Origin: Kitasatospora sp. NBC_01250
GTDB taxonomy: Bacteria; Actinomycetota; Actinomycetes; Streptomycetales; Streptomycetaceae
DNA: 64,000 nt
Reading direction: 5' to 3'
NCBI RefSeq assembly: GCF_036226465.1
Contig: NZ_CP108476.1
Coordinates: forward strand, 2,108,001 to 2,172,000
This document shows, one piece after another, positions 1 through 64,000 of the stretch (within the stretch, counting starts at the first letter, position 1; every line of letters begins with the position of its first letter). Below the pieces are notes generated by a model that worked only from the letters and a program-made list of their open reading frames with translations, had not been told where the DNA came from and made no database searches. The position numbers and the translations under genes are program-made.

Positions 1-1341
1 GCCGGCAGCTACGCGCCGCTGCGCGGGATCCGGATGACCGAGGCCTACGCCAGCACCCTGGACATCAGCTTCGAGGTGCGCGGCGGGCTGCTGGTGCGGC
101 AGATCCACCACTGGGCCGCGCTGGTCTTCGTGGCCGCGATCGGCGCGCACCTGCTGCGGATCTTCTTCACCGGCGCCTTCCGCCGGCCGCGCGAGGTCAA
201 CTGGCTGATCGGCCTGACGCTCTTCCAGCTCGCCCTGGTGGAGGGCTTCGCCGGCTACTCGCTGCCCGACGACCTGCTCTCCGGCACCGGGCTGCGCACC
301 GCGCAGGGCTTCATGCTGGCCGTCCCGCTGGTGGGCAGCTACCTCGCGTTCTTCGCCTTCGGCGGCGAGTGGCCCGGCACCGACATCGTCTCGCGGCTGT
401 ACACCACGCACATCCTGCTGCTGCCCGGCCTGCTGGTCGCCCTGGTGACGGCCCATCTGATCCTGGTCTACCACCTCAAGCACACCCAGTGGGCGGGCCC
501 TGGGCGCACCGAACGCAACGTGGTCGGCAAGCCGATGTTCCCGCAGTTCGCCACCCAGACCGCCGGGCTGCTGGCGATGGTCTGCGGGGTGATCGCGGCG
601 CTCGGGGCGCTGGCGCAGATCAACCCGATCTGGAAGTACGGCCCCTACCGGGCCGACCAGGCCTCCACCGACGCCCAGCCGGACTGGTACATGGGCTTCC
701 TGGAGGGTGCGCTGCGGCTGATGCCGGGCACCGAGACCCGGTTGTGGGGCCACACCATCGCGTGGAACCCGCTGCTGCCCGCGGTGGTCCTCCCGCTGGT
801 GCTCTTCGGGGCGCTCTACGCCTACCCCTTCCTGGAGCAGTGGATCACCGGCGACCACGGCGAGCGGCACCTGTGCGATCGCCCCCGCGACCGCCCGGCC
901 CGCACCGCGGTGGGGGTGGCCGCGATGACGGCGTACGCGGTGCTGCTGCTGGCCGGCGGGCAGGACGTGCTGGCGCTGGTCCTCCACCTCTCGGTGGACT
1001 CGGTGGACTGGGTGCTGCGGGTGGCGCTCTTCGTCGCCCCGGTGTTCGCCTTCTGGCTCACCCGCCGTCTCTGCCTGGCGCTGCAGGCGGGTGACCGCGA
1101 CCGCTTCACCGGCGGCTCGGCGCCCACCGGGTTCGTCCGCCAGTTGGTCGAGGGCGGCTACGAGGGCGAGCAGCGGGCGCTGACCCCGGTGCAGCGCCAT
1201 GCGCTGACCTTGTACGACCGCCCGGCGCCCGTGCGCGCCACCGGCCGCGGGCCGGGGCCGCGGCTGCGCGCGGCGCTCAGCCGCTGGTACTACCGCGACC
1301 GGATCGAGCTGCCGGGGGCACCGGAGAGCGAGCGGGAGTGA
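1..1341 (+). CDS. qcrB: Cytochrome bc1 complex cytochrome b subunit, 5' end cut by window
   Basis: Membrane cytochrome b of the actinobacterial menaquinol:cytochrome c reductase. The reading frame is open to base 1, so the gene starts before the window; an internal ATG at 34 is not the true start. The 446 visible codons contain both haem-ligand histidine pairs: one in the helix after RGGLLVRQIHHW and one in the helix TTHILLL...TAHLILVYH. The Qo-site motif is PDWY, the actinobacterial form of PEWY. Family members are about 540 residues, so roughly 100 N-terminal residues are missing. No other cytochrome bc1 subunit gene follows it; whether qcrA and qcrC lie upstream cannot be seen. The soluble tail after the last helix ends in a WYYRDRI motif like that of streptomycete QcrB. 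It could be the housekeeping copy or a paralogue. Confidence 0.93.
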   Translation, partial: AGSYAPLRGIRMTEAYASTLDISFEVRGGLLVRQIHHWAALVFVAAIGAHLLRIFFTGAFRRPREVNWLIGLTLFQLALVEGFAGYSLPDDLLSGTGLRTAQGFMLAVPLVGSYLAFFAFGGEWPGTDIVSRLYTTHILLLPGLLVALVTAHLILVYHLKHTQWAGPGRTERNVVGKPMFPQFATQTAGLLAMVCGVIAALGALAQINPIWKYGPYRADQASTDAQPDWYMGFLEGALRLMPGTETRLWGHTIAWNPLLPAVVLPLVLFGALYAYPFLEQWITGDHGERHLCDRPRDRPARTAVGVAAMTAYAVLLLAGGQDVLALVLHLSVDSVDWVLRVALFVAPVFAFWLTRRLCLALQAGDRDRFTGGSAPTGFVRQLVEGGYEGEQRALTPVQRHALTLYDRPAPVRATGRGPGPRLRAALSRWYYRDRIELPGAPESERE

Positions 1342-1365
1342 GCCCGCCCCTGCCGGCGGACCCGC

Positions 1366-2493
1366 TCAGCGCTCGGCGCGGCTGCGCTTGACGGTGCGGA
1401 AGCGGCGGGCGACGGCGCGGGCCAGGTCGGCGGCGCCGATCAGGCCGGCCTCGTTGCCGAGGGCGGCACGGGTGAGCTCGGCCTCGGGGCGGAAGCCGCG
1501 GCCGGTCAGGGTGCGGCGGAAGGCGTCCTGGGCGGGGGCGAGCAGCAGGTCGCCGGCGGCCGAGACACCGCCGCCGATCACGAACCGGCCCGGGTCCAGC
1601 GCGGCGGCCAGGTTGGCCAGGCCCACACCCAGCCAGGTGCCGATGTCGTGCAGCAGCTCCACCGCCATCGGGTCGCCGGCCTGGGCGGCCTCGGTGACCA
1701 GCGGCCCGGTGATCGCCGTCACCTCGCCGCCGGCCCGGGCCAGCAGCGGCTGGGCCACCGGCGACTCGGCCACCGCCAGTTCGCGGGCCTCGCGCACCAG
1801 CGCGTTGCCCGAGGAGTACTGCTCCCAGCAGCCCCGGTTGCCGCACGGGCAGCGGTGCCCGCCGGGGACCACCTGCATGTGGCCGAACTCGCCGGCCAGC
1901 CCGTAGCGGCCCCGGTCCACGTAGCCGTGGCGCACCACCGCGCCGCCGATCCCGGTGCCCAGGGTGATCATCACCAGCAGGTCCTCGCCCCGGCCCGCGC
2001 CGAAGCGCCACTCGGCCCAGGCGGCGGCGTTCGCGTCGTTCTCGACCACCACGGGGAACTTCAGCCGGTCGCTGAGCGCCTCGCGCAGCGGCTCGTCGCG
2101 CCAGTTCAGGTGCGGGGCGAAGAGCACCCGGGAGCGGTCGTGGTCCACCCAGCCGGCCGCGCCGATGCCCACCGCGTGCACGTCGTGCCGGTCGGCCAGC
2201 TCCAGCACCAGCTCGACGATGACGTCCTCGACCACCTTGGGGCTCTTGCTCTTGTGCGGGGTCTCGGTGCGCAGCTGCTCGACGATCTTCCCCTCGCCGT
2301 TCACCACCCCGGCCACCACCTTGGTGCCGCCGATGTCGATGCCGATGGTCGGCAGCCGCAGCACGCCGGCCGGAAGGGTGCGGCGGCGGTCGGCGCCGTA
2401 CCGGTCGAACCGGCGCTGACCGAGGCCCCGCTGGCCGAGGCCGAGCAGCGCGGGGAGGACGGGTTGGCCGGTGCGGCCGTTGGGCTGGGTCAC
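1366..2493 (-). CDS. glk: ROK-family glucokinase
   Basis: Cytoplasmic sugar kinase of the ROK family, most like Streptomyces GlkA, which phosphorylates glucose with ATP. The phosphate-binding motif GIDIGGTK lies at about residues 51-58. The substrate motif VENDANAAAWAE follows, and the ROK zinc cluster (His plus CPCGNRGC) is at about residues 205-220. The fold proper begins near residue 48, so the 5' part is an extension not typical of the roughly 315-residue family. I chose the GTG at 2493 because TATCGT, a good -10 box, ends 6 bases before it, which suggests a leaderless transcript. Longer starts at 2520 and 2553 have no ribosome binding site. It is convergent with qcrB. Some ROK proteins are regulators, but no HTH domain is present here. 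Confidence 0.85.
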   Translation of the reverse strand: MTQPNGRTGQPVLPALLGLGQRGLGQRRFDRYGADRRRTLPAGVLRLPTIGIDIGGTKVVAGVVNGEGKIVEQLRTETPHKSKSPKVVEDVIVELVLELADRHDVHAVGIGAAGWVDHDRSRVLFAPHLNWRDEPLREALSDRLKFPVVVENDANAAAWAEWRFGAGRGEDLLVMITLGTGIGGAVVRHGYVDRGRYGLAGEFGHMQVVPGGHRCPCGNRGCWEQYSSGNALVREARELAVAESPVAQPLLARAGGEVTAITGPLVTEAAQAGDPMAVELLHDIGTWLGVGLANLAAALDPGRFVIGGGVSAAGDLLLAPAQDAFRRTLTGRGFRPEAELTRAALGNEAGLIGAADLARAVARRFRTVKRSRAER

Positions 2494-2758
2494 GTTGGAA
2501 CGATACGCCGCGCCGATCATCCGGGCGCGGGGTGAGACGCGGGTCCGGGCCACGCTCAGGCAGATGTCAGACTAGGAGGCCGGAACACGGCGAACGCCCA
2601 GCTGCACGTGATCTTCCTCTCAGGTTCCGGTCAGCTACGCACGAAACCGGGCACACGTTCACGCCGTCGTTCTTGTATACGTCCACCCCCGCACGTCGTT
2701 AGGCACCGGGCATCCCCAGGTCCGGGTGGCCGCAGTAATTCGGATACGAGAGTCATTG

Positions 2759-3931
2759 ATGCAACTGACAGGCCAGCCCTTCCTGATCCTCACGATCATC
2801 CTGGTACCGGTGTCACTCCTGGTGACCCTGGTGCTCTGGGGGCGGGTCGGGGGTCCCAAGCCGGTCCAGTTCCTGGCCCGCTTGGTGATGCTGCTGTTCT
2901 GCCAGGTGACGGCGGTGGCCATGATCTTCGTGATGGTCAACAACGCCAACATGATCTACGGCAGCTGGGACGACCTGCTGGGTGACGGCGGCCACATCAG
3001 TTCGGTGCCCAACGTGCCGACGGCCGCGGTGGCCGGGGCGAACGGCGCGGGCGCGAACGGGCAGCCCGGCCAGCCCGGCAACGACGCCGCCAAGCCCGCC
3101 CGCGCCAAGGTGATCCAGCAGTTCAAGCCGGTGGACGACCCGCTGGTGCCCAAGGACGTGCAGACCACCGACCTGAAGGGCACGGTCTCCGGGGTCGACG
3201 GCGAGGTCAACGTCTGGCTGCCGCCGCAGTACAACGACCCGGCGTACAAGAACACCAACTTCCCGGTGGTCGAGCTGTTCCCGGGCTTCCCCGGGTCCTC
3301 GAAGACCTGGTTCGGCTCGCTGAAGGTCTCCGAGCAGCTGGCGCCGCTGATGAAGTCCGGCCAGGTCACCCCGTTCATCCTGATCTCGCCGCGCACCCAG
3401 CTGATCAGCACCACGGTCGACACCGGCTGCGCCAACGTCCCGGGCAAGGTCAACGCCGACACCTGGCTCTCCACCGACGTGCCGCAGATGATCCTGGACA
3501 ACTTCCGGGCCGACCCCTCGCCGAACGGCTGGGCGGTGGGCGGCTTCTCCGCCGGGGCGGCCTGCGCCGACCGGATGGCGCTGCTGCACCCCGACCGCTA
3601 CCGCGCCGCGGTCAGCCTCTCGGGCTACAACGAGCCGAGCAGCCTGTCCTCCTCGCTCACCGCGAAGGACCCGCACCTGAACGAGATCTCCAACCCGCTC
3701 TACATCCTCAAGCACGCCGCGACCCCGCCGAACGTCGCGCTCTACCAGAGCGGCGACAAGGGCGACGGCTACGAGGACGGGCAGGCGCTGGCCGCCGCCG
3801 CCAAGCCGCCGACGACGGTGAAGGTGCTGCTGACCACCGGTCCGCACACGCCCTCGCTGTGGCGCCCGATGGTGCCGGACGTCTTCAAGTGGCTGACCAC
3901 GATCATCCCGGCGCCCAAGCCCGCCTCCTGA
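2759..3931 (+). CDS. Membrane-anchored esterase (esterase D / antigen 85-like fold)
   Basis: Predicted alpha/beta-hydrolase of the putative-esterase family (PF00756 type) exposed outside the membrane. Two hydrophobic segments lie at about residues 5-25 and 40-62. A Gly/Pro/Ala-rich linker follows, then the hydrolase domain from about residue 130 to the end (390 residues). The nucleophile elbow is GGFSAGAA, followed by the typical AVSLSGY segment; the catalytic His is probably in TGPHTPSLW near the C-terminus. The ATG at 2759 is preferred over the GTG at 2726 because a purine-rich ACGAGAG precedes it. It is monocistronic and ends at a strong bidirectional hairpin. The substrate is unknown; mycolyltransferase activity is not implied. 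Confidence 0.8.
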   Translation: MQLTGQPFLILTIILVPVSLLVTLVLWGRVGGPKPVQFLARLVMLLFCQVTAVAMIFVMVNNANMIYGSWDDLLGDGGHISSVPNVPTAAVAGANGAGANGQPGQPGNDAAKPARAKVIQQFKPVDDPLVPKDVQTTDLKGTVSGVDGEVNVWLPPQYNDPAYKNTNFPVVELFPGFPGSSKTWFGSLKVSEQLAPLMKSGQVTPFILISPRTQLISTTVDTGCANVPGKVNADTWLSTDVPQMILDNFRADPSPNGWAVGGFSAGAACADRMALLHPDRYRAAVSLSGYNEPSSLSSSLTAKDPHLNEISNPLYILKHAATPPNVALYQSGDKGDGYEDGQALAAAAKPPTTVKVLLTTGPHTPSLWRPMVPDVFKWLTTIIPAPKPAS

Positions 3932-3959
3932 CGAGCTGACGAGCTGACGGCACCGAACG

Positions 3960-3993
3960 CTCAGGCCCCGGACCGAATGGTCCGGGGCCTGAG
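3960..3993. terminator. Bidirectional hairpin terminator between convergent genes
   Basis: A perfect 15-bp stem, CTCAGGCCCCGGACC pairing with its complement around a GAAT loop. It sits between the esterase stop and the stop of the PucR-type regulator on the other strand, so it can serve both. Confidence 0.85.
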
Positions 3994-4016
3994 GCGACTG
4001 TGCAGCCGACAGCCGG

Positions 4017-5609
4017 TCAGGCCAGCTCCAGGGCCAGGTAGAAGTCCACCCGGTCCTCCAGCCGGGACAGGTCACGCCCCGTCAGCTCCTCGATCCGCCC
4101 GATCCGGTAGCGCAGTGTGTTCACGTGCACGTGCAGCTGGGCGGCGCAGCGGGTCCAGGAGCCGTCCGAGCGCAGGAAGGCCTCCAGGGTGCGCACCAGG
4201 TCGGCCTGGTGCTCGATGTCGTAGGCGATCACCTTGTCCAGCAGCCGGCTGCGGAAGGCGCGGCGCACCTCGTCGGGCACCGCGGCCAGCAGCAGCACGT
4301 GCGAGGCGAGCTCCTCGGGGCCGGCCACGCAGACCCGGCCGACCCGGGCGGCGGCGATCCGGCGCGCGTGCCGGGCCTCCTCCAGCGCGCCGCGCAGGCC
4401 GCCGGCCTCCAGCGCGGGGGCCGAGACGCCGAGGGTGATCCGGCCGGCCGAGCCGAGTCCGGCCTCCAGCGGGCCGAGCAGCTCGCGCAGCGCGTCGGCG
4501 GGCACCGCGGCCGCCGGCGCGGGCAGCACCACCACCGCGCCGGTGCCGGCGCCGGCCACCAGCGCGCGGTCCGAGGTGCCGGTCAGCGCCTCCTCCAGGA
4601 TCGAGCGCACCGCCCCCTCGGGCAGGCCGGTCCCCTCGGCGCTGAGCACCAGCCAGGAGCCCTCCGGCGCCACCGGCTCCGGCTCGGCGCCCTCGTAGCG
4701 GGCGGCCATCGCCGAGGAGGCGTACAGGGCGCGGCTGATCTCGCCCGGATCGGCGTCGCGCTGCAGCAGCGTCAGCACCTCGTCGGCGATCCGGCGGCGC
4801 AGCCGGCGGCCCTCGTCGCGGCGGTCGCGCTCGGCGGCGACCAGGCGGGCCAGGTTCTCGGCCAGCTGCTGGCGCTTGGTGGTCCACTCGGTGACGTCGC
4901 CGGCGATCGCGAGCACCCAGTCCGACAGGGCCGTGCCCTCCTCGGGGCGGGAGGTGGCGGGCAGCAGCGAGTAGGCGCCGGAGGCCAGCCGGGCCCGGTG
5001 CGGGGGGCGGCGGCGCTGGCGCTGGGCGGCCAGGTGGGCGCGGACCAGCTGGTCGCGGTCCTCGGCGCTCAGGTGCTCGACCGGGCCGGCGATCACCCGC
5101 CCGGTGGGGGTGAGCACCCAGCAGTCCAGGTCCAGGTCCCCGCCGAGCAGGTCGAGCACCGCGTCCAGCCCGCCGCCGCCGGCCGCCGAGACGAGCATCC
5201 GGTGCCGGTCCACCAGGGCGGCCAGGTCGGCGGCGCGGTCGGCGGAGACCTGGCGGCCGATGAACTCGGTCAGGGTGGAGAAGGCGATGTCGTCGGGGAC
5301 GGCCAGCAGCGGCATCCGGTGCCGGCGGCAGGCCTCGATCAGGTCCTCGGGGACCGGCCCGACCTCGGCCTCGCCGGCCGCCAGCGCCACCGCCCCGCCG
5401 GCCGCCAGCGTGCGCACGAAGCGCTCGGAGTCCTCGGGCGCGGTGCGCCAGAGCATGCCGGTGAGCACCAGTTCACCGCCGTGCAGGTAGCGGCCCGGGT
5501 CGTGCAGGTCCGTGGTCATGACACCGCTGACCTGACGGTCGAGCTCCTCCTCGGCGGCGAGCAGCCGCAGCCTCGGGGCGCCGGGGGCGAGCAGGTCACG
5601 GACACGCAT
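4017..5609 (-). CDS. PucR-family transcriptional regulator
   Basis: Cytoplasmic regulator of 530 residues with PucR/CdaR architecture. An N-terminal purine-catabolism-regulator-like domain occupies about residues 1-125 (starting MRVRDLLAPGAPRL), a middle GGDEF-like CdaR region follows, and a C-terminal PucR helix-turn-helix lies in the last 60 residues (AAQLHVHVNTLRYRIGRIEEL). The start at 5609 is supported by GAAGGAG seven bases upstream; longer in-frame starts run into the regulatory gap. It is divergent from the xanthine dehydrogenase operon with 526 bp between them, the usual arrangement for a regulator of the neighbouring operon. In Bacillus, PucR activates purine catabolism. Control of xdh by this protein is inference from position. 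Confidence 0.9.
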   Translation of the reverse strand: MRVRDLLAPGAPRLRLLAAEEELDRQVSGVMTTDLHDPGRYLHGGELVLTGMLWRTAPEDSERFVRTLAAGGAVALAAGEAEVGPVPEDLIEACRRHRMPLLAVPDDIAFSTLTEFIGRQVSADRAADLAALVDRHRMLVSAAGGGGLDAVLDLLGGDLDLDCWVLTPTGRVIAGPVEHLSAEDRDQLVRAHLAAQRQRRRPPHRARLASGAYSLLPATSRPEEGTALSDWVLAIAGDVTEWTTKRQQLAENLARLVAAERDRRDEGRRLRRRIADEVLTLLQRDADPGEISRALYASSAMAARYEGAEPEPVAPEGSWLVLSAEGTGLPEGAVRSILEEALTGTSDRALVAGAGTGAVVVLPAPAAAVPADALRELLGPLEAGLGSAGRITLGVSAPALEAGGLRGALEEARHARRIAAARVGRVCVAGPEELASHVLLLAAVPDEVRRAFRSRLLDKVIAYDIEHQADLVRTLEAFLRSDGSWTRCAAQLHVHVNTLRYRIGRIEELTGRDLSRLEDRVDFYLALELA

Positions 5610-6135
5610 CCGCAGACTCCTTCGTCTGAACTGGGGGCGGGTTACTGGGTGGTAGCCGGTCAGGGGTCGCGATGGCAGGGGGTCGGGCGAACGGCGACGG
5701 TGACCGTCCGCGCGGGTCGGGGGGTCACCATATGCCCGAATCCCGGGCCTTCGGCGATATGTCTCAGCACTGTGCGGGGTCACGGGGTGTCGCCGGGCCG
5801 TCACGGCCGGATCACGGCCGGACGGGGCGGTTGGCAAACCGCTCAGCAGCGCATTCGTCGTCCTTAGAGGAACGTACAGGATGCCGGGCGGCCCCGGCGC
5901 GCGGGCTTCATGCCATCGGTGACTGCCTGCGGGCCCCGGGTCGGCGGTTCACTGGCCACACGCCGCCGGACACACCCCGGTGACCAGGACAGGACGCCCC
6001 GGCAACGCCGGGGTGACCGCTTCCGCTCTTCGGAGGTTGGGGGGACCGTACGGCCGCGTCGCAGGGCGCGGCCGTACGGTCCCCGGGGCACAGTGCCCAA
6101 AGGTTCGATCGGCGACGACTTGAGGAGACACCCGC
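5610..6135. other. 526-bp divergent regulatory region, pucR-like / xdh
   Basis: No gene is evident here. It holds the promoters of the divergent regulator and the xdh operon. Visible structures are a small stem CCCCGGC-AAC-GCCGGGG at 5997-6013 and an unusually strong 18-bp hairpin at 6041-6084 (listed separately). The GGTGACC heptamer occurs at both 5979-5985 and 6012-6018. I could not identify a clean sigma-70 promoter. Confidence 0.6.
6041..6084. promoter_or_regulatory. Strong leader hairpin upstream of xdh operon
   Basis: A perfect 18-bp stem (arms 6041-6058 and 6067-6084; first arm GGGGACCGTACGGCCGCG) with an 8-base loop, ending 51 bases before the first xdh start codon. It looks like a transcription terminator but has no upstream gene on this strand to terminate. 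It could be an attenuator in the xdh leader or the terminator of a small untranslated RNA. Its arms also contain the palindrome CCGTACGG twice. Confidence 0.55.
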
Positions 6136-7019
6136 ATGGAGTTCCTGCGGCCCGCAAGCTGGGACGAGGCGCTCGCGGCGAAGGCTGAGCACCCGACCGC
6201 GCTGCCCATCTCGGGCGGCACGGATGTGATGGTCGAGATGAACTTCGACGTCCACCGGCCATCCGCGCTGCTCGACCTGAACCGCGTCACCGAGCTGACC
6301 GAGTGGTCGATCACCGACGGCGTGGTCAGGCTCGGGGCCGCCGTGACGTACGCCCGGATCATCGCCGAGCTGGCCGGCCCGCTGCCGGGCCTGGCGCTGG
6401 CCTCGCACACCGTCGGCTCGCCGCAGATCCGCAACCGCGGCGGCGTCGGCGGGAACCTGGGCGGTGCCTCCCCCGCCGGCGACGCGCACCCCGCGCTGCT
6501 GGCCGCCGGCCGCGACGTCTTCGTGGAGGCCGCCTCGGTGCGCGGCACCCGGCTGATCCCGATCGACGAGTTCTACCTCGGGGTCAAGCGCAACAGCCTG
6601 GAGAAGGACGAGCTGATCCGCGCCGTGCACATCCCGGTGGCGGACGGCCCGCAGCAGTTCTCGAAGATCGGCACCCGCAACGCGATGGTGATCGCGGTCT
6701 GCGCCTTCGGTTTCGCGCTGCACCCCAAGAACCGCACCGTCGGCACCGGCATCGGCTCGGCCGCCCCCACGCCGCGCCGCGCGGTGGAGGCGGAGGAGTA
6801 CCTGCAGGGCGTGCTGACCGAGCGCGGCCTGTGGGAGTCGGGCGAGCTGCTGGGCGCCGAGGTGACCCAGCGGTTCGGCGAGCTGGTCAAGGCCGCCGCC
6901 TCCCCGATCGACGACGTCCGCGGCACCGCCGACTACCGCCGGCACTCGCTGGCCGTGATGGCGCGGCGCACCCTCACGTGGACCTGGAACGACTACAGCA
7001 AGCAGATCAGGAGCGCGGC

Positions 7020-7023
<4 letters not shown>
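6136..7023 (+). CDS. xdhB: Xanthine dehydrogenase FAD-binding subunit
   Basis: The 295-residue flavin subunit of a three-subunit molybdenum hydroxylase. It passes electrons from the iron-sulfur subunit to NAD+ or another acceptor. The FAD_binding_5 motif SGGTDVMVEM lies at about residues 25-34, and the pyrophosphate loop RNRGGVGGNLGGASPAGDAHP at about residues 99-120. The CO-dehydrogenase flavoprotein C-terminal domain follows. The ATG at 6136 is preceded by GAGGAGA. It overlaps the next gene by four bases (ATGA), so the three subunits are translationally coupled. Close homologues include CoxM and 4-hydroxybenzoyl-CoA reductase subunits. Xanthine is favoured because of the PucR-like, purine permease and XdhC neighbours. 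Confidence 0.92.
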
Positions 7024-7504
<481 letters not shown>

Positions 7505-7508
<4 letters not shown>

Positions 7509-9865
7509 CCACACGGACGATCCGGGGGCAGAAGAACCTCCAGGACATCACCACCGGCTCCCCGCACGGCATCGGCGGCTCCCCGCTGCGGCCGGACGGC
7601 ACGCTGAAGGTCAAGGGCGAGTTCGCCTACTCCTCGGACATGTGGCACGAGGACATGCTCTGGGGCATGGCGCTGCGCTCGCCGCACCCGCGCGCCACCA
7701 TCCTCTCGGTGGACATCTCCGAGGCGCTGAAGACCCCGGGCGTCTACGCGGTGCTGACCCACGAGGACATCCCGGGCTCCAAGTACTACGGCCTGGAGAT
7801 CCAGGACCAGCCGGCGCTGGCGATCGACAAGGTCCGCTACCACGGCGAGGCGATCGCGCTGGTGGCCGCCGACCATCCGGAGACCGCCCGCCGCGCGGTG
7901 AAGAAGATCAAGGTCGAGTACGAGGTGCTCACCCCGATCACCACCGAGGAGCAGGCGCTCAACCCCGAGCTCAACGGCTACGTGCACGAGCCGCACGAGT
8001 ACAAGTCGCACGCCTCCGGCAACATCTGCCACAGCCAGAAGCTGGTCCACGGCCAGGGCGTGACCGAGGAGGTCAAGGCGCTGGCGGACGTGGTGGTACG
8101 CGGCGAGTACGAGGTCGGCATGCAGGACCAGGCCTTCCTCGGCCCTGAGTCCGGCCTCGCGGTGCCCGCCGAGGACGGCGGCATCGACCTCTACGTCGCC
8201 ACCCAGTGGCTGCACGTGGACCGCCAGCAGATGGCCCCGGTGCTCGGCCTGCCCGAGGAGAAGGTGCGCCTGACGCTGGCCGGCGTCGGCGGCGCCTTCG
8301 GCGGCCGCGAGGACCTGTCGATGCAGATCCACGCCTCGCTGCTGGCCCTGCGCACCGGCAAGCCGGTCAAGATCGTCTACTCCCGCGACGAGTCCTTCTT
8401 CGGCCACGTGCACCGCCACCCGGCGAAGATGACCTACGAGCACGGCGCCACCCGGGACGGCAAGCTGGTCTACGCGGACGTGCGCCTGGTGCTGGACGGC
8501 GGCGCCTACGCCTCCGCCTCGCCCGCCGTGGTCGGCAACGCGGCCTCGCTGGGCAACGGCCCGTACAACATCCCGAACGTGCGGATGGAGGCCATCGCCC
8601 TCTACACCAACAACCCGTCCTGCGGGGCGATGCGCGGCTTCGGCGCGGTGCAGGCCTGCTTCGGCTACGAGTCGCAGATGGACAGGCTCGCCGCCGAACT
8701 GGGCATGGACCCGGTGGAGCTGCGGCAGTTGAACGCGATGTCGGAGGGCGACTACATGCCCACCGGGCAGCAGATCGACTCCCCCGCGCCGGTGGCCGAA
8801 CTGCTGCAGCGGGTCAAGGACATGCCGCTGCCGCCGCCGCTGGACCTGGCCAACCTGGACATCCGCGAGCTGCCCGGCGCGCTGTCGAACACCTCGCACG
8901 GCGAGGGCATCGTGCGCGGCATCGGCTACTCGGTGGGCATCAAGAACGTCGGCTTCTCCGAGGGCTTCGACGACTACTCCACCGCCCGGGTGCGCCTGGA
9001 GGTGATCGGCGGCGAGCCGGTGGCCATGGTGCACACCGCGATGGCCGAGGTCGGCCAGGGCGGGATCACCGTGCACGGCCAGATCGCCCGTACCGAGCTG
9101 GGCGTGGAGAAGGTCACCATCCACCCGGCCAACACCGAGGTCGGCTCGGCCGGTTCCACCTCTGCCTCGCGCCAGACCTACATGACCGGCGGCGCGGTCA
9201 AGCTCGCCGCCGAGGCGGTCAAGCAGGCGCTGATCGCCAAGGGCCGCAAGCGCTACGGCTGGACGCACCCCGACCTGGACCTGGTCGGCGGCAAGGTGGT
9301 CTCCGCCTCGCAGGGCGCGCTGGTCTCGATGGTCGACCTGCTCGGCGACGAGGCGATCGACCTGACCCGCGAGCACCACCACCGCCCCACCGTCCCGTTC
9401 GACAAGGAGACCGGGCAGGGCTTCGGCCACGTCCAGTACACCTTCTGCGCCAACCGCGCGGTGGTGGACGTGGACGTGGACCTGGGCCTGGTCAAGGTGG
9501 TCGAGCTGACGGCGGCCCAGGACGTCGGCAAGGCGCTCAACCCGCTCTCGGTGATCGGCCAGATCCAGGGCGGCTGCACCCAGGCGCTGGGCCTGGCGGT
9601 GATGGAGGAGATCATCGTGAAGGACGGCAAGGTGCGCAACGCCTCCTTCACCGACTACCTGATCCCCACCATCCTCGACGTGCCGCCGATCCCGGTGGAC
9701 ATGCTCGAACTGCCCGACCCCAACGCCCCGTACGGGCTGCGCGGAGTCGGCGAGGCGCCCACGGTCTCGGCCACCCCCTCGATCGTGGCCGCCATCCGGC
9801 AGGCCACCGGCATCGCCCTCAACCGGATCCCGGTCCGGCCCGAGCACCTCACCGGGACGCTCTGA
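7505..9865 (+). CDS. xdhA: Xanthine dehydrogenase molybdopterin-binding subunit
   Basis: The catalytic subunit (786 residues) hydroxylates hypoxanthine and xanthine to urate at a molybdenum cofactor. An aldehyde-oxidase a/b hammerhead domain covers about residues 20-135, followed by the two molybdenum-binding domains. Recognisable cofactor motifs are GGAFGGRED near 262, the MRGFGAVQA loop near 375, EVGQGG near 515 and the C-terminal GVGEAPT with the expected catalytic Glu near 748. Length matches stand-alone large subunits. It starts inside the stop of the iron-sulfur subunit gene (ATGA). A hairpin follows at 9882, so the permease gene downstream may have its own transcript or be read through. 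The exact purine specificity cannot be read from sequence. Confidence 0.93.
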
Positions 9866-9881
9866 TCCCGGTGCCCGACCT

Positions 9882-9920
9882 CCCCGGGGCGGCGGACCGT
9901 CTTCCCCCGCCGCTCCGGGG
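9882..9920 (+). terminator. Hairpin after the xdh structural genes
   Basis: Arms 9882-9895 and 9907-9920 form a 14-bp stem with one G-T wobble and an 11-base loop. It lies 16 bases after the stop codon of the molybdopterin subunit. The 258-bp gap to the permease gene could hold a separate promoter, but I see no clear one. Confidence 0.7.
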
Positions 9921-10123
9921 CGCACCACCAGGAAGTACCCCGTGCACCACCATTCCGCTGCCTCTCCCACGCCGGGGCTCTGCAGCGGTGCGCACCACCC
10001 CACGCACCGCAGGCACCACAGAGTGCACCTCGTGAGTCGAACAGTCCCCCTCGGCGGTCGCCCCTACTGACCGTCCCAGGTCGGCTCGCCCACCCCAACC
10101 CCCTTTGAACCTTGGGAGTGGAC

Positions 10124-11602
10124 ATGTCCCGGATCCCCACGGAGCCAGACACCACCGAAAGAATCCCCGCCCAGGCCGGCACCCCCACCTCGGCCTCGGG
10201 CGGTTCGAACAACGCTCTGGACAGGTACTTCAAGATCTCCGCGCGCGGCTCGACCTTCGGCAACGAGATCCGCGGCGGCCTGACCACCTTCATGGCGATG
10301 GCCTACATCGTCCTGCTCAACCCGCTCATCCTGAGCGGCGCCGACGTCACCGGCGCCAAGCTCGGCCACGCCCAGCTCACCACCGCGACGGCGCTCGCCG
10401 CCGCCGTCACCACGATCCTGATGGGCGTGGTGGGCAACGTGCCGCTGGCGGTCGCCGCCGGCCTGTCGGTCTCCGGGGCGGTCTCCGCGCTGGTGGTACC
10501 GCACACCACCTGGGCCCAGGCCTTCGGCCTCTGCGTCATCTACGGCCTGCTGATCGTGCTGCTGGTGGTCTCCGGACTCCGCGAGAAGATCATGAACGGC
10601 ATCCCGCTGCCGCTCAAGCACGCGATCACCATCGGGATCGGCCTGTTCGTCTCGCTGATCGGCCTGCACAAGGCCGGCTTCGTGCAGAGCGGCGGGCCCA
10701 CCCTGGTCTCGCTCGGCCCCGAGGGCGAGCTGACCGGCTGGCCGGTGGTCTGCTTCGCCGTCACGCTGCTGATCATCTTCGTGCTGCTGGCCCGCAACGT
10801 GCGCGGCGCCATCCTGATCGGCATCGCCTCGGGCACCGTCTTCGCCTTCGTGGTCAACGCGGTCGGCCACGTCCCCGCCAAGGCCTGGGGCAGCGCGCCG
10901 CCGGTCTGGCCGGGCAGCCCGGTCGCCGCACCCGACTTCGGCCTGGTCGGCCACATCGACCTGTTCGGCGCCTTCGGCTCCAAGGGCATGGGCGCGATCA
11001 GCGCCTCGGTCGCGGTCTTCACCCTGGTGCTGGCAGGGTTCTTCGACGCGATGGCCACCATCATCGGGGTCGGCACCGAGGCCGGCCTGGCCGACAAGCA
11101 GGGCCGGATGCCCGGCCTGTCCAAGGCGCTGTTCATCGACGGCGCCGGCGGTGCGATCGGCGGCCTGTTCGGCGCCTCGGGCCAGACGGTCTTCGTCGAG
11201 TCGGCCACCGGTGTCGGTGAGGGCGCCCGGACCGGGCTGGCCTCCGCGGTCACCGGCGGTGTCTTCGCGCTGATGCTCTTCTTCTCCCCGCTGGCCGGCA
11301 TCGTGCCGGTCGAGGTCGCCTCCGCCGCGCTGGTCGTGATCGGCTCGATGATGATGAGTCAGGCCCGGCACATCGACTGGGCCGACCGCGACGTGGCCAT
11401 TCCGGCCTTCCTGACCTGCACGATGATGCCGTTCACCTACAGCATCACTGCGGGTGTCGCCTCCGGTGTGATCTCCTACACGGTGATCAAGGCCGGCAAG
11501 GGCAAGTGGCGCGAACCGGGTCCGCTGATGTGGATCCTGACCGCCGTCTTCGTCCTGTACTTCGCGCTCACACCGGTCAAGGAGTGGCTGGGGGTCCACT
11601 AG
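10124..11602 (+). CDS. NCS2/AzgA-family purine permease
   Basis: A polytopic inner-membrane proton symporter, probably for hypoxanthine, guanine or adenine. It has 492 residues and about 12-13 hydrophobic segments starting near residue 45. Family signatures are the N-terminal ALDRYFKISARGST...GLTTFMAMAYI region, the conserved FFDAMATIIGVG segment near residue 310 and SGQTVFVESATGVGEGARTG near 360, which belong to the AzgA/GhxP branch and not the UraA branch. The ATG at 10124 has GGGAG five bases upstream; the TTG at 10112 is less likely. Its place between xdh and the maturation factor suggests it brings in the substrate for XDH. The UraA-type permease near uricase probably covers other substrates. 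Confidence 0.88.
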   Translation: MSRIPTEPDTTERIPAQAGTPTSASGGSNNALDRYFKISARGSTFGNEIRGGLTTFMAMAYIVLLNPLILSGADVTGAKLGHAQLTTATALAAAVTTILMGVVGNVPLAVAAGLSVSGAVSALVVPHTTWAQAFGLCVIYGLLIVLLVVSGLREKIMNGIPLPLKHAITIGIGLFVSLIGLHKAGFVQSGGPTLVSLGPEGELTGWPVVCFAVTLLIIFVLLARNVRGAILIGIASGTVFAFVVNAVGHVPAKAWGSAPPVWPGSPVAAPDFGLVGHIDLFGAFGSKGMGAISASVAVFTLVLAGFFDAMATIIGVGTEAGLADKQGRMPGLSKALFIDGAGGAIGGLFGASGQTVFVESATGVGEGARTGLASAVTGGVFALMLFFSPLAGIVPVEVASAALVVIGSMMMSQARHIDWADRDVAIPAFLTCTMMPFTYSITAGVASGVISYTVIKAGKGKWREPGPLMWILTAVFVLYFALTPVKEWLGVH

Positions 11603-11726
11603 GCCGTGTCCGGCGTGGTGCGGGGGGAGCCGACCGGCCGCCCGCACCGCGCCGCCGTCACCTCCGCCACCACCCGCCCGCCGGACCACCGCCAGCCCCT
11701 CGACACCACCGATAGGAGCCACGGAC

Positions 11727-12920
11727 ATGCAGGACATCGCCGAGCAGTTGCAGGCCTGGCACGCCTCCGGGCGCTCCTTCGCGGTGGCCACCGTGGTCGG
11801 CGTCTCCGGCAGCGCGCCGCGCGACCCGGGCGCGGCGCTGGCCGTGGACGCGGACGGCGAGGCCCTCGGCAGCGTCTCCGGCGGCTGCGTGGAGGGCGCG
11901 GTCTACGAGCTGTGCCGGGAGGCGATCGCATCCGGGCAGCCGGTGCTCGAACGGTTCGGCTACAGCGACGAGGACGCCTTCGCCGTCGGGCTGACCTGCG
12001 GCGGGATCCTGGACGTCTTCGTCCAGCCGGTGGTGCCCGGGGCGGACGCCGGGCTGGACGCCGGCATCACCTACATCGCCTCCGGCACCCCGGTCGCACT
12101 GGTCCGGCTGATCGAGGGGCCCACCGCGCTGCTCGGCGCCACCGTCGCGGTGACCGCCGACAGCCACCACGGCACCCTCTCCCCCGGCGGGCCCGCGACC
12201 ACCGCAGCGCTGGAGCGCTCGGTGGTCGCCGAGGCCCGCGCGCTGCTGGACGCCGGCAAGACGGCCAAGGTCACCCTGGCGCTGGACGGCCGCCCCTGTG
12301 ACCCGACGGCCGCGAGCACCGTCACCTTCTTCGTCGAGTCCTACGTCCCCAAGCCGCGGATGCTGGTCTTCGGCGCGATCGACTTCGCCGCCGCCGTGGT
12401 GCGGATCGGCAAGTTCCTCGGCTACCGGGTGACCGTCTGCGACGCCCGCCCGGTCTTCGCGACCGCGCGGCGCTTCCCCGAGGCCGACGAGGTGGTGGTC
12501 GACTGGCCGCACCGCTACCTGGACGCCCAGCTCGCCGCACCCGGCGGCGCCGGCGGCCTGGACGGCCGCACGGTGCTGTGCGTGCTGACCCATGACGCCA
12601 AGTTCGACATCCCGCTGCTGGAGCGCGCGCTGCGGCTGCCGGTCGGGTTCGTCGGCGCGATGGGCTCGCGCCGGACTCACCTGGACCGCAACGCGAAGCT
12701 GCGCGAGGCGGGCCTGAGCGAGGCCGAGATCGCCCGGCTCCGCTCGCCGATCGGCCTGGACCTCGGGGCCAGGACGCCCGAGGAGACCGCCGTCGCGGTG
12801 GCCGCCGAGATCGTCGCCAGCCGGCGCGGCGGCGGCTGCCTGCCGCTGTCGGCCGGCTCGGGCCCGATCCACCACGACCTGGAGCGCGCCGACCCGGGCA
12901 AGCGCCGCAGGGCCGCCTGA
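11727..12920 (+). CDS. xdhC: XdhC/CoxI-family molybdoenzyme maturation factor
   Basis: A cytoplasmic accessory protein, not part of the mature enzyme. XdhC proteins bind molybdopterin, promote sulfuration of the cofactor and insert it into xanthine dehydrogenase. The N-terminal XdhC_CoxI domain includes VSGSAPRDPGAAL near residue 30 and the VSGGCVEGAV motif near 55. The C-terminal Rossmann-type XdhC_C domain runs from about residue 205 to 365 (MLVFGAIDFAAAVVRIGKFLGY). The length of 397 is normal. The ATG at 11727 follows TAGGAG. It is the last gene of the xdh region and is followed by a hairpin at 12982. Confidence 0.9.
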   Translation: MQDIAEQLQAWHASGRSFAVATVVGVSGSAPRDPGAALAVDADGEALGSVSGGCVEGAVYELCREAIASGQPVLERFGYSDEDAFAVGLTCGGILDVFVQPVVPGADAGLDAGITYIASGTPVALVRLIEGPTALLGATVAVTADSHHGTLSPGGPATTAALERSVVAEARALLDAGKTAKVTLALDGRPCDPTAASTVTFFVESYVPKPRMLVFGAIDFAAAVVRIGKFLGYRVTVCDARPVFATARRFPEADEVVVDWPHRYLDAQLAAPGGAGGLDGRTVLCVLTHDAKFDIPLLERALRLPVGFVGAMGSRRTHLDRNAKLREAGLSEAEIARLRSPIGLDLGARTPEETAVAVAAEIVASRRGGGCLPLSAGSGPIHHDLERADPGKRRRAA

Positions 12921-12981
12921 CACCCCGTCAATCCCCAGCAAGCTCACAGGAACGCCGCTTCCTGCGGCGCTGGCGCACACT

Positions 12982-13014
12982 GATCCCGTCCGGCACCTGC
13001 TGCCGGGCGGGATC
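12982..13014. terminator. Hairpin terminator after xdhC
   Basis: GATCCCG-T-CCGGCA pairs with TGCCGG-G-CGGGATC around a CCTGC loop, giving 14 bp including one T-G wobble. It lies 61 bases after the xdhC stop and just before the sigma-factor gene, so it probably separates the two transcripts. Confidence 0.75.
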
Positions 13015-13037
13015 GTGCGTGTTCCGACCCGCAGAGA

Positions 13038-13811
13038 GTGGATGATGGCTCGGTGCAAAACGCAGATCAGTTCGGGTACGCCGACGCCGTCGGTCCGCCA
13101 CCGGCCCCACCGACCGCTCCCGCCGAGGGGCCCGACGGTGCGCAGGACCCCGGGCAGCCGGAGCGGCTCGGGCAGGCGGTGCGGGCCGCGCAGGCCGGCG
13201 ACGAGGAGGCTTTCCGGGAGGTCTTCCGGACCGTGCAGCCGCCGCTGCTGCGCTACCTGCGGGTGCTGGTCGGCGGGGACGGCCCGTTCGCCCCGGACGC
13301 CGAGGACATCGCCTCCGAGACCTGGCTGCAGATCGCCCGGGACCTGCACACCTTCCACGGCGACGGCGACGGGTTCCGGGGCTGGGCCGCCACCATCGCG
13401 CGCCACCGGGCGCTGGACCACCTGCGGGCCCGGCGCCGGCGACCGACCGCCGAGCTGCCGGAGGAGTACCTGACCGAGCTGCCCGCGCGGGACGACACCG
13501 AGGGCAGCGCGCTGGCCACCGTCGGGACCCAGCAGGCGCTGGCGCTGATCGCCCGGCTGCCCAAGGACCAGGCCGAGGCGGTGCTGCTGCGGGTGGTGCT
13601 GCAGCTGGACGCGGAGAGCGCGGCCAAGGTCCTCGGCAAGCGGGCCGGCAGTGTGCGGATGGCCGCCCACCGGGGCCTGCGCAGGCTCGCCAAACTGCTG
13701 GAATCCCCGGGCGCCGTGCCCGTGCCACGCGGTCCGTCGAAACGGCTCGAAAAAAAATCCGCCGAAGGTGTGACACCAGCCGGAGCCTCGACGCTGAAGG
13801 ACATGAGATGA
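13038..13811 (+). CDS. ECF-type RNA polymerase sigma factor
   Basis: A 257-residue sigma-70-family protein with an extra Pro/Ala-rich N-terminus of about 45 residues. Region 2 covers about residues 60-132, with the -10-recognition helix around DAEDIASETWLQIAR and FRGWAATIARHRALDHLR. Region 4 covers about residues 165-220, with the HTH-like LDAESAAKVLGKRAGSVRMAAHR. A 35-residue basic tail follows. The GTG at 13038 is chosen because the region-2 sequence needs it upstream, although no strong ribosome binding site is visible. It overlaps the next gene by four bases (ATGA), the usual sign of a sigma/anti-sigma pair. The target promoters are unknown. Confidence 0.87.
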   Translation: MDDGSVQNADQFGYADAVGPPPAPPTAPAEGPDGAQDPGQPERLGQAVRAAQAGDEEAFREVFRTVQPPLLRYLRVLVGGDGPFAPDAEDIASETWLQIARDLHTFHGDGDGFRGWAATIARHRALDHLRARRRRPTAELPEEYLTELPARDDTEGSALATVGTQQALALIARLPKDQAEAVLLRVVLQLDAESAAKVLGKRAGSVRMAAHRGLRRLAKLLESPGAVPVPRGPSKRLEKKSAEGVTPAGASTLKDMR

Positions 13812-14923
13812 GCACCAACCGATCCCGTCGGATCGACCGCGACGCCGCCGAGCACCTGCTGGGCGGCGCGGCGGACGCTTCGCCGGACGGTCCGGGCGCC
13901 CTCTTCGGACTGCTCGCCGCCGCGGCCGCTCCTGCGACCGCGGACGAACTGGCCGGGGAGGAAGCGGCGGTCGCCGCGTTCCGGGAGGCCGCTCGGCTCA
14001 CGTCCCACCCGTCCACGTCCCGCTCGTCCGCATCCCTTCCGTCCACCTCCCGGAGGCGCCCGATGGCCGCTTGCGTACCGCAGGGGTTCCGCGTTCCCAC
14101 GCGGTTCCTCGGTGCCAAGGCCGTGGTCGCGGCGTTCGCGGTGACGGCGATCGGCGGGGTCGCGGTGGCGGCCGGGACGGGGCACCTGCCCGCGGTGCTG
14201 GGCGGTTCCGGCCACTCGGCGCCCGTCGACAACGTGGCCGCCACCGGATCGGCCTCGCCCGCTCCGGCCGGCAGCCGCGGCGGCCAGGAGCAGTCCGCGC
14301 GGCCGGGCTCGGGACCGGGCTCCGCCGGCTCGACCTCCGCCGGCTCGACCTCCGTCGGGCCGGCCTCCAGCGGACCGGTGGCCGAACGGCCGCTGCCCGG
14401 CGGCTCGGCCGGGACACCGGGCGCGGCGTCGGCCGGGCCATCGGGTGGGGCTTCGGCCTCGCCGGGCGCCCCGGGCGGGGCCTCGGCAGGGGCCGGCGGC
14501 CAGGGCGACGGCGCGGCGAGCACCAGGCCCGGCAGCTCCGCTCCGCCCGGCAAGGCCGTCCCGGGCACCCCTGGCGGGTCGGGGCTCTCCGCCCTGTTGC
14601 AGCCGCTCTGCCGGCTGTGGCCGGGCGACGGCCAGCCGGGGACCAGCGACTCCCGGTTCGAGCCGCTGACGCGCGCGGCGGGCGGCTCGAACCGGGTACG
14701 GGCGTACTGCGCCGCGCTGCCGGGCTCCGGCCAGGGCGGCGGCCAGGCCCCGACCCCGGGCCAGGTCCAGCCGGGCGGCCGGGACACTCCCGGCGCCTCC
14801 CCCGTTCCCGTACCGCTGCCCGGCGCTCCCACGCCGGCGCGCACGCCGGGCGGCGGGGACAACCGCAGCCCCGCCCCGCCGGGGCAGGACAGCGGTGGCG
14901 ACAACGGCCGCGGGAGGCAGTGA
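13808..14923 (+). CDS. Single-pass membrane protein, candidate anti-sigma partner
   Basis: I do not recognise a family. The 371-residue product has an N-terminal cytoplasmic part (about 1-98) and one hydrophobic segment at about 103-123. A long extracytoplasmic tail rich in Gly, Ser, Pro and Ala follows, with five repeats of the SAGSTS/SGP kind near 175-200. A short conserved-looking patch with two cysteines (LLQPLCRLWPGD ... VRAYCAALPG) lies near residues 260-305. Coupling to the sigma factor through ATGA overlap suggests that it holds or senses for that sigma factor. It lacks the HxxxCxxC zinc motif of ZAS anti-sigma factors. The two cysteines outside the membrane could form a disulfide. 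The anti-sigma function is inference. Confidence 0.72.
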   Translation: MSTNRSRRIDRDAAEHLLGGAADASPDGPGALFGLLAAAAAPATADELAGEEAAVAAFREAARLTSHPSTSRSSASLPSTSRRRPMAACVPQGFRVPTRFLGAKAVVAAFAVTAIGGVAVAAGTGHLPAVLGGSGHSAPVDNVAATGSASPAPAGSRGGQEQSARPGSGPGSAGSTSAGSTSVGPASSGPVAERPLPGGSAGTPGAASAGPSGGASASPGAPGGASAGAGGQGDGAASTRPGSSAPPGKAVPGTPGGSGLSALLQPLCRLWPGDGQPGTSDSRFEPLTRAAGGSNRVRAYCAALPGSGQGGGQAPTPGQVQPGGRDTPGASPVPVPLPGAPTPARTPGGGDNRSPAPPGQDSGGDNGRGRQ

Positions 14924-15044
14924 GCCGCAGCGAAGGATGCAGTACCCCCTCAGACTCCGGGACGGTGGTGGCTTCCCCGGGCACGCCACCTTCCCGGAAC
15001 TCCGGCGGCCCTGACTGTGCATGAGCTCGGTCGCCGGCCTCGAC

Positions 15045-15131
15045 GGGGTGACGGACTCCCCCGGGTCCGTCACCCCGCGGTACGAGTCTGGGCCCGGCAA
15101 GGTTGGGGTCGGCCGGGCCGGGCCCAGACTC
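15045..15131. terminator. Two tandem hairpin terminators after the sigma operon
   Basis: Hairpin 1 (15045-15076) has a perfect 12-bp stem, GGGGTGACGGAC with its complement, extendable to 14 bp. Hairpin 2 (15084-15131) has a perfect 15-bp stem, GAGTCTGGGCCCGGC with its complement, around an 18-base loop. Both lie more than 120 bases after the stop codon of the membrane protein. Confidence 0.75.
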
Positions 15132-15350
15132 TTCGTCGCAACTCCCCGGCATCTGCCGGTCCGCCGTGGCGCTCCCGCCCTGGATGAACGGCGAGGACCT
15201 GGCCGCCGGTCCCGGCCGCCTCGCGGCTCACCGATTCTGCACCGCCCCTGCACCGGCCGCCTGCCCCACGCGGCCCGCTGACCGGCGCAGTTCGGAATCT
15301 TCCCATGAGTCCGACACGGTCTCGGCACACTTCCGGGTGACCATTGGTCG

Positions 15351-15441
15351 CCCTACGTGTAGGGTGCGAGGGACGGTCGAACGCCGGTGCGTTTGACCGC
15401 AGTTGTGAAGTTCCGGGGGGAATGTTGTCATGCGCTTGACA
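15351..15441 (+). promoter_or_regulatory. Promoter/operator region of the flavohemoglobin operon
   Basis: CCCTAC-GT-GTAGGG at 15351-15364 is a perfect palindrome containing TAGGGT, a possible -10 box. At 15426-15441 TGTCA-TGCGCT-TGACA is an inverted repeat whose right arm overlaps TTGACA (15436-15441), a consensus -35. No good -10 follows the second -35, so the start point is uncertain. Operators overlapping -35 boxes are typical of repressors. NsrR or another NO-responsive regulator is only a guess. Confidence 0.45.
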
Positions 15442-15485
15442 TAGACCGTTCATCCGACTTCCCTTCCTCACGACGCGGAGACCCG

Positions 15486-16106
15486 ATGGCCAACCCCCTC
15501 CTCCACCGCCCCGGTTCGACCGGGGAGCACCTGCTGCAGGAGGCCTACGGCTCCACCGAGCGCGCCGATCGCTTCTACCGCGAACAGGTGCTGGACCACC
15601 TCAACCCGCGGATGCGGGAGTTCGTCGCCCGCCAGGAGATGGCCTTCGTCGCCACCTCCGACGCGAAGGGCGAGTGCGACGCCACCTTCCGGGCCGGGCC
15701 GCCCGGCTTCCTGCACGTGATCGACCCGCACACGCTGGCCTACCCCGAGTACCGGGGCAACGGCGTGATGGCGAGCCTGGGCAACATCAGCGAGAACGGC
15801 CATGTCGGCCTGCTGCTGGTGGACTTCGTCCACGACGTGATCGGCCTGCACATCAACGGGCGGGCCCGGGTGCTGACGGACGCCCAGTTGCGCCCGTACG
15901 TCCCCGGCCTGCCGCTGGAGACGATCCCGGGCCGGCGCGCCGAGCACTGGGTCCTGGTCGACATCGACGAGGCCTATCTGCACTGCGCCAAGCACATCCC
16001 GCGGTTCGTCCCCGCACCGCGCACCCGTTCCTGGGGCACCGACGACACCCGACGCAAGGGCGGCGACTTCTTCGGCGCCAAGGAAACCAGCCAACACGTC
16101 CTCTGA
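15486..16106 (+). CDS. Pyridoxamine 5'-phosphate oxidase-family flavin-binding protein
   Basis: A 206-residue cytoplasmic protein with the split-barrel FMN-binding fold. The domain runs from about residue 40 to 150: the stretch beginning FVATSDAKGECDATFRAG, then GNGVMASLGNISENGHVGLLLVDF, are typical of the stand-alone PNPOx-like group. ATG at 15486 follows GCGGAG. It ends 20 bases before the flavohemoglobin gene and probably shares its transcript. Such pairs occur widely in bacteria and suggest a redox or nitrosative-stress role. It is not the vitamin B6 enzyme PdxH, which has different conserved residues. The substrate is unknown. Confidence 0.82.
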   Translation: MANPLLHRPGSTGEHLLQEAYGSTERADRFYREQVLDHLNPRMREFVARQEMAFVATSDAKGECDATFRAGPPGFLHVIDPHTLAYPEYRGNGVMASLGNISENGHVGLLLVDFVHDVIGLHINGRARVLTDAQLRPYVPGLPLETIPGRRAEHWVLVDIDEAYLHCAKHIPRFVPAPRTRSWGTDDTRRKGGDFFGAKETSQHVL

Positions 16107-16125
16107 CGGAGCGTCAACCACCACC

Positions 16126-17358
16126 ATGACCGACAATCCGACTCTGATCCGGGACAGCTTCGCGCTGGTGCAGCAGCACTCGGACAAGCTCACCGGCCAC
16201 TTCTACGCCACGCTCTTCCTGCACAACCCCGAGGTCCGCGAGCTCTTCCCGCCCGCGATGGACGTGCAGCGCGACCGGCTCTTCCGGGCCCTGGCGGGCG
16301 CCGTCCGGATGCTCGACCGCCCCGCCGAACTGACCTCGTTCCTGGAGCAGCTGGGCCGCGACCACCGCAAGTACGGGGTGCGCACCGAGCACTACGAGGC
16401 GGTCGGCAGCGCGCTGCTCGCCACCCTGCGCCGGTTCGCCGGCGAGGCCTGGACGCCCGCGCACGAGAGCGCCTGGAGCGAGGCCTACCGGCTGATCGCC
16501 GGCGCGATGAGCGGCGCCGCCGAGGCGGAGGCCGGGCGCACCCCCTCCAGCTGGCTGGCCGAGGTGGTCGGGCACGAGCAGCGCACCCCGGACCTCGCGG
16601 TGCTGACGCTGCGCCCCGACGCCCCGTTCCCCTACCGGGCCGGCCAGTACACCACAGTGGAGACCGCACGCTGGCCGCGCGTCTGGCGCCCGTACTCGAT
16701 CGCCAACGCCCCGCGCCGGGACGGCCTGCTGACCCTGCACGTGCGAGCCGTGCAGGCCGGCTGGGTGAGCAACACGCTGGTGCACCACACCCGGGTCGGT
16801 GACGTGGTCAGGCTCGGCCCGGGGCGCGGCTCCATGACGCTGCCCGAACGGCCCTCACGCCGGGTGGTCTGCGTGGCCGGCGGCACCGGGCTCGCCCCGG
16901 TCAAGGCGCTGGTGGAGGAGATGATCGCGCGCCACCGGCCGCTCACCCTGCACCTGTTCGTCGGTGCCCGGCAGCAGAGCGACCTCTACGATCTGCAGAG
17001 CCTGCGCCAACTCGCCAGCGTCTTCCCCCGGTTACTGCTCGTCCCGGTGATCTCCGCGGAGATCGGCTACCCGGGCGTGCAGGGCCGGCTGCCCGAGGTG
17101 GTGCCGGACCAGGGCCACTGGCCGGAGCACGAGGTCTTCGTGGCGGGCCCGGACGACATGGTGGTCAGCATGGTCGAGCGGTTCCAGCGCGACGGGGTAC
17201 CGGCCGAGCGGCTGCACTACGACCTGAGCACCACGCCGGCCGAACTCGACATCACCTCGGGCCTGCTGGAGGGCAGCGCGGGCCTGCTGGACGGTGGCAG
17301 CGGTCTGCTGGGCAGCCGCACGGGCCGGCCGGAGGGCGGCGAGCCCGCCGGCCGCTGA
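16126..17358 (+). CDS. hmp: Flavohemoglobin (nitric oxide dioxygenase)
   Basis: A 410-residue cytoplasmic protein that combines a globin with a ferredoxin-NADP+ reductase-like module; the family oxidises NO to nitrate using O2 and NAD(P)H. The globin domain covers residues 1-135, with Tyr28 in the B10 position (HFYATLF) and proximal His80 in GRDHRKYGV. The FAD motif WRPYSIANAP lies near 188 and the NAD-binding VAGGTGLAPVKAL near 250. Family length is about 400. The last 35 residues are a low-complexity Gly/Leu/Ser-rich tail with repeated GLLxGG/S units that Hmp proteins do not usually have. It is the second gene after the PNPOx-like protein. Confidence 0.9.
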   Translation: MTDNPTLIRDSFALVQQHSDKLTGHFYATLFLHNPEVRELFPPAMDVQRDRLFRALAGAVRMLDRPAELTSFLEQLGRDHRKYGVRTEHYEAVGSALLATLRRFAGEAWTPAHESAWSEAYRLIAGAMSGAAEAEAGRTPSSWLAEVVGHEQRTPDLAVLTLRPDAPFPYRAGQYTTVETARWPRVWRPYSIANAPRRDGLLTLHVRAVQAGWVSNTLVHHTRVGDVVRLGPGRGSMTLPERPSRRVVCVAGGTGLAPVKALVEEMIARHRPLTLHLFVGARQQSDLYDLQSLRQLASVFPRLLLVPVISAEIGYPGVQGRLPEVVPDQGHWPEHEVFVAGPDDMVVSMVERFQRDGVPAERLHYDLSTTPAELDITSGLLEGSAGLLDGGSGLLGSRTGRPEGGEPAGR

Positions 17359-17401
17359 CCCCGCGCGCCGATCCGCCGCGGATCGCCGGACGAGCCCTGG
17401 C

Positions 17402-19129
17402 TCAGCCCGCGTTGATCCGGGCCGCCCGCCGGAGCAGTCCGGGCGCCAGCCGGCCGATCCAGCGGGCCGCCTTCGCCTCCACCGTCACCGGCACCACCGG
17501 CTTGCCGGTGCGCACCGCGCGGACGATCTCGGCGGCCACCTTCTCCGGCGGGAAGCCGCGCCGGGCGTAGAGCTTGGCCGCCCGGGCCTGCTTGGCGGCC
17601 TGCTCGCTGCCGGAGGTGCCGGAGAAGGTCGAGGTCCGGGTGATGTTGGTGTTGACGATGCCGGGGCATATCGCGCTCACCCCGATGCCGCTGTCGGCCA
17701 GTTCGGCCCGCAGGCAGTCGGAGAGCATCAGCACCGCGGCCTTGCTGGTGGCGTAGGCGGCCAGCACCTTGGAGGGCAGGTAGGCGGCGGCCGAGGCCAG
17801 GTTGACGATGTGCCCGCCCTGGTCCCGCTCGACCATCAGCGCGCCGAAGGCCCGGCAACCGTGGATCACGCCCCACAGGTTGACGTCCAGCACCCGCTGC
17901 CACTCCTTCTCGGTGGTCTGCAGGAAGGTGCCCGAGTGGCCGATCCCGGCGTTGTTGACCAGCACGTCCGGCACCCCGTGCGCCGCCGCGACCTGCCGCG
18001 CGAAGTCGTCGACCGCCGCGCCGTCGCTGACGTCCACCTGGTAGGCGTGGCCCACCCCGCCCACCAGGGCGACCAGTTCGGCGGTCCGCTCGACGGCCTC
18101 CCGGTCCAGGTCGCAGACCACGACGGTGGCGCCCTGCTCGCCGAAGGCCAGCGCGGTGGCCCGGCCGATGCCGCTGCCGGCGCCCGTGACGACCACCAAC
18201 TGCTGCGCCGGTCCCGCCGGTTCGCCCCCGCTCTCGATCCGCCCGGTGAACTCGCGCACCATCTGGGCCACCACCGGGCCCTGTTCGAGCAGCGCGGACC
18301 AGTGGGTGGCGTTCAGCTCGCGCCGGGTGAGGCTGGGCACCCAGCGCTCCAGGCCCTCGGAGAGGAAGGCGCTGACGTAGCGGTCGCGGCGCAGCGTGAT
18401 CAGCTGCACCGGCACCTCGGTGGGGCGCTCGCGCGGGTTGCGCAGCGTGGGGCGCATGTTGGCGCGGTACAACTCGATGCCGCGCACCGCGTCCTGACGC
18501 AGCGTCTGCTGCGGGTGGCCGGCCCTGGGCTGGACCTTCTCCAGGTCGCGCAGCACCCGGGGCCAGGCCCGGGCCAGGCCGAGCCGCCAGGTCGCGGGCG
18601 CCAGGAAGGGCAGGTGGAAGGCGGCGATGTACCAGGAGTGCACGCCCTGGAGCAGGAGTTGGCGCAGGTGGCGGGGGGTGGGGCGGCGCATCCGGTGGCG
18701 GATCCAGTGGCCCATGTGGTCCAGGCAGGGCCCGGACATCGTGGTGTAGGAGGCCAGCCGTCGCTCGGCACCCGGCTCGGTGACCGCCTCCCAGGACTGC
18801 AGCGAGCCCCAGTCGTGCGCGACCACGTGCACCGGGCGCTCGGGGCTGACCGCGTCCGCGACCGCGAACAGGTCCGCCGCCAGCAGCGGCAGCCGGTACT
18901 CCGCACGGCTGCGCGGCACCGAGGACTCGCCGGCCCCGCGCACGTCGTAGCGGACCACGTGGTGGTCGGCGGCGAGTTCGGCGGCCACGTCGTCCCAGAC
19001 CCGGTGGGTGTCGGGATAGCCGTGCACCAGCAGCACGGTGGGCGCCGCGGGGTCGCCCTGCTCGAAGACGGCAAGGTCGACACCGGCACTGTGCACGGTG
19101 CGACGGCGGACAGCGGGGTTCTCACTCAC
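17402..19129 (-). CDS. Alpha/beta-hydrolase fused to short-chain dehydrogenase (EphD-like)
   Basis: A 575-residue fusion. The N-terminal half is an epoxide-hydrolase-type alpha/beta-hydrolase, with oxyanion motif HGYP at 36-39, nucleophile Asp106 in HDWGS and a probable catalytic His in NATHWSALLEQG near 275. The C-terminal half is a classical SDR, with the nucleotide loop TGAGSGIGRA near 315, NNAG near 395 and the catalytic YATSK near 458. The same domain order is found in mycobacterial EphD. GTG at 19129 overlaps the stop of the M24 gene, and it is the last gene of a four-gene operon. Both active sites look intact, so one protein could open an epoxide or cleave an ester and then oxidise the alcohol. 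The substrate is unknown. Confidence 0.87.
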   Translation of the reverse strand: MSENPAVRRRTVHSAGVDLAVFEQGDPAAPTVLLVHGYPDTHRVWDDVAAELAADHHVVRYDVRGAGESSVPRSRAEYRLPLLAADLFAVADAVSPERPVHVVAHDWGSLQSWEAVTEPGAERRLASYTTMSGPCLDHMGHWIRHRMRRPTPRHLRQLLLQGVHSWYIAAFHLPFLAPATWRLGLARAWPRVLRDLEKVQPRAGHPQQTLRQDAVRGIELYRANMRPTLRNPRERPTEVPVQLITLRRDRYVSAFLSEGLERWVPSLTRRELNATHWSALLEQGPVVAQMVREFTGRIESGGEPAGPAQQLVVVTGAGSGIGRATALAFGEQGATVVVCDLDREAVERTAELVALVGGVGHAYQVDVSDGAAVDDFARQVAAAHGVPDVLVNNAGIGHSGTFLQTTEKEWQRVLDVNLWGVIHGCRAFGALMVERDQGGHIVNLASAAAYLPSKVLAAYATSKAAVLMLSDCLRAELADSGIGVSAICPGIVNTNITRTSTFSGTSGSEQAAKQARAAKLYARRGFPPEKVAAEIVRAVRTGKPVVPVTVEAKAARWIGRLAPGLLRRAARINAG

Positions 19130-19983
19130 GCGGCGGTCTCCTCGAGCCTCGTCCAGCGCCGCACGTGCGGCAGGTCGTCATCCAACCAGTAGGCGTCGTC
19201 CTCGGTCACCACCAGCAGCTCCTCGAACTTGATGCCGACCGCGCGGAAGGCGATGTGCGGCTCCACCGCCCAGAGCCCGGGAGTGGGCGCGTGGTGGGAG
19301 GAGCGGCCGTCGGCCCAGAGCGGGGAGCGGCCGTGCAGGCGCTCGCTGATCAGCTCCCGGCCCAGGGTCTGCAGGGTGCGCACACCGAAGCCGAAGAGGT
19401 TCACCCCCATCGGCGCGCGGCTGGTGTTGCGGGTCACCTGGTGGCCGATCACCCGGCCCGGGTAGACCTGGTGGCGGTTGTCGTAGCCGTGCCGGGCGAT
19501 CTGCGCGTCGACGGCCGCGTACACCTCGTTCAGCGGCTTGCGGGCCCGCACCTCGCGCAGGATCAGCTCGCGGTAGACCCGCAGGTCCAGCGCGAGGCGG
19601 TCCCAGACCGGGTTGTCGCCGACCTTGCCGCCGTAGCCGATGTCGGCGGTGTAGCCGTCCACCACCGGGGCGCAGTCCAGCACGTAGGGCATGCCCTCCT
19701 GGAGCACCCGGGAGCCGGCGAAGAACTGCAGCGGGGTGTGGAAGTGGCGGAAGGCGGTGCGGTCGCCGAACCAGGCGAACGGGATGTGGAAGAAGTCCCG
19801 CACCCCGGCGGCGACCAGGCAGCGGCGCAGCTGGGCGGTGGCCTGGCGTTCGGTGACGCCGGGTTCGATCCAGGCGGCGACCTGCTCGGCGCAGTGGTAG
19901 GCCAGCTGCTGGACCTCGCGGAAGCGGTCCAGGTCCTGGGCGGTGTAGGCGAAGCCGGGGGTGTGCGCAACGGTGGGGCTCAT
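19126..19983 (-). CDS. M24-family (creatinase/aminopeptidase P-like) metallohydrolase
   Basis: A 285-residue pita-bread-fold protein. Metal-ligand positions are recognisable: Asp in LDCAPVVDGYTADIGYGG (near 105-118), His in RVIGHQVT near 180, Glu in AVEPHIAF near 243 and Glu in FEELLVVTED near 258. The ligand set DxxxD-H-E-E fits a dinuclear metal site, although the first Asp is displaced relative to methionine aminopeptidase. ATG at 19983 follows GGAGG. It begins 3 bases after the reductase gene and overlaps the fusion gene. M24 proteins include non-peptidases such as creatinase, and the metabolic neighbours favour a small-molecule substrate. Confidence 0.82.
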   Translation of the reverse strand: MSPTVAHTPGFAYTAQDLDRFREVQQLAYHCAEQVAAWIEPGVTERQATAQLRRCLVAAGVRDFFHIPFAWFGDRTAFRHFHTPLQFFAGSRVLQEGMPYVLDCAPVVDGYTADIGYGGKVGDNPVWDRLALDLRVYRELILREVRARKPLNEVYAAVDAQIARHGYDNRHQVYPGRVIGHQVTRNTSRAPMGVNLFGFGVRTLQTLGRELISERLHGRSPLWADGRSSHHAPTPGLWAVEPHIAFRAVGIKFEELLVVTEDDAYWLDDDLPHVRRWTRLEETAA

Positions 19984-19986
19984 GAG

Positions 19987-21111
19987 TCAGACCTCCAGGA
20001 CCAGGGTCTCGCCCTCGGCCGCACGCGAGACGCAGGGCAGCAGGGCGCCGCTCGCGCGCTCCTCGGCGGTCAGCCGGCGGTCGCGGTGTTCGGGGGTGCC
20101 GGCCAGCAGCTGGACCCGGCAGGTGCCGCAGAACCCCTGGTGGCAGGAGTAGGGCAGGTCGGGCCTGGCCTCGCGCAGCACGTCCAGCGCCGAGCGGTCC
20201 GCGGGGACGGGCAGCTGCTCGCCGCCCTCGCCGAGCTGGAGCGTGAACGGGCGGCCGCCTTGGATCGGGGCGGCGCCGAAGCGCTCGTAGTGCAGGGCGG
20301 TGGCGGGCGAGGCCTCGAAGGCGGCCTGGACGGCGGCCAGCATCGGGGCCGGGCCGCAGCAGTAGACGGCGCTGCCGGGGCCGGCCGCGGCCAGCAGCTC
20401 GGCGCCGGTGGGGACCGTGCCGCTGATCAGGGTGACCCGGGCGGGGTCCAGCGCGCGCAGCTCCTCGGTGAAGGGCATCGACGCCTCGCTGCGCCCGGCG
20501 TGCACCAGCTGCCAGTCCAGGCCGCGCCGCTGGGCCTCCCGGGCCATCGGCAGCAGCGGGGTGATGCCGATCCCGCCGGCCACCAGCAGCAGCCGCCGCT
20601 CGCCGCAGAAGGCGAAGCCGTTGCGCGGGCCGCGCACGGTCAGCCGGGCGCCGAGGTGCAGCTCGTCGTGGATCTCGCGCGAGCCACCGCCGCCGTCGGC
20701 GATCCGGCGCACCGCGATCCGGTAGCCGGTGCGGTCGGCCGGGTCGCCGCAGAGCGAGTAGTGGCGCTCGCGGCCCGAGGGCAGGGTCAGGCGCAGGTGG
20801 GCGCCGGGCTGCCAGGCGGGCAGCCGGTCGCCGGACGGGTCGGCGAGGCGCAGCTCGACCACGTCCTCGGCGACCGCGCGGTGGGCGGTGACCACCAGCG
20901 AGAGCGGGGCCCGCGAGCGGGGGGCGGGCAGGCGCGGGTTGCGGCGCAGCAGCGGGCGGCCCAGCGCGGGGGTGTAGACGTCGCCGAAGACGGTGACGGC
21001 GTGCATGAACCGGTCCAGCCGGGGGCGGCCGTAGAGGTCCGGCGGGGGCGTGTCGACGTCGAGCCGCGTGGTGCGGTGGAAGACGGTGGTGGGGGCGGGA
21101 GGGGTCTCCAT
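19987..21111 (-). CDS. PDR/VanB-type ferredoxin reductase with C-terminal 2Fe-2S domain
   Basis: A 374-residue electron-transfer flavoprotein. An N-terminal segment of about 50 residues precedes the flavin domain (RHYSLCGDP near 132), the NAD domain (VAGGIGITPLLPM near 175) and a plant-type 2Fe-2S domain (CHQGFCGTC near 323, final Cys in LLPCVS near 357). This layout is that of phthalate-dioxygenase reductase and other oxygenase reductases, which move electrons from NADH to an oxygenase. Directly upstream is a protein with a diiron carboxylate motif set, its likely partner. ATG at 21111 follows AAGGA. Confidence 0.9.
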   Translation of the reverse strand: METPPAPTTVFHRTTRLDVDTPPPDLYGRPRLDRFMHAVTVFGDVYTPALGRPLLRRNPRLPAPRSRAPLSLVVTAHRAVAEDVVELRLADPSGDRLPAWQPGAHLRLTLPSGRERHYSLCGDPADRTGYRIAVRRIADGGGGSREIHDELHLGARLTVRGPRNGFAFCGERRLLLVAGGIGITPLLPMAREAQRRGLDWQLVHAGRSEASMPFTEELRALDPARVTLISGTVPTGAELLAAAGPGSAVYCCGPAPMLAAVQAAFEASPATALHYERFGAAPIQGGRPFTLQLGEGGEQLPVPADRSALDVLREARPDLPYSCHQGFCGTCRVQLLAGTPEHRDRRLTAEERASGALLPCVSRAAEGETLVLEV

Positions 21112-21160
21112 CAGGCGGTCCTTGGGATCAGGCGGGCGGCCGTCGGTGGCGTCGGCGGCG

Positions 21161-22045
21161 TCAGTGGGCGGCGGCGCGGGCGGCCGGCGAGGTGGCGAGG
21201 TAGCCGAGCGCCTGCGCGCTGGAGCCCTCCTGGGTCGGGTGGTAGCCGGGCCTGAGGTAGCGCAGCCCCGAGCGCAGCGAGGCGAGGGGGTCGGGCAGCA
21301 GCCCGCGCTGGGAGATCTCCCAGGCCTGGCGCCAGGTCGGCCTGATCCGCCCGGCCAGCGTCGGGTCGGCCGCCAGCAGGTAGCGCACCCCGCGCACCCA
21401 CAGGTGCACCAGCAACGGTCCGGAGACCGTCATGCCGCGCACCCGCCGCAGGTAGCCCGGGTCCAGGTGCACCATCAGGTCGTAGGCCACGCTGCGGTGC
21501 TCGACCTCCTCGGCGCCGTGCCAGCGCAGCAGGTCCAGCATCGTCGGGTCGGCCTTGGCCCGGTCCAGGCCCGGCGAGTTGAGCGCCCAGTTGCCCAGGA
21601 ACGCGGTGAAGTGCTCGATCGCCGCGACGAAGGCGACCCGCTCGATGATGTTCTCCCGCCGCTGCCGCGGGCTCAGCCGCGGCTTCTCGCCGAGCACCCG
21701 CTGGAAGAGCCAGGCGATCTGCCGCACGTAGGGCCTGGGGTCGATCCCCTGGGTGATCAGGTGGTCGAGCACCTCCTGGTGCGCCTCGGCGTGGATCGAC
21801 TCCTGGCCGATGAAGCCGAGCACCTCCTCGCGCAGCTGCTCGTCGGTGATCAGCGGCAGGGCGTCCTTGAACACCTTGATGAACCAGCGCTCGCCCTCGG
21901 GCAGCAGCAGGTGGAGCACGTTGATGGTGTGCGTGGCGACGGGCTCGTCGGGGATCCAGTGCAGCGGGAGCGCGCTCCAGTCGAACTTCACGTCACGCGG
22001 CTCCAGCACGAGGTCCGCGTGCACCTCGGGGGCGTTTCTGGGCAT
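21161..22045 (-). CDS. Metal-dependent hydrolase-family (PF10118-type) protein with diiron motifs
   Basis: A 294-residue protein of the family annotated as predicted metal-dependent hydrolase. The sequence shows Glu52, then Glu82-x-x-His85, then Glu144 and Glu180-x-x-His183, all in predicted helices. E...ExxH...E...ExxH is the ligand pattern of ferritin-like diiron oxygenases. The next gene encodes an oxygenase-type reductase, so an oxygenase function is more attractive than hydrolysis; this is inference. ATG at 22045 is supported by AGGAGG nine bases upstream, better than the in-frame start at 22084. It is the first gene of the operon, and an inverted repeat at 22127-22158 lies upstream. Confidence 0.75.
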   Translation of the reverse strand: MPRNAPEVHADLVLEPRDVKFDWSALPLHWIPDEPVATHTINVLHLLLPEGERWFIKVFKDALPLITDEQLREEVLGFIGQESIHAEAHQEVLDHLITQGIDPRPYVRQIAWLFQRVLGEKPRLSPRQRRENIIERVAFVAAIEHFTAFLGNWALNSPGLDRAKADPTMLDLLRWHGAEEVEHRSVAYDLMVHLDPGYLRRVRGMTVSGPLLVHLWVRGVRYLLAADPTLAGRIRPTWRQAWEISQRGLLPDPLASLRSGLRYLRPGYHPTQEGSSAQALGYLATSPAARAAAH

Positions 22046-22126
22046 GGGGGAACCCTCCTGGGCGGCGGGGGTGGGCGTCAGCACTTCAAACTACTGGCGG
22101 GTATCGCAGGCCACAAGAGGTTCGGC

Positions 22127-22158
22127 AGGTCTTATCGACAATGAGTCTAATAAGACTT
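22127..22158. promoter_or_regulatory. Inverted repeat upstream of the diiron/reductase operon
   Basis: GTCTTAT (22129-22135) and ATAAGAC (22150-22156) are perfect inverted arms 14 bases apart, with flanking bases extending the match less perfectly to 22127 and 22158. It lies 80-110 bases before the first gene of the operon in an AT-richer patch. It is likely the binding site of a TetR- or similar-type repressor. No such regulator gene is adjacent. Confidence 0.55.
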
Positions 22159-22174
22159 CCGTGCTCCAGGAACG

Positions 22175-22218
22175 CCCCAGGGGTGGGTGGTGGCCACGGC
22201 CACCACCCACCCCTGGGG
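22175..22218. terminator. 21-bp perfect hairpin downstream of ppm1
   Basis: Arms 22175-22195 and 22198-22218 are perfectly complementary (first bases CCCCAGGGGTGGGTGGTGGC) with only AC between them, so the real loop must open a few pairs. It lies 16 bases after the stop of the mannosyltransferase gene on the minus strand and insulates it from the diiron operon. Confidence 0.85.
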
Positions 22219-22233
22219 TCACTCCGGCAGGCT

Positions 22234-22968
22234 TCAGCCCTGCTCGCTCCCGCGGTGCTTGGCCCGCAGGCGCCACGGCATCCAGGCCGACTCCAGCTGG
22301 GTGTTGATCGACATCTTCGACTCGCCCGAAGCGCGCTGCCCGAACCGGATCGGCACCTCGACGATGCGCACCCCGGCCTTGGCGGCCAGGTACTTCATCT
22401 CCACCTGGAACGAGTAGCCGTTGGACTCGATCCGCTCCAGGCCGACCGCCGCCAACGCCTCCTTGGACCACAGGTTGTACCCGGCGGTGACGTCGGCCGC
22501 CGGCACGCTCAGGATCGTCTTCACGTAGAAGTTGGCCCACTTGGACAGCAGCCGGCGGTGCGCGGCCCAGGCGTCGTCGAGCGAGCCGCCGGCGGTGTAC
22601 CGGGAGCCGATCACCACGCCGGCGCCGTTCTTGGCCGCCTCGATCATGTCCCGCAGCGCCGTCGGCGGGTGCGAGAAGTCGGCGTCCATCTGCACCACCA
22701 GGTCGGCACCGTCGGCGACCGCCTTGCTCATCCCGGCACGGTAGGCGCGGCCCAGGCCGTCCTTGGTCGTCCGGTGCATCACGGAGATCACCCCGGGGTG
22801 CGTCTCGGCCAGCTTGTCGGCCACCTCACCGGTGCCGTCGGGGCTCCCGTCGTCCACCACGAGGATGCCGAGGCCGTCGATTTCCAGGTTCAGCACTTCC
22901 TGCACGATCCGGGGGAGGTTCTCGACCTCGTTGTAAGTCGGGATCACCACAACGGTGTTGGTGGTCAC
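22234..22968 (-). CDS. ppm1: Polyprenol monophosphomannose synthase
   Basis: A GT2-family glycosyltransferase of 244 residues. It transfers mannose from GDP-mannose to polyprenol phosphate at the inner face of the membrane; the product feeds protein O-mannosylation and mannosylated glycolipids. Motifs are the N-terminal VVVIPTYNEVENLP, DDGSPDGT near 40, the metal-binding DAD in QMDADFSHPP near 92, and the Dpm1-type GYSFQVEMKY with a C-terminal ESKMS. There is no N-terminal acyltransferase (Lnt) domain, as in Streptomyces. The GTG at 22968 has GGAG seven bases before it; longer versions at 23085 start in non-conserved sequence. Confidence 0.9.
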   Translation of the reverse strand: MTTNTVVVIPTYNEVENLPRIVQEVLNLEIDGLGILVVDDGSPDGTGEVADKLAETHPGVISVMHRTTKDGLGRAYRAGMSKAVADGADLVVQMDADFSHPPTALRDMIEAAKNGAGVVIGSRYTAGGSLDDAWAAHRRLLSKWANFYVKTILSVPAADVTAGYNLWSKEALAAVGLERIESNGYSFQVEMKYLAAKAGVRIVEVPIRFGQRASGESKMSINTQLESAWMPWRLRAKHRGSEQG

Positions 22969-23155
22969 GGGTGCGCTCCGTTCAGCGGGAGTCAGCTGGT
23001 TTCGCTGGCCGCGGACCGGGCGGCCCACCGCGCCATCTAACTCACATGTTCGCAAGGACAGCTGAGAGCTAATCACACCGGCCAAGTCACCGAGAAAACA
23101 GCCCTTCAGCAGGCCCCGAGCACACCCTCGATCGTTCCCGAACCAGTCCGCTTCC

Positions 23156-23935
23156 TCAGACCGCCATCGCCAGCATCAGCGGCGCCGCCCGCTCCGCCAG
23201 CAGCTCGGCCGCCGCGCGCAGCCGGTGCGCGTTGGCCACCGGCAACGACATCGCCAGGCAGCCCACCGTGGTGCCGGCCGTCACCGGGACGGCGGCGCAG
23301 ACAGTGCCGAGGGCGTACTCCTGGAGGTCGAGCACCGGCATGGTGGCGGGCTGGCGCTCCAGGTGCTGCATCAGCTGCTCGGCGTCGGTGATGGTGCGCG
23401 AGGTGAGCCGGGCGATCGGGTGGCGGGCCAGGTGGTCCAGGCGGCCGTCGTGGTCGAGCTGGCTGAGCAGGCACTTGCCGATGGCACTGGCGTGGGCGGT
23501 GGCCTTGAAGTCGACCCACTCGTGGACCGCCGGCGCGTGCTCACCCGCGGCGACCGCCTCCACGCGCAGTTCGCCGTCGTGGTAGCGGCTGAAGTAGACG
23601 GCGGCACCGAGCTCGTCGCGCAGCTCGGTCAGCTTGTGCTGGAGGCGGATCCGGATCAGCTGCTCGCGGTTGTACTGGCCGAGCATCGCGAAGGTGCCGC
23701 CCAGCACCCAGCCGACGTCGGTGGACTGGAGGTACCCCTCGGTGCAGAGCAGATTGACCAGGTCACGCACCACCGGTTCGGGCAGGCCGGTCTCCCGGGC
23801 CAGGTCGGCCAGGCCCGCGCCGTACGGATGGCGGTCGGCGGCCTCCAGCAGGCGCAGCGCGCGCCGCAGCGAGGTGTGCGGCCCGAACTCGCCCTGGTCC
23901 AGCATGATCTGATGACCCTGACCGTGTGCCGGCAT
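23156..23935 (-). CDS. IclR-family transcriptional regulator
   Basis: A 259-residue regulator. The winged helix-turn-helix is at about residues 22-80 (SLRRALRLLEAADR ... LARETGLPEPVVRDLVNLLCTEGYL), and an IclR effector-binding domain follows (GKCLLSQL, AAVPV near the C-terminus). ATG at 23935 sits after GGAAGGGGAGG. It is monocistronic, with no clear target beside it: downstream is ppm1 on the same strand and upstream is the 3' end of catalase. A perfect palindrome at 24042 may be its own operator. It differs clearly from the AllR-type IclR at 45148. Confidence 0.85.
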   Translation of the reverse strand: MPAHGQGHQIMLDQGEFGPHTSLRRALRLLEAADRHPYGAGLADLARETGLPEPVVRDLVNLLCTEGYLQSTDVGWVLGGTFAMLGQYNREQLIRIRLQHKLTELRDELGAAVYFSRYHDGELRVEAVAAGEHAPAVHEWVDFKATAHASAIGKCLLSQLDHDGRLDHLARHPIARLTSRTITDAEQLMQHLERQPATMPVLDLQEYALGTVCAAVPVTAGTTVGCLAMSLPVANAHRLRAAAELLAERAAPLMLAMAV

Positions 23936-24041
23936 GGCCTCCCCTTCCGCTGCCCCGGGTATCCTCCACAGCCTATCCACCGAACGCCCAGCGCACCCCC
24001 AGGTCCGGCGAGAATCCCACGGGTGACGGGTAATGGCCGAA

Positions 24042-24053
24042 TGGCATATGCCA
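24042..24053. promoter_or_regulatory. Perfect 12-bp palindrome upstream of iclR
   Basis: TGGCATATGCCA, about 107 bases upstream of the IclR start codon, between it and the catalase terminator. It is a candidate autoregulatory operator. A related TGGCATGCCA core occurs in the TetR/SDR region at 56482, probably by chance. Confidence 0.45.
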
Positions 24054-24122
24054 GACGGTCGCCGGTCGGTCGATCGGGGCCGCGGGGTTTGACAGCCGGC
24101 CGGGGGCGACCGCGAGCACGAC

Positions 24123-24155
24123 GGGCCGCCTCCCCACTGCCCGGGGAGGCGGCCC
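24123..24155 (-). terminator. Hairpin terminator after catalase
   Basis: A perfect 13-bp stem, GGGCCGCCTCCCC with its complement, 7-base loop, located 35 bases after the katA stop on the minus strand. Confidence 0.82.
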
Positions 24156-24189
24156 GCCCGAGGGTCGCGTCAGCAGGTACCGGAGGGGA

Positions 24190-25650
24190 TCAGCCCTCGT
24201 CGCCCGCGCGGAGCTTGGCCACGGCGGCCGCCAGGCGGCTGCCGTACTCCTCGTCCGCGGCGTGGAAGTGCGCCAGGTTCTTCTCGATCACGTCGTCGCG
24301 GGTGACCTGGGCGAGGAAGCCCGCGAGGTTGTCGATCAGCCGGGACTTCTCGCCCTCGGACATCAGCCGGTACAGCTCACCGGCCTGGAAGAAGTCGTCG
24401 TCCTTGGTGTGCGCCGGCGTGCTGTAGGTGCCGGTGTGGCCGCCGAGCGCGAGCGGGGCGGCCAGCGGCCGGTCCGTCTGGGCCGGGCCGTCGTAGGAGT
24501 TGGGCTCGTAGTTCTTGCCGCGCCCGGCCTTGTTGACGGCCGAGAAGCCGTCACGGCCGTAGTTGTGCGCCTCGGTGGCCCTGGGCGCGTTGACGGCGAG
24601 CAGCGTGTGGTTGACGCCGAGGCGGTAGCGCTGGGCGTCCGCGTAGGCGAACAGCCGGCCCTGGAGCATCTTGTCGGGCGAGGGGCCGATGCCGGGCACG
24701 AAGTTGTTGGGCGAGAAGGCGGCCTGCTCGACCTCGGCGAAGACGTTCTCCGGGTTGCGGTTCAGCACCAGGCGGCCGACCTTGACCAGCGGGTAGTCCG
24801 CGTGCGGCCAGACCTTGGTGAGGTCGAAGGGGTTGAAGCGGTAATCGGCCGCCTCGGCCACCGGCATCAGCTGGACGTACAGGGTCCAGGACGGGAAGAC
24901 GCCGCGCTCGATCGCCTGGTGCAGGTCGCGCTGGTGGCTGTCGGCGTCGCCGCCCACCACCTCGGCGGCCTGGCCGCCGTCCAGCGAGCGCACGCCCTGG
25001 TTGGTCTTGAAGTGGTACTTGACCCAGAACGCCTCGCCCTCCTCATTGACCCACTGGTAGGTGTGCGAGCCGTAGCCGTTCATGTGGCGGTAGGAGGCCG
25101 GGATGCCGCGGTCGCCGAAGAGCCAGGTGATCTGGTGGGTGGCCTCGGGGGCGTGCGCCCAGAAGTCCCACACGTTGTCGGCCTCGGTGATGCCGGTGAA
25201 CGGGTCGCGCTTCTGCGAGTGGATGAAGTCGGGGAACTTCAGCGGGTCCTTGATGAAGAAGACCGGGGTGTTGTTGCCGACCAGGTCGTAGTTGCCCTCG
25301 GCGGTGTAGAACTTCAGCGCGAAGCCGCGCGGGTCGCGCACCGCGTCGCTGGCGCCCAGGTTGCCGGCCACGGTGGAGAAGCGCAGGAAGACCTCGGTGC
25401 GCTTGCCGACCTCGGCGAGGAAGTCCGCGCGGGTGTACTTGGCGACCTCGTCGGTCACCTCGAAGTAGCCGTACGCGCCGGAGCCGCGGGCGTGCACCAC
25501 CCGCTCCGGGATGCGCTCGCGGTTGAACCGGGCGAGCTTCTCCAGCAGCTGCTGGTCCTGGATGAGCAGCGGGCCGTACTCGCCGGCCGAGGCCGAGTTC
25601 TGGTTGTCGGCGATCGGGGCGCCGGACTCGGTGGTCAGGTTCTTGGGCAT
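24190..25650 (-). CDS. katA: Catalase (monofunctional, small-subunit clade)
   Basis: A 486-residue haem catalase that dismutates H2O2. The distal His is in VVHARGSGAYG near residue 54, the distal Asn lies in the AGNLGASDAVRDPRG region, and the proximal Tyr is in RLFAYADAQRYRLG near 340. Length and lack of a C-terminal flavodoxin-like domain place it in the small-subunit class. ATG at 25650 has GAAGGAC upstream. It follows allantoicase on the same strand with 81 bases between, so it may be the third gene of the allB-alc operon. Since xanthine oxidation and especially uricase release H2O2, such linkage makes sense; co-regulation is inference. Confidence 0.95.
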   Translation of the reverse strand: MPKNLTTESGAPIADNQNSASAGEYGPLLIQDQQLLEKLARFNRERIPERVVHARGSGAYGYFEVTDEVAKYTRADFLAEVGKRTEVFLRFSTVAGNLGASDAVRDPRGFALKFYTAEGNYDLVGNNTPVFFIKDPLKFPDFIHSQKRDPFTGITEADNVWDFWAHAPEATHQITWLFGDRGIPASYRHMNGYGSHTYQWVNEEGEAFWVKYHFKTNQGVRSLDGGQAAEVVGGDADSHQRDLHQAIERGVFPSWTLYVQLMPVAEAADYRFNPFDLTKVWPHADYPLVKVGRLVLNRNPENVFAEVEQAAFSPNNFVPGIGPSPDKMLQGRLFAYADAQRYRLGVNHTLLAVNAPRATEAHNYGRDGFSAVNKAGRGKNYEPNSYDGPAQTDRPLAAPLALGGHTGTYSTPAHTKDDDFFQAGELYRLMSEGEKSRLIDNLAGFLAQVTRDDVIEKNLAHFHAADEEYGSRLAAAVAKLRAGDEG

Positions 25651-25731
25651 GGGGGTCCTTCAGTCCTTCAGGTACGGGAGTTGCCGGTGAGCAGGGGCGG
25701 GGGCGGGATCAGGTGCGGGAACGGCGGGAGG

Positions 25732-27012
25732 TCAGACGCCCAGCAGGCGCCAGATCGCGGCGGCCCGGCGCGAGGTCTCGGTCCCGTCCGGCCCGTCGGC
25801 CGGGCGCAGCGCGGCGACGGCACCGGTCACCGCGGCGGGCGCGGCCAGCGGACGGGCCGCGGCCAGCTCGGCCGCCTCGGCGGCGGTCAGCCCGGCCTCG
25901 GTGAGCGCCTGGGCGGCCTCGCCGGCGGGCAGCGCATTGAACCAGCGCAGCGCGAGCGCGGCACGCCCAGCCTCGGTGAGCCGGCCGGTCAGCCGCAGCC
26001 GGGCCACCCCGCCGTCCGGGTAGACGTTCAGCCGCACGTGGGTGGCCGCGCGGCCGGCGTTCGGGCCGCCGGCCGGCAGGCGCAGCCGGTGCCGGGTGTC
26101 GGGTTCGAGGCGGGTCCGCGGCAGGATCTCGAACCAGCCGGCGGCGTCGCCCTCGGGGTCGCCGCCGCCGCTGGCGTCGTATCCCAGCAGGTCGGCCCAG
26201 CCGGGGGCGTTGGCCACGAAGTGGGTGGTGTCCACCTCGACGGCCAGCACCTCGCCGCCCCCGGCCAGGGCGATCCGCACCCAGTCGTTGGCCTTGTCGC
26301 GCCGACGCCGGGTCTCCCAGCCCTCGCCCATGACGGAGGCGCGGCCGGGAGCGTTCAGGTTGTGCGGGGAGGAGAAGTAGCGGTCCGAGGCGGCCTCGGC
26401 CACGCCGCCGTACTCCTGCGCGGCCAGGTCGAAGGTCAGCCCGTCCAGGTCGCGCGGGTCGGGCAGCACCTCACCGTGCACCCGCAGCCGGGCCACCCCG
26501 CCGTCCGGCCAGATGTTGAGCCGCACGTGGGTGTAGCGGGTGCGGTCCTCGACGGCGAACTCGTGCGCGGTGTCGCCGCGCAGCGCGGTGCGCGGTACCA
26601 GGTCGGTCCAGGCGGCCCCGGCCAGCTCCGCGGCCGAGGGGATGCCGGGTATCGAGGCGCCCTGCACCGAGGCGCTCTCGGGGTAGTTGCCGGTGAAGTG
26701 CGCGGTGTCCACGATCACGCCGTGGATCCGCCCCGCGACGCCCAGTCGGACGATCGTCCAGTCGTGGTCCTGGTCGGTGGGGTGCGGCTGCTCGGCGCTG
26801 GCACCGCGCCGGCGCTTGCTCTCCCAGCCGTCCATGATCTGGCCCTTGTGGCCGAAGGTGTGCGGCCGGAACTCGGCGGGCTCGGCCACCAGCAGGTTCT
26901 CCGCGTCCGCGAAGGTGTCCTCGTTGGTGGCCACCACGCCGGCGCCCAGCAGCCGGGAGGCGAGGTTGACCAGCTCGGTGAAGGGAGCGGCCGGGGTCTG
27001 ACTGGTACTCAT
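25732..27012 (-). CDS. alc: Allantoicase with extra C-terminal domain
   Basis: Hydrolyses allantoate to ureidoglycolate and urea. The two repeated beta-sandwich domains are evident: GHKGQIMDGWESKRRRG near 55 and the parallel MGEGWETRRRRDKANDW near 228, each followed by a DTAHF/DTTHF motif and an NxxPDGGVARLR motif. The canonical enzyme ends near residue 350. This one continues with about 70 residues that begin WFNALPAGEAAQAL and contain AARPL, resembling the N-terminal helices of OHCU decarboxylase but lacking the cysteines, the tryptophan and the catalytic half. ATG at 27012 follows GAGGAG. It lies 30 bases after allantoinase and is clearly in the same operon. Confidence 0.93.
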   Translation of the reverse strand: MSTSQTPAAPFTELVNLASRLLGAGVVATNEDTFADAENLLVAEPAEFRPHTFGHKGQIMDGWESKRRRGASAEQPHPTDQDHDWTIVRLGVAGRIHGVIVDTAHFTGNYPESASVQGASIPGIPSAAELAGAAWTDLVPRTALRGDTAHEFAVEDRTRYTHVRLNIWPDGGVARLRVHGEVLPDPRDLDGLTFDLAAQEYGGVAEAASDRYFSSPHNLNAPGRASVMGEGWETRRRRDKANDWVRIALAGGGEVLAVEVDTTHFVANAPGWADLLGYDASGGGDPEGDAAGWFEILPRTRLEPDTRHRLRLPAGGPNAGRAATHVRLNVYPDGGVARLRLTGRLTEAGRAALALRWFNALPAGEAAQALTEAGLTAAEAAELAAARPLAAPAAVTGAVAALRPADGPDGTETSRRAAAIWRLLGV

Positions 27013-27042
27013 ATCGTCTCGCTCCTCAGCGGTGGTGAAGGG

Positions 27043-28413
27043 TCAGTGATGACGGAGGATCTGCCGGCCGAACGGGGCCGCGTCCACGTCGACCACCCGT
27101 CCGCGCAGCCAGGTGGTGACGACCTGGCCGGTCAGCTTCTTGCCCGCGTAGGGCGTGACCGGGTTGCGGTGGTGCAGCTCGGCGGGGTCGACGGCGAACT
27201 CGGCGTCCGGGTCGAAGGCGACCAGGTCGGCGTCGTGCCCGACCGCGATCGCGCCCTTGACGCCGTCCAGCCGGACCAGCGAGGCCGGCCCGGCGGCCAT
27301 CCAGCGGACCACGTCGCCGAGCGTGTGGCCGCGGCGGCGGGCCTCGGTCCAGATCGCCGGCAGGCCGAGCTGGAGCGAGGCGATGCCGCCCCAGGCGAGC
27401 GCGAAGTCGCCACTGCCGCCGTCGTCCTGACGGAGCTTCAGATCTGCGGTGGACGGCGAGTGGTCGGAGACCACGCCGATGAACTCGCCGGCCGCCAGGG
27501 CCTCCCAGAGCCGGTCGCGGTTGGATTCGTCGCGGATCGGCGGGCAGCACTTGAAGGCGGTGTCGCCGTCCGGTATCTCCTCGGCTGCCAGCGTCAGGTA
27601 GTGCGGGCAGGTCTCGGCCGTGACCCGTACACCGGCCGCCCGGGCCTGGGCCAGCAGCGGCAGCACCGCCGCCGAGGAGACGTGCAGGATGTGCACCCGG
27701 GCGCCGGTGCGCTCGGCGGTCCGCAGCAGCCGGGCGACGGCGGCGGCCTCGGAGTCGTCGGGCCGCGAGGCGAGGTAGTCGCGGTAGTGCACGCCGGGGA
27801 CCTGCGGGGCGGCGGCGAGCACCGCCGGGTCCTCGGCGTGGATGATCGCCAGCGCCCCGAGCCTGGCCTGCTCGGTGAGCGCCGCCTGAAGCTCGGGCTG
27901 TTCGAGGTGCGGGAACTCGTCGACGCCGGACGGCGACAGGAAGCTCTTGAAGCCGAACACCCCGGCCCGGTGCAGCGCTTCGAGGTCCCCGGTGTTGCCG
28001 GGGACGGCACCGCCCCAGAATCCGAGGTCCACCCAGGCCTGCCCCTCGGCGATGCCCCGCTTGGCCGCCAGGCCCGCCACCGTGGTGGTCGGCGGTATGG
28101 AGTTGAGCGGCATGTCGATGACGGTGGTGACCCCGCCGGCCGCGGCGGCCCGGGTGGCGCTGGCGAAGCCCTCCCACTCGGTGCGGCCCGGCTCGTTGAC
28201 GTGCACGTGGGTGTCGACCAGGCCGGGCAGCAGCGCGAGGTCGCCGAGGTCGGTGAGCGCGGCACCGGATTCGGCGAGCGAGCCGTGGGCGGCGATCCGC
28301 TCGATCCGGCCCTCGCGCACCAGGACGTCGGCCGGGCGCTCGCCGTCGGGGAGCACCACACGCCGGGAGCGGATCACCTCAGTCGATGCGTGAGGGGTGC
28401 CGAACTGCTGCAT
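27043..28413 (-). CDS. allB: Allantoinase
   Basis: A cyclic amidohydrolase of 456 residues that opens allantoin to allantoate. Binuclear metal ligands are visible: HVHVNEP near 66-72, the carbamylated Lys in FGFKSFL near 157, His in AIIHAEDP near 195, His in HILHVSS near 252 and Asp in GVVSDHSPS near 325. The TEWEGF segment after the HxH motif is typical of allantoinase rather than dihydropyrimidinase. ATG at 28413 follows GGAGG. It is first in the allB-alc(-katA) operon. The promoter at 28457-28486 is overlapped by a TTCAAC-type box shared with other purine promoters in this window. Confidence 0.95.
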
Positions 28414-28456
28414 CAGGACCTCCGACTGGGCTTGCGCTGCTGTGGGGGTGGCTCGG

Positions 28457-28487
28457 AGCCTAGGCCCGCCTTCAACAAAACGTCAAT
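28457..28487 (-). promoter_or_regulatory. allB promoter with overlapping TTCAAC box
   Basis: Read on the minus strand: -35 TTGACG (28481-28486), 18-base spacer, -10 TAGGCT (28457-28462). The box TTCAACAAAACGTCAAT (plus strand, 28471-28487) covers the -35. Its left half matches the TTCAAC-N5-GTTGAA consensus of four other purine promoters exactly; its right half is degenerate. Confidence 0.6.
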
Positions 28488-28546
28488 GTAGGAAAATACG
28501 ATGAATGAATGCCGCAGGAGCGGTCCCGGTGGGCGCTCGGGCGGTC

Positions 28547-29686
28547 TCAGCGGAGCAGGTCCCGGGCCAGCCGCTCCCCCGCCACCTCGGCGAGTTCGGC
28601 GGCCTTGGTGAGGCTGTCCCCCGGCTGTTCGGCCAGGTCGGTCAGCGCGTACGCGGCCACGAACCCGGCCCGGCGCCACTGGCTCTCGGCCAGTTCGAGC
28701 CGGCCGGCCACCGCGGCCACCGGAACCCCCGCCCCGGTGGCCGCGGCGGCGACCCCAGCGGGGGCCTTGCCGTGGAGCGTCTGCGCATCCAGGCAGCCCT
28801 CGCCGGTCACGACCAGGCGTGCCCCACGCACGGCCTCGTCGAAGCCCAGCAGTTCGAGCAGCAGCTCGATGCCGGGCCGCATGGTGGCGCCGAGCAGCGC
28901 CAGGGCGGCGAAGCCGACCCCGCCCGCCGCCCCGGCGCCGGGAGCCTGCCGGAAGTCGGCGCCGATGGTCGCACCGACCACCTCGGCCCACCGGGTCAGG
29001 CCCGCCTCCAGCACCACCAGCTCCGCGCCGTCCGCGCCCTTCTGCGGTCCGTAGACGGCGGTGGCGCCGCGCGGGCCGAGCAGCGGATTGTCCACGTCGC
29101 AGGCGACCACGACCTCGACCCCGTTCAGGGTGTCCGCCAGCGAGCCGAGGTCGAGGCGGTGCAGCCGGCGCAGGGCCGCACCGCCCGGCGGCAGTTCGCC
29201 GCCCTCGGCGTCGTACAGGCCGATGCCGAGCGCCTGGACCATGCCTGCACCGCCGTCGGTGCAGGCACTGCCGCCCAGGCCCAGCACGACCCGCTTGACG
29301 CCCAGGCCCACGGCCCGGCCGATCAGCTGGCCGACCCCGAAGGAGCCGGCCGCCAGCGGGGCGGTGCGTCCGCCGGGGAGCCGGGCCAGGCCCGAGGCCT
29401 GGGCGAGCTCGACCACGGCGGTGCTGCCCTTGACGGCGATCGCGGCGTCCACCGGCAGGCCGGTGGGGCCGGCCACCTTGACCGGGATCCGGGTGAACCC
29501 GGCGGCCAGTGCGGCGGCCAGCGTGCCCTCGCCGCCGTCGGCCACCGGCAGTTCACGGACCTCGACGCCGGGCACCACCCGGCGGATGCCCGCGGCCAGC
29601 CGCGCGGCGACCTCGGCACCCTCCAGGGTGCCCTTGAACTTGTCGGGAGCTACGACCACGTGGCCCTGGGTGGGGGTGGCGGGCAT
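28547..29686 (-). CDS. glxK: Glycerate kinase
   Basis: A 379-residue kinase of the GlxK/GarK family (PF02595 type) that phosphorylates D-glycerate, the end product of the glyoxylate-to-glycerate route, so that carbon enters glycolysis. Motifs: APDKFKGTL near 13, VADGGEGTLAAAL near 48, GLGGSACTDGGAGM near 128 and GEGCLDAQT near 297. ATG at 29686 has GAGG eight bases upstream. A 311-bp gap separates it from glxR, and a perfect inverted repeat at 29725 overlaps its likely promoter, so it probably has its own control. No TTCAAC box is seen here. Confidence 0.93.
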   Translation of the reverse strand: MPATPTQGHVVVAPDKFKGTLEGAEVAARLAAGIRRVVPGVEVRELPVADGGEGTLAAALAAGFTRIPVKVAGPTGLPVDAAIAVKGSTAVVELAQASGLARLPGGRTAPLAAGSFGVGQLIGRAVGLGVKRVVLGLGGSACTDGGAGMVQALGIGLYDAEGGELPPGGAALRRLHRLDLGSLADTLNGVEVVVACDVDNPLLGPRGATAVYGPQKGADGAELVVLEAGLTRWAEVVGATIGADFRQAPGAGAAGGVGFAALALLGATMRPGIELLLELLGFDEAVRGARLVVTGEGCLDAQTLHGKAPAGVAAAATGAGVPVAAVAGRLELAESQWRRAGFVAAYALTDLAEQPGDSLTKAAELAEVAGERLARDLLR

Positions 29687-29724
29687 GGTGCTGGCCTCAC
29701 TTCCGAGTCGAGCTGAACTGACGG

Positions 29725-29747
29725 TCGATCACATGCTCCATGATCGA
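29725..29747. promoter_or_regulatory. Inverted repeat upstream of glycerate kinase
   Basis: TCGATCA-N9-TGATCGA, perfect 7-base arms, 39 bases upstream of the glxK start codon. Its position fits a repressor site or an operator near the transcription start. It does not resemble either shared motif of the purine promoters. Confidence 0.5.
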
Positions 29748-29834
29748 AGCAGGGTGCGACCCCCTCCCGCCGTTTCCCCCCGTCCCGCTTCCGACGTACG
29801 GGGGGCTCCCCTCGGCGGGAGGGGGCCGGGCGGC

Positions 29835-29859
29835 CGGGCGCACGACCGAAGTGCGCCCG
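29835..29859 (-). terminator. Hairpin, probable terminator of hyi-glxR
   Basis: CGGGCGCAC pairs with GTGCGCCCG (9 bp) around a 7-base GACCGAA loop, about 140 bases after the glxR stop on the minus strand. Confidence 0.5.
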
Positions 29860-29997
29860 CGCCGCCGGTTGGCACGACCAGCGGGGAGCGGATTCTCGCC
29901 CCAGCTCGCCCGCTGGTCGAAAGGGCCCTCCTGGTGACGCGGGCACGACCGGACAGGTACACGCCACCAGGAGGAGTCTGTGATGAGCGGGGTCTGC

Positions 29998-30891
29998 TTA
30001 CTTGACCTCGCGGCCCGCCAGGCGCTCCACGCCGCGCAGCAGCGCCGAGTGGTCGAGCGAGCCGTCGCCGTTGGCGCGGGCCGAGGCGACCAGCTGGGCG
30101 ACGAGCGAGCCCACCGGCAGCGGCGCCTCGACGGCGCGCGCGGCGGCGGTGACGATGCCCATGTCCTTGTGGTGCAGGTCGATCCGGAAGCCCGGGGCGA
30201 ACTGCCGCTCGGTCATGTTGGCCTTCTTGCGGCTCAGCACCGTGGAGCCGGCCAGGCCGCCCGCGAGCACGTCCAGCGCGGCCGGCAGGTCCACGCCCGC
30301 GTTCTCCAGGAAGACCACGGCCTCGGCCACCACCTGGATGTTCACCGCCACGATCAGCTGGTTGGCGGCCTTGACCGTCTGGCCGGCACCGCTGGGGCCG
30401 ACGTGGATCACGGTGGTGCCGAGCACGTCGAAGAGCGGCTTGGCCTCGGCGAAGTCCTCGGCAGCGCCACCGACCATGATCGAGAGCACCGCCTCGACCG
30501 CGCCCGCCTCGCCGCCGGAGACCGGGGCGTCCAGGGTGCGGATGCCCTTCTCCTTGGCGGCGGCCTCGACCTTGATCGAGGCCTGCGGGGTGATCGAGGA
30601 CATGTCGATCACCAGCGAGCCGGGCCTGGCGTGCTCCAGCACGCCGCCCTCGCCGAGGACGACCTGCTCGACCTGCGGGTCGGCGGGGACCATGGTGATG
30701 ACCACCTCGGCGTCCTTGACCGCGTCCGCGATGCTGCTCGCACCGTGGCCGCCGGCCGCCACCAGGGCGTCGATCTGCGGCTGCGTGAGGTTGAAGCCGG
30801 TCACGTGGTGCCCGGCCTTGACCAGGTTGGCGGCCATCGGGCTGCCCATGATGCCGAGGCCGATGAAGGCGATCTTGCGGGAGGCGCTCAT
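29998..30891 (-). CDS. glxR: 2-hydroxy-3-oxopropionate (tartronate semialdehyde) reductase
   Basis: A 297-residue beta-hydroxyacid dehydrogenase that reduces tartronate semialdehyde to D-glycerate with NAD(P)H. The nucleotide loop GLGIMGSPMAANL lies near residue 12, the substrate motif DAPVSGGEAGA near 120 and the catalytic Lys in AGQTVKAANQLIV near 172. The length is typical. ATG at 30891 has AAAGGA eight bases before it. It lies 69 bases after hydroxypyruvate isomerase and is probably co-transcribed with it. 3-hydroxyisobutyrate dehydrogenase is a close relative, but the gene neighbourhood settles the call. Confidence 0.93.
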   Translation of the reverse strand: MSASRKIAFIGLGIMGSPMAANLVKAGHHVTGFNLTQPQIDALVAAGGHGASSIADAVKDAEVVITMVPADPQVEQVVLGEGGVLEHARPGSLVIDMSSITPQASIKVEAAAKEKGIRTLDAPVSGGEAGAVEAVLSIMVGGAAEDFAEAKPLFDVLGTTVIHVGPSGAGQTVKAANQLIVAVNIQVVAEAVVFLENAGVDLPAALDVLAGGLAGSTVLSRKKANMTERQFAPGFRIDLHHKDMGIVTAAARAVEAPLPVGSLVAQLVASARANGDGSLDHSALLRGVERLAGREVK

Positions 30892-30960
30892 CGCGTTGAA
30901 TCCTTTTGTACGAGGGGAGATTGAATCAGGGAGGGCGGGTGCGGGTGGGCCGGCGGCAGG

Positions 30961-31803
30961 TCAGCCGGCGCGCAGCTCGCGCGGCAGCCAGGCGAAGCTG
31001 TCGGCACTGACGCCCGTGGACGGCTTGTACTCCAGGCCGATCCGGCCGCGGTAGCCGGCCGCGGTGAGGCGGCCCAGCAGGTCCTCGAAGTCCAGCCCGC
31101 CGGTGCCGGGCTCGTTGCGGCCCGGGTTGTCGGCGATCTGCACGTGGCCGATCCGGTCGGCGTGGTCGGCGACGACCGCGGCCAGGTCCTCGCCGTTGAC
31201 GGCCAGGTGGTAGAAGTCGCAGAGGAACTTGGCGTTGCCGAGCCCGGTGGCCTCGTTGACCCGGTCGACCACCTCGACCGCGGCCTTGGCGGTGTGCAGC
31301 GGGTAGTCCGGTGCGTCCACCCTGTTGAGCGCCTCGATCAGCAGGATCGCGCCGATCGAGTGGGCGGCCCGGGCGGCGAGGGCGAGGTTCTCCAGCGCGA
31401 GCGCGTCCTGCTCGGCCGCCGGGACGCCGGCGACCCGGTTGCCGTAGAGCGCGTTGAGCGCACCGGCGCCCAGCGACCGGGCGAGCGCGGTGGCCACCGG
31501 GATGTTCGACCGGAACCGGTCGCGCTCGGCGGGCAGCGAGACGGTGCCCTTGGCGCCGACCGTGAGGTCGTCCAGGAAGTTCAGGCCGGTCAGCCGGACC
31601 CCGGCGTCGTCGAAGGCCTTGCGCAGCGCGTCCAGTTCGCCTTCGGACGGCGCGGCCTCGGTGCCGAACGGCCACCACAGCTCGGCCGCGGTGAAGCCGG
31701 CGGCAGCCGCGGCGGCGGGGCGCTCCAGCAACGGGAGCTCGCTGAACAGGATCGACAGGTTGACCGTGTAGCTGTGCTCGGAAGCGGCTGTCACGTCCCT
31801 CAC
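30961..31803 (-). CDS. hyi: Hydroxypyruvate isomerase
   Basis: A 280-residue TIM-barrel protein of the AP-endonuclease-2/xylose-isomerase-like fold. It interconverts hydroxypyruvate and tartronate semialdehyde. Visible metal-site motifs are LLIEALNRVDAPDYPLH near 142, CDFYHLAVNGED near 188, GHVQIADNPGRNEPG near 214 and a C-terminal GLEYKPS. GTG at 31803 is used; a second GTG at 31794 is possible because AGGTGAGG lies between them. It is first in the hyi-glxR operon, and its upstream region carries both shared motifs of the purine regulon. Confidence 0.9.
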   Translation of the reverse strand: MRDVTAASEHSYTVNLSILFSELPLLERPAAAAAAGFTAAELWWPFGTEAAPSEGELDALRKAFDDAGVRLTGLNFLDDLTVGAKGTVSLPAERDRFRSNIPVATALARSLGAGALNALYGNRVAGVPAAEQDALALENLALAARAAHSIGAILLIEALNRVDAPDYPLHTAKAAVEVVDRVNEATGLGNAKFLCDFYHLAVNGEDLAAVVADHADRIGHVQIADNPGRNEPGTGGLDFEDLLGRLTAAGYRGRIGLEYKPSTGVSADSFAWLPRELRAG

Positions 31804-31855
31804 CTTTCACTTCTTCTCCCCCGGCGGTCGGCCGGCGGGGCCTTCACCTCACGAT

Positions 31856-31891
31856 TTCCATCATGCGGAAGAAGGATTCTGCTTGGTGGAA
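31856..31891. promoter_or_regulatory. Tandem 15-bp boxes, 21 bp apart, upstream of hyi
   Basis: TTCCATCATGCGGAA at 31856-31870 (reverse complement TTCCGCATGATGGAA) and TTCTGCTTGGTGGAA at 31877-31891. Starts are exactly 21 bases apart, two helical turns. They lie between the -35 and the hyi start codon, so they would cover the transcription start. The same pair with the same spacing is found upstream of gcl and between aceB and allR, which makes an AllR operator the leading reading. Confidence 0.75.
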
Positions 31892-31915
31892 GCTTGCCAT
31901 GAGCACCCGAGGGAG

Positions 31916-31944
31916 TGTCAAGACTCCTGCAACAGTTTGTTGAA
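31916..31944 (-). promoter_or_regulatory. hyi -35 element and TTCAAC box
   Basis: Minus-strand TTGACA (31916-31921) is a consensus -35; the -10 is weak (CAAGCT with a 19-base spacer). Six bases upstream of the -35 lies the box TTCAACAAACTGTTGCA (minus strand, 31928-31944). It matches the box upstream of OHCU decarboxylase at 15 of its 17 positions. Confidence 0.65.
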
Positions 31945-32019
31945 CCCGCTGGCCGCCGCCGCACCATCGACCCCCGCCGCGACCCCCCTGCGCGACGCGC
32001 CGCTCGCTAGAGTGAGCTG

Positions 32020-32301
32020 GTGCGATTGATGGTGGAGTTCACGACAGAACCGTTCGAATTGGTCACCTTCCCCGACCACGCCGCGGCGGCCCGCCGGGCG
32101 GTCGACGAGGCCGGCCTGGCCGTCTCGGTCGGCCCCTTCGGGACCAGCGCCGAGGGCGAGGCCGAGCAGGTGCTCGCCGCGGTCGCCCGACTGCTGCACG
32201 ACACCCTGGACGCCGGTGCGAACCGGATCTCCGTCCAGGTCAGCGTGCTGCCCGAGACCAAGACCGAGCCCGAGGCGCCCGAAGGAGTGGATACGCAGTG
32301 A
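32020..32301 (+). CDS. Thiamine-binding/MTH1187-YkoF-like small protein
   Basis: A 93-residue protein. The order EFTTEPFE near the start, VGPFGTSAEGEAEQVLAAV in the middle and DAGANRISVQVSVL toward the end fits the MTH1187/YkoF-like ferredoxin-fold family, whose members bind thiamine-type or other small ligands. It overlaps the next gene by four bases (GTGA). Sitting in the purine cluster between hyi and OHCU decarboxylase and coupled to an HTH protein, it may be the ligand-sensing half of a two-piece regulator. That role is inference. Confidence 0.7.
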   Translation: MRLMVEFTTEPFELVTFPDHAAAARRAVDEAGLAVSVGPFGTSAEGEAEQVLAAVARLLHDTLDAGANRISVQVSVLPETKTEPEAPEGVDTQ

Positions 32302-32681
32302 GCGACGCCCTGGAACACCCGCTCGCCCGAGCGATAAAGCCACTGCTGGACGCGGTGGGCGCCACCCCGCTCGCCGTCGCGCAGGCGAAGCAGGACGACG
32401 TGGTCCTGGAGTGGGACGGCCACCCGGCCCTCGCCGTGCGGCTGCCCCACCTGAGCAGCGCGCTCGACCGCCTGCTGGCCGAGATGACCCGCCAGTTCGA
32501 CGGCCGTCCGCTCAGCGAGCTGGACCGGCTGGAGAAGCAGCGGGTCGTCGCCCTGCTGGAGGAGCGCGGCGCCTTCACCGTGCGGCACGGGGTGGAGACG
32601 GTCGCCTCCGCCCTGGGCGTCAGCCGGTTCACGGTGTACAACTACCTGAACCGCCAGGTCGAGGGACCGAAGTCCGGCTGA
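32298..32681 (+). CDS. YheO-type helix-turn-helix protein (HTH_22)
   Basis: A 127-residue putative DNA-binding protein. The C-terminal half (about 75-122) reads LDRLEKQRVVALLEERGAF..., then VETVASALGVSRFTVYNYLNR, the helix-turn-helix found at the C-terminus of YheO/DauR regulators. The usual N-terminal PAS-like YheO domain is missing; about 70 residues of different sequence replace it. GTG at 32298 overlaps the preceding gene by GTGA, so the two are translationally coupled. Small proteins of this kind accompany streptomycete purine genes. The target is unknown, and the OHCU-HIU hydrolase-uricase operon 190 bases downstream is the nearest candidate. Confidence 0.75.
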   Translation: MSDALEHPLARAIKPLLDAVGATPLAVAQAKQDDVVLEWDGHPALAVRLPHLSSALDRLLAEMTRQFDGRPLSELDRLEKQRVVALLEERGAFTVRHGVETVASALGVSRFTVYNYLNRQVEGPKSG

Positions 32682-32796
32682 GACCGGGACTGCCCGGTCG
32701 GGCCAGTCTCATCGACGGGCAAGCCGGGCACACTTGGTGGATCGCACACGAAAGCGGTCCCGGACCGCGGGCGGTTCGAAACGTAACCACCAAGGC

Positions 32797-32837
32797 TTCA
32801 ACAAACTGTTGACGCCCCGGGGTGGTGGATCTAGTTT
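32797..32837 (+). promoter_or_regulatory. OHCU decarboxylase promoter with overlapping TTCAAC box
   Basis: -35 TTGACG (32809-32814), 17-base spacer, -10 TAGTTT (32832-32837). The box TTCAACAAACTGTTGAC (32797-32813) overlaps the -35, so a protein bound there would block RNA polymerase. The start codon is 35 bases after the -10. Confidence 0.7.
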
Positions 32838-32871
32838 TTGCGGGTGGCACCACTCTTCAGGAGGTCCACCC

Positions 32872-33402
32872 GTGACCAACCACCCCCATGCGACCGCTGA
32901 CGCGGCCGATGCCCTCGCGGCGCTGGCCAAGACCCCGGACGCCGAGCTGGAGCGGACGCTGCTCGAGGTCTGCTCCAGCCCCCGCTGGGCCGCCGCCGTC
33001 GCCGGCAGCCGCCCCTGGCCCGACCGCTCGGCCCTGCTGGCCGCCAACGAGGCGGCGATGCGGGAGCTGTCGGTCGCCGATCTGAACGACGCCATGGCCG
33101 GCCACGCCCGGATCGGCAAGCCCAAGGCGGGCGACGCCACCTCCGAGCGCGAGCAGGCCGGCATCCAGGGAGTGGACCAAGCACTCCTTGCCGAACTGGA
33201 CGAGGCCAATGCCGCCTACGAGGCGAAGTTCGGCCACGTGTTCCTGATCTGCGCCACCGGGCGCACCGCGGCCACCATGCTCGCCGCACTGCGCGAGCGC
33301 CACCCCAACTCCGCGGCCGCCGAGGCCGGGATCGTCCGGGACGAGCTGCGCAGGATCAACGACATCCGGCTCAACCGACTGCTGGATGAGCCGCTCAACT
33401 GA
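32872..33402 (+). CDS. OHCU decarboxylase
   Basis: A 176-residue enzyme that decarboxylates 2-oxo-4-hydroxy-4-carboxy-5-ureidoimidazoline to S-allantoin, the third step after urate. Catalytic and binding motifs are present: His in AGHARIGKPK near 77, Glu in SEREQAGIQG near 92, NAAYEAKFGHVFLICATGR near 115 and a C-terminal R-rich helix. The N-terminal CSSPRWAAAVAGSRPW is the family hallmark. GTG at 32872 has a perfect AGGAGG seven bases upstream; the 5' extension to 32734 would run through the promoter. It starts the operon with HIU hydrolase and uricase. Confidence 0.93.
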   Translation: MTNHPHATADAADALAALAKTPDAELERTLLEVCSSPRWAAAVAGSRPWPDRSALLAANEAAMRELSVADLNDAMAGHARIGKPKAGDATSEREQAGIQGVDQALLAELDEANAAYEAKFGHVFLICATGRTAATMLAALRERHPNSAAAEAGIVRDELRRINDIRLNRLLDEPLN

Positions 33403-33456
33403 CGTCACGTCGGACAATGATGACCGGTCGACCCCTGTCGCCCACAAGCAGAGATC

Positions 33457-33469
33457 TGACGGTCCGTCA
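33457..33469. promoter_or_regulatory. Small palindrome before HIU hydrolase gene
   Basis: TGACGG-T-CCGTCA in the 96-base gap between OHCU decarboxylase and HIU hydrolase. It may be an operator or an mRNA hairpin; six base pairs with a one-base centre favour a protein site. Low certainty. Confidence 0.35.
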
Positions 33470-33498
33470 CATCCATTACCAGTAAGGTCACTTCCGCC

Positions 33499-33834
33499 AT
33501 GACTGGCATCTCCACCCACGTGCTCGACACCAGCCTCGGCCGACCGGCCGAGGGCGTTCCGGTCGAGCTCGCACTCACCACCGAGGGTGGCTGGCAGGTG
33601 CTCGGCACCTGCGCCACGGACTCCGACGGCCGGGCCAAGGACCTGCCGGCCGTGGAGGCGGGCTCGGTCGTCCGGCTCCGCTTCGACACCGCCGCGTACT
33701 ACCGGCAGAAGTCCAGCGGGACGCCGTTCTTCCCCGAGGTCTCGATCGTCTTCACGGTCGCGCCCGCGCAGCACCACTACCACGTGCCGCTGCTGCTGAA
33801 CCCCTTCGGATATTCCGTCTACCGCGGAAGCTAG
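33499..33834 (+). CDS. hiuH: 5-hydroxyisourate hydrolase (transthyretin-like)
   Basis: A 111-residue tetrameric enzyme that opens 5-hydroxyisourate, the product of uricase, to OHCU. The N-terminal ISTHVLDTSLGRPA holds the catalytic His; the HHYHVPLLLNPFGYSVYRGS end contains the second His and the invariant C-terminal YRGS tetrapeptide that distinguishes these enzymes from true transthyretins. ATG at 33499 has AAGG upstream. It lies 17 bases before uricase, so the two are co-transcribed and act in sequence. Confidence 0.96.
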   Translation: MTGISTHVLDTSLGRPAEGVPVELALTTEGGWQVLGTCATDSDGRAKDLPAVEAGSVVRLRFDTAAYYRQKSSGTPFFPEVSIVFTVAPAQHHYHVPLLLNPFGYSVYRGS

Positions 33835-33851
33835 ACAGCTAGGAGCCGACG

Positions 33852-34772
33852 ATGGCCCACGTGCTCGGTCAGAACCAGTACGGCAAGGCGGAGAACCGCA
33901 TCGTCCGGGTCTACCGTGACAGCACTCGTCACGAGATCAAGGACCTCAACGTCTCGGTCGCCCTCCAGGGCGAGTTCGAGGACGTCCACCTCACCGGCTC
34001 GAACGCCAACTGCCTGCCCACCGACACCACCAAGAACACCGTCTACGCCTTCGCCAAGGAGTACGGCATCGAGTCGGCCGAGGCCTTCGGCATAACACTG
34101 GCGCGGCACTTCGTCGACGACACCGAGCGCGGCGTGGTGCACGGCGCCCGGATCCGGATCGAGGAGTACTCCTGGAACCGGATCAAGACCCCGGACAACA
34201 CCTCGCGCTTCATCGGCTCGGAGGAGGTCGGCCACTCCTTCGTCCGGGACGGCGGCGAGGTGCGCACCAGCGAGATCGTCTACGACGGCGAGTCCGTCCA
34301 GGTGATCTCCGGCCTCAAGGACCTGATCGTGATGAACACGACCAACTCCGAGTTCTGGGGCTACATCAAGGACAAGTACACCACCCTGCAGGAGGCCTAC
34401 GACCGGATCCTGGCCACCCAGGTGACCGCCCGCTGGGCCTACAACTACCGCGGCCAGGAGGGCGAGGCCCAGCCGAACTGGAACCGCTCCTACCAGCACG
34501 TGCGCCGCCACCTGCTGGAGGCCTTCGCGGAGACCTACTCCTACTCGCTGCAGCAGACCCTGCACGCGATGGGCACCCGGGTGCTGAACAACCGCGCCGA
34601 GGTGGACGAGGTCCGCCTGGAGCTGCCGAACAAGCACCACTTCCTGGTCGACCTCTCGCCCTTCGACCTGAAGAACGAGAACGAGGTCTACTACGCCGCC
34701 GACCGGATGTACGGCCTCATCGAGGGCACCGTGCACCGCGAGGGCGTCACCCCGGTCATCCCGGTGGCCTGA
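33852..34772 (+). CDS. uox: Urate oxidase (uricase)
   Basis: A 306-residue cofactor-free oxidase that converts urate, O2 and water to 5-hydroxyisourate and H2O2. Two T-fold repeats are seen. The LTGSNANCLPTDTTKNTVYAF segment near 52-72 carries the active-site Thr, with a matching FWGYIKDKYTT region in the second half. The Lys of the catalytic dyad is likely in YGKAENRIVRV near 14. The ATG at 33852 follows TAGGAG. It is the third gene of the OHCU decarboxylase-HIU hydrolase-uricase operon. Peroxide from this step is a reason for the linked catalase. Confidence 0.96.
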   Translation: MAHVLGQNQYGKAENRIVRVYRDSTRHEIKDLNVSVALQGEFEDVHLTGSNANCLPTDTTKNTVYAFAKEYGIESAEAFGITLARHFVDDTERGVVHGARIRIEEYSWNRIKTPDNTSRFIGSEEVGHSFVRDGGEVRTSEIVYDGESVQVISGLKDLIVMNTTNSEFWGYIKDKYTTLQEAYDRILATQVTARWAYNYRGQEGEAQPNWNRSYQHVRRHLLEAFAETYSYSLQQTLHAMGTRVLNNRAEVDEVRLELPNKHHFLVDLSPFDLKNENEVYYAADRMYGLIEGTVHREGVTPVIPVA

Positions 34773-35041
34773 CCGTGAACCGCGCCCTGCGTCCCAACCC
34801 CCCGCGCCGGGCGCCCGGTTCCGCCTGCAGCAGCAGCGCCACCAGCAGCTCCACCCGTTCCACCTGTCTCTCCACCCCCACCCACCGGAGATCGTGCTCG
34901 CCCCACGGCGGCCGGCCCGGGGAGCTGGAGACGCAGCCCGAGGGATCCTCGACCCGCCGTCCCGCCCTCGGGCCCGGTTCCACCACCACGTCCCCAGCGC
35001 CACGGGCGCGCCGAGAGCCGCGAGCACCAGAGGAGCTCGAC

Positions 35042-36436
35042 ATGGCACTCCGCTCCACCAGCAGTACCGACGGCGGATCCTCCCAGCTCGTCCACCCCGT
35101 GGACGAACTCCTGCCCCCGGTGCGCCTGTTCGGCACCGGTCTGCAGCACGTCGCCGCGATGTACGCGGGCGTGGTCGCACCCCCGCTCATCATCGGCGCC
35201 GGCGTCGGGCTCGGGCCCGGCGAGTTGGCCCTGCTCATCTCGGCCAGCCTGTTCACCGCAGGCCTGGCCACCCTGCTCCAGACGCTCGGCCTGGGCGGCC
35301 GGACCCGCTCGCGGATCGGCGCCCGGCTGCCGTTCGTCAACGGCGTCTCGTTCGCGGGCGTGGCCCCCGTGCTCGCGATCGCCAAGGAGCACAGCCCGAA
35401 GGACGCCCTGCCGGTCGTCTTCGGGGCGGTGATCGTCGCGGGAGCCCTGTGCTTCCTAGCGGCGCCGTACTTCTGCCGGCTGATCCGGTTCTTCCCGCCC
35501 GTCGTGCAGGGCACGGTGATCACCCTGATCGGGGTGTCGCTGCTGCCGGTGGCGGTGAACTGGGCGCGCGGCGGGGAAAGTCCGGGAGCACCGGGCTACG
35601 GCTCGGTGCACGCCATCGTGCTGGCCGCGCTCACGCTGGCCGTCGTGGTGCTCCTCAACCGGGTGCTGCGCGGCTTCTGGCAGCAACTCTCCTTGCTGCT
35701 GGGCCTGCTGGCCGGCACCCTGCTGGCCTTCCCGCTGCACCTGGCCGACTTCGGCGCGGTGCGGGACGCACAGCTCTTCGCGCTGCCCGCCCCCTTCCAC
35801 TTCGGCGCCCCGGTCTTCGACCCCGCGGCGATCATCTCGATGTGCATCGTGATGGTGGTCTCGATGACGGAGTCCACCGCGGACATGCTGGCGCTCGGCC
35901 GGATCGTCGAACGCCCGGCCGACGAGGCCGTGCTGGCCGCGGGGCTGCGCGCGGACGGCCTGGCCACCGCGCTCAGCCCGGTCTTCAACGGCTTCGCCTG
36001 CAGCGCCTTCGCCCAGAACATCGGGCTGGTCGCGCTGACGAAGGTCCGCAGCCGCTTCGTGGTGGCCGCAGCCGGCGGGATCCTGGTGGTCCTGGGGCTC
36101 TTCCCGCGGCTGGGCGCGGTGGTCTCGCTGGTGCCGCAGCCGGTGCTCGGCGGCGCCGGGATCGTGCTCTTCGGCACGGTGGCGGCCAGCGGCGTGCGGA
36201 CGCTGGCCGAGGCCGGGCTGGAGTCCGGGTCCAACGTCCTGCTGGTCTCGGTCTCGCTCGGCGTCGGGATCATCCCGATCGCCGTACCGGACTTCTACGA
36301 CGCCTTCCCGCCGGCGCTGCGCACCCTGCTGCACTCGGGCATCTCGGTCGGCTGCGTCAGCGCGGTCCTGCTCAACCTGCTCTTCCACCATCTGGGCCCG
36401 CGCGCCCGAGCGGCCCAACCCTCCCCCACTCCCTAG
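35042..36436 (+). CDS. NCS2-family urate/xanthine-type permease
   Basis: A 464-residue polytopic symporter of the nucleobase-ascorbate (UraA/XanQ/PucJ) branch with about 12-14 hydrophobic segments. Signatures are GTGLQHVAAMYAGVVAPPLIIG near 30, the substrate-site region VVSMTESTADMLALG near 278 and GFACSAFAQNIGLVALTKVRSR near 320. The QNIGL version of the NAT motif is what bacterial xanthine or urate carriers show. ATG at 35042 follows AGAGGAGC. An upstream in-frame GTG at 34775 would add about 89 low-complexity residues and is rejected. It lies between uricase and 8-oxoguanine deaminase, eight bases from the latter. Confidence 0.88.
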   Translation: MALRSTSSTDGGSSQLVHPVDELLPPVRLFGTGLQHVAAMYAGVVAPPLIIGAGVGLGPGELALLISASLFTAGLATLLQTLGLGGRTRSRIGARLPFVNGVSFAGVAPVLAIAKEHSPKDALPVVFGAVIVAGALCFLAAPYFCRLIRFFPPVVQGTVITLIGVSLLPVAVNWARGGESPGAPGYGSVHAIVLAALTLAVVVLLNRVLRGFWQQLSLLLGLLAGTLLAFPLHLADFGAVRDAQLFALPAPFHFGAPVFDPAAIISMCIVMVVSMTESTADMLALGRIVERPADEAVLAAGLRADGLATALSPVFNGFACSAFAQNIGLVALTKVRSRFVVAAAGGILVVLGLFPRLGAVVSLVPQPVLGGAGIVLFGTVAASGVRTLAEAGLESGSNVLLVSVSLGVGIIPIAVPDFYDAFPPALRTLLHSGISVGCVSAVLLNLLFHHLGPRARAAQPSPTP

Positions 36437-36444
36437 GAGTCACC

Positions 36445-37827
36445 ATGGCAGTCCAGCCCCCGCCCGCCGATCAGCGGATCGTGATCGAGAACGCCGCGAT
36501 CGCCACCGTCGACGCCACCGACACCGAGTACGCCCGCGGCCACGTCGTGATCAAGGGCAACCTCATCGAGTCGGTCGGGGACGGTCCCGCGCCGCAGTGG
36601 CTGGACAACGTGGTGCGCCGGATCAACGCCGAGGGCCACCTGGTCACCCCGGGCCTGGTCAACACCCACCACCACTTCTACCAGTGGATCACCCGGGGGC
36701 TGGCCCAGGACAACATCCTCTTCGACTGGCTGGTCGCGCTCTACCCGACCTGGGCCCGGATCGACGACCAGCTGGTGCACGCCGCCAGCCTCGGTTCGGC
36801 CGCCGCCCTGCTCAAGTCCGGCTGCACCACCGCCAGCGACCACCACTACGTCTTCCCCAAGGGCCGCGGCGACATCCTGGGCGCCTCCATCGAGGCCGTC
36901 CAGTCGCTGGGCCTGCGCTTCACCGCGCTGCGCGGCTCGATGGACCGCAGCAAGAAGGACGGCGGCCTGCCGCCGGACCACGCGGTGGAGAGCACCGAGG
37001 AGATCCTGATCGCCTCCGAGGCGGCGGTGGACCGCTGGCACGACGCCTCCTTCGGCTCGATGCTGCACGTCGCCATCGCGCCCTGCTCGCCCTTCTCGGT
37101 CTCCACCGAGCTGCTGCGCGAGACCGCCGTGCTGGCCCGCCGCAAGGGCGTGCGGCTGCACACCCACGGCTCCGAGACGGCCGAGGAGGAGCAGTTCTGC
37201 AAGGAGCTGTTCGGCATGGGCCCCACCGACTACTTCGAGTCCACCGGCTGGCTGGGCGAGGACGTCTGGATGGCTCACTGCGTGCACATGAACGACTCCG
37301 ACATCGCCAAGTTCGCCGAGACCGGCACCGGTGTGGCGCACTGCCCCTCCTCCAACGCACGCCTGGCGGCCGGCATCGCCCGCGTCCCGGCCATGCTGGC
37401 GGCCGGGGTACCGGTGGGCCTGGGCGTGGACGGCACCGCCTCCAACGAGTCCGGCGAGCTGGGCACCGAGCTGCGCAACGCGCTGCTGATCAACCGGCTG
37501 CACGGCCGCCCCGACGCGCTGACCGCGCGCGGTGCGCTGCGCCTGGGCACCATGGGCGGCGCCCGGGTGCTGGGCCGGCAGGACGAGATCGGCTCGATCG
37601 AGGCGGGCAAGCTCGCCGACCTGGCGCTGTGGAAGGTCGACGGCCTCCTGCACTCCTCGATCGCCGACCCGGTGGCGGCGCTGACCATGGGCGCCCTGCC
37701 GCCGCTGACCGCGCTCTTCGTCAACGGCAACGCCGTGGTGGAGAAGGACACCCTGACCACCGTCAACGAGGACCAGATCGCGCTCACCTGCGCCCGGGCC
37801 GCCCGGGAGCTGGCCGCGCGGGACTGA
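36445..37827 (+). CDS. 8-oxoguanine deaminase
   Basis: A 460-residue zinc amidohydrolase. Metal ligands are in VNTHHHFYQW near 69, HTHGSE near 235, AHCVHMN near 272 and GVDGTASN near 332. The THHHxYQ motif plus EEEQFC marks the branch that deaminates 8-oxoguanine to urate, rather than guanine deaminase or atrazine hydrolases, as known from Pseudomonas enzymes. Its place beside uricase and a urate/xanthine-type permease supports this, since its product would be the uricase substrate. ATG at 36445 follows TAGGAG. The tandem hairpins at 37917-37976 terminate the operon. Confidence 0.88.
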   Translation: MAVQPPPADQRIVIENAAIATVDATDTEYARGHVVIKGNLIESVGDGPAPQWLDNVVRRINAEGHLVTPGLVNTHHHFYQWITRGLAQDNILFDWLVALYPTWARIDDQLVHAASLGSAAALLKSGCTTASDHHYVFPKGRGDILGASIEAVQSLGLRFTALRGSMDRSKKDGGLPPDHAVESTEEILIASEAAVDRWHDASFGSMLHVAIAPCSPFSVSTELLRETAVLARRKGVRLHTHGSETAEEEQFCKELFGMGPTDYFESTGWLGEDVWMAHCVHMNDSDIAKFAETGTGVAHCPSSNARLAAGIARVPAMLAAGVPVGLGVDGTASNESGELGTELRNALLINRLHGRPDALTARGALRLGTMGGARVLGRQDEIGSIEAGKLADLALWKVDGLLHSSIADPVAALTMGALPPLTALFVNGNAVVEKDTLTTVNEDQIALTCARAARELAARD

Positions 37828-37846
37828 CGCCCGCGCACCACTGGCT

Positions 37847-37877
37847 GCATCCACGCATCACGCATCCACGCATCCAC
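37847..37877. repeat. Short tandem GCATCCAC repeats
   Basis: GCATCCAC occurs at 37847, 37862 and 37870 with a degenerate GCATCAC copy between the first two, directly after the 8-oxoguanine deaminase stop. It is non-coding and of unknown significance. Confidence 0.6.
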
Positions 37878-37916
37878 CAGACTCCGGGCCGCCCAGGGAC
37901 GGTGCGTGACCCGGAC

Positions 37917-37976
37917 TCCGTCCGCCTCCCGGCGGACGGACCGCAGCCCCGGACCCACGGCGAGGGTCCGGGGCTG
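37917..37976 (+). terminator. Two tandem hairpins after 8-oxoguanine deaminase gene
   Basis: Hairpin 1 (37917-37940) has perfect 10-bp arms TCCGTCCGCC with its complement and a TCCC loop. Hairpin 2 (37944-37976) has perfect 13-bp arms CAGCCCCGGACCC with its complement and a 7-base loop. They close the permease-deaminase transcript. Confidence 0.85.
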
Positions 37977-38063
37977 TGGCGCGTCGTGAGGTGAGGCACC
38001 GTAGGTTACTGGTGTTCAGCACCGCTGACCGCACACCGCTCCTCGACGGCCGAAAGAGACCAT

Positions 38064-39710
38064 ATGACCACCGTGGGGCCAGCGATCCCCGCTGCCCGCC
38101 TGCCCGCCGCGCTGCGCCACCCGGTGTTCGCCGCCACCCTGCTGGCCGGAATGCTGCACCTGGTCTGGGCATTGGCGCTGGCCAACGACGCGGGCGACCT
38201 GGCGGCCCAGTACGCGTGGACCGAGTTCACCCGCCAGCACCCGGACTCGGCCTACAACCTGTCCTGGTACGGCGGGATGCACCCCGCCTCCTACAGCGTG
38301 CTGTCGCCCTACCTGATGGGCCTGCTCGGGGTGCGCACCACCGGCATGCTGGCCGGCACCGCCTCCGCCGCGCTGGCCGCCACGCTGCTCACCCGCTCCG
38401 GCCTGGCCCGCCCGATGGCGCCCGCGCTGTGGACGGCGTTCGCCCTCTGGTGCGACGTCGCCTCGGGGCGGGTGACCTTCGCGATCGGGGTGGCCTTCGG
38501 GCTGGCGGCCACGGTGGTCGCCTTCAGCGCCGGCGGGCCGCGGCTGCGGCGCACCACGCTCTTCGCCCTCTCGGCGCTGGCCACCATGGGCAGTCCGGTG
38601 GTCGGCCTCTTCCTGGAGGTGGTGGCCGCCGCGCTGTTCCTGACGGCCCGGCGCCGGGACAGCTACCCGCTGGCCGTCGCCCCGGTCGTGGTGGTGGCCG
38701 CCACCACGCTGCTCTTCCCCTTCTCCGGGGTGCAGCCCTTCGACTGGTGGGCGGCGGCGCCGGTGGTGGCCGCCGCGCTGGCGGTGGCCTTCGTGGTGCC
38801 GGGCGGCTGGACGGCGGTGCGGCGCGGGGCGCTGGTCTACGCGCTCGGGGTGGTGCTGGTCTGGCTGATCCCCTCGCCGGTGGGCAGCAACGTGGAGCGG
38901 CTCAGCCTGCTCTTCGCCGGCACCGTGCTGCTCGCCGTGCTGCTGAACTCCCGCCAGTCCCGGCGCCGGGCGGTGGCCACCGCGCTCGCCTTCACCGCGG
39001 TGGCCTGCTGGCTGGCCGGGCGCACCCTGGGCGACCTGCTGGTGACCGTGCCGGTGTCCAAGGCCGCCACGGACAGCACCGCGCTGATCAACGAGCTGCA
39101 CCGGGTCGGCGCCGACCGCAGCCGGGTCGAGGTGGTCCCGCTGGCCTCGCACTGGGAGGCCAGCGGGATCGCCCCGTACGTCGACCTGGCGCGCGGCTGG
39201 AACCGGCAGGCGGACGTCACCCGCAACCCGCTCTTCTACACCGACAAGCTGGCCCCCACCGACTACCACGCCTGGCTGCAGCGCTGGGGCGTGGGCTTCG
39301 TGGCGCTCTCCAGCGACCGGCCGGACGACGCCGCGGTGGACGAGGCCGCCCTGGTGGCGGCCGGCCAGCCCTGGCTGCAGCCCATCTGGCAGCAGGGCGG
39401 CTGGCGCCTGTACCGCTTCACCGACGCGACCCCGCTGGCCGCGCCGCCGGCCGTGGTGCAGCAGGCCGGACCGGCCGAGCTGACCGTCTCCGTCCCGGTG
39501 CCGGGACGGGTGCACCTGCTGCTGCCCTGGTCCCCCTGGCTGGGCATCGCCGGCGACCGCTCCGGTTCGGCGACGGCCGGCTGCCTGGCCTCGGCCGGCG
39601 AGTGGACGACGCTCTACGCCCCCAACCCCGGCACCTACCGGATCACCGCCAGCTACTCCTTCCTGCGCGGCAACCCCTGCCCCGCCGGCCAGCTCGCCAA
39701 GGCCCGCTGA
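38064..39710 (+). CDS. Polytopic membrane protein of unknown function
   Basis: I do not recognise a family with confidence. The 548-residue product has about 10-11 hydrophobic helices between residues 20 and 330, then a soluble, probably extracytoplasmic domain of about 200 residues. The first loop contains DLAAQYAWTEFTRQHPDSAYNLSW and YGGMHPASYS. An acidic residue plus conserved aromatic residues in the first outer loop is reminiscent of GT-C-type glycosyltransferases. It is an isolated gene between the purine operons, followed by a bidirectional terminator. Automated labels such as MFS transporter would not be supported by the helix pattern or motifs seen here. Confidence 0.7.
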   Translation: MTTVGPAIPAARLPAALRHPVFAATLLAGMLHLVWALALANDAGDLAAQYAWTEFTRQHPDSAYNLSWYGGMHPASYSVLSPYLMGLLGVRTTGMLAGTASAALAATLLTRSGLARPMAPALWTAFALWCDVASGRVTFAIGVAFGLAATVVAFSAGGPRLRRTTLFALSALATMGSPVVGLFLEVVAAALFLTARRRDSYPLAVAPVVVVAATTLLFPFSGVQPFDWWAAAPVVAAALAVAFVVPGGWTAVRRGALVYALGVVLVWLIPSPVGSNVERLSLLFAGTVLLAVLLNSRQSRRRAVATALAFTAVACWLAGRTLGDLLVTVPVSKAATDSTALINELHRVGADRSRVEVVPLASHWEASGIAPYVDLARGWNRQADVTRNPLFYTDKLAPTDYHAWLQRWGVGFVALSSDRPDDAAVDEAALVAAGQPWLQPIWQQGGWRLYRFTDATPLAAPPAVVQQAGPAELTVSVPVPGRVHLLLPWSPWLGIAGDRSGSATAGCLASAGEWTTLYAPNPGTYRITASYSFLRGNPCPAGQLAKAR

Positions 39711-39742
39711 CCCGGCCCGCCCGGGGTCGGCCCCGGGCAGCC

Positions 39743-39779
39743 TGATGCCCCTGCCGGCCCCGAGCCGGCAGGGGCATCA
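39743..39779. terminator. Bidirectional hairpin terminator
   Basis: A perfect 16-bp stem TGATGCCCCTGCCGGC with its complement and a 5-base loop, between the convergent membrane-protein gene and gcl; it ends 12 bases after the gcl stop. Confidence 0.88.
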
Positions 39780-39790
39780 CGGTATGCGGA

Positions 39791-41578
<1,788 letters not shown>

Positions 41579-41603
41579 CGGGGAACTCCTGCGTCGGCTC
41601 GTA

Positions 41604-41639
41604 TTCCATGATGCGGAATATTGCTTTTAGGATGCGAAA
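41604..41639. promoter_or_regulatory. Tandem 15-bp boxes, 21 bp apart, upstream of gcl
   Basis: TTCCATGATGCGGAA at 41604-41618 and the weaker TTTTAGGATGCGAAA at 41625-41639 (11 of 15 bases shared), starts 21 bases apart. They lie just downstream of the -10, over the expected transcription start. Same arrangement as upstream of hyi and between aceB and allR. Confidence 0.72.
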
Positions 41640-41642
41640 ATG

Positions 41643-41672
41643 ACGGTAGGCGGCAGGCCGAGCGGGCGTCAA
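41643..41672 (-). promoter_or_regulatory. gcl promoter
   Basis: Minus strand: -35 TTGACG (41667-41672), 18-base spacer, -10 TACCGT (41643-41648). The start codon is 65 bases after the -10, leaving a leader that contains the paired operators. Confidence 0.6.
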
Positions 41673-41690
41673 GGGTTCGAGGGGGAGAAC

Positions 41691-41707
41691 TTCAACAACT
41701 CGTTGAA
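41691..41707. promoter_or_regulatory. TTCAAC box upstream of gcl
   Basis: TTCAACAACTCGTTGAA has perfect 6-base arms around a 5-base centre and is the most symmetrical member of the set. It lies 18 bases upstream of the gcl -35, unlike the allB, aceB and OHCU copies, which overlap the -35. Confidence 0.65.
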
Positions 41708-41805
41708 GCGAGGGTCGACGACCCGAGAGACCTCTTCGTATGCAGACTTTTAGGGCGCACACTGCCGACGGCCGCGGGGGCACCGCGGCCATCGGCGTTC
41801 GGGAA

Positions 41806-41885
41806 TCAGAACTCGCGGCCCAGGGTGGCCAGGTAGGCGCGCCAGCCGCCGAACTCGGTGATCTCCTTGTGGACGCCGCACTCCA
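41806..41885. repeat. 80-bp direct repeat, copy 1
   Basis: Matches 42809-42888 at 78 of 80 bases, same orientation, offset 1003 bp. Copy 2 is the 3' end including stop codon of the allophanate-hydrolase-C-like gene; copy 1 is a detached duplicate with no gene attached. It is fused directly to the broken end of the XRE-regulator fragment. Confidence 0.92.
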
Positions 41886-42198
41886 CTCGGTGAGCGCCTC
41901 GGTCGTCCTCGGCGACGCGGGAACGGCGCTGGAAGCCGCCCAACCCCTGATGCGCAGGCGTATCCCGGTCCCCGAGCGCCGGGCAGCACTGTGGGTGGAG
42001 GCTGCACGGGCCTACAGCCAGCAGGGCAGACTGGCCGAGGGATACAAAGCGCTCAGGATCGCGGAGAGCTGTGCCTCGGAGGACATCCGCCGACGGCCCA
42101 GCGTGCTCGAGCTGGCCGGTGACATGGCCGCTCGCGACCGGCGCGGCGCCGTCCCGGAGCTTCGCTGTTTCTGCCAGGAGTTGGGAGTCCAGGTTTGA
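41886..42198 (+). pseudogene. Truncated XRE-family regulator (C-terminal fragment)
   Basis: The last 104 codons of a helix-turn-helix regulator of the kind that streptomycetes carry beside a flavoprotein gene. The C-terminal signature IPVPERRAALWVEAARAYSQ and EDIRRRPSVLELAGDMAARDRRG is intact, but the whole HTH half is missing. Upstream, the frame runs into the 80-bp repeat (41806-41885), so any product from an ATG at 41740 would start with sequence that is the duplicated end of another gene read on the wrong strand. It still overlaps the flavoprotein start. It is most simply a remnant left by an insertion or deletion. Confidence 0.8.
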
Positions 42199-42746
42199 CC
42201 GAGCACCGCGAGCCGTTCCTCTACGTCGTCGTCTGCGCGTCGGGCATCGCCGACGGAGTGGGCGAACTGATCACCGCTGCCCAGGCCGAGGGCTGGGGAG
42301 TCGGGGTGATCGCGACCCCGAACGGGCTCGGATTCATCGACCAGGAAGCCGTCGAAGCCCAGACCGGCTACCCGATCCGCTCTGCCTGGCGCACGCCGAG
42401 CATCCCCCAGCCGCTGCCCCCGGCCGACGCCATCGCCGTCGCCCCGGCCACGTTCAACACCATCAACAAGTGGGCCGCCGGCATCTGCGACACCCTCGCC
42501 CTCGGCATCCTCTGCGAGGCGTACGGCCTCGGCATCCCCGTGGCCGTCCAGCCGTACGTCAACTCCGCCCAGGCCGCCCACCCCGCGTACGCGGAGAGCC
42601 TGGTCCGGCTCCGGTCGATGGGGGTGCTGATCGGCGACTACGTCCCCCACAAGCCCAAGGCCGGCGGGGGACGCGACGAGTACGACTGGGCCCACGTCCT
42701 CGACCTGCTCCGCCCGGTGGCGCGGTCGAGGACGGCGCTGGAGTAG
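42195..42746 (+). CDS. Flavoprotein (phosphopantothenoylcysteine decarboxylase-like fold)
   Basis: A 183-residue cytoplasmic protein of the HFCD/flavoprotein family. The motifs YVVVCASGIADGVGELI at the start, ADAIAVAPATFNTINKWAAGICDTLAL near 75-100 and NSAQAAHPAYAESL near 122 are those of FMN-binding PPC decarboxylase relatives. Its TTG start overlaps the stop of the truncated XRE gene. In streptomycetes such a flavoprotein is normally coupled to a complete XRE regulator. Here the partner is broken, so its role may be lost. A strong hairpin follows at 42755. Confidence 0.85.
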   Translation: MTEHREPFLYVVVCASGIADGVGELITAAQAEGWGVGVIATPNGLGFIDQEAVEAQTGYPIRSAWRTPSIPQPLPPADAIAVAPATFNTINKWAAGICDTLALGILCEAYGLGIPVAVQPYVNSAQAAHPAYAESLVRLRSMGVLIGDYVPHKPKAGGGRDEYDWAHVLDLLRPVARSRTALE

Positions 42747-42754
42747 CCGCAGCT

Positions 42755-42790
42755 CTGTGGGCGGACACCCCCACGGGTGTCCGCCCACAG
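42755..42790. terminator. 16-bp hairpin terminator
   Basis: CTGTGGGCGGACACCC with its exact complement and a CCAC loop, 9 bases after the flavoprotein stop and 18 bases after the stop of the convergent gene. Confidence 0.88.
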
Positions 42791-42808
42791 GCAGGGTGTC
42801 GGCTCCGG

Positions 42809-42888
42809 TCAGAACTCGCGGCCCAGCGTGGCCAGGTAGGCGCGCCAGCCGCCGAACTCGGTGATCTCCTTGTGGACGCCGCGCTCCA
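42809..42888. repeat. 80-bp direct repeat, copy 2
   Basis: The native copy: it is the last 26 codons plus stop of the allophanate-hydrolase-C-like gene. See copy 1 at 41806-41885. The two copies bracket the XRE fragment, the flavoprotein gene and its terminator. Confidence 0.92.
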
Positions 42889-43198
42889 GTTCGCCGGGGG
42901 CGAGCACCATCGAGAAGCAGGCGCTGCCGTCGGCGAGCTTGATCACGCCGAACGCCAGCTCGGGCGGCTCGCCCGGGAGCAGCACGTCGCGCAGGAACTC
43001 CAGGGACACCTCGTACAGTTCGCCCTCGATGGCGGTGTCGACCGCCGGGTCGGGCAGCAGGCCGGGGCAGACGTCGCGGATGGAGAAGAAGCGGTGGCCG
43101 GGGGCGGTGCGGACCACGCCGAGGAAGGGCGCATCGCCGAGCAGCGGGTGGAACTCGCCGCCGCGCATCGCCTGGCCGTTGAGGAACATGCGGACCAT
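42809..43198 (-). CDS. Stand-alone allophanate hydrolase C-terminal-domain protein
   Basis: A 129-residue protein. It matches the C-terminal, gamma-glutamylcyclotransferase-fold domain of allophanate hydrolase: MFLNGQAMRGGEFHPLLGDAPFLG at the start, DTAIEGELYEVSLEFL near 65, then LAFGVIKLADGSACFSMV. The amidase domain is absent here and nowhere else in the window. The ATG at 43198 has AAAGG nine bases upstream; the longer start at 43270 would cross the hairpin after aceB. It lies 79 bases downstream of malate synthase on the same strand, inside the purine regulon. A role on urea, allophanate or ureidoglycolate is plausible but unproven. Confidence 0.78.
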   Translation of the reverse strand: MVRMFLNGQAMRGGEFHPLLGDAPFLGVVRTAPGHRFFSIRDVCPGLLPDPAVDTAIEGELYEVSLEFLRDVLLPGEPPELAFGVIKLADGSACFSMVLAPGELERGVHKEITEFGGWRAYLATLGREF

Positions 43199-43224
43199 GG
43201 GAGGGGCCTTTCGGGAAAGTGCAT

Positions 43225-43256
43225 GGTCCGCCGGGGAGTGTTCGCCCCGGCGGACC
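43225..43256 (-). terminator. Hairpin between aceB and the AH_C-like gene
   Basis: A perfect 12-bp stem GGTCCGCCGGGG with its complement and an 8-base loop. It lies 21 bases after the aceB stop, so read-through into the small gene is probably partial. Confidence 0.78.
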
Positions 43257-43277
43257 GTACGAAACGGCACTACGGAC

Positions 43278-44954
43278 TCAGCCGAGCAGTGCGTAGCCTG
43301 GCAGCGTCAGGAAGTCGACGAAGTCCTCGGCGAGCGAGACCTGCTCGAAGAGTTCGCGCGCCTGGGCCCACCGGCCCGCCGCGTAGGCCTCGTCCCCGAG
43401 TTCGGCCTTGATCGCGGCCAGTTCCTCGGCGACCAGACGGCGGGTCAGCTCGGCGGTGGCCTTCTCACCGGTGTCGGCGAGCACCACGCCGTTGTGGATC
43501 CACTGCCAGATCTGCGAGCGGGAGATCTCGGCGGTGGCCGCGTCCTCCATCATGTTGAAGATCCCGACCGCGCCCAGCCCGCGCAGCCAGGCCTCGCAGT
43601 AGCGCAGGCCGACGGCGACCGCGTTCTGCAGGCCGGCCTGGGTGCAGGAGCCGCCGGCGCCGGCGATGTCGAGCAGTTCGGCAGCCGTCACCTGCTCCGG
43701 GGAGCCGGGGTTCTCCTTCTGGTGGGGCCGCTCGCCGAGCACCGCGTCGAAGCTGGCGCGGGCCACCGGGACCAGGTCGGGGTGGGCCACCCAGGAGCCG
43801 TCGAAGCCGCCCGCGGCCTCCCGGTCCTTGTCCGCCTTGACCTTGGCCAGCGCCGCCGCGTTGACCTCGGGGTCCTTGCGACTGGGGATGAAGGCGGCCA
43901 TCCCGCCGATCGCATGGGCGCCGCGCTTGTGGCAGGTCTGCACCAGCAGGCGGGCGTAGGCGGCCATGAACGGCGAGGTCATGCCGACGCTGTTGCGGTC
44001 CGGCAGGATGTAGTGCTCGCCGGCGTCGCGGAAGTTCTTGACGATCGAGAAGAGGTAGTCCCAGCGGCCCGCGTTCAGCCCGGCGGCGTGGTCGCGCAGC
44101 TCGTAGAGGATCTCCTCCATCTCGAAGGCGGCGGTGATCGTCTCGATCAGCACGGTGGCCCGGATGGTGCCGTGCTCGATGCCGAGCTGGGCCTGCGCGT
44201 GGCTGAAGACCTCGTTCCAGAGCCGCGCCTCCAGGTGGCTCTCGGTCTTCGGGAGGTAGAAGTACGGCCCGGAGTTGGGGTCCTCGGGGCCCTTGGCCAG
44301 CAGCCGCGCGGCGTTGTGGAAGAAGTAGAGGCCGAAGTCGAACAGCGCGCCGGACACCGGGGTGCCGTCCACCAGCAGGTGGGCCTCGTCCAGGTGCCAG
44401 CCGCGCGGGCGGACCACCACGGTGGCGAGTTCGGCGGCGGGCCGCAGCGTGTACGCCTTGCCCTCGGGCGAGGTGAAGTCGATCCGGCCCTCGTAGGCGT
44501 CGATCAGGTTGAGCTGGCCGGTGACCACCGAGTGCCAGGTGGGCGAGGTGGCGTCCTCGAAGTCGGCCAGCCAGACCTTGGCCCCGGAGTTGAGGGCGTT
44601 GATCACCATCTTGCGGTCGGTGGGCCCGGTGATCTCGACCCGGCGGTCCTGCAGCGCCCGGGGTGCCGGGGCGACCTGCCAGTCCGCGGCGCGGATCTCG
44701 GCGGTCCCGGGCAGGAAGTCGAGCGTGCCGGCCCGGGCGATCTCGGCGCGGCGGGTGCGGCGGCGGGCGAGCAGCTCCTGCCGACGGCCCTCGAAGGTCC
44801 GATGGAGGCCGACCACGAAGGCGACCGCCTCGGGGGTGAGCACCTCCTCCGCCCGGGCGACGCGCTCCCCCGCGATGGTGACGAGCGGGGCGGCAGCGGT
44901 ACCTGAGGACGCCTCCGGCCGGAGGGTGGGGGCGGGTCCCTGGTCTGTAGCCAT
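43278..44954 (-). CDS. aceB: Malate synthase A
   Basis: A 558-residue enzyme that condenses glyoxylate with acetyl-CoA to malate. It lets the glyoxylate made from purines enter the TCA cycle. Motifs: [19 protein letters not shown] near 120, [20 protein letters not shown] near 240, the catalytic-region [24 protein letters not shown] near 265, HAIGGMAAF near 340 and the C-terminal [13 protein letters not shown]-like helix. Length is that of isoform A, not the longer isoform G. ATG at 44954 has AAGGAG. It is divergent from allR across a 193-bp regulatory region. There is no isocitrate lyase gene nearby, which supports a role in purine-derived glyoxylate use. Confidence 0.95.
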
Positions 44955-45045
44955 GGGCAGGACACTCCTTGGACGGTAGAACCTGTGTAGGGAGCTCCGA
45001 TGGGGCTTCCCTCATCTGATCCGACCCACCTACTGGCGAGTTCGA

Positions 45046-45081
45046 TTCTGTAAGGTGGACACTAGTTTCCGCGATACAGAA
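45046..45081. promoter_or_regulatory. Tandem 15-bp boxes, 21 bp apart, between aceB and allR
   Basis: TTCTGTAAGGTGGAC at 45046-45060 and TTCCGCGATACAGAA at 45067-45081, starts exactly 21 bases apart. The second box fills the spacer of the aceB promoter and the first covers its -10 and start point. Consensus with the hyi and gcl boxes: TTCYGCATNRTGGAA. Confidence 0.75.
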
Positions 45082-45099
45082 TTTCAACGGTTTGTTGAG
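45059..45099 (-). promoter_or_regulatory. aceB promoter and TTCAAC box
   Basis: Minus strand: -35 TTGAAA (45082-45087), 17-base spacer, -10 TAGTGT (45059-45064). The box TTCAACGGTTTGTTGAG (plus strand, 45083-45099) overlaps the -35. The same region must also serve the divergent allR, for which I could not assign a clear promoter. Confidence 0.65.
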
Positions 45100-45147
45100 G
45101 TAGATCGCAGGGACTCTACTCCTCCCCCGACAGCAAAGGGAACGCCG

Positions 45148-45945
45148 GTGGCCAGCACCCCCGCCCAAGCCTCGACCGGATCCGAGCGCTCCTCCGCAGG
45201 GAGCGTGCAGTCCGTCGAACGCGCCTTCCAGCTCCTGGAAGCGCTCGCCGATGCCAACGGCGTCGCCACCCTCAGCGAGCTGTCCACCACCTCGGGCCTG
45301 CCGATGCCCACCATCCACCGGCTGGTTCGTACCCTCGCACAGCAGGGATATGTCCGCCAGGACACCGCGCGGCGCTACACGCTCGGCCCCAGACTGATCC
45401 GGCTCGGCGAGACGGCCGGGCGGCTGCTGGGCAGTTGGGCCCGCCCCTACCTCGCGGAGCTGATGGAGGCCACCGGCGAGACCGCCAACCTGGCCGTGCT
45501 GGAAGGCGGCGAGGTGGTCTACGTCGGCCAGGTCCAGTCCCGCCGCTCGATGCGGATGTTCACCGAGGTCGGCCGCCGGGTCCAGCCGCACTGCACCGGC
45601 GTGGGCAAGGCACTGCTCGCCCAGCTGCCCGAGCCCGAGGCCCGCGCCGTGCTCGGCACCCAGCCGCTGCCCGCGCACACCGAGTTCACCGTCACCGACC
45701 CCGAGGCCCTGTTCGCGCAGCTGGCCGCCGCCCGCGAGGCCGGCTACGTGGTGGACGACCAGGAGCAGGAGATCGGCGTGCGCTGCATCGCGGTGGCGGT
45801 GCCCGGCGCGCCGACACCCACCGCGCTCTCCGTCTCCGGTCCCGAGGCGCGGATCCGCGCCCTGGAGGAGCAGAGCGGCAGTTCGGCCCTGGTCCCGGTG
45901 ATGAGCCAGATCGCCCAGCGGCTGGGCGCGGTCCTGGCACCCTGA
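45148..45945 (+). CDS. allR: IclR-family repressor of allantoin/glyoxylate genes (AllR-like)
   Basis: A 265-residue regulator. The winged HTH covers about residues 20-75 (SVQSVERAFQLLEALADANG ... LSELSTTSGLPMPTIHRLVRTL), followed by the IclR ligand domain with CTGVGKALLAQL near 145 and IGVRCIAVAVPG near 205. In Streptomyces coelicolor the IclR protein AllR represses the allantoin genes and lies near malate synthase; the same context here supports the name. GTG at 45148 has AAAGGGA; an upstream GTG at 45055 would begin inside the operator boxes and is rejected. It is divergent from aceB and probably autoregulated. Allantoin-type intermediates are the expected inducer, by analogy. Confidence 0.87.
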   Translation: MASTPAQASTGSERSSAGSVQSVERAFQLLEALADANGVATLSELSTTSGLPMPTIHRLVRTLAQQGYVRQDTARRYTLGPRLIRLGETAGRLLGSWARPYLAELMEATGETANLAVLEGGEVVYVGQVQSRRSMRMFTEVGRRVQPHCTGVGKALLAQLPEPEARAVLGTQPLPAHTEFTVTDPEALFAQLAAAREAGYVVDDQEQEIGVRCIAVAVPGAPTPTALSVSGPEARIRALEEQSGSSALVPVMSQIAQRLGAVLAP

Positions 45946-45973
45946 GGTCGGGGCCGCCCGGCCGGTCCTGCCG

Positions 45974-47497
45974 TCAATCGCGCTTGCCGGCAGGCTTCTT
46001 GCCGCCGAGGCGCCGGTCGGCCAGGGCGCAGCACAGCGCCGCCGCCTCGAAACCGAGCGCGACCAGCAGCCCCAGCTTGAAGGCGCCGGCCCAGTCGTGG
46101 CCGGCGCCCAGGCGGCCGAAGAAGACCGCGCCGACCACGGCGATGCCGAGCGAGCTGCCCAGGCGCTGGCCGGTCTGCAGGATGCCGCCCGCCGTCCCGG
46201 CGCGCGCCACCGGCACATCGGCCAGCGCCAGGCTCTGGTTGGGCGCGATCACCAGGCCGGAGCCGATCCCGGCCACCAGCAGCGGCGCGGCCGTCGCCCA
46301 CCCCGCACCGTGGCCGGGCACCAGCTGGACGGCGAGGGCGGCCAGCCCCGTCCCGATCAGCACGGCCACCAGCCCCACCAGGATCACCGTGCGCCCGGCC
46401 CTGCTCACCCAGCGCCCGCCGACCATCGCCGAGACGGCCGAGCCGAGCGCGAACGGGGTGATCGCCAGGCCCGCCGCCAGCGCGCTGTAGCCCAGACCGC
46501 TCTGCAGGTAGAGCGTGAAGATGAAGAAGACCGTGGTGAAGCCGGCGAAGTAGAGCAGGCCGAGCGTGACGCCGAAGGTGTAGCAGCGGATCGCGAAGAG
46601 CGACAGGTCCACCAGCGGGGTGCGCCGGCCGCGGGCCGCCACCCGCCGCTCCCAGCCGGCGAAGCCGGCCAGCACGAGCACACCGGTCGGCAGCAGCAGC
46701 CACTTGGCCGCGCCGTGCCACTGCTGCTCCTGCACCAGCGGCAGCAGGATCGCCACCAGCCCCAGCGCGAGCAGCAGCACGCCGACCCAGTCGATCCGGC
46801 GGGCGGGGCGGCCTCCCGGGGCGAGGCCCGCCCCCGGACCGGCACCCACCCCGGGGCCCGCGCCGCGCGGGATCAGCCGCAGCGCGAGCACGAAGGCCAC
46901 CACCCCGATCGGCAGGTTCACGAAGAACACCCAGCGCCACCCCGTCTGCTCCCCCGCCGCGTTGATCAGCAGCCCGCCCGCCAGCGGCCCGACCGCGGTG
47001 GCCAGCCCGACCGTGGTACCGAAGTAGCCGAACGCCCGGGCCCGCACGGCGCCGGTGAACATCTGCTGGATCAGCCCGGAGATCTGCGGGCCGAGCAGCC
47101 CGCCGCCCGCCCCCTGGACCAGGCGGGCGAGCACCAGCACGGTGGCGGTCGGCGCCAGGCCGCAGGCGGCCGAGGCGGCGGTGAACAGGCAGAGCCCGAC
47201 CAGGAAGACGGTGCGCCGCCCCCACAGATCGCCCAGCACCCCGGCCGGGATCAGCGTCAGGCCGAAGGTGAGCGCGTAGCCGGAGAGCACCCAGGACAGG
47301 TCGGCGGAGCTGGCGTGGAGGCCGCGCTCGATCGAGGGCAGCGCCACGTTGACGATCGAGACGTCCAGCAGGGTCATGAAGCCGACCAGCAGGCAGACGG
47401 CCAGCGCCTGCCAGCGGCGCCGCTGCTCGGCGCGATCGCCCGCCAGGGGATGGGAACCGCCGTCGACGGCGCCGACGGACGGCTTGGACTCGCTCAT
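45974..47497 (-). CDS. MFS drug efflux transporter, DHA2 (EmrB/QacA) family
   Basis: A 507-residue inner-membrane proton antiporter with about 14 hydrophobic helices, the mark of the DHA2 group. Motif C-like and family segments: LLDVSIVNVALPSIERGL near 43, VLSGYALTFGLTLIPAGVLGDLWGRR near 69, LVQGAGGGLLGPQ near 123 and GTAGGILQTGQRLGSSLGIAV near 435. ATG at 47497. It lies 68 bases after an esterase gene on the same strand, and that gene is divergent from a MarR regulator. The trio is a typical drug-response unit. The substrate is unknown. Confidence 0.88.
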   Translation of the reverse strand: MSESKPSVGAVDGGSHPLAGDRAEQRRRWQALAVCLLVGFMTLLDVSIVNVALPSIERGLHASSADLSWVLSGYALTFGLTLIPAGVLGDLWGRRTVFLVGLCLFTAASAACGLAPTATVLVLARLVQGAGGGLLGPQISGLIQQMFTGAVRARAFGYFGTTVGLATAVGPLAGGLLINAAGEQTGWRWVFFVNLPIGVVAFVLALRLIPRGAGPGVGAGPGAGLAPGGRPARRIDWVGVLLLALGLVAILLPLVQEQQWHGAAKWLLLPTGVLVLAGFAGWERRVAARGRRTPLVDLSLFAIRCYTFGVTLGLLYFAGFTTVFFIFTLYLQSGLGYSALAAGLAITPFALGSAVSAMVGGRWVSRAGRTVILVGLVAVLIGTGLAALAVQLVPGHGAGWATAAPLLVAGIGSGLVIAPNQSLALADVPVARAGTAGGILQTGQRLGSSLGIAVVGAVFFGRLGAGHDWAGAFKLGLLVALGFEAAALCCALADRRLGGKKPAGKRD

Positions 47498-47565
47498 CCT
47501 CCTTAGCCTGGCCCATCCCGCGGGGTCGGGGCAGCGGCGTTAACCCGTTCGGCCGCGGCGCGCGG

Positions 47566-48471
47566 CTAACGCACCGCGAGCGCCCACTGGTCGAGGATGA
47601 AGCGCCCGGCCCGGTCCAGGGCCGCGTCCGCCTCGTCGAGCGAGCCGGTGAAGGACTGGAACACGTGCGGCACGTCGGCCGTGACGTCCAGGATCACGTC
47701 CACGCCGGCCGCCGCCGCGCGGGTCGCCAGCCGGGTCGAGTCGTCCAGCAGCACCTCGTTGCCGCCGACCTGGAGGAGCAGCGCGGGCAGCCCGCCGAGG
47801 TCGGCGCAGATCGCCGGGCTCAGCAGCGGCTGCCGCGGGTCCTGGCCGGCCAGGTAGTGCGGGCTCAGGGCCAGCAGCGACTCGCGGGTGAACAGCGGGT
47901 CGATCCCGTGCTTGGTCGTCATGCTCTCGCCGCTGCGCGTGCTGTCCGTCGACGGCGAGAAAGCGACCGCCGCGGCCGGCATGGGCAGACCGGCGTCGCG
48001 CGCCGCGAGCAGGGTCGTGACGCAGAGCCCGCCGCCGGCCGAGTCGCCCGCCAGCACGATCTGCTCGGGCGCGACCCCGCTCTCCAGCAGGTCGCGGTAG
48101 GCGGCGACGCCGTCCTCGACGGCGGCCGGGAACGGGTGCTCCGGGGCGAGCCGGTAGTCGACCGACAGGGCCCGGGCGCCGGTGCGCCGCACGAGCGCGG
48201 CGGTGAGGTGCCGGGCGGTGGCGGGCGAGCCGAAGATCCAGCCGCCGCCGTGGAAGTAGAGGATCGTGCCACCGGTGACGCCGGCCTCGGGTTCGAACTG
48301 CAGGGCCGGGCGGCCGCCGAGGGTGCTCGGGGCCGAGGTGACGCCGAGCGGCGGCGGGCCGCCCGCCATCATCGCCTCGAAGGCCTCGCGCTGTTCCTGG
48401 GGCGAGCGGGCGCCGTCGAACCGGGTCGACCGGTAGAAGGCGTCGACGGCGGTGCGCTGTTCCTTGCTCAT
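47566..48471 (-). CDS. Alpha/beta-hydrolase, hormone-sensitive-lipase family esterase
   Basis: A 301-residue cytoplasmic esterase. It shows the HSL-type oxyanion motif HGGGW near 77, the nucleophile elbow GDSAGGGL near 150, a catalytic Asp probably in GGNEVLLDDS near 245 and His in DVPHVFQSF near 272. ATG at 48471 is chosen; the longer start at 48561 would pass through the MarR operator. It is first in an operon with a DHA2 efflux pump and divergent from marR. It may detoxify an ester compound that the pump exports; this is inference. Confidence 0.88.
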   Translation of the reverse strand: MSKEQRTAVDAFYRSTRFDGARSPQEQREAFEAMMAGGPPPLGVTSAPSTLGGRPALQFEPEAGVTGGTILYFHGGGWIFGSPATARHLTAALVRRTGARALSVDYRLAPEHPFPAAVEDGVAAYRDLLESGVAPEQIVLAGDSAGGGLCVTTLLAARDAGLPMPAAAVAFSPSTDSTRSGESMTTKHGIDPLFTRESLLALSPHYLAGQDPRQPLLSPAICADLGGLPALLLQVGGNEVLLDDSTRLATRAAAAGVDVILDVTADVPHVFQSFTGSLDEADAALDRAGRFILDQWALAVR

Positions 48472-48554
48472 GGGGGTTCTCCAGCGTCGGGTGGGATGGG
48501 ATCGGTCGGGTGGGAGATCATGGATCCGCGAGGGGCTGGCCCTCGACGAATAAT

Positions 48555-48566
48555 ATTCCATGGAAT
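48555..48566. promoter_or_regulatory. Palindromic operator between esterase and marR
   Basis: ATTCCATGGAAT, a perfect 12-bp palindrome 27 bases before the marR start codon and 84 before the divergent esterase gene. It is the likely MarR site controlling both directions. It lies in an AT-rich patch containing TAATAT. Confidence 0.6.
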
Positions 48567-48592
48567 GTACTTCCTGGGAAGGTGTGATCCGG

Positions 48593-49045
48593 ATGACCGA
48601 TCCCGCACAGGTGTTCGCCGACCTCGTCCGGTACGAGACCCGGCTCTACAACGCCCTCGGGGAGCGGCTGCGGGCCGAGCACGGACTGACCACGAGCCAG
48701 TTCGAGTTCCTGCGGATCATCGGCGGGCGCGAGGACTGCCGGGTCAACGACCTCGCCCACGAGGTCGCGATCACCGTCGGCGCGACCAGCAAGGGGGTCG
48801 ACCGGCTCGAAGCCGCGGGCTGGGTGAGCCGCCGCCCGAACCCGAGCAACCGCCGCTCCTCCCTGCTCGGCCTGACCGCGGCCGGCGAGCAGTTGCTGGC
48901 CGCCGCCACCGCGACCTTCGAGGACGGGCTGCGCAGCTGGCTGACCGAGCCGCTGGGCGCGCAGTCGCTCGACCAGCTGGCCACCACCGTCGCCCTGCTG
49001 CGCCAGACCCTGGAGCAGGCGCGGGTGGGCATGCCGACGGGGTGA
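48593..49045 (+). CDS. MarR-family transcriptional regulator
   Basis: A 150-residue dimeric winged-helix repressor. The core reads LTTSQFEFLRIIGG..., CRVNDLAHEVAITVGATSKGVDRLEAAGWVSRRPNPSNRRSSLLGLT, with the usual recognition helix near 65-75 and wing near 85-100. ATG at 48593 follows GGAAGG; an ATG at 48560 would start inside the palindromic operator. It is divergent from the esterase-efflux operon and probably represses it and itself. Confidence 0.88.
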   Translation: MTDPAQVFADLVRYETRLYNALGERLRAEHGLTTSQFEFLRIIGGREDCRVNDLAHEVAITVGATSKGVDRLEAAGWVSRRPNPSNRRSSLLGLTAAGEQLLAAATATFEDGLRSWLTEPLGAQSLDQLATTVALLRQTLEQARVGMPTG

Positions 49046-49193
49046 CCAGGCGCTCGGCGTCCGGCCTCGCCTCCTGTCACCCCTTCGGGCGACGGGCGGC
49101 CGGTCACGGGTTCGTGCTCGCGGCCTCGGGGTAGGCGCGCAAGCCTGACGAGGGCGGGGAGCCGACGCCCGCCGGCCTGGAAAGGGAGCCGCC

Positions 49194-50726
49194 ATGCCGC
49201 ACGAGCCGACCACCGATGCCGGGTCCGGGAGGGGCGCAGGAGCAGTCCCCGCCGGGCCGGCCGCCGCCCCCGAGCGGCTGATCCGCACCCAGGTCCCCGC
49301 CCGGCTCGACCGGCTGCCCTGGTCGCGGTGGCACTGGCGGATCGTGATCGGCCTGGGCACGGTCTGGATCCTGGACGGCCTCGAGGTCACCATCGTCGGC
49401 AACGTCGCCGGGCGGCTGTCGGAGCACGGCAGCGGGCTGGCGATCAGCACCGGCCAGGTCACCACCTGGGCAGCCGCCATCTACGTGGCGGGCGCCTGCT
49501 GCGGGGCGCTCTTCTTCGGCCGGCTCACCGACCGGTTCGGCCGCAAGAAGCTCTTCATGCTCACCCTCGTGGTCTACCTCACCGCGACCGCCGTCACCGC
49601 GTTCTCCTGGACGGCGTGGTTCTTCTTCCTCTGCCGCTTCTTCACCGGCTTCGGCATCGGCGGCGAGTACGCGGCGATCAACTCGGCCATCGACGAGCTG
49701 ATCCCGGCCCGGGTGCGCGGGCGGGTCGACCTGATCATCAACGGCAGCTTCTGGGTCGGCGCGGCGATCGGCGCCTTCGCCTCGATCGCGCTGCTGAACA
49801 CCGCGCTCTTCGCCACGGACATCGGCTGGCGGCTGGCCTTCGCGATCGGCGTGGCCCTGGGCCTGGTGATCCTGCTGGTGCGCCGGCACGTGCCGGAGAG
49901 CCCGCGCTGGCTCTTCACCCACGGGCGCGGCGAGGAGGCCGACCAGCTGGTCGACGAGATCGAGCGGACCGTCACCGAGCAGACCGGCGAGCCGCTGCCG
50001 GCCCCCGAGGGCTGGGTGACGGTGCGCGAGCAGGGACCGGTCAGCTTCACCACGGTGGCCCGCACGGTCTTCCGCAGCTACCCCAAGCGCACCGTCCTGG
50101 GCCTGGCGCTCTTCGTCGGCCAGGCCTTCCTCTACAACTCGGTCACCTTCGGCTACGCGGTGATCCTGACGACCTTCTTCAACGTCCCGCAGGGCGACAC
50201 CGGTTACTACTTCGCGGTGATCGCGGTGGGCAACTTCTGCGGCCCGCTGCTGCTCGGCCACCTCTTCGACAGCGTGGGCCGCAAGCCGATGATCGCCGGG
50301 ACCTACCTGCTGTCGGGGGTGCTGCTCTTCGGCACGGCCGCGCTCTTCCAGCAGGGCCTGCTCAACGCCACCACCATGACGGCCTGTTGGGTGGGCGTGC
50401 TGTTCTTCGCCTCGGCCGGCGCGAGCGCCGCCTACCTGACGGTGAGCGAGGTCTTCCCGCTGGAGGTGCGGGCGCTGTGCATCGCGTTCTTCTACGCGGT
50501 GGGCACCGCGCTGGGCGGCATCACCGGGCCGCTGCTCTTCAACGGCCTGGTGAACAGCGGCAAGCCCGCCGACACCACGCTCGCCTTCTGCATCGGCGCC
50601 TCGCTGATGGCGGCGGCCGGGCTGGTGGAGGCGGCGATCGGCGTCCGGGCGGAGCGGCTCTCCCTGGAGGAGTTGGCCGCTCCGCTCTCCGCCGTCCAGG
50701 GGCAGGAGGCCGGCGCCGAGGCCTAG
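49194..50726 (+). CDS. MFS transporter, sugar-porter-like
   Basis: A 510-residue transporter with 12 predicted helices. It has GRLTDRFGRKKLFM after helix 2 (motif A) near 103, RFFTGFGIGGEYAAINSAIDELIP near 150, VPESPRWLFTHGRGEEAD near 222 and a second motif A-like DSVGRKPMIAG near 360, which place it in the sugar/metabolite:H+ symporter group. ATG at 49194 has AAAGGGAG. It is a single gene whose TAG stop shares CTAG with the stop of the convergent GH16 gene. The substrate is unknown. Confidence 0.88.
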   Translation: MPHEPTTDAGSGRGAGAVPAGPAAAPERLIRTQVPARLDRLPWSRWHWRIVIGLGTVWILDGLEVTIVGNVAGRLSEHGSGLAISTGQVTTWAAAIYVAGACCGALFFGRLTDRFGRKKLFMLTLVVYLTATAVTAFSWTAWFFFLCRFFTGFGIGGEYAAINSAIDELIPARVRGRVDLIINGSFWVGAAIGAFASIALLNTALFATDIGWRLAFAIGVALGLVILLVRRHVPESPRWLFTHGRGEEADQLVDEIERTVTEQTGEPLPAPEGWVTVREQGPVSFTTVARTVFRSYPKRTVLGLALFVGQAFLYNSVTFGYAVILTTFFNVPQGDTGYYFAVIAVGNFCGPLLLGHLFDSVGRKPMIAGTYLLSGVLLFGTAALFQQGLLNATTMTACWVGVLFFASAGASAAYLTVSEVFPLEVRALCIAFFYAVGTALGGITGPLLFNGLVNSGKPADTTLAFCIGASLMAAAGLVEAAIGVRAERLSLEELAAPLSAVQGQEAGAEA

Positions 50727-51922
50727 CGGTAGACCCGCACGTAGTCCGCCGCGAAGGTGATCGGGGCGGAGCCGCTCGGGCCGGGGTGGTACTGCCCGGC
50801 GCTGATCGACAGGTTGAGGATCAGGTTGGCGGACCAGTTGGCCCCGACGCCGGTGTTGTCCGAGTAGACCTTGACCCCGTTCACGTACCAGTCGACGGAG
50901 TTGGCGCCGTAGTAGGTGCCGATGGTGACCCACTGGCCGGGCTTCACGTCGGTGGCGTCGGTCAGGTAGTCGTGCGCCGGGTTGACGTGGTTGGTCAGCT
51001 CCAGCAGGTTCGGGTTGTCCGGGTGGTACTCGAAGGAGTCGATCTCGCTGCCGCCGTTCGCCCAGGTCCACAGCGCGGGCCAGGCGCCGGGCGCGGAGGG
51101 CATCTGCACCCGGGCCTCGGCGTAGTCGCCGGTCTTCACCTTGAAGCCCTGCTGGGTGCCCTCGGTGGTGAGCAGGCCGGTGGTCCAGGCCTGCTTGCCG
51201 TTCTCCAGGGTGTGGCTGGAGGGCTGGGCGGTGAAGGTGGCCACACCGTTCGCCACCGAGACGTCGGACGGGTCGAGCCAGTCGAGCTTGTTGTCGTCCG
51301 GGTTGTGGGTGCCGTACTTGTACGCGGTGGTGGTGCTGTCGTTCCACTTGGTGGCGTCCAGCGGGCCGTTGAACTCGTCCGACCAGGTCAGCGTCTTGCC
51401 GGCGACCGGCGAGCCGCCGGTGGCGGGCGGCGTGCTCGGCGACGGCGAAGGCGCGGGCGTCGGGGCGGGGGCCGGGGTGGAGGTGGGGGTGCCGGCCGCC
51501 GAGACCGTGAGGGTCTGCGTGGTCAGGTTGTGCCAGGCACCCGCCTGGTCCTGGAAGAAGCCGAAGATCTGGTACGCACCGGCCGGGAAGCTGCGCGCGC
51601 CGGTGGTCAGCGAAAGGCCGCTCGGGCAGATCTGCTGGTTGCCGAGGTTCCCGGGGAAGTCCAGGTTGTTGCCGGCGGCGTCGCGCACCCCGACCCCCAC
51701 CGTCTTCGCGGTGAAGCAGGAGGCGGCGTGCAGGGTGAGCGCGGCGGTGGTCGAGGCGCCGGCGGTGGCCGTGGCGGGGGTCAGCCGGTCCTGGGTGACC
51801 TGGGGCACGGCGGTGCCGGACGTACGGGCCCAGGCATCGGCCTGGCCGACGACGGGCACCGCGAGCAGGCCGAGCGCTCCGACGACGACGCCGAGGCGCA
51901 GCGGGGTGGAGGTGGGTATCAC
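50723..51922 (-). CDS. Secreted glycoside hydrolase family 16 (beta-glucanase-like)
   Basis: A 399-residue exported enzyme. The signal peptide is about residues 1-30 (hydrophobic LGVVVGALGLLAVPVVG), followed by an N-terminal beta-rich domain with two Cys pairs (about 50-150) and a Thr/Pro/Ser/Ala linker (about 150-180). The GH16 domain runs to the C-terminus. Catalytic signature E-I-D-S-F-E near residues 290-295 has nucleophile and acid/base glutamates in the GH16 ExDxxE form. GTG at 51922 has AGAGGA and places the signal sequence correctly; the longer start at 51988 would put charged residues ahead of it. Likely substrates are beta-1,3- or mixed-linkage glucans. Confidence 0.9.
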   Translation of the reverse strand: MIPTSTPLRLGVVVGALGLLAVPVVGQADAWARTSGTAVPQVTQDRLTPATATAGASTTAALTLHAASCFTAKTVGVGVRDAAGNNLDFPGNLGNQQICPSGLSLTTGARSFPAGAYQIFGFFQDQAGAWHNLTTQTLTVSAAGTPTSTPAPAPTPAPSPSPSTPPATGGSPVAGKTLTWSDEFNGPLDATKWNDSTTTAYKYGTHNPDDNKLDWLDPSDVSVANGVATFTAQPSSHTLENGKQAWTTGLLTTEGTQQGFKVKTGDYAEARVQMPSAPGAWPALWTWANGGSEIDSFEYHPDNPNLLELTNHVNPAHDYLTDATDVKPGQWVTIGTYYGANSVDWYVNGVKVYSDNTGVGANWSANLILNLSISAGQYHPGPSGSAPITFAADYVRVYR

Positions 51923-52360
51923 GGGGAGTCCTCTTGCGACGCCTACGAGGTGAGCTGTCGGGTTCGGGCCGCAAGATGGCCCGGCCACCGACGGATTCCG
52001 GTGGCGGCTTCACCCCTAGCCGGGCGTGCCTGGTGGGCCTGCGGGCGCAGGCGGGCGGGGCACGGCTGGCACTACCTGGGTCCCCCGCTCCTGCCTGGTG
52101 CGGTGCTCCGGGGCCGGCCACCGGCAGGCAGGACTCGGCGGTCCCGGGGGCTGGGCCCGCCGCTGGGTGGCGGGCGCCAGCAGGGTAGGCAGATGACATG
52201 ATCATCATCAATGTCAGGCGAGTCACACCTGTCACACCAGCACCGAAAGCGACGCCATCGCATCACCTGGACCGCCATCCAGTTACATGGACATGAAAAG
52301 TCTCTTGGCGTGCTCCCAGCACCTTCCCAGACTTCCTGACGCTCCCCCAGACTGCTTGCC
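51923..52360. other. 438-bp gap between GH16 and RNase genes
   Basis: No gene is seen. It holds the divergent promoters. One inverted repeat stands out: TGACAT (52194-52199) and ATGTCA (52211-52216) around TGATCATCATCA-like sequence, in the only AT-rich stretch. It is a possible operator for either gene. Confidence 0.5.
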
Positions 52361-52753
52361 ATGCAGACTCTTCTACGCGCGTTGAAGTCGCGTGCCGCCT
52401 CCGTGGTCACCGTGAGCATGCTCACCCTGGCCCCCACCGCCGTCTTCGCCGCCGACGCCCACGCGGACGTCAGCGGCTCGATCTGCCAGTCGGCGCTGCC
52501 GAGCCAGGCGGACGACACGCTGAACCTGATCGCCCAGGGCGGCCCGTTCCCGTACTCCGAGGACGGCGAGACCTTCCAGAACCGCGAGGGCGTGCTGCCC
52601 AGCGAGCCGAACGGCTACTACCAGGAGTACACGGTCGTCACGCCGGGTGCGCCCACCCGCGGCACGCGCAGAATCATCACCGGCGAGGACGGGTCGGACT
52701 ACTACACCTCCGACCACTACGAGTCGTTCTCGCTGATCGACTTCAGCTGCTGA
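52361..52753 (+). CDS. Secreted guanyl-specific ribonuclease, RNase Sa family
   Basis: A 130-residue precursor: Sec signal peptide, then a mature domain starting at Asp36 after ADAHA. The 95-residue mature chain aligns almost throughout with RNase Sa of Streptomyces aureofaciens. Catalytic Glu54, Arg65, Arg69 and the His in SDHYE (His84, one shorter than His85 of RNase Sa) are present in mature numbering, and Cys7 and the last Cys form the known disulfide. These enzymes cut RNA after G. ATG at 52361. It is a single gene, followed by a terminator. No barstar-like inhibitor gene is adjacent; the secreted route makes one less necessary. Confidence 0.95.
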   Translation: MQTLLRALKSRAASVVTVSMLTLAPTAVFAADAHADVSGSICQSALPSQADDTLNLIAQGGPFPYSEDGETFQNREGVLPSEPNGYYQEYTVVTPGAPTRGTRRIITGEDGSDYYTSDHYESFSLIDFSC

Positions 52754-52805
52754 AACCGGCGCTGAAGCGGACCCCGAAGCGGGTCTGAGCCCGTCGAGCC
52801 CCCGT

Positions 52806-52845
52806 TGAGCCCCGGTCCCCGCAAGCACGCGGGGACCGGGGCTCA
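52806..52845. terminator. 17-bp bidirectional hairpin terminator
   Basis: TGAGCCCCGGTCCCCGC with its exact complement and a 6-base loop, between the RNase gene and the convergent luxR-type gene; its last bases form the stop codon of the latter. Confidence 0.88.
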
Positions 52846-53571
52846 GCCGGTGCCGCGCCAGGCCGCCGCGGCGGCCACCCGGCTGTGCACCCGCAGCTTG
52901 GCGTAGGCGTGTTCCAGGTGCTTGTCCACGGTGCGGGTGGAGACCGCGAGACGGCGGCCGATCTGCTGGTCCGTCAGGCCGTCCGCGAGCAGGTCCAGCA
53001 CGGCGGCCTCGCGCGCGGTGAGGTCGGCGGCCGGCGCCCGCGGCGGGGGTGCCAGCCGCTCCAGGGCGTGGGTGAGCCGGGCCCGCAGCAGGGTGGCCGA
53101 GGCCAGGTCGGCGTCCGGGAAGTCGCTGCCGGACCGGTTGACGATCAGCGCCACGGTGCGCCGCCCGGCGCTCGTCCAGCCGGCCGGGAAGGCCATCGCC
53201 AGCTGGTACTCCGCACCGGCCGGGCCCAGCGCCTCGCCGTAGGTGCCCAGCCGGTGGTACTCGGTCCGGGACTGCAGGTCGCTGCGGCGCAGCGGGACGC
53301 CGCTGCCGCCGTTGGTGTGCACGAAGAGCGGGTCCGCCGGGGCGTACCGGAAGAACGCGGCCAGCGTCTGCGGGCTGAACAGCGCCTGCGGCAGGGTGAC
53401 CGGATGGCGCCCGGTGGGGGTGCGGGTGGACCAGGTGAGGCTGTCCCCCGGCACGGCGCGGAGCAGCACCGGAAACAGCGCCGGCAGCAGGGTCTCCTCG
53501 TCGACGGCGTCGATCAGCAGGTCGATCACGGCGCAGATCCGCCGCAAGCCGGCCTCCCCGGACGGAGTCAC
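52843..53571 (-). CDS. LuxR-type HTH regulator
   Basis: A 242-residue protein with a GAF/PAS-like N-terminal half of no clear family and a C-terminal GerE/LuxR helix-turn-helix (about 178-240: DLTAREAAVLDLLADGLTDQQIGRRLAVSTRTVDKHLEHAYAKL). There is no receiver domain with a phosphorylatable Asp. The GTG at 53571 gives a sensible start; a TTG at 53622 would add 17 residues. Orphan LuxR regulators of this type are common in streptomycetes. No target can be named; the methyltransferase gene upstream is on the same strand. Confidence 0.8.
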   Translation of the reverse strand: MTPSGEAGLRRICAVIDLLIDAVDEETLLPALFPVLLRAVPGDSLTWSTRTPTGRHPVTLPQALFSPQTLAAFFRYAPADPLFVHTNGGSGVPLRRSDLQSRTEYHRLGTYGEALGPAGAEYQLAMAFPAGWTSAGRRTVALIVNRSGSDFPDADLASATLLRARLTHALERLAPPPRAPAADLTAREAAVLDLLADGLTDQQIGRRLAVSTRTVDKHLEHAYAKLRVHSRVAAAAAWRGTG

Positions 53572-53688
53572 GCATCGAGCGTGCGCCCACCGGGGAGGCC
53601 GGGTCAAGCCGGGCCCCGACAAGCCCGGCTGCGGACCGCCCGCCCAACGAGGCGATCATGTGGGAGAGGAGCAACGGTGACCGGTCGG

Positions 53689-54747
53689 CTACCGGCTGGC
53701 GGCGTAGACGCGGTTGAGCGGGCTCTCGGCGGCCAGCTTCCAGTGGTGCAGGCCGGCGTCGTCGGCGAGGTGGCGCATCGCGTCCTCACCGGCGTGGTTG
53801 CCCATCGCCTGCGGCCCGTGCTGGGCCAGCGCGGAGGGCAGGCAGATGGCGACCGAGGCGGAGACCACGGCGCGGCCGATCGGGTTGGCGTTCGCCCGGA
53901 CGTCGGCCGAGACGTTCGGTTCGACGATCATGCAGGCGCCGTCGGGGGCCAGCGACTGCTCGGCGTGGTGCAGCGCGCTGCCGGGGTCGCCCATGTCGTG
54001 CAGGCAGTCGAAGAAGGTGATCAGGTCGTAGCCGTCCCCGGGGAAGTCCTGGGCACCGGCCACCTCGAAGCTGACCCGGTCGGCCAGCCCCTGCTCCTTG
54101 GCCAGCTCGTTGGCCGCCTCGATCGAGGGCCGGTGGAAGTCGAAGCCGTGGAAGTGCGAGGCCGGGTAGGCCTTGGCCATCAGCATGGTGGACCAGCCGT
54201 AGCCGCAGCCCACGTCGGCGACCTCGGCGCCGGCGGCCAGCTTGCGCTCGGTGCCGTTCATCGCGGGGATCCACTCGGGGACCAGGGCGCCCGCGTAGCC
54301 CGGGCGGAAGAACTTGGCGGTCCCGGCGAAGAGCGCGTCGCCGTGCTCCTCCCAGCCCACCCCTCGCCCGGTCCGAAACGCCTCCATCAGCACGTCCTCG
54401 GTGCCGTAGAGCGCCTGCATCATGGTGAAGAAGCCGGCCGCGTAGGTCGGCGCACCGGGGTCGGCCAGCACGGCGGCGTGCTCGTCGGGCAGCAGGTAGC
54501 CGTCGGTCGCCGGGTCGTACTCCACGTACTCGCCGGCCACCTGCGCGGCCAGCCACTCGCGCAGGTAGCGCTCGTGCAGGCCGGTGCGCTCGGCCAGCTG
54601 GGCCACGGTCATCGGTCCGGCGCCGGCCATCGCGCTGTACAGGCCCAGCCGGTCGCCCAGCGAGGTGCACAGCCCGGCCATCGCGGCGGCGCCGTCGGAC
54701 ACCACTCGGCCCAGGAACTCCATCACCTTGTCCTCGTCGACCGCCAT
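53689..54747 (-). CDS. Class I SAM-dependent methyltransferase with winged-helix N-terminus
   Basis: A 352-residue protein. The N-terminal part (about 15-100) is a winged helix: MTVAQLAERTGLHERYLREWLAAQ and YEYDPATDGYLLPDEHAAVL-like sequence. The Rossmann methyltransferase domain follows, with motif I EVADVGCGYGW near 185, an acidic FHGFDFHRPSIEAA near 208 and DLITFFDCLHDMGDP near 248. ATG at 54747 follows GAGGAGGT. It is a single gene with an upstream hairpin at 54792. The substrate is unknown; O-methyltransferases of secondary metabolism share the layout. Confidence 0.87.
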   Translation of the reverse strand: MAVDEDKVMEFLGRVVSDGAAAMAGLCTSLGDRLGLYSAMAGAGPMTVAQLAERTGLHERYLREWLAAQVAGEYVEYDPATDGYLLPDEHAAVLADPGAPTYAAGFFTMMQALYGTEDVLMEAFRTGRGVGWEEHGDALFAGTAKFFRPGYAGALVPEWIPAMNGTERKLAAGAEVADVGCGYGWSTMLMAKAYPASHFHGFDFHRPSIEAANELAKEQGLADRVSFEVAGAQDFPGDGYDLITFFDCLHDMGDPGSALHHAEQSLAPDGACMIVEPNVSADVRANANPIGRAVVSASVAICLPSALAQHGPQAMGNHAGEDAMRHLADDAGLHHWKLAAESPLNRVYAASR

Positions 54748-54791
54748 CGCGGCCACCTCCTCGGCACTCCCCCTCACTCCAGCAGAGCGCA

Positions 54792-54835
54792 CCCGTCCCG
54801 GGCCATACGGGATTCTCCGTACGGCCCGGGACGGG
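54792..54835 (-). terminator. 19-bp hairpin after the DUF1059 gene
   Basis: Arms CCCGTCCCGGGCCATACGG (54792-54810) and CCGTACGGCCCGGGACGGG (54817-54835) pair with one mismatch around GATTCT. It lies 40 bases after the DUF1059-type gene stop and upstream of the methyltransferase gene. Confidence 0.8.
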
Positions 54836-54874
54836 GTGAGGGTGTTGTTGTCAGGTGTGCTGTCAGCTCTGCTG

Positions 54875-55069
54875 TCAGGTGTGCTGGAGGACCAGTTCGT
54901 CCTTGAGCGTGGCGCGGATCTGGTCGCGCAGCTCCTGGGTGTCCTGGTGGCCGTGGACCGAGACCGCGTGTTCGGCGGCGGCGCGCACGACCTCCTCCTC
55001 CTCGCCGGAGATGGCCAGGGTGCAGTTCATCTCGCTCGGGTACTCCCGGCAGTCGACAACCTTGCGCAT
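54875..55069 (-). CDS. DUF1059-family small protein
   Basis: A 64-residue soluble protein of the DUF1059 family: MRKVVDCREYPSEMNCTLAI with two cysteines, then AEHAVSVHGHQDTQELRDQIRATL. The Cys-x8-Cys plus HAxxxHG arrangement could bind a metal, but no function is known. ATG at 55069 has GGGAGG six bases upstream. It is monocistronic and divergent from the MoaF-like gene. Confidence 0.82.
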   Translation of the reverse strand: MRKVVDCREYPSEMNCTLAISGEEEEVVRAAAEHAVSVHGHQDTQELRDQIRATLKDELVLQHT

Positions 55070-55258
55070 GATCGACCTCCCGACCAGCCACGGTGCCCCA
55101 CCCGTCGGCCGGCCACCCGCTGGCCGGAGGACCGGCGGGCGGTGGCACGGGGCGTGTCGCGGAACCATTGTCCCTCCATGCCGCGGGTCGGATAGCTTTG
55201 GGAGCGCACCAATGCCCCGGCCAAGCTCCCCGGATCACAGACGAGGACCTCCACCAGC

Positions 55259-55594
55259 ATGACCGAGACCGCTGCCCTGCCCGGCTTCGCCGGCCGGACG
55301 TACCTCTTCCAGGTCGACAACGGCGCCGCCTTCCGCAACGCCTACTCGGCCGACGGCACGCGGCTTCGCTGGGAGGGGCTCGGCGAGTCGGCCGGCCAGT
55401 GGGAGGACGTGTCACTGCACGTCGCACTGGTCGCCCCCGACGTCTACTTCGTCAGCTGGACCGAGCGCAGCGGCCTGACGGTCAGCCATGTGATGGACCT
55501 GGTGACGATGACGGTGCGCGCCTTCTGGACCTACGAGGGCGAGGGCGGCCGGGTCGGCGAGCTGCACACCGGCACGCTGGAGCCGCTGGCCTGA
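55259..55594 (+). CDS. MoaF-like small beta-barrel protein
   Basis: A 111-residue cytoplasmic protein. The sequence GRTYLFQVDNGAAFRNAYSADGTRLRWE and VYFVSWTERSGLTVSHVMDL fits the MoaF-related calycin-like family, in which a small barrel binds a hydrophobic ligand. There is no signal peptide. ATG at 55259 follows GAGGAC. It is a single gene followed by three copies of CGCGACACC and a hairpin. There is no link to molybdenum cofactor genes nearby, so the family name does not define the role. Confidence 0.68.
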   Translation: MTETAALPGFAGRTYLFQVDNGAAFRNAYSADGTRLRWEGLGESAGQWEDVSLHVALVAPDVYFVSWTERSGLTVSHVMDLVTMTVRAFWTYEGEGGRVGELHTGTLEPLA

Positions 55595-55597
55595 CCC

Positions 55598-55624
55598 CGC
55601 GACACCCGCGACACCCGCGACACC
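55598..55624. repeat. Three tandem copies of CGCGACACC
   Basis: A perfect 9-bp unit repeated three times directly after the MoaF-like stop codon. It is non-coding. Confidence 0.8.
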
Positions 55625-55635
55625 CGAGCCGACCT

Positions 55636-55663
55636 GGCCCCGCCGGACTCCTCCGGCGGGGCC
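55636..55663. terminator. 12-bp hairpin terminator
   Basis: GGCCCCGCCGGA with its complement and a CTCC loop, between the MoaF-like gene and the convergent tetR gene. Confidence 0.78.
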
Positions 55664-55792
55664 GGTTGCGTCCGGAGCCGTTGCCGGCAGCGCTCGGTGC
55701 GCGTTCCGCGGCCCGCCTGACGCGGCCTGCCTGACACCGCCTCGGCGGACGCCGCGTCAGCCCGTCGCCCCACCTCGGCCCGTGGCGCCGTC

Positions 55793-56452
55793 TCAGCCCG
55801 TGGCGCCGTCGAAGAGCCGCAGCCCCGCCGTGAGCTCGCGCAGGCAGCGCGCGGCGAGCGGGCCCGGCGCAGCCGGGCCCTCGGCCGGCTCCGGGGCCGC
55901 CGCCCAGCTCTCCAGCGCGACCCGGATCGCGGCGGTGGCGGCCGCCGCCACCAGCCGCACCTCCAGCGGGTCGACACCCGCGCCGCAGCGTTCGGCCAGG
56001 ATCGGGACCAGCGCGTCCTCGGAGTCCTGGTGCACCGCCTGCCAGATCCGGCGCAGTCCCGGATCGGTGAGCAGCGCGCGCGTCCAGCGCAGCGCCTCGG
56101 CGGCCCGCGCGTCGGCCGGCGTGAGCGCCTCCACCGCCGCCCGTTCCAGCACCTCGGGCACCGCGAGCCCCGCCGGCGCGGCGGTGATCGATGCCAGCCA
56201 GCGCTGCCCGCCGGCCGCGAGCAGCGGGGCGACGGCCTCCTCCTTGGTCCGGAAGTACCGGTAGAAGGTGCGCAGCGCGACGCCCGAGGCGCGCGCGATC
56301 TCCTCGGCGCTGGTGGCCTCGGCGCCGCGCTCGGCGAAGAGGGCGGCGGCCGTGGTGGCGATCTCCAGCTGGGTGGCGGCCCGTCGGCGGTCGGTGAGCG
56401 AGGGCCGGTCGGCCGGCGCTGCCTGCTCGGTCGGGGCGGGTCGGTCGGTCAT
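55793..56452 (-). CDS. TetR-family transcriptional regulator
   Basis: A 219-residue repressor. The HTH lies at about residues 25-70 (IATTAAALFAERGAEATSAEEIARASGVALRTFYRYFRTKEEAV), and a C-terminal TetR ligand domain follows. It is divergent from an SDR gene, with two palindromic sites (56482 and 56501) in the 139-bp gap. The likely function is repression of the SDR gene and itself. The ligand is unknown. Confidence 0.87.
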   Translation of the reverse strand: MTDRPAPTEQAAPADRPSLTDRRRAATQLEIATTAAALFAERGAEATSAEEIARASGVALRTFYRYFRTKEEAVAPLLAAGGQRWLASITAAPAGLAVPEVLERAAVEALTPADARAAEALRWTRALLTDPGLRRIWQAVHQDSEDALVPILAERCGAGVDPLEVRLVAAAATAAIRVALESWAAAPEPAEGPAAPGPLAARCLRELTAGLRLFDGATG

Positions 56453-56481
56453 GCCCCCACGCTACGCCACACCCGGCCCAT

Positions 56482-56515
56482 ATGGCATGCCATGACGAAG
56501 TGGCACAATGTGCCA
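56482..56515. promoter_or_regulatory. Two palindromic operators between tetR and SDR gene
   Basis: ATGGCATGCCAT (56482-56493, perfect) and TGGCAC-AAT-GTGCCA (56501-56515, perfect arms). Both share the TGGCA/TGCCA half-sites, and their centres are about 20 bases apart. They lie 30-63 bases upstream of the tetR start. Confidence 0.65.
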
Positions 56516-56591
56516 TCTCGGCGTACCGTGACTCGGGTGGCCGCGGGCAGCGGTCGCCGCACCTGAACAGCCCTGAGATCGGAGCACCCCC

Positions 56592-57356
56592 ATGCAGCGC
56601 TTCACCGGCCGTCGCGTCCTGATCACCGGCGCCGGCTCCGGCATCGGCCGGGCCACCGCCCACCGCCTGCTCGCCGAGGGCGCCCGCGTCGTCGCGGTGG
56701 ACGTCAACGAGGCCGGCCTGCGCGAGACCGCCGAGCGGGCCGCCGCCGAGGGCACCGCCGAGCGGCTGACCACCGCCGTCCTGGACATCTCCGAGGAGGA
56801 GTCGGTCCGTGCCGGGGTGGCCGCCGCCGTGCGGGCCCTGGGCGGCCTGGACGTGCTGGTCAACGCCGCCGGCATCCTGCGCTCCTCGCACACCCACGAG
56901 ACCAGCCTGGAGTTCTGGAACACCCTGCTGAAGGTCAACCTGACCGGCACCTTCCTGATGACCCGCGAGGCGCTGCCCGCGCTGCTCGCCTCGGACTCCG
57001 GCGTGGTGGTCAACTTCAGCTCCACCTCGGCGAGCTTCGCCCACCCGTACATGGCCGCCTACGCCGCGACCAAGGGCGGCATCCAGTCCTTCACCCACGC
57101 GATCGCGCAGGAGTACAGCAAGCAGGGGCTGCGCGCGGTCTGCGTGGCGCCGGGCAGCATCGACAGCGGCATGACCAACAATCCGGGCCTGCCCACGGAC
57201 GCCGACTTCAGCCTGCTGGCCAAGCTCGCGCCCGCCCTCGGCGCCGGCTTCGCGGGCCCGGAGACGGTGGCCGGGGTGATCGCGATGCTGGCGAGCGAGG
57301 ACGGCGCGTTCGTCACCGGCACCGAGATCCGGATCGACGGCGGCACCCACATGTAG
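56592..57356 (+). CDS. Short-chain dehydrogenase/reductase
   Basis: A 254-residue classical SDR. It shows the cofactor loop TGAGSGIGRA near 12-20, NAAG near 89, Ser in FSSTSAS near 137, YAATKGG near 152-158 with Tyr and Lys, and the C-terminal FVTGTEIRIDGG. The cofactor loop followed by VDVN suggests NAD+ preference. ATG at 56592 follows GGAG. It is divergent from TetR and probably repressed by it. The substrate is unknown; the sequence is close to FabG-like or secondary alcohol dehydrogenases. Confidence 0.9.
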   Translation: MQRFTGRRVLITGAGSGIGRATAHRLLAEGARVVAVDVNEAGLRETAERAAAEGTAERLTTAVLDISEEESVRAGVAAAVRALGGLDVLVNAAGILRSSHTHETSLEFWNTLLKVNLTGTFLMTREALPALLASDSGVVVNFSSTSASFAHPYMAAYAATKGGIQSFTHAIAQEYSKQGLRAVCVAPGSIDSGMTNNPGLPTDADFSLLAKLAPALGAGFAGPETVAGVIAMLASEDGAFVTGTEIRIDGGTHM

Positions 57357-57384
57357 GTAGCACCCGGTGCCGCCCGGCCGCGGG

Positions 57385-58329
57385 TCAGCCCCGCCAGTGG
57401 GCCGCGAAGGCGCGGGCCGGGTTGTGGCGCAGGATCAGCTCGGTCTGCTCCTCCCCCAGCTCCCGCAGCAGCCGCGGGCGCAGGCCGGTGAGCAGGAACG
57501 GCATGCCCGGACCCTCGGCCGTGGAGCGGGCACTGGCCACCACGGTGTCGCCGCCCAGCAGCAGCCGGTCGCCGTGCCCGGCCCCGGCCAGCTCGGCCAG
57601 CGTCTCCAGCAGCCGCCAGTCGGTGGCGTGGTTGACCCGGGACGGTCCGTCGAACGCCAGGTAGGCGCCGGTGGCCGCGAGGTCCCGGTGCAGCAGCGGG
57701 TCCGGGAACCGGTTGAGGTGGCCGAGCACCACGGCGGCCGGCGGCACGCCGAGGCGGTCGCAGAGCAGCTCCACCACGTCGGCCGCGCCGGTGCCCAGCT
57801 CGTGGTGGACCGCGATCGGGGCGCCGGTGGCGTGGTGCGCGCCGGCGGCCGCGGTCATCGTGCGGCGGGCGTGCTCGTCCAGGCCGTGGTAGCCGCCGGC
57901 CACCTTGATCAGGCCGGCCCGGGGGCCGGGGCGGTCCGTCGGAGCGTGGGCGGCGATGCCCTCGGTCAGCTCGGCGACGAAGAGGTCGGCGAGGGTGTCC
58001 AGCGGCGGGAGCTGCGCGTAGTGCGCCGCCTGGTGCAGGCCGGTGGCCGCGACCAGGTGCACACCGCTCTCGGCGGCCAGCCGCACCAGCTGGTCGGGCC
58101 GGCCGCCCAGCCCGTGCGGCGTCCACTGGATCACCGCCTGCCCGCCCGCCGCCCGGAAGGCCGCCAGCTCGGCCGCCGCGGCCACCGGATCGTCCAGCTC
58201 CTGCCCCGGCAGCCGGACGCTGCGGAAGAAGAGGTGGTCGTGCGCGTCGCAGACCCCGAGCTCGGCCGGGTCCAGATCGCCGAGGACGGTGCGGACCTTC
58301 GCCGCCGTGCCGGCCGGTCGGGTGCTCAT
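57385..58329 (-). CDS. Phosphotriesterase-family metal hydrolase
   Basis: A 314-residue TIM-barrel protein. Metal ligands: DAHDHLFF near 28, carbamylated Lys in LIKVAGGYHG near 147, His in IAVHHELG near 178, His in VLGHLNR near 208 and Asp in LLGGDTV near 265. This set matches the phosphotriesterase-like lactonase group. ATG at 58329 overlaps the stop of the carboxymuconolactone decarboxylase-like gene (ATGA). It is last in an operon with that gene and a DUF4865 gene. Lactonase activity is more likely than organophosphate hydrolysis. Confidence 0.85.
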   Translation of the reverse strand: MSTRPAGTAAKVRTVLGDLDPAELGVCDAHDHLFFRSVRLPGQELDDPVAAAAELAAFRAAGGQAVIQWTPHGLGGRPDQLVRLAAESGVHLVAATGLHQAAHYAQLPPLDTLADLFVAELTEGIAAHAPTDRPGPRAGLIKVAGGYHGLDEHARRTMTAAAGAHHATGAPIAVHHELGTGAADVVELLCDRLGVPPAAVVLGHLNRFPDPLLHRDLAATGAYLAFDGPSRVNHATDWRLLETLAELAGAGHGDRLLLGGDTVVASARSTAEGPGMPFLLTGLRPRLLRELGEEQTELILRHNPARAFAAHWRG

Positions 58330-58760
58330 GCGGCGGCCGCCTCGTCCAGCGCGGCGAAGGCGGCAGCCGCCACCCGCAGGGCCGCCAGCGCCTTGGGGGT
58401 GCCGATGTAGGGGGCGAGGTGGACGAAGACCTCGACCACCTGCTGCCGGGTCAGCCCGACCCGCAGGCTGCTGCGGATGTGCCCGGCGAGCTGCGGGTCC
58501 ACCCCGCCGAGGGTGGCCAGCGCGGCCAGGTTGAGCAGTTGGCGGTCCCGGTGCTCCAGGCCCGCGCGCTGGTAGGTGCCGCCGAAGAGGCTGGTCACGA
58601 TCCAGTCCGCGAAGCCGGGTGCGAGCTGCTCCAGCGCGGGGAGCGCCGCCTGCTGGGTCGGGCGGTCCTGCAGCTCGTCCAGCAGGCGGTAGCCGGCCGA
58701 GCGGTCGACGACGGCGCGGGCCAACTGGTCGGCCAGGGCGGTGGTTTCGGTGTCGTTCAC
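58326..58760 (-). CDS. Carboxymuconolactone decarboxylase-family protein
   Basis: A 144-residue all-helical protein. PGFADWIVTSLFGGTYQRAGLEHRDRQLLNLAALATLGGVDPQLAGHI and the EVFVHLAPYIG motif define the CMD family. The CxxC of AhpD-type members is absent, so peroxidase activity is unlikely and a decarboxylase, lactone or structural role is more plausible. It is the middle gene of an operon, coupled by ATGA overlap to the phosphotriesterase-like gene. Confidence 0.87.
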   Translation of the reverse strand: MNDTETTALADQLARAVVDRSAGYRLLDELQDRPTQQAALPALEQLAPGFADWIVTSLFGGTYQRAGLEHRDRQLLNLAALATLGGVDPQLAGHIRSSLRVGLTRQQVVEVFVHLAPYIGTPKALAALRVAAAAFAALDEAAAA

Positions 58761-58809
58761 GGGGACGTCTCCAGGCGTGGTCGGGTCGCGGCAGTCATCT
58801 GACGGTTCG

Positions 58810-59388
58810 TCACCAGTGCTGCCCGCGCGGCAGCTCGGCCAGCTCGGGCCGACTGAGGTGCAGGACCTGGTAGCGCTCGCCGTGCCCGGGGCCGGGCGGC
58901 TCGCTCCAGAGGGTGAAGGTGACCAGCTCCCAGCGGTCCGGGTCGACGGCCAGTGCGGTGGTGTGCACGCCCGCCAGGCCGGTCGGCAGCGCGGCGCGGG
59001 CCCGCTCGATCTCGGCGGCCGGGTCGGCGTCGGGCGCGAGCGGTTCGAGCAGCCGGGTGGCGGCGATCGCCTCGCCGGCTCGCGCCGGACCGTCCTCGAC
59101 GGCCAGGCCCAGCCAGGAGCGGACCCGCGGCCGGCCGAAGTCCCGGCTCAGGCCCTGAAAACCGGGGCCCCGGAGAAAGCGGTTCATCCCCCGCACGGCC
59201 CGCCAAAGGTAGAAGGGCGCGTACTGATTCACCGGCGACTCCACCCGCCCGCGCTCGCGCACCAGATAGGCCTTCACCGCCAAGTCCGGGAAGTCGTCCA
59301 GCAGGTGGCCGCGCTCCGCGACCCGGCGGCGAATGATGTCCATGTCGTAGTCGGCCGGCAACGTGATCTCGTACTGCATCGCATGCAT
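58810..59388 (-). CDS. DUF4865-family protein
   Basis: A 192-residue protein with MQYEITLPADYDMDIIRRRVAERGHLLDDF, ESPVNQYAPFYLWR and GFQGLSRDFGRPRVRSW, the features of DUF4865, a family usually found beside oxidoreductase or CMD-type genes. No function is known. ATG at 59388 has GGGGAG six bases upstream. It is the first gene of the operon; a 24-base inverted repeat at 59487 overlaps its promoter. Confidence 0.83.
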   Translation of the reverse strand: MHAMQYEITLPADYDMDIIRRRVAERGHLLDDFPDLAVKAYLVRERGRVESPVNQYAPFYLWRAVRGMNRFLRGPGFQGLSRDFGRPRVRSWLGLAVEDGPARAGEAIAATRLLEPLAPDADPAAEIERARAALPTGLAGVHTTALAVDPDRWELVTFTLWSEPPGPGHGERYQVLHLSRPELAELPRGQHW

Positions 59389-59486
59389 CGTGGCTCCCCT
59401 GTCCGTTATGCGGGTACGACCGATATCGGGCGGGCGGACCCGGCTCGACGTGCGGATCCGTCGCTGCATGATCTCCCGCGGGACTT

Positions 59487-59510
59487 AATGTACATACTAG
59501 TAGGTACATT
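59487..59510. promoter_or_regulatory. 24-bp inverted repeat operator before the DUF4865 operon
   Basis: Outer arms AATGTAC (59487-59493) and GTACATT (59504-59510) around an ACTAGT core; 11 of 12 base pairs match. On the minus strand it contains TAGTAT, a possible -10. A strong protein-binding site of the TetR/MarR/HxlR class, 99-122 bases before the start codon. No regulator gene of that class lies beside it; mocR is a different family and has its own repeat. Confidence 0.68.
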
Positions 59511-59679
59511 CGCTACTCATTAATGAACAAAAGACTGGACAGGGACATGCAGACACGGGATAGTTGCCCCGGAATAGGTGAATCTTCATGCGTTGTTACG
59601 GGTCCGACGGGCGATTGTTCTTCGATTCCAAGGCGCATGCGGACGCGGACTTCTGCTCCGCCTCTCCCCCCACCGGACC

Positions 59680-59713
59680 GCCGCCCGCCCGCACCCCCAC
59701 GCGGGCGGGCGGC
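59680..59713 (-). terminator. Hairpin terminator after mocR
   Basis: GCCGCCCGCCCGC with its complement, 13 bp, 8-base loop, 36 bases after the mocR-type gene stop. Confidence 0.75.
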
Positions 59714-59748
59714 TCCCTGTCCGGCGGGCCGCGCCGGGCGCACCGCCG

Positions 59749-61236
59749 TCAGAGCCGCCGCTCCGGTCCGTACAGCCCCTGCAACGCCCCGACCAGGGCA
59801 TCGAGGGCCGCCGGGTACGCGTGCGCGGGCGGGGTCGCGTAGCCGACCACCAGCGCGGTCGGCGTGCCGGCCGCCCCCGGACCGCGCAGGTAGTCGCTCA
59901 GCGGTCGGAGCAGCACCGAGGCCCGGCGGAGCACGGCGGCGATCTCCCGTTCGTCCCGGTCCGGCTGCGGCGGCAGTTGCAGGAGCGCGTGCAGGCCGGC
60001 CTCCATCCCGGTCAGCCGGGCGCGCGGCAGCCGCTCGGCGACGGCCGCGGCCAACGCGTCGCGCCGGCGGCGGTAGCTCCTGCGCATGGTCCGCAGATGG
60101 TGGTCGAAGGCGCCGGAGCCGATCAGGTCGGCCAGGGCCAGCTGCTCCAGTGTGGAGGTCTGCCGGTCCGCCAGCCGCTTGGCCGCCGTCAGCGGCTCCA
60201 ACAGCGGTGGCGGGCAGGCGATCCAGCCCAGCCGGACCGCCGGGCCCAGCGACTTGCTGAGCGAGCCGGCGTAGACGACGCGGTCCGGGCGGCGGCCCTG
60301 CAGCGCCCCCACCGGGCGGCGGGCGATCGGGGTCCGGCCGGCCGGGGGCTGCGGGAGGAACTCGCCGTCGTAGTCGTCCTCCACGATCCAGCCCCCGCAC
60401 TCCTCGGCCCAGGCCAGCAGCGCCGCCCGGCGGCCGGGCGAGAGGCCGACGCCGAGCGGGAACTGGTGCGCCGGTGTGCAGAGCACCGCCCGCACGGCGC
60501 TGCCGGACAGCGCGTCGACCCGCAGGCCCTGGTCGTCGACCGGGAGGTCGAGCACCGGCAGCCGGGCCGCGACGGTCGCCAGGTGATCGGGCATCCCGGG
60601 GTTCTCCATGCCCACGGCCGGCACACCGGTCTCCGCGAACGCGGCGGTGAGCAGGCCGAGCGCCTGGGCGAAGCCGGAGCAGATCACCAGGTGCTCCGGG
60701 GCGACCCGGACCCCGCGCACCCGCCCGAGGTAGCCGGCCAGCGCGGTGCGCAGCTCGATCCGGCCGCGCGGGTCGCCGTAGCCGAACGCCTCGGCGGGCG
60801 CCTCGTGGATCGCCCGGCGCAGCGCGCGGGCCCAGGCGACGCGGGGGAAGGCGGAGACGTCGGGGCGCCCCGGGCTCAGGTCGTGGCGGAGCCCGGGTGC
60901 GGCGGCGGGCGGGCCCGCGGACGGCCGCGGGTCGGGCCCGGCGTCCTCGGCGACCCGGGTGCCGGCCTTGGTACGGGCGGTGAGCCAGCCTTCGGCGATC
61001 AGCTGCTCGTAGGCCTGGCTCACCGTGCCGCGGGAGAGGCCGAGTTGCTCGGCCAGGTGCCGGGTGGCGGGCAGCCGGGCGCCGGGCGCGAGGCGGCCCT
61101 GGCGGATCGCGGTGCGCAGCGCCTCCTCGACGGACCGGCGGCGGCTGCCCCGGGCGCCGGGCGGGCCGGTGTCGACCAGCTCGATCAGCAGGTCGAGGCC
61201 GGGCACGGGCTCATCCGGGGGTGTGGCTGGAGGCAC
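59749..61236 (-). CDS. MocR-type regulator (GntR HTH fused to aminotransferase fold)
   Basis: A 495-residue PLP-binding regulator. The N-terminal GntR winged helix covers about 32-95 (LRTAIRQGRLAPGARLPATRHLAEQLGLSRGTVSQAYEQLIAEGWL). The type-I aminotransferase domain runs to the C-terminus, with the PLP Lys in VYAGSLSKSLGP near 322 and IVEDDYDGEF near 285. GTG at 61236. It is divergent from an MFS gene across a 70-base gap with a TGGTCC direct repeat. MocR proteins sense PLP or an amino compound; the partner here suggests control of export or uptake. Confidence 0.9.
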   Translation of the reverse strand: MPPATPPDEPVPGLDLLIELVDTGPPGARGSRRRSVEEALRTAIRQGRLAPGARLPATRHLAEQLGLSRGTVSQAYEQLIAEGWLTARTKAGTRVAEDAGPDPRPSAGPPAAAPGLRHDLSPGRPDVSAFPRVAWARALRRAIHEAPAEAFGYGDPRGRIELRTALAGYLGRVRGVRVAPEHLVICSGFAQALGLLTAAFAETGVPAVGMENPGMPDHLATVAARLPVLDLPVDDQGLRVDALSGSAVRAVLCTPAHQFPLGVGLSPGRRAALLAWAEECGGWIVEDDYDGEFLPQPPAGRTPIARRPVGALQGRRPDRVVYAGSLSKSLGPAVRLGWIACPPPLLEPLTAAKRLADRQTSTLEQLALADLIGSGAFDHHLRTMRRSYRRRRDALAAAVAERLPRARLTGMEAGLHALLQLPPQPDRDEREIAAVLRRASVLLRPLSDYLRGPGAAGTPTALVVGYATPPAHAYPAALDALVGALQGLYGPERRL

Positions 61237-61265
61237 GGGATTGGCTCACTTCGCGGGGGTGTTTT

Positions 61266-61284
61266 TGGTCCATGATGATGGTCC
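61266..61284. promoter_or_regulatory. Direct repeat operator between mocR and MFS gene
   Basis: TGGTCC at 61266-61271 and 61279-61284, 13 bases apart, in an AT-rich gap; the middle CCATGATGATGG is also partly symmetric. Direct repeats are the common form of MocR sites. Confidence 0.55.
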
Positions 61285-61306
61285 TTTCTGCTTCTAGTTT
61301 GAGCAG

Positions 61307-62542
61307 GTGACCACACATCGGACCGCCGACCCGGGGGAACTCGGCACCACCGGCGCCCCCGCCGCCTCCAGCGCCGCTGCCGCTCCCGGTCTGTCGCGGC
61401 CCTTGGTGCTGCTGCTCGCCACGGCCTGCGGGCTGGTGGTGGCGAACAACTACTACGCCCAGCCCCTGCTGCCCGCGCTGGCCGGCAGCCTGCGGGTCTC
61501 CAGCGGTGTGGCCGGGCTCTGCATCACGCTGAACCAGCTCGGTTACGCGCTGGGCCTGGTCTTCCTGGTGCCGCTCGGCGACCTGCTGGCCCCGCGCCGA
61601 CTGGTCGTCACCATGCTCGCCGTGGACACCCTGGCGCTGGCCTCGGCCGCGCTGGCCCCCGGCGCGGGCAGCCTGCTGGCCGCGCTGGCCGTGGTCGGGC
61701 TGACCGGCTCGGCCGCCAGCGTGCTGATCCCGCTCGCCACCTCGCTGGCCCGCGAGGACCAGCGCGGCCGGGTGGTCGGCATCCTGATGACCGGCCTGCT
61801 GCTGGGGGTGCTGCTGGCCAGGACCGCCTCCGGCGCGCTCGACCAACTGGCCGGCTGGCGCGCGGTCTACGGCCTCGCGGCGGCGGCCACCGGGCTGCTC
61901 GCGCTGGCCCTGCGGCTGCGCCTGCCGAAACTGCCGGCCCGCCAGGGGCAGAGCTATCCGCGCCTGCTCGCCTCGGTCGCCACCCTGGTGCGCACCGAGC
62001 CGCTGCTGCGCAGCCGGATGGCCAGCGGGGCACTCGCCTTCGGCTGCTTCCAACTCCTCTGGACCGGCCTGCCGTTCCTGCTCAGCGACCGTCCGTACCA
62101 CTACTCGGCCGCCACCATCGGCCTGTTCGGCCTGCTCGGCGCCGCCGGTGCGCTCGGGGCCCGGCCCATCGGGCGGCTGCAGGACCGCGGGTCGGCGCAC
62201 CCCGCCACCGGGCTGCTGCTGCTCACCCTCGCGTTCGCCTGGGCCGCGCTGGCCGGCGGCCACCACCTGCTCCCGCTGATCGCCGGGATCCTGCTGCTGG
62301 ACGTCGGGGCCCAGGGCCTCAACGTGCTCAACCAGGCGCGGATCTACACGTTCCCGGTGGCGCTGCGGTCGCGGGTCACCACCGCCTACATGACCGCCTA
62401 CTTCCTCGGCGGCGCGGTCGGCGCCACCGCCGCCGCGACGCTGTACGCCGCGGCCGGATGGCTCGGCAGCTGCCTGACCGGGCTGGGGCTCACGGCGGTG
62501 GCCGGCGCGCTCTGGCTGGGCGACCGGCGGGCCGCGAACTGA
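61307..62542 (+). CDS. MFS transporter
   Basis: A 411-residue transporter with about 12 helices. NNYYAQPLLPAL near 50, then VFLVPLGDLLAPRRL (motif A) and GLTGSAASVLIPLATSLAREDQRGRVVG place it in the YdhP/YgaY-type drug or arabinose-efflux group. GTG at 61307 with an AGCAG-like weak ribosome binding site. It is divergent from mocR and probably its target. It is followed 46 bases later by the epimerase gene, which may be co-transcribed. Confidence 0.88.
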   Translation: MTTHRTADPGELGTTGAPAASSAAAAPGLSRPLVLLLATACGLVVANNYYAQPLLPALAGSLRVSSGVAGLCITLNQLGYALGLVFLVPLGDLLAPRRLVVTMLAVDTLALASAALAPGAGSLLAALAVVGLTGSAASVLIPLATSLAREDQRGRVVGILMTGLLLGVLLARTASGALDQLAGWRAVYGLAAAATGLLALALRLRLPKLPARQGQSYPRLLASVATLVRTEPLLRSRMASGALAFGCFQLLWTGLPFLLSDRPYHYSAATIGLFGLLGAAGALGARPIGRLQDRGSAHPATGLLLLTLAFAWAALAGGHHLLPLIAGILLLDVGAQGLNVLNQARIYTFPVALRSRVTTAYMTAYFLGGAVGATAAATLYAAAGWLGSCLTGLGLTAVAGALWLGDRRAAN

Positions 62543-62587
62543 CCACTCACCCCACCCCGTTCCACCGTCTGCTCATCGGAGATCCAC

Positions 62588-63445
62588 ATGCGCGTCTTCC
62601 TCGCCGGGGCAACCGGCGCCATCGGCCGGCTCCTGCTGCCGCTGCTGCTGACCGCCGGCCACCAGGTGGTGGCCGGCTCGCGCAGCGAGGAGGGCGCCCG
62701 GGCCCTGCGCGCGCAGGGAGCCGAGGCGCTCCGGCTGGACGTCTTCGACCGGGCGGTGGTCGAACGGGCCGTGGCGGCGGCCGCGCCGGACGCCGTGGTG
62801 CACCAGCTGACCGCGCTGAGCGGTCTCGACCTCACCGAGAACGCCCGGATCCGGCGGGAGGGGACCCGCAACCTGGTGGACGCCGCGCACCGGGCCGGGG
62901 TGCGCCGGATCGTCGCCCAGTCCATCTCCTGGGCCTACCAGGGCGGCGACACCCCGGCGACCGAGGCCACCCCGCTGGACCCCACCACCGAGCAGCCGCG
63001 CGCCGCGACGGTCGGTGGCGTGCGCGCGCTGGAGGAGGCCGTGGCCGAGCTTCCCGAGCACGTGGTGCTGCGCTACGGCACCCTCTACGGCCCGGGCACC
63101 TGGTACGCCGAGGACGGTCTGATGGCCGAGCGGCTGCACCGGGGCGAGCTGGCCGCGAGCGAGGCGGTGAACTCCTTCCTGCACGTCGAGGACGCCGCCC
63201 GGGCGGCGCTCGCGGCGCTGGAGTGGCCCAGCGGCACGGTCAACGTGGTGGACGACGACCCGGCCCCCGCCCGGCTCTGGGTCCCGGTGCTGGCCGCCGC
63301 CGTCGGGGCGCCGACGCCGCCGGCCGCGGCCGGGCGGGCCGCCTGGGAGCGCGGTGCGGACGGCACGCTGGCCAGGACCGCCCGCGGCTGGCGGCCGACC
63401 CGCGCCTCCTGGCGACAGGGCTTCACGGAGCTCGGCCGAGGCTGA
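62588..63445 (+). CDS. NAD-dependent epimerase/dehydratase-family protein
   Basis: A 285-residue extended-SDR-like protein. The nucleotide loop is GATGAIG at 7-13, then VVAGSRSEEGA. A Ser-Trp-Ala-Tyr segment (AQSISWAYQGG) stands where the YxxxK usually is, and RYGTLYGPGTWYAEDGLM lies near 160. The catalytic YxxxK motif is not evident, so it may be an atypical reductase or NmrA-like sensor. ATG at 62588 follows GGAG. It is convergent with the carboxylesterase gene. Confidence 0.83.
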   Translation: MRVFLAGATGAIGRLLLPLLLTAGHQVVAGSRSEEGARALRAQGAEALRLDVFDRAVVERAVAAAAPDAVVHQLTALSGLDLTENARIRREGTRNLVDAAHRAGVRRIVAQSISWAYQGGDTPATEATPLDPTTEQPRAATVGGVRALEEAVAELPEHVVLRYGTLYGPGTWYAEDGLMAERLHRGELAASEAVNSFLHVEDAARAALAALEWPSGTVNVVDDDPAPARLWVPVLAAAVGAPTPPAAAGRAAWERGADGTLARTARGWRPTRASWRQGFTELGRG

Positions 63446-63506
63446 GGCCGGGAGCGGGGCCGGGGCCGCGGCCGACCCGGGTGGCGCGGGCCGGCCGGCG
63501 AGACCG

Positions 63507-64000
63507 TCAGGCGAAGCGCCGGACGTCGGCCTCGCTCCGGTACGGCGCCCAGCCCCCGTCCGGGGCGCCGGTGGCCGTGAAGGCGGCCAGGGCGCGGGCG
63601 AAGGACTCGCCCAGCGCGCGGTCGGCCGCGCTGACCCCGCCCAGCATGGGGGCGGCTGCGAAGGCGTCGAAGGTGCCGAAGAGGAAGGGCAGTTCGGCGC
63701 AGTGCGTGACGCCGGTGCCCAGGTCGTCGGGCACCGGGCGGCGGTCGAAGCGGTAGACGTACGCCGGGGTGCCCTGGGCGGCGCGGTGCTCGGCCAGCTC
63801 GGTGGCACCGGCGTGGAAGAACCCGCGGGTGACGGCCCCGGCGACCTCGCCGCGCAGGCCGAAGGCCGTCATCTCGTCGGTGGTCGTGCCCAGCAGCAGG
63901 TCCTTGCCGCCCAGCGCGCCCGCGGCCACCGCCGGGAGCAGCGGCTGCGGCAGGCCCGCGCCGCCGAGGACGGGGTACATGGGCGGGTTCGGGTCGCCGG
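63507..64000 (-). CDS. Type-B carboxylesterase, C-terminal part; 5' end beyond window
   Basis: The reading frame is open to the window edge, so only the last 164 codons are seen. The GTTTDEMTAF segment holds the acidic member and GVTHCAELPFLFGTF the His of the catalytic triad in the cholinesterase/type-B carboxylesterase fold. The C-terminal ATGAPDGGWAPYRSE is typical. The nucleophile Ser motif must lie in the missing part. An ATG at 63980 is internal. Confidence 0.85.
   Translation of the reverse strand, partial: GDPNPPMYPVLGGAGLPQPLLPAVAAGALGGKDLLLGTTTDEMTAFGLRGEVAGAVTRGFFHAGATELAEHRAAQGTPAYVYRFDRRPVPDDLGTGVTHCAELPFLFGTFDAFAAAPMLGGVSAADRALGESFARALAAFTATGAPDGGWAPYRSEADVRRFA

Follow-up and report, generated by a model that had tools for sequence, protein, structure and literature searches.

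A putative AurF-type diiron oxygenase named as a metal-dependent hydrolase, encoded in an operon with a reductase and an EphD-type epoxide hydrolase

The product of the first gene of a four-gene operon of Kitasatospora sp. NBC_01250 is most likely a ferritin-like diiron oxygenase with a dedicated reductase, and the reaction inferred for it is most likely the epoxidation of an alkene or acyl chain. The protein, encoded at 21161 in the window (the whole stretch of 64,000 nucleotides that was analysed), matches the family PF10118 Metal_hydrol with 261.7 bits (cut-off 33.2). Its gene belongs to a tight unit of four minus-strand ORFs at 22045-17402, which were all found at the coordinates given in a preliminary description. 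The order is PF10118 gene, reductase, M24 metallohydrolase and EphD-type fusion. The first gap measures 49 nt and the second 3 nt, and genes 3 and 4 overlap by 4 nt. The features are as follows:

21161..22045, minus strand: predicted ferritin-like diiron oxygenase (PF10118), 294 aa; from Pfam, the ligand signature and an AF2 model
19987..21111, minus strand: PDR-type reductase, 374 aa, with flavin, NAD(P) and C-terminal plant-type 2Fe-2S domains; from Pfam and motifs
19126..19983, minus strand: M24-fold metallohydrolase, 285 aa; from Pfam and intact metal ligands, with no role assigned in the module
17402..19129, minus strand: EphD-type fusion of an alpha/beta epoxide hydrolase and a short-chain dehydrogenase, 575 aa; from Pfam, NF004514 and motifs
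22175..22218, minus strand: GC-rich 20-bp hairpin that separates the operon from the glycosyltransferase gene upstream of it (z -6.4)

The hairpin is a probable boundary of the transcription unit; no T-tailed terminator was called there (22218-22175) by a pattern scan, and PADLOC returned no defence-system match.

Comparison of 78 PF10118 proteins showed that E52, E82, H85, E144, E180 and H183, and with them the E ... ExxH ... E ... ExxH diiron pattern, are invariant (78/78). These are the residues named in the preliminary description, exactly placed, and E52 and E144, whose conservation in orthologues was the point in doubt, are kept in every homologue. That list had nevertheless missed H176, H89 and Q81, which are equally invariant, as are E179 and E182, and the full signature of the protein reads E52 / Q81-E82xxH85 / E144 / H176xxE179-E180xxH183. 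The addition of H176, H89 and Q81 shifts the closest known family from generic two-His diiron oxygenases to the AurF/CylC type. In particular, the third His, in H176xxxE180xxH183, fits the 3-His/4-carboxylate set published for DnfA, AurF and CmlI, which share the pattern E/ExxH/E/HxxxExxH (PMC9478400). The position preceding ExxH is Q81 in 78/78 sequences and not acidic, in contrast to D135 of AurF (PMC12101540), and the second motif is HxxEExxH in all 78, as against HxxDExxH of the CylC type.

The AF2 model of the protein (pLDDT 95.2, pTM 0.92) predicts a ferritin-like four-helix bundle, with long helices at 35-65, 69-98, 126-155 and 167-194 and one ligand group on each. The structural part of the original proposal was thus upheld as to fold and to the placing of each ligand group on its expected helix; the distances over which the ligands would converge are not part of the result. 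The top structural matches were ribonucleotide reductase R2 (Z 14.4), R2lox (14.1), the sMMO hydroxylase (13.4), CmlI (13.4) and AurF (13.2), although Z values near 14 are not decisive by themselves for helical bundles. The protein gave no match to PF11583, the AurF family, even at E<=10, one distant PF10118 paralogue reached 15.4 bits (below the cut-off of 29.6), and the weak Pfam matches among family members include ferritin-like rubrerythrin, COQ7 and AurF. Profile-profile comparison of PF10118 with the AurF family gave an hhalign probability of 4%, the alignment being confined to the HxxEExxH stretch, which is too weak for a claim of homology, and sequence searches found no relative of PF10118 with a solved structure. 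A possible membrane anchor at helix 198-226 is hydrophobic in some members and not in this protein (19-residue mean 1.05).

The adjacent gene had been described as a reductase with a 2Fe-2S domain, an identification borne out by its FAD_binding_6, NAD_binding_1 and Fer2 domains; its pairing with PF10118 recurs in rearranged loci. Its flavin, nicotinamide and 2Fe-2S motifs (C323, C328, C331, C360) are intact, although as judged from sequence alone the use of NADH is not shown. PaaE (TIGR02160) is its best NCBIfam match, below threshold (93.1 against a cut-off of 420.8), and its long-range relatives are phthalate dioxygenase reductase 2pia and the reductase domains of CYP116B (E 5e-54 and 7e-59). 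The fusion protein consists of Abhydrolase_1 and adh_short domains and scores 821.6 bits against the equivalog NF004514 (cut-off 455). Its hydrolase half carries HGxP, D106, Y167, Y221 and H276 and its SDR half TGxxxGIG, S446, Y459 and K463; the seven numbered catalytic residues are conserved at >=97% in 41 sequences. The M24 protein (Peptidase_M24, 76.3 bits) retains the five metal ligands D103, D114, H181, E241 and E254, and its model, with a pLDDT of only 69, agrees with the pita-bread fold of M24 enzymes in its match to Xaa-Pro peptidases (Foldseek E 4e-12).

Genetic linkage and gene replacement, both directly observed, as are the genes and their motifs, are the best evidence for the oxygenase reading. 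The PF10118 gene was present in 61/61 sampled genomes of Kitasatospora, the genus of the window; the four-gene order was kept in all 27 intact loci checked, and the gene set recurs across actinobacteria. The wider family occurs on plasmids and chromosomes of Mycobacterium, Rhodococcus, Streptomyces, Acinetobacter and Burkholderia. Among 80 named PF10118 loci, 79 have a reductase and 36 an EphD-type gene, in at least four gene orders. On a Dietzia plasmid, M24, EphD, PF10118, reductase and TetR genes form one unit, and PF10118 and the operon-type M24 co-occur in genomes even where they are unlinked. Against the reading stand PF10118 paralogues of greater distance (22-33% identity), which lack both a reductase and an epoxide hydrolase alongside, and seven loci without an adjacent reductase, namely L037 and, in a sister family, six with M24, EphD and PF10118. 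Two replacements, by a distant and by an unrelated enzyme, add to the independent rearrangements in upholding the links to reductase and epoxide hydrolase and the co-occurrence of the genes. In two loci (L215 and L216) of coupled ORFs, an AurF-family gene (PF11583) fills the PF10118 slot between M24 and EphD, and a fragment (L220) carries AurF followed by EphD. On a plasmid of Rhodococcus fascians (L195), the order is TetR, PF10118, reductase and limonene-1,2-epoxide hydrolase (LEH, PF07858), an unrelated epoxide hydrolase in the place of EphD. The epoxide-hydrolase half without the SDR adjoins PF10118 in 12 loci, and this, together with the LEH, suggests that the intermediate common to these loci is an epoxide. 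Two other candidate AurF-epoxide hydrolase operons, with the genes 1.4-2.3 kb apart, were rejected; an oppositely oriented gene lies between them in one (L209), and the other (L210) appears alike.

The scheme that we regard as probable as a whole would begin with NAD(P)H electrons passing through the flavin and the 2Fe-2S cluster of the reductase to reduce the diiron site, held by an AurF-type three-His/four-carboxylate metal set. Reaction with O2 would then give a peroxo-diferric oxidant, which may insert one oxygen into a hydrophobic substrate to form an epoxide, most likely at a C=C bond in either an unsaturated acyl chain or an isoprenoid. The hydrolase half of EphD would open the epoxide to a diol, of which the SDR half probably oxidises one hydroxyl, and the M24 protein could provide a hydrolytic step to accompany that of EphD, possibly amide cleavage. 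The iron content, electron transfer, hydrophobic substrate and order of steps are all inferred, and the epoxide product is inferred from the neighbour genes only. An amine substrate is possible by analogy, because characterised AurF relatives mostly carry out N-oxygenation.

The same oxygenase and reductase could instead hydroxylate a C-H bond, desaturate the substrate or oxygenate its nitrogen, in which case EphD would act on an epoxide formed separately or on another bond. The 3-His/4-carboxylate sites are indeed best known from N-oxygenases (PMC9478400, PMC12101540), and EphD has an independent life, since EphD-type genes are present in 140/148 of the order's genomes and PF10118 is absent from many of these. 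We hold this to be unlikely but worth keeping in view, given the LEH in the same operon place and the 12 loci with an SDR-less hydrolase half. A dimetal halogenase akin to CylC/NocO is suggested by the invariant QExxH and HxxEExxH, with Gln replacing D135 of AurF, which resemble the QExxH and HxxDExxH of CylC homologues; the neighbours, however, are epoxide hydrolases and a reductase of its own, genes for acyl carriers or FAAL were not seen in the vicinity of PF10118, and there is little to recommend this reading.

An iron-binding oxidase, peroxidase or ferroxidase for stress protection, similar to R2lox or rubrerythrin and with incidental neighbours, would agree with R2lox and RNR R2 among the top structural matches and with flavohaemoglobin and catalase genes nearby in the window. 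It seems very improbable, as it leaves unexplained the epoxide hydrolases of two folds, the several gene orders and the co-occurrence of M24 and PF10118 at unlinked loci. The metal-dependent hydrolase of the family name rests on that database name alone and is scarcely credible in view of the ferritin-like fold, the diiron ligand set, the reductase partner and the replacement by an AurF-family oxygenase. The diiron oxygenase originally proposed, by contrast, is supported by these same features and by the conservation of E52 and E144.

A broader suggestion, offered tentatively and with somewhat more doubt than confidence, is that PF10118 represents a so far unrecognised family of diiron alkene/acyl epoxidases, AurF-like (3-His) and built of a single subunit, each served by a PDR-type reductase of its own, and that together with EphD and a dedicated M24 hydrolase it forms a conserved actinobacterial lipid-oxidation pathway. 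If this were true, a family of many bacteria annotated as hydrolases would become one of O2-activating enzymes and the missing oxygenase partner of EphD-type epoxide hydrolases, for which it is a concrete candidate; their natural substrate is unknown in bacteria without mycolic acids. The His-rich QExxH/HxxEExxH site, between those of N-oxygenases and dimetal halogenases, would also reveal the carbon-substrate chemistry of this ligand set. No publication describing the four-gene set was found, in agreement with the preliminary description; the searched literature mentions PF10118 in a single paper, as a candidate protease by correlation, and COG3687 not at all, and it held no direct biochemical evidence on any PF10118 member.

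Among known systems, the diiron N-oxygenases AurF, CmlI, AzoC and DnfA (PF11583) share the ferritin-like four-helix fold predicted for PF10118 and its ligand pattern E, ExxH, E, HxxxExxH, and a PF11583 gene stands in for PF10118 in operons with M24 and EphD. DnfA is accompanied in the dnf cluster by an FNR-2Fe-2S protein, DnfB (PMC9478400), as a reductase lies beside PF10118. PF10118 differs in having no significant sequence match, Q81 for the acidic residue, the extra invariant H89 and epoxide-hydrolase partners. The dimetal halogenases CylC/NocO share the QExxH motif and the HxxxExxH helix, and CylC performs fatty-acyl chemistry, whereas PF10118 has HxxEExxH, a PDR-type reductase and no carrier-protein or FAAL neighbours seen. 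EphD of mycobacteria (Rv2214c / MSMEG_4280) is the same epoxide hydrolase-SDR fusion, above the NF004514 cut-off, but no tie to a diiron oxygenase was found in published work. Epoxymycolate synthesis was set aside as the function: streptomycete-type bacteria are not known to make mycolic acids, and most of the mycobacteria in which the operon was found grow slowly and are not known for epoxymycolates. EphD overproduction lowers epoxymycolate levels, and the enzyme cleaves 9,10-epoxystearate (PMC7998700). The reductase has its long-range relatives in 2pia and the CYP116B reductase domains, whose partners are Rieske or P450 oxygenases, while its own partner is PF10118. PaaABCE and BoxAB are ferritin-like epoxidases with FNR-2Fe-2S reductases, and the likeness proposed here is that a flavin/iron-sulfur reductase supplies the electrons for epoxidation at a diiron site, although PF10118 would act as a single oxygenase subunit with another ligand set and an EphD-type hydrolase as its partner.

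The minus-strand operon of four genes (22045-17402) proposed in the preliminary description was confirmed in the window sequence, with all four open reading frames at the claimed coordinates. In operon order, the first two intergenic gaps are 49 nt and 3 nt and the last two genes overlap by 4 nt; a 20-bp hairpin (22218-22175, z -6.4) separates this packed unit from the upstream glycosyltransferase gene. Their domain content, by Pfam and NCBIfam, is PF10118 (gene at 21161), FAD, NAD, and Fer2 (19987), M24 (19126), and an alpha/beta hydrolase-SDR fusion of EphD type (17402), which matches the NCBIfam equivalog NF004514. The surrounding features are as follows:

15480-16106, plus strand, PNPOx-type flavin protein, convergent with the operon
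16126-17358, plus strand, flavohaemoglobin-like protein (globin, FAD, and NAD domains), convergent with the operon
22234-23980 and 24190-25650, minus strand, glycosyltransferase family 2 (polyprenol-mannose synthase-like), IclR regulator, and catalase, upstream of the operon

An IclR-like gene (cluster c35) also lies upstream in five close relatives.

In the genus of the window, whose close named relatives are Kitasatospora, PF10118 was present in all 61 genomes sampled, the M24 gene in 37 of 37 checked, and the same four-gene order in all 27 loci of sufficient length to include the whole set. The same set, with a TetR gene, was found on a Dietzia plasmid; the operon is therefore a core trait in this genus, while elsewhere it is mobile. 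A literature search found no description of the four-gene set, although most subscription journals were outside its scope and prior work is not excluded. Chromosome-size records of A. baumannii carry up to nine PF10118 places. On Acinetobacter plasmids (L196, L200), PF10118 lies with TetR, PaaI-type thioesterases, and BtrH-like or alpha/beta hydrolase genes; acyl substrates are only hinted at by these thioesterases and alpha/beta hydrolases.

The M24 gene lies immediately 5' of EphD in 26/26 streptomycete cases checked, an order also kept where PF10118-reductase-TetR sits elsewhere (L203-L205 versus L033, L030, and L032). Among 148 genomes of the order, 81 have both M24 and PF10118, five M24 alone, three PF10118 alone, and 59 neither (Fisher p 2e-31, uncorrected for descent). 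When 60 genomes, deliberately including all eight exceptions, were placed on an rpoB tree, PF10118 agreed with five of ten independent M24 contrasts, opposed none, and was uninformative in five, so the descent-corrected support is modest, although it points one way only. Among the exceptions, G437 (L285) retains a decayed short PF10118 remnant (8421-8600) directly after EphD, in a genome otherwise without PF10118. The strongest functional evidence is the exchange of PF10118 for the AurF family (PF11583) outside the order, in a distant actinobacterial family: in L215 (8339-11914) and L216 (6283-9825), this diiron oxygenase occupies the PF10118 place between M24 and EphD in coupled ORFs, and the fragment L220 (2-2514) has an AurF-family gene followed by EphD. 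In L209 (4870-8061) and L210 (6767-10883), from genomes without PF10118, an AurF-family gene with a divergent TetR lies near a hydrolase-half-only EphD. In L218 (717-4066), an M24 homologue precedes an SDR-membrane domain fusion, and no diiron gene was found within that stretch. A MerR-like regulator lies near the M24-EphD genes in L216, L218, and L285.

EphD-type genes (EPH) accompany PF10118 (DIIRON) and the reductase (RED) in several orders, namely DIIRON>RED>M24>EPH, DIIRON>RED>EPH, EPH>DIIRON>RED, M24>EPH>DIIRON>RED, and DIIRON>EPH>RED, and the hydrolase half alone, without SDR, adjoins PF10118 in 12 loci. Across 41 EphD-type proteins, the hydrolase half conserves its nucleophile D106, H276, and the cap tyrosines Y167 and Y221, and the SDR half conserves its triad. 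In published work, overproduction of an EphD lowered epoxymycolates, and the enzyme cleaved epoxystearate (PMC7998700). On a Rhodococcus fascians plasmid (L195), TetR, PF10118, the PDR-type reductase, and a limonene-1,2-epoxide hydrolase-type gene (8006-8824; PF07858, 55.7 bits, cut-off 24) follow one another in this order with overlapping starts. It is mainly because an enzyme of unrelated fold here replaces the alpha/beta epoxide hydrolase that an epoxide is favoured as the PF10118 product, which remains an inference.

Most of the 19987 protein can be aligned with phthalate dioxygenase reductase and with the reductase domains of CYP116B, and its flavin and nicotinamide motifs and the four cysteines for the Fe-S cluster are retained; electron flow is only inferred. 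The reductase is present in 79/80 named loci, selected by PF10118 only and, as its nearest relatives, a biased sample, and, in a more even phylum sample, in 14 of the 19 loci whose PF10118 identity is 43% or higher. Two others of these 19, L036 and L046, carry a different FAD-type ferredoxin reductase directly downstream, and no reductase link was seen for distant PF10118 paralogues.

The AF2 model of the PF10118 protein, built with an alignment of 78 proteins (identity as low as 22%), reached pLDDT 95.2 and pTM 0.92, and places E52, E82/H85/H89, E144, and H176/E180/H183 on four consecutive helices of 28-31 residues each. No PDB relative was found by sequence search, hhalign against AurF gave 4%, sequence methods alone being weak, and single members gave sub-threshold Pfam matches to rubrerythrin, COQ7, and AurF. 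Among the Foldseek and VIA-align matches listed, ferritin-like diiron proteins were found throughout, including RNR R2, R2lox, sMMO hydroxylase, CmlI, and AurF. Scores alone are not decisive for helical bundles, a caveat that holds here, but the listed matches all belong to this single superfamily, and the order of the ligands fits.

The diiron centre itself is inferred. E52, Q81, E82, H85, H89, E144, H176, E179, E180, E182, and H183 are invariant in 78/78 proteins; the six ligands listed in the preliminary description are among them, but H176, H89, and Q81 had been left out. The ligands of DnfA are Glu88, Glu123, His126, Glu182, His209, Glu213, and His216 (PMC9478400), and the published third-His motif of AurF, CmlI, and DnfA corresponds to H176xxxE180xxH183 of PF10118. 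The 3-His/4-carboxylate mode is mostly confined to N-oxygenases, and CylC halogenases carry QExxH and HxxDExxH (PMC12101540). The QExxH motif is common to CylC and PF10118, whereas the second motif reads HxxEExxH in PF10118.
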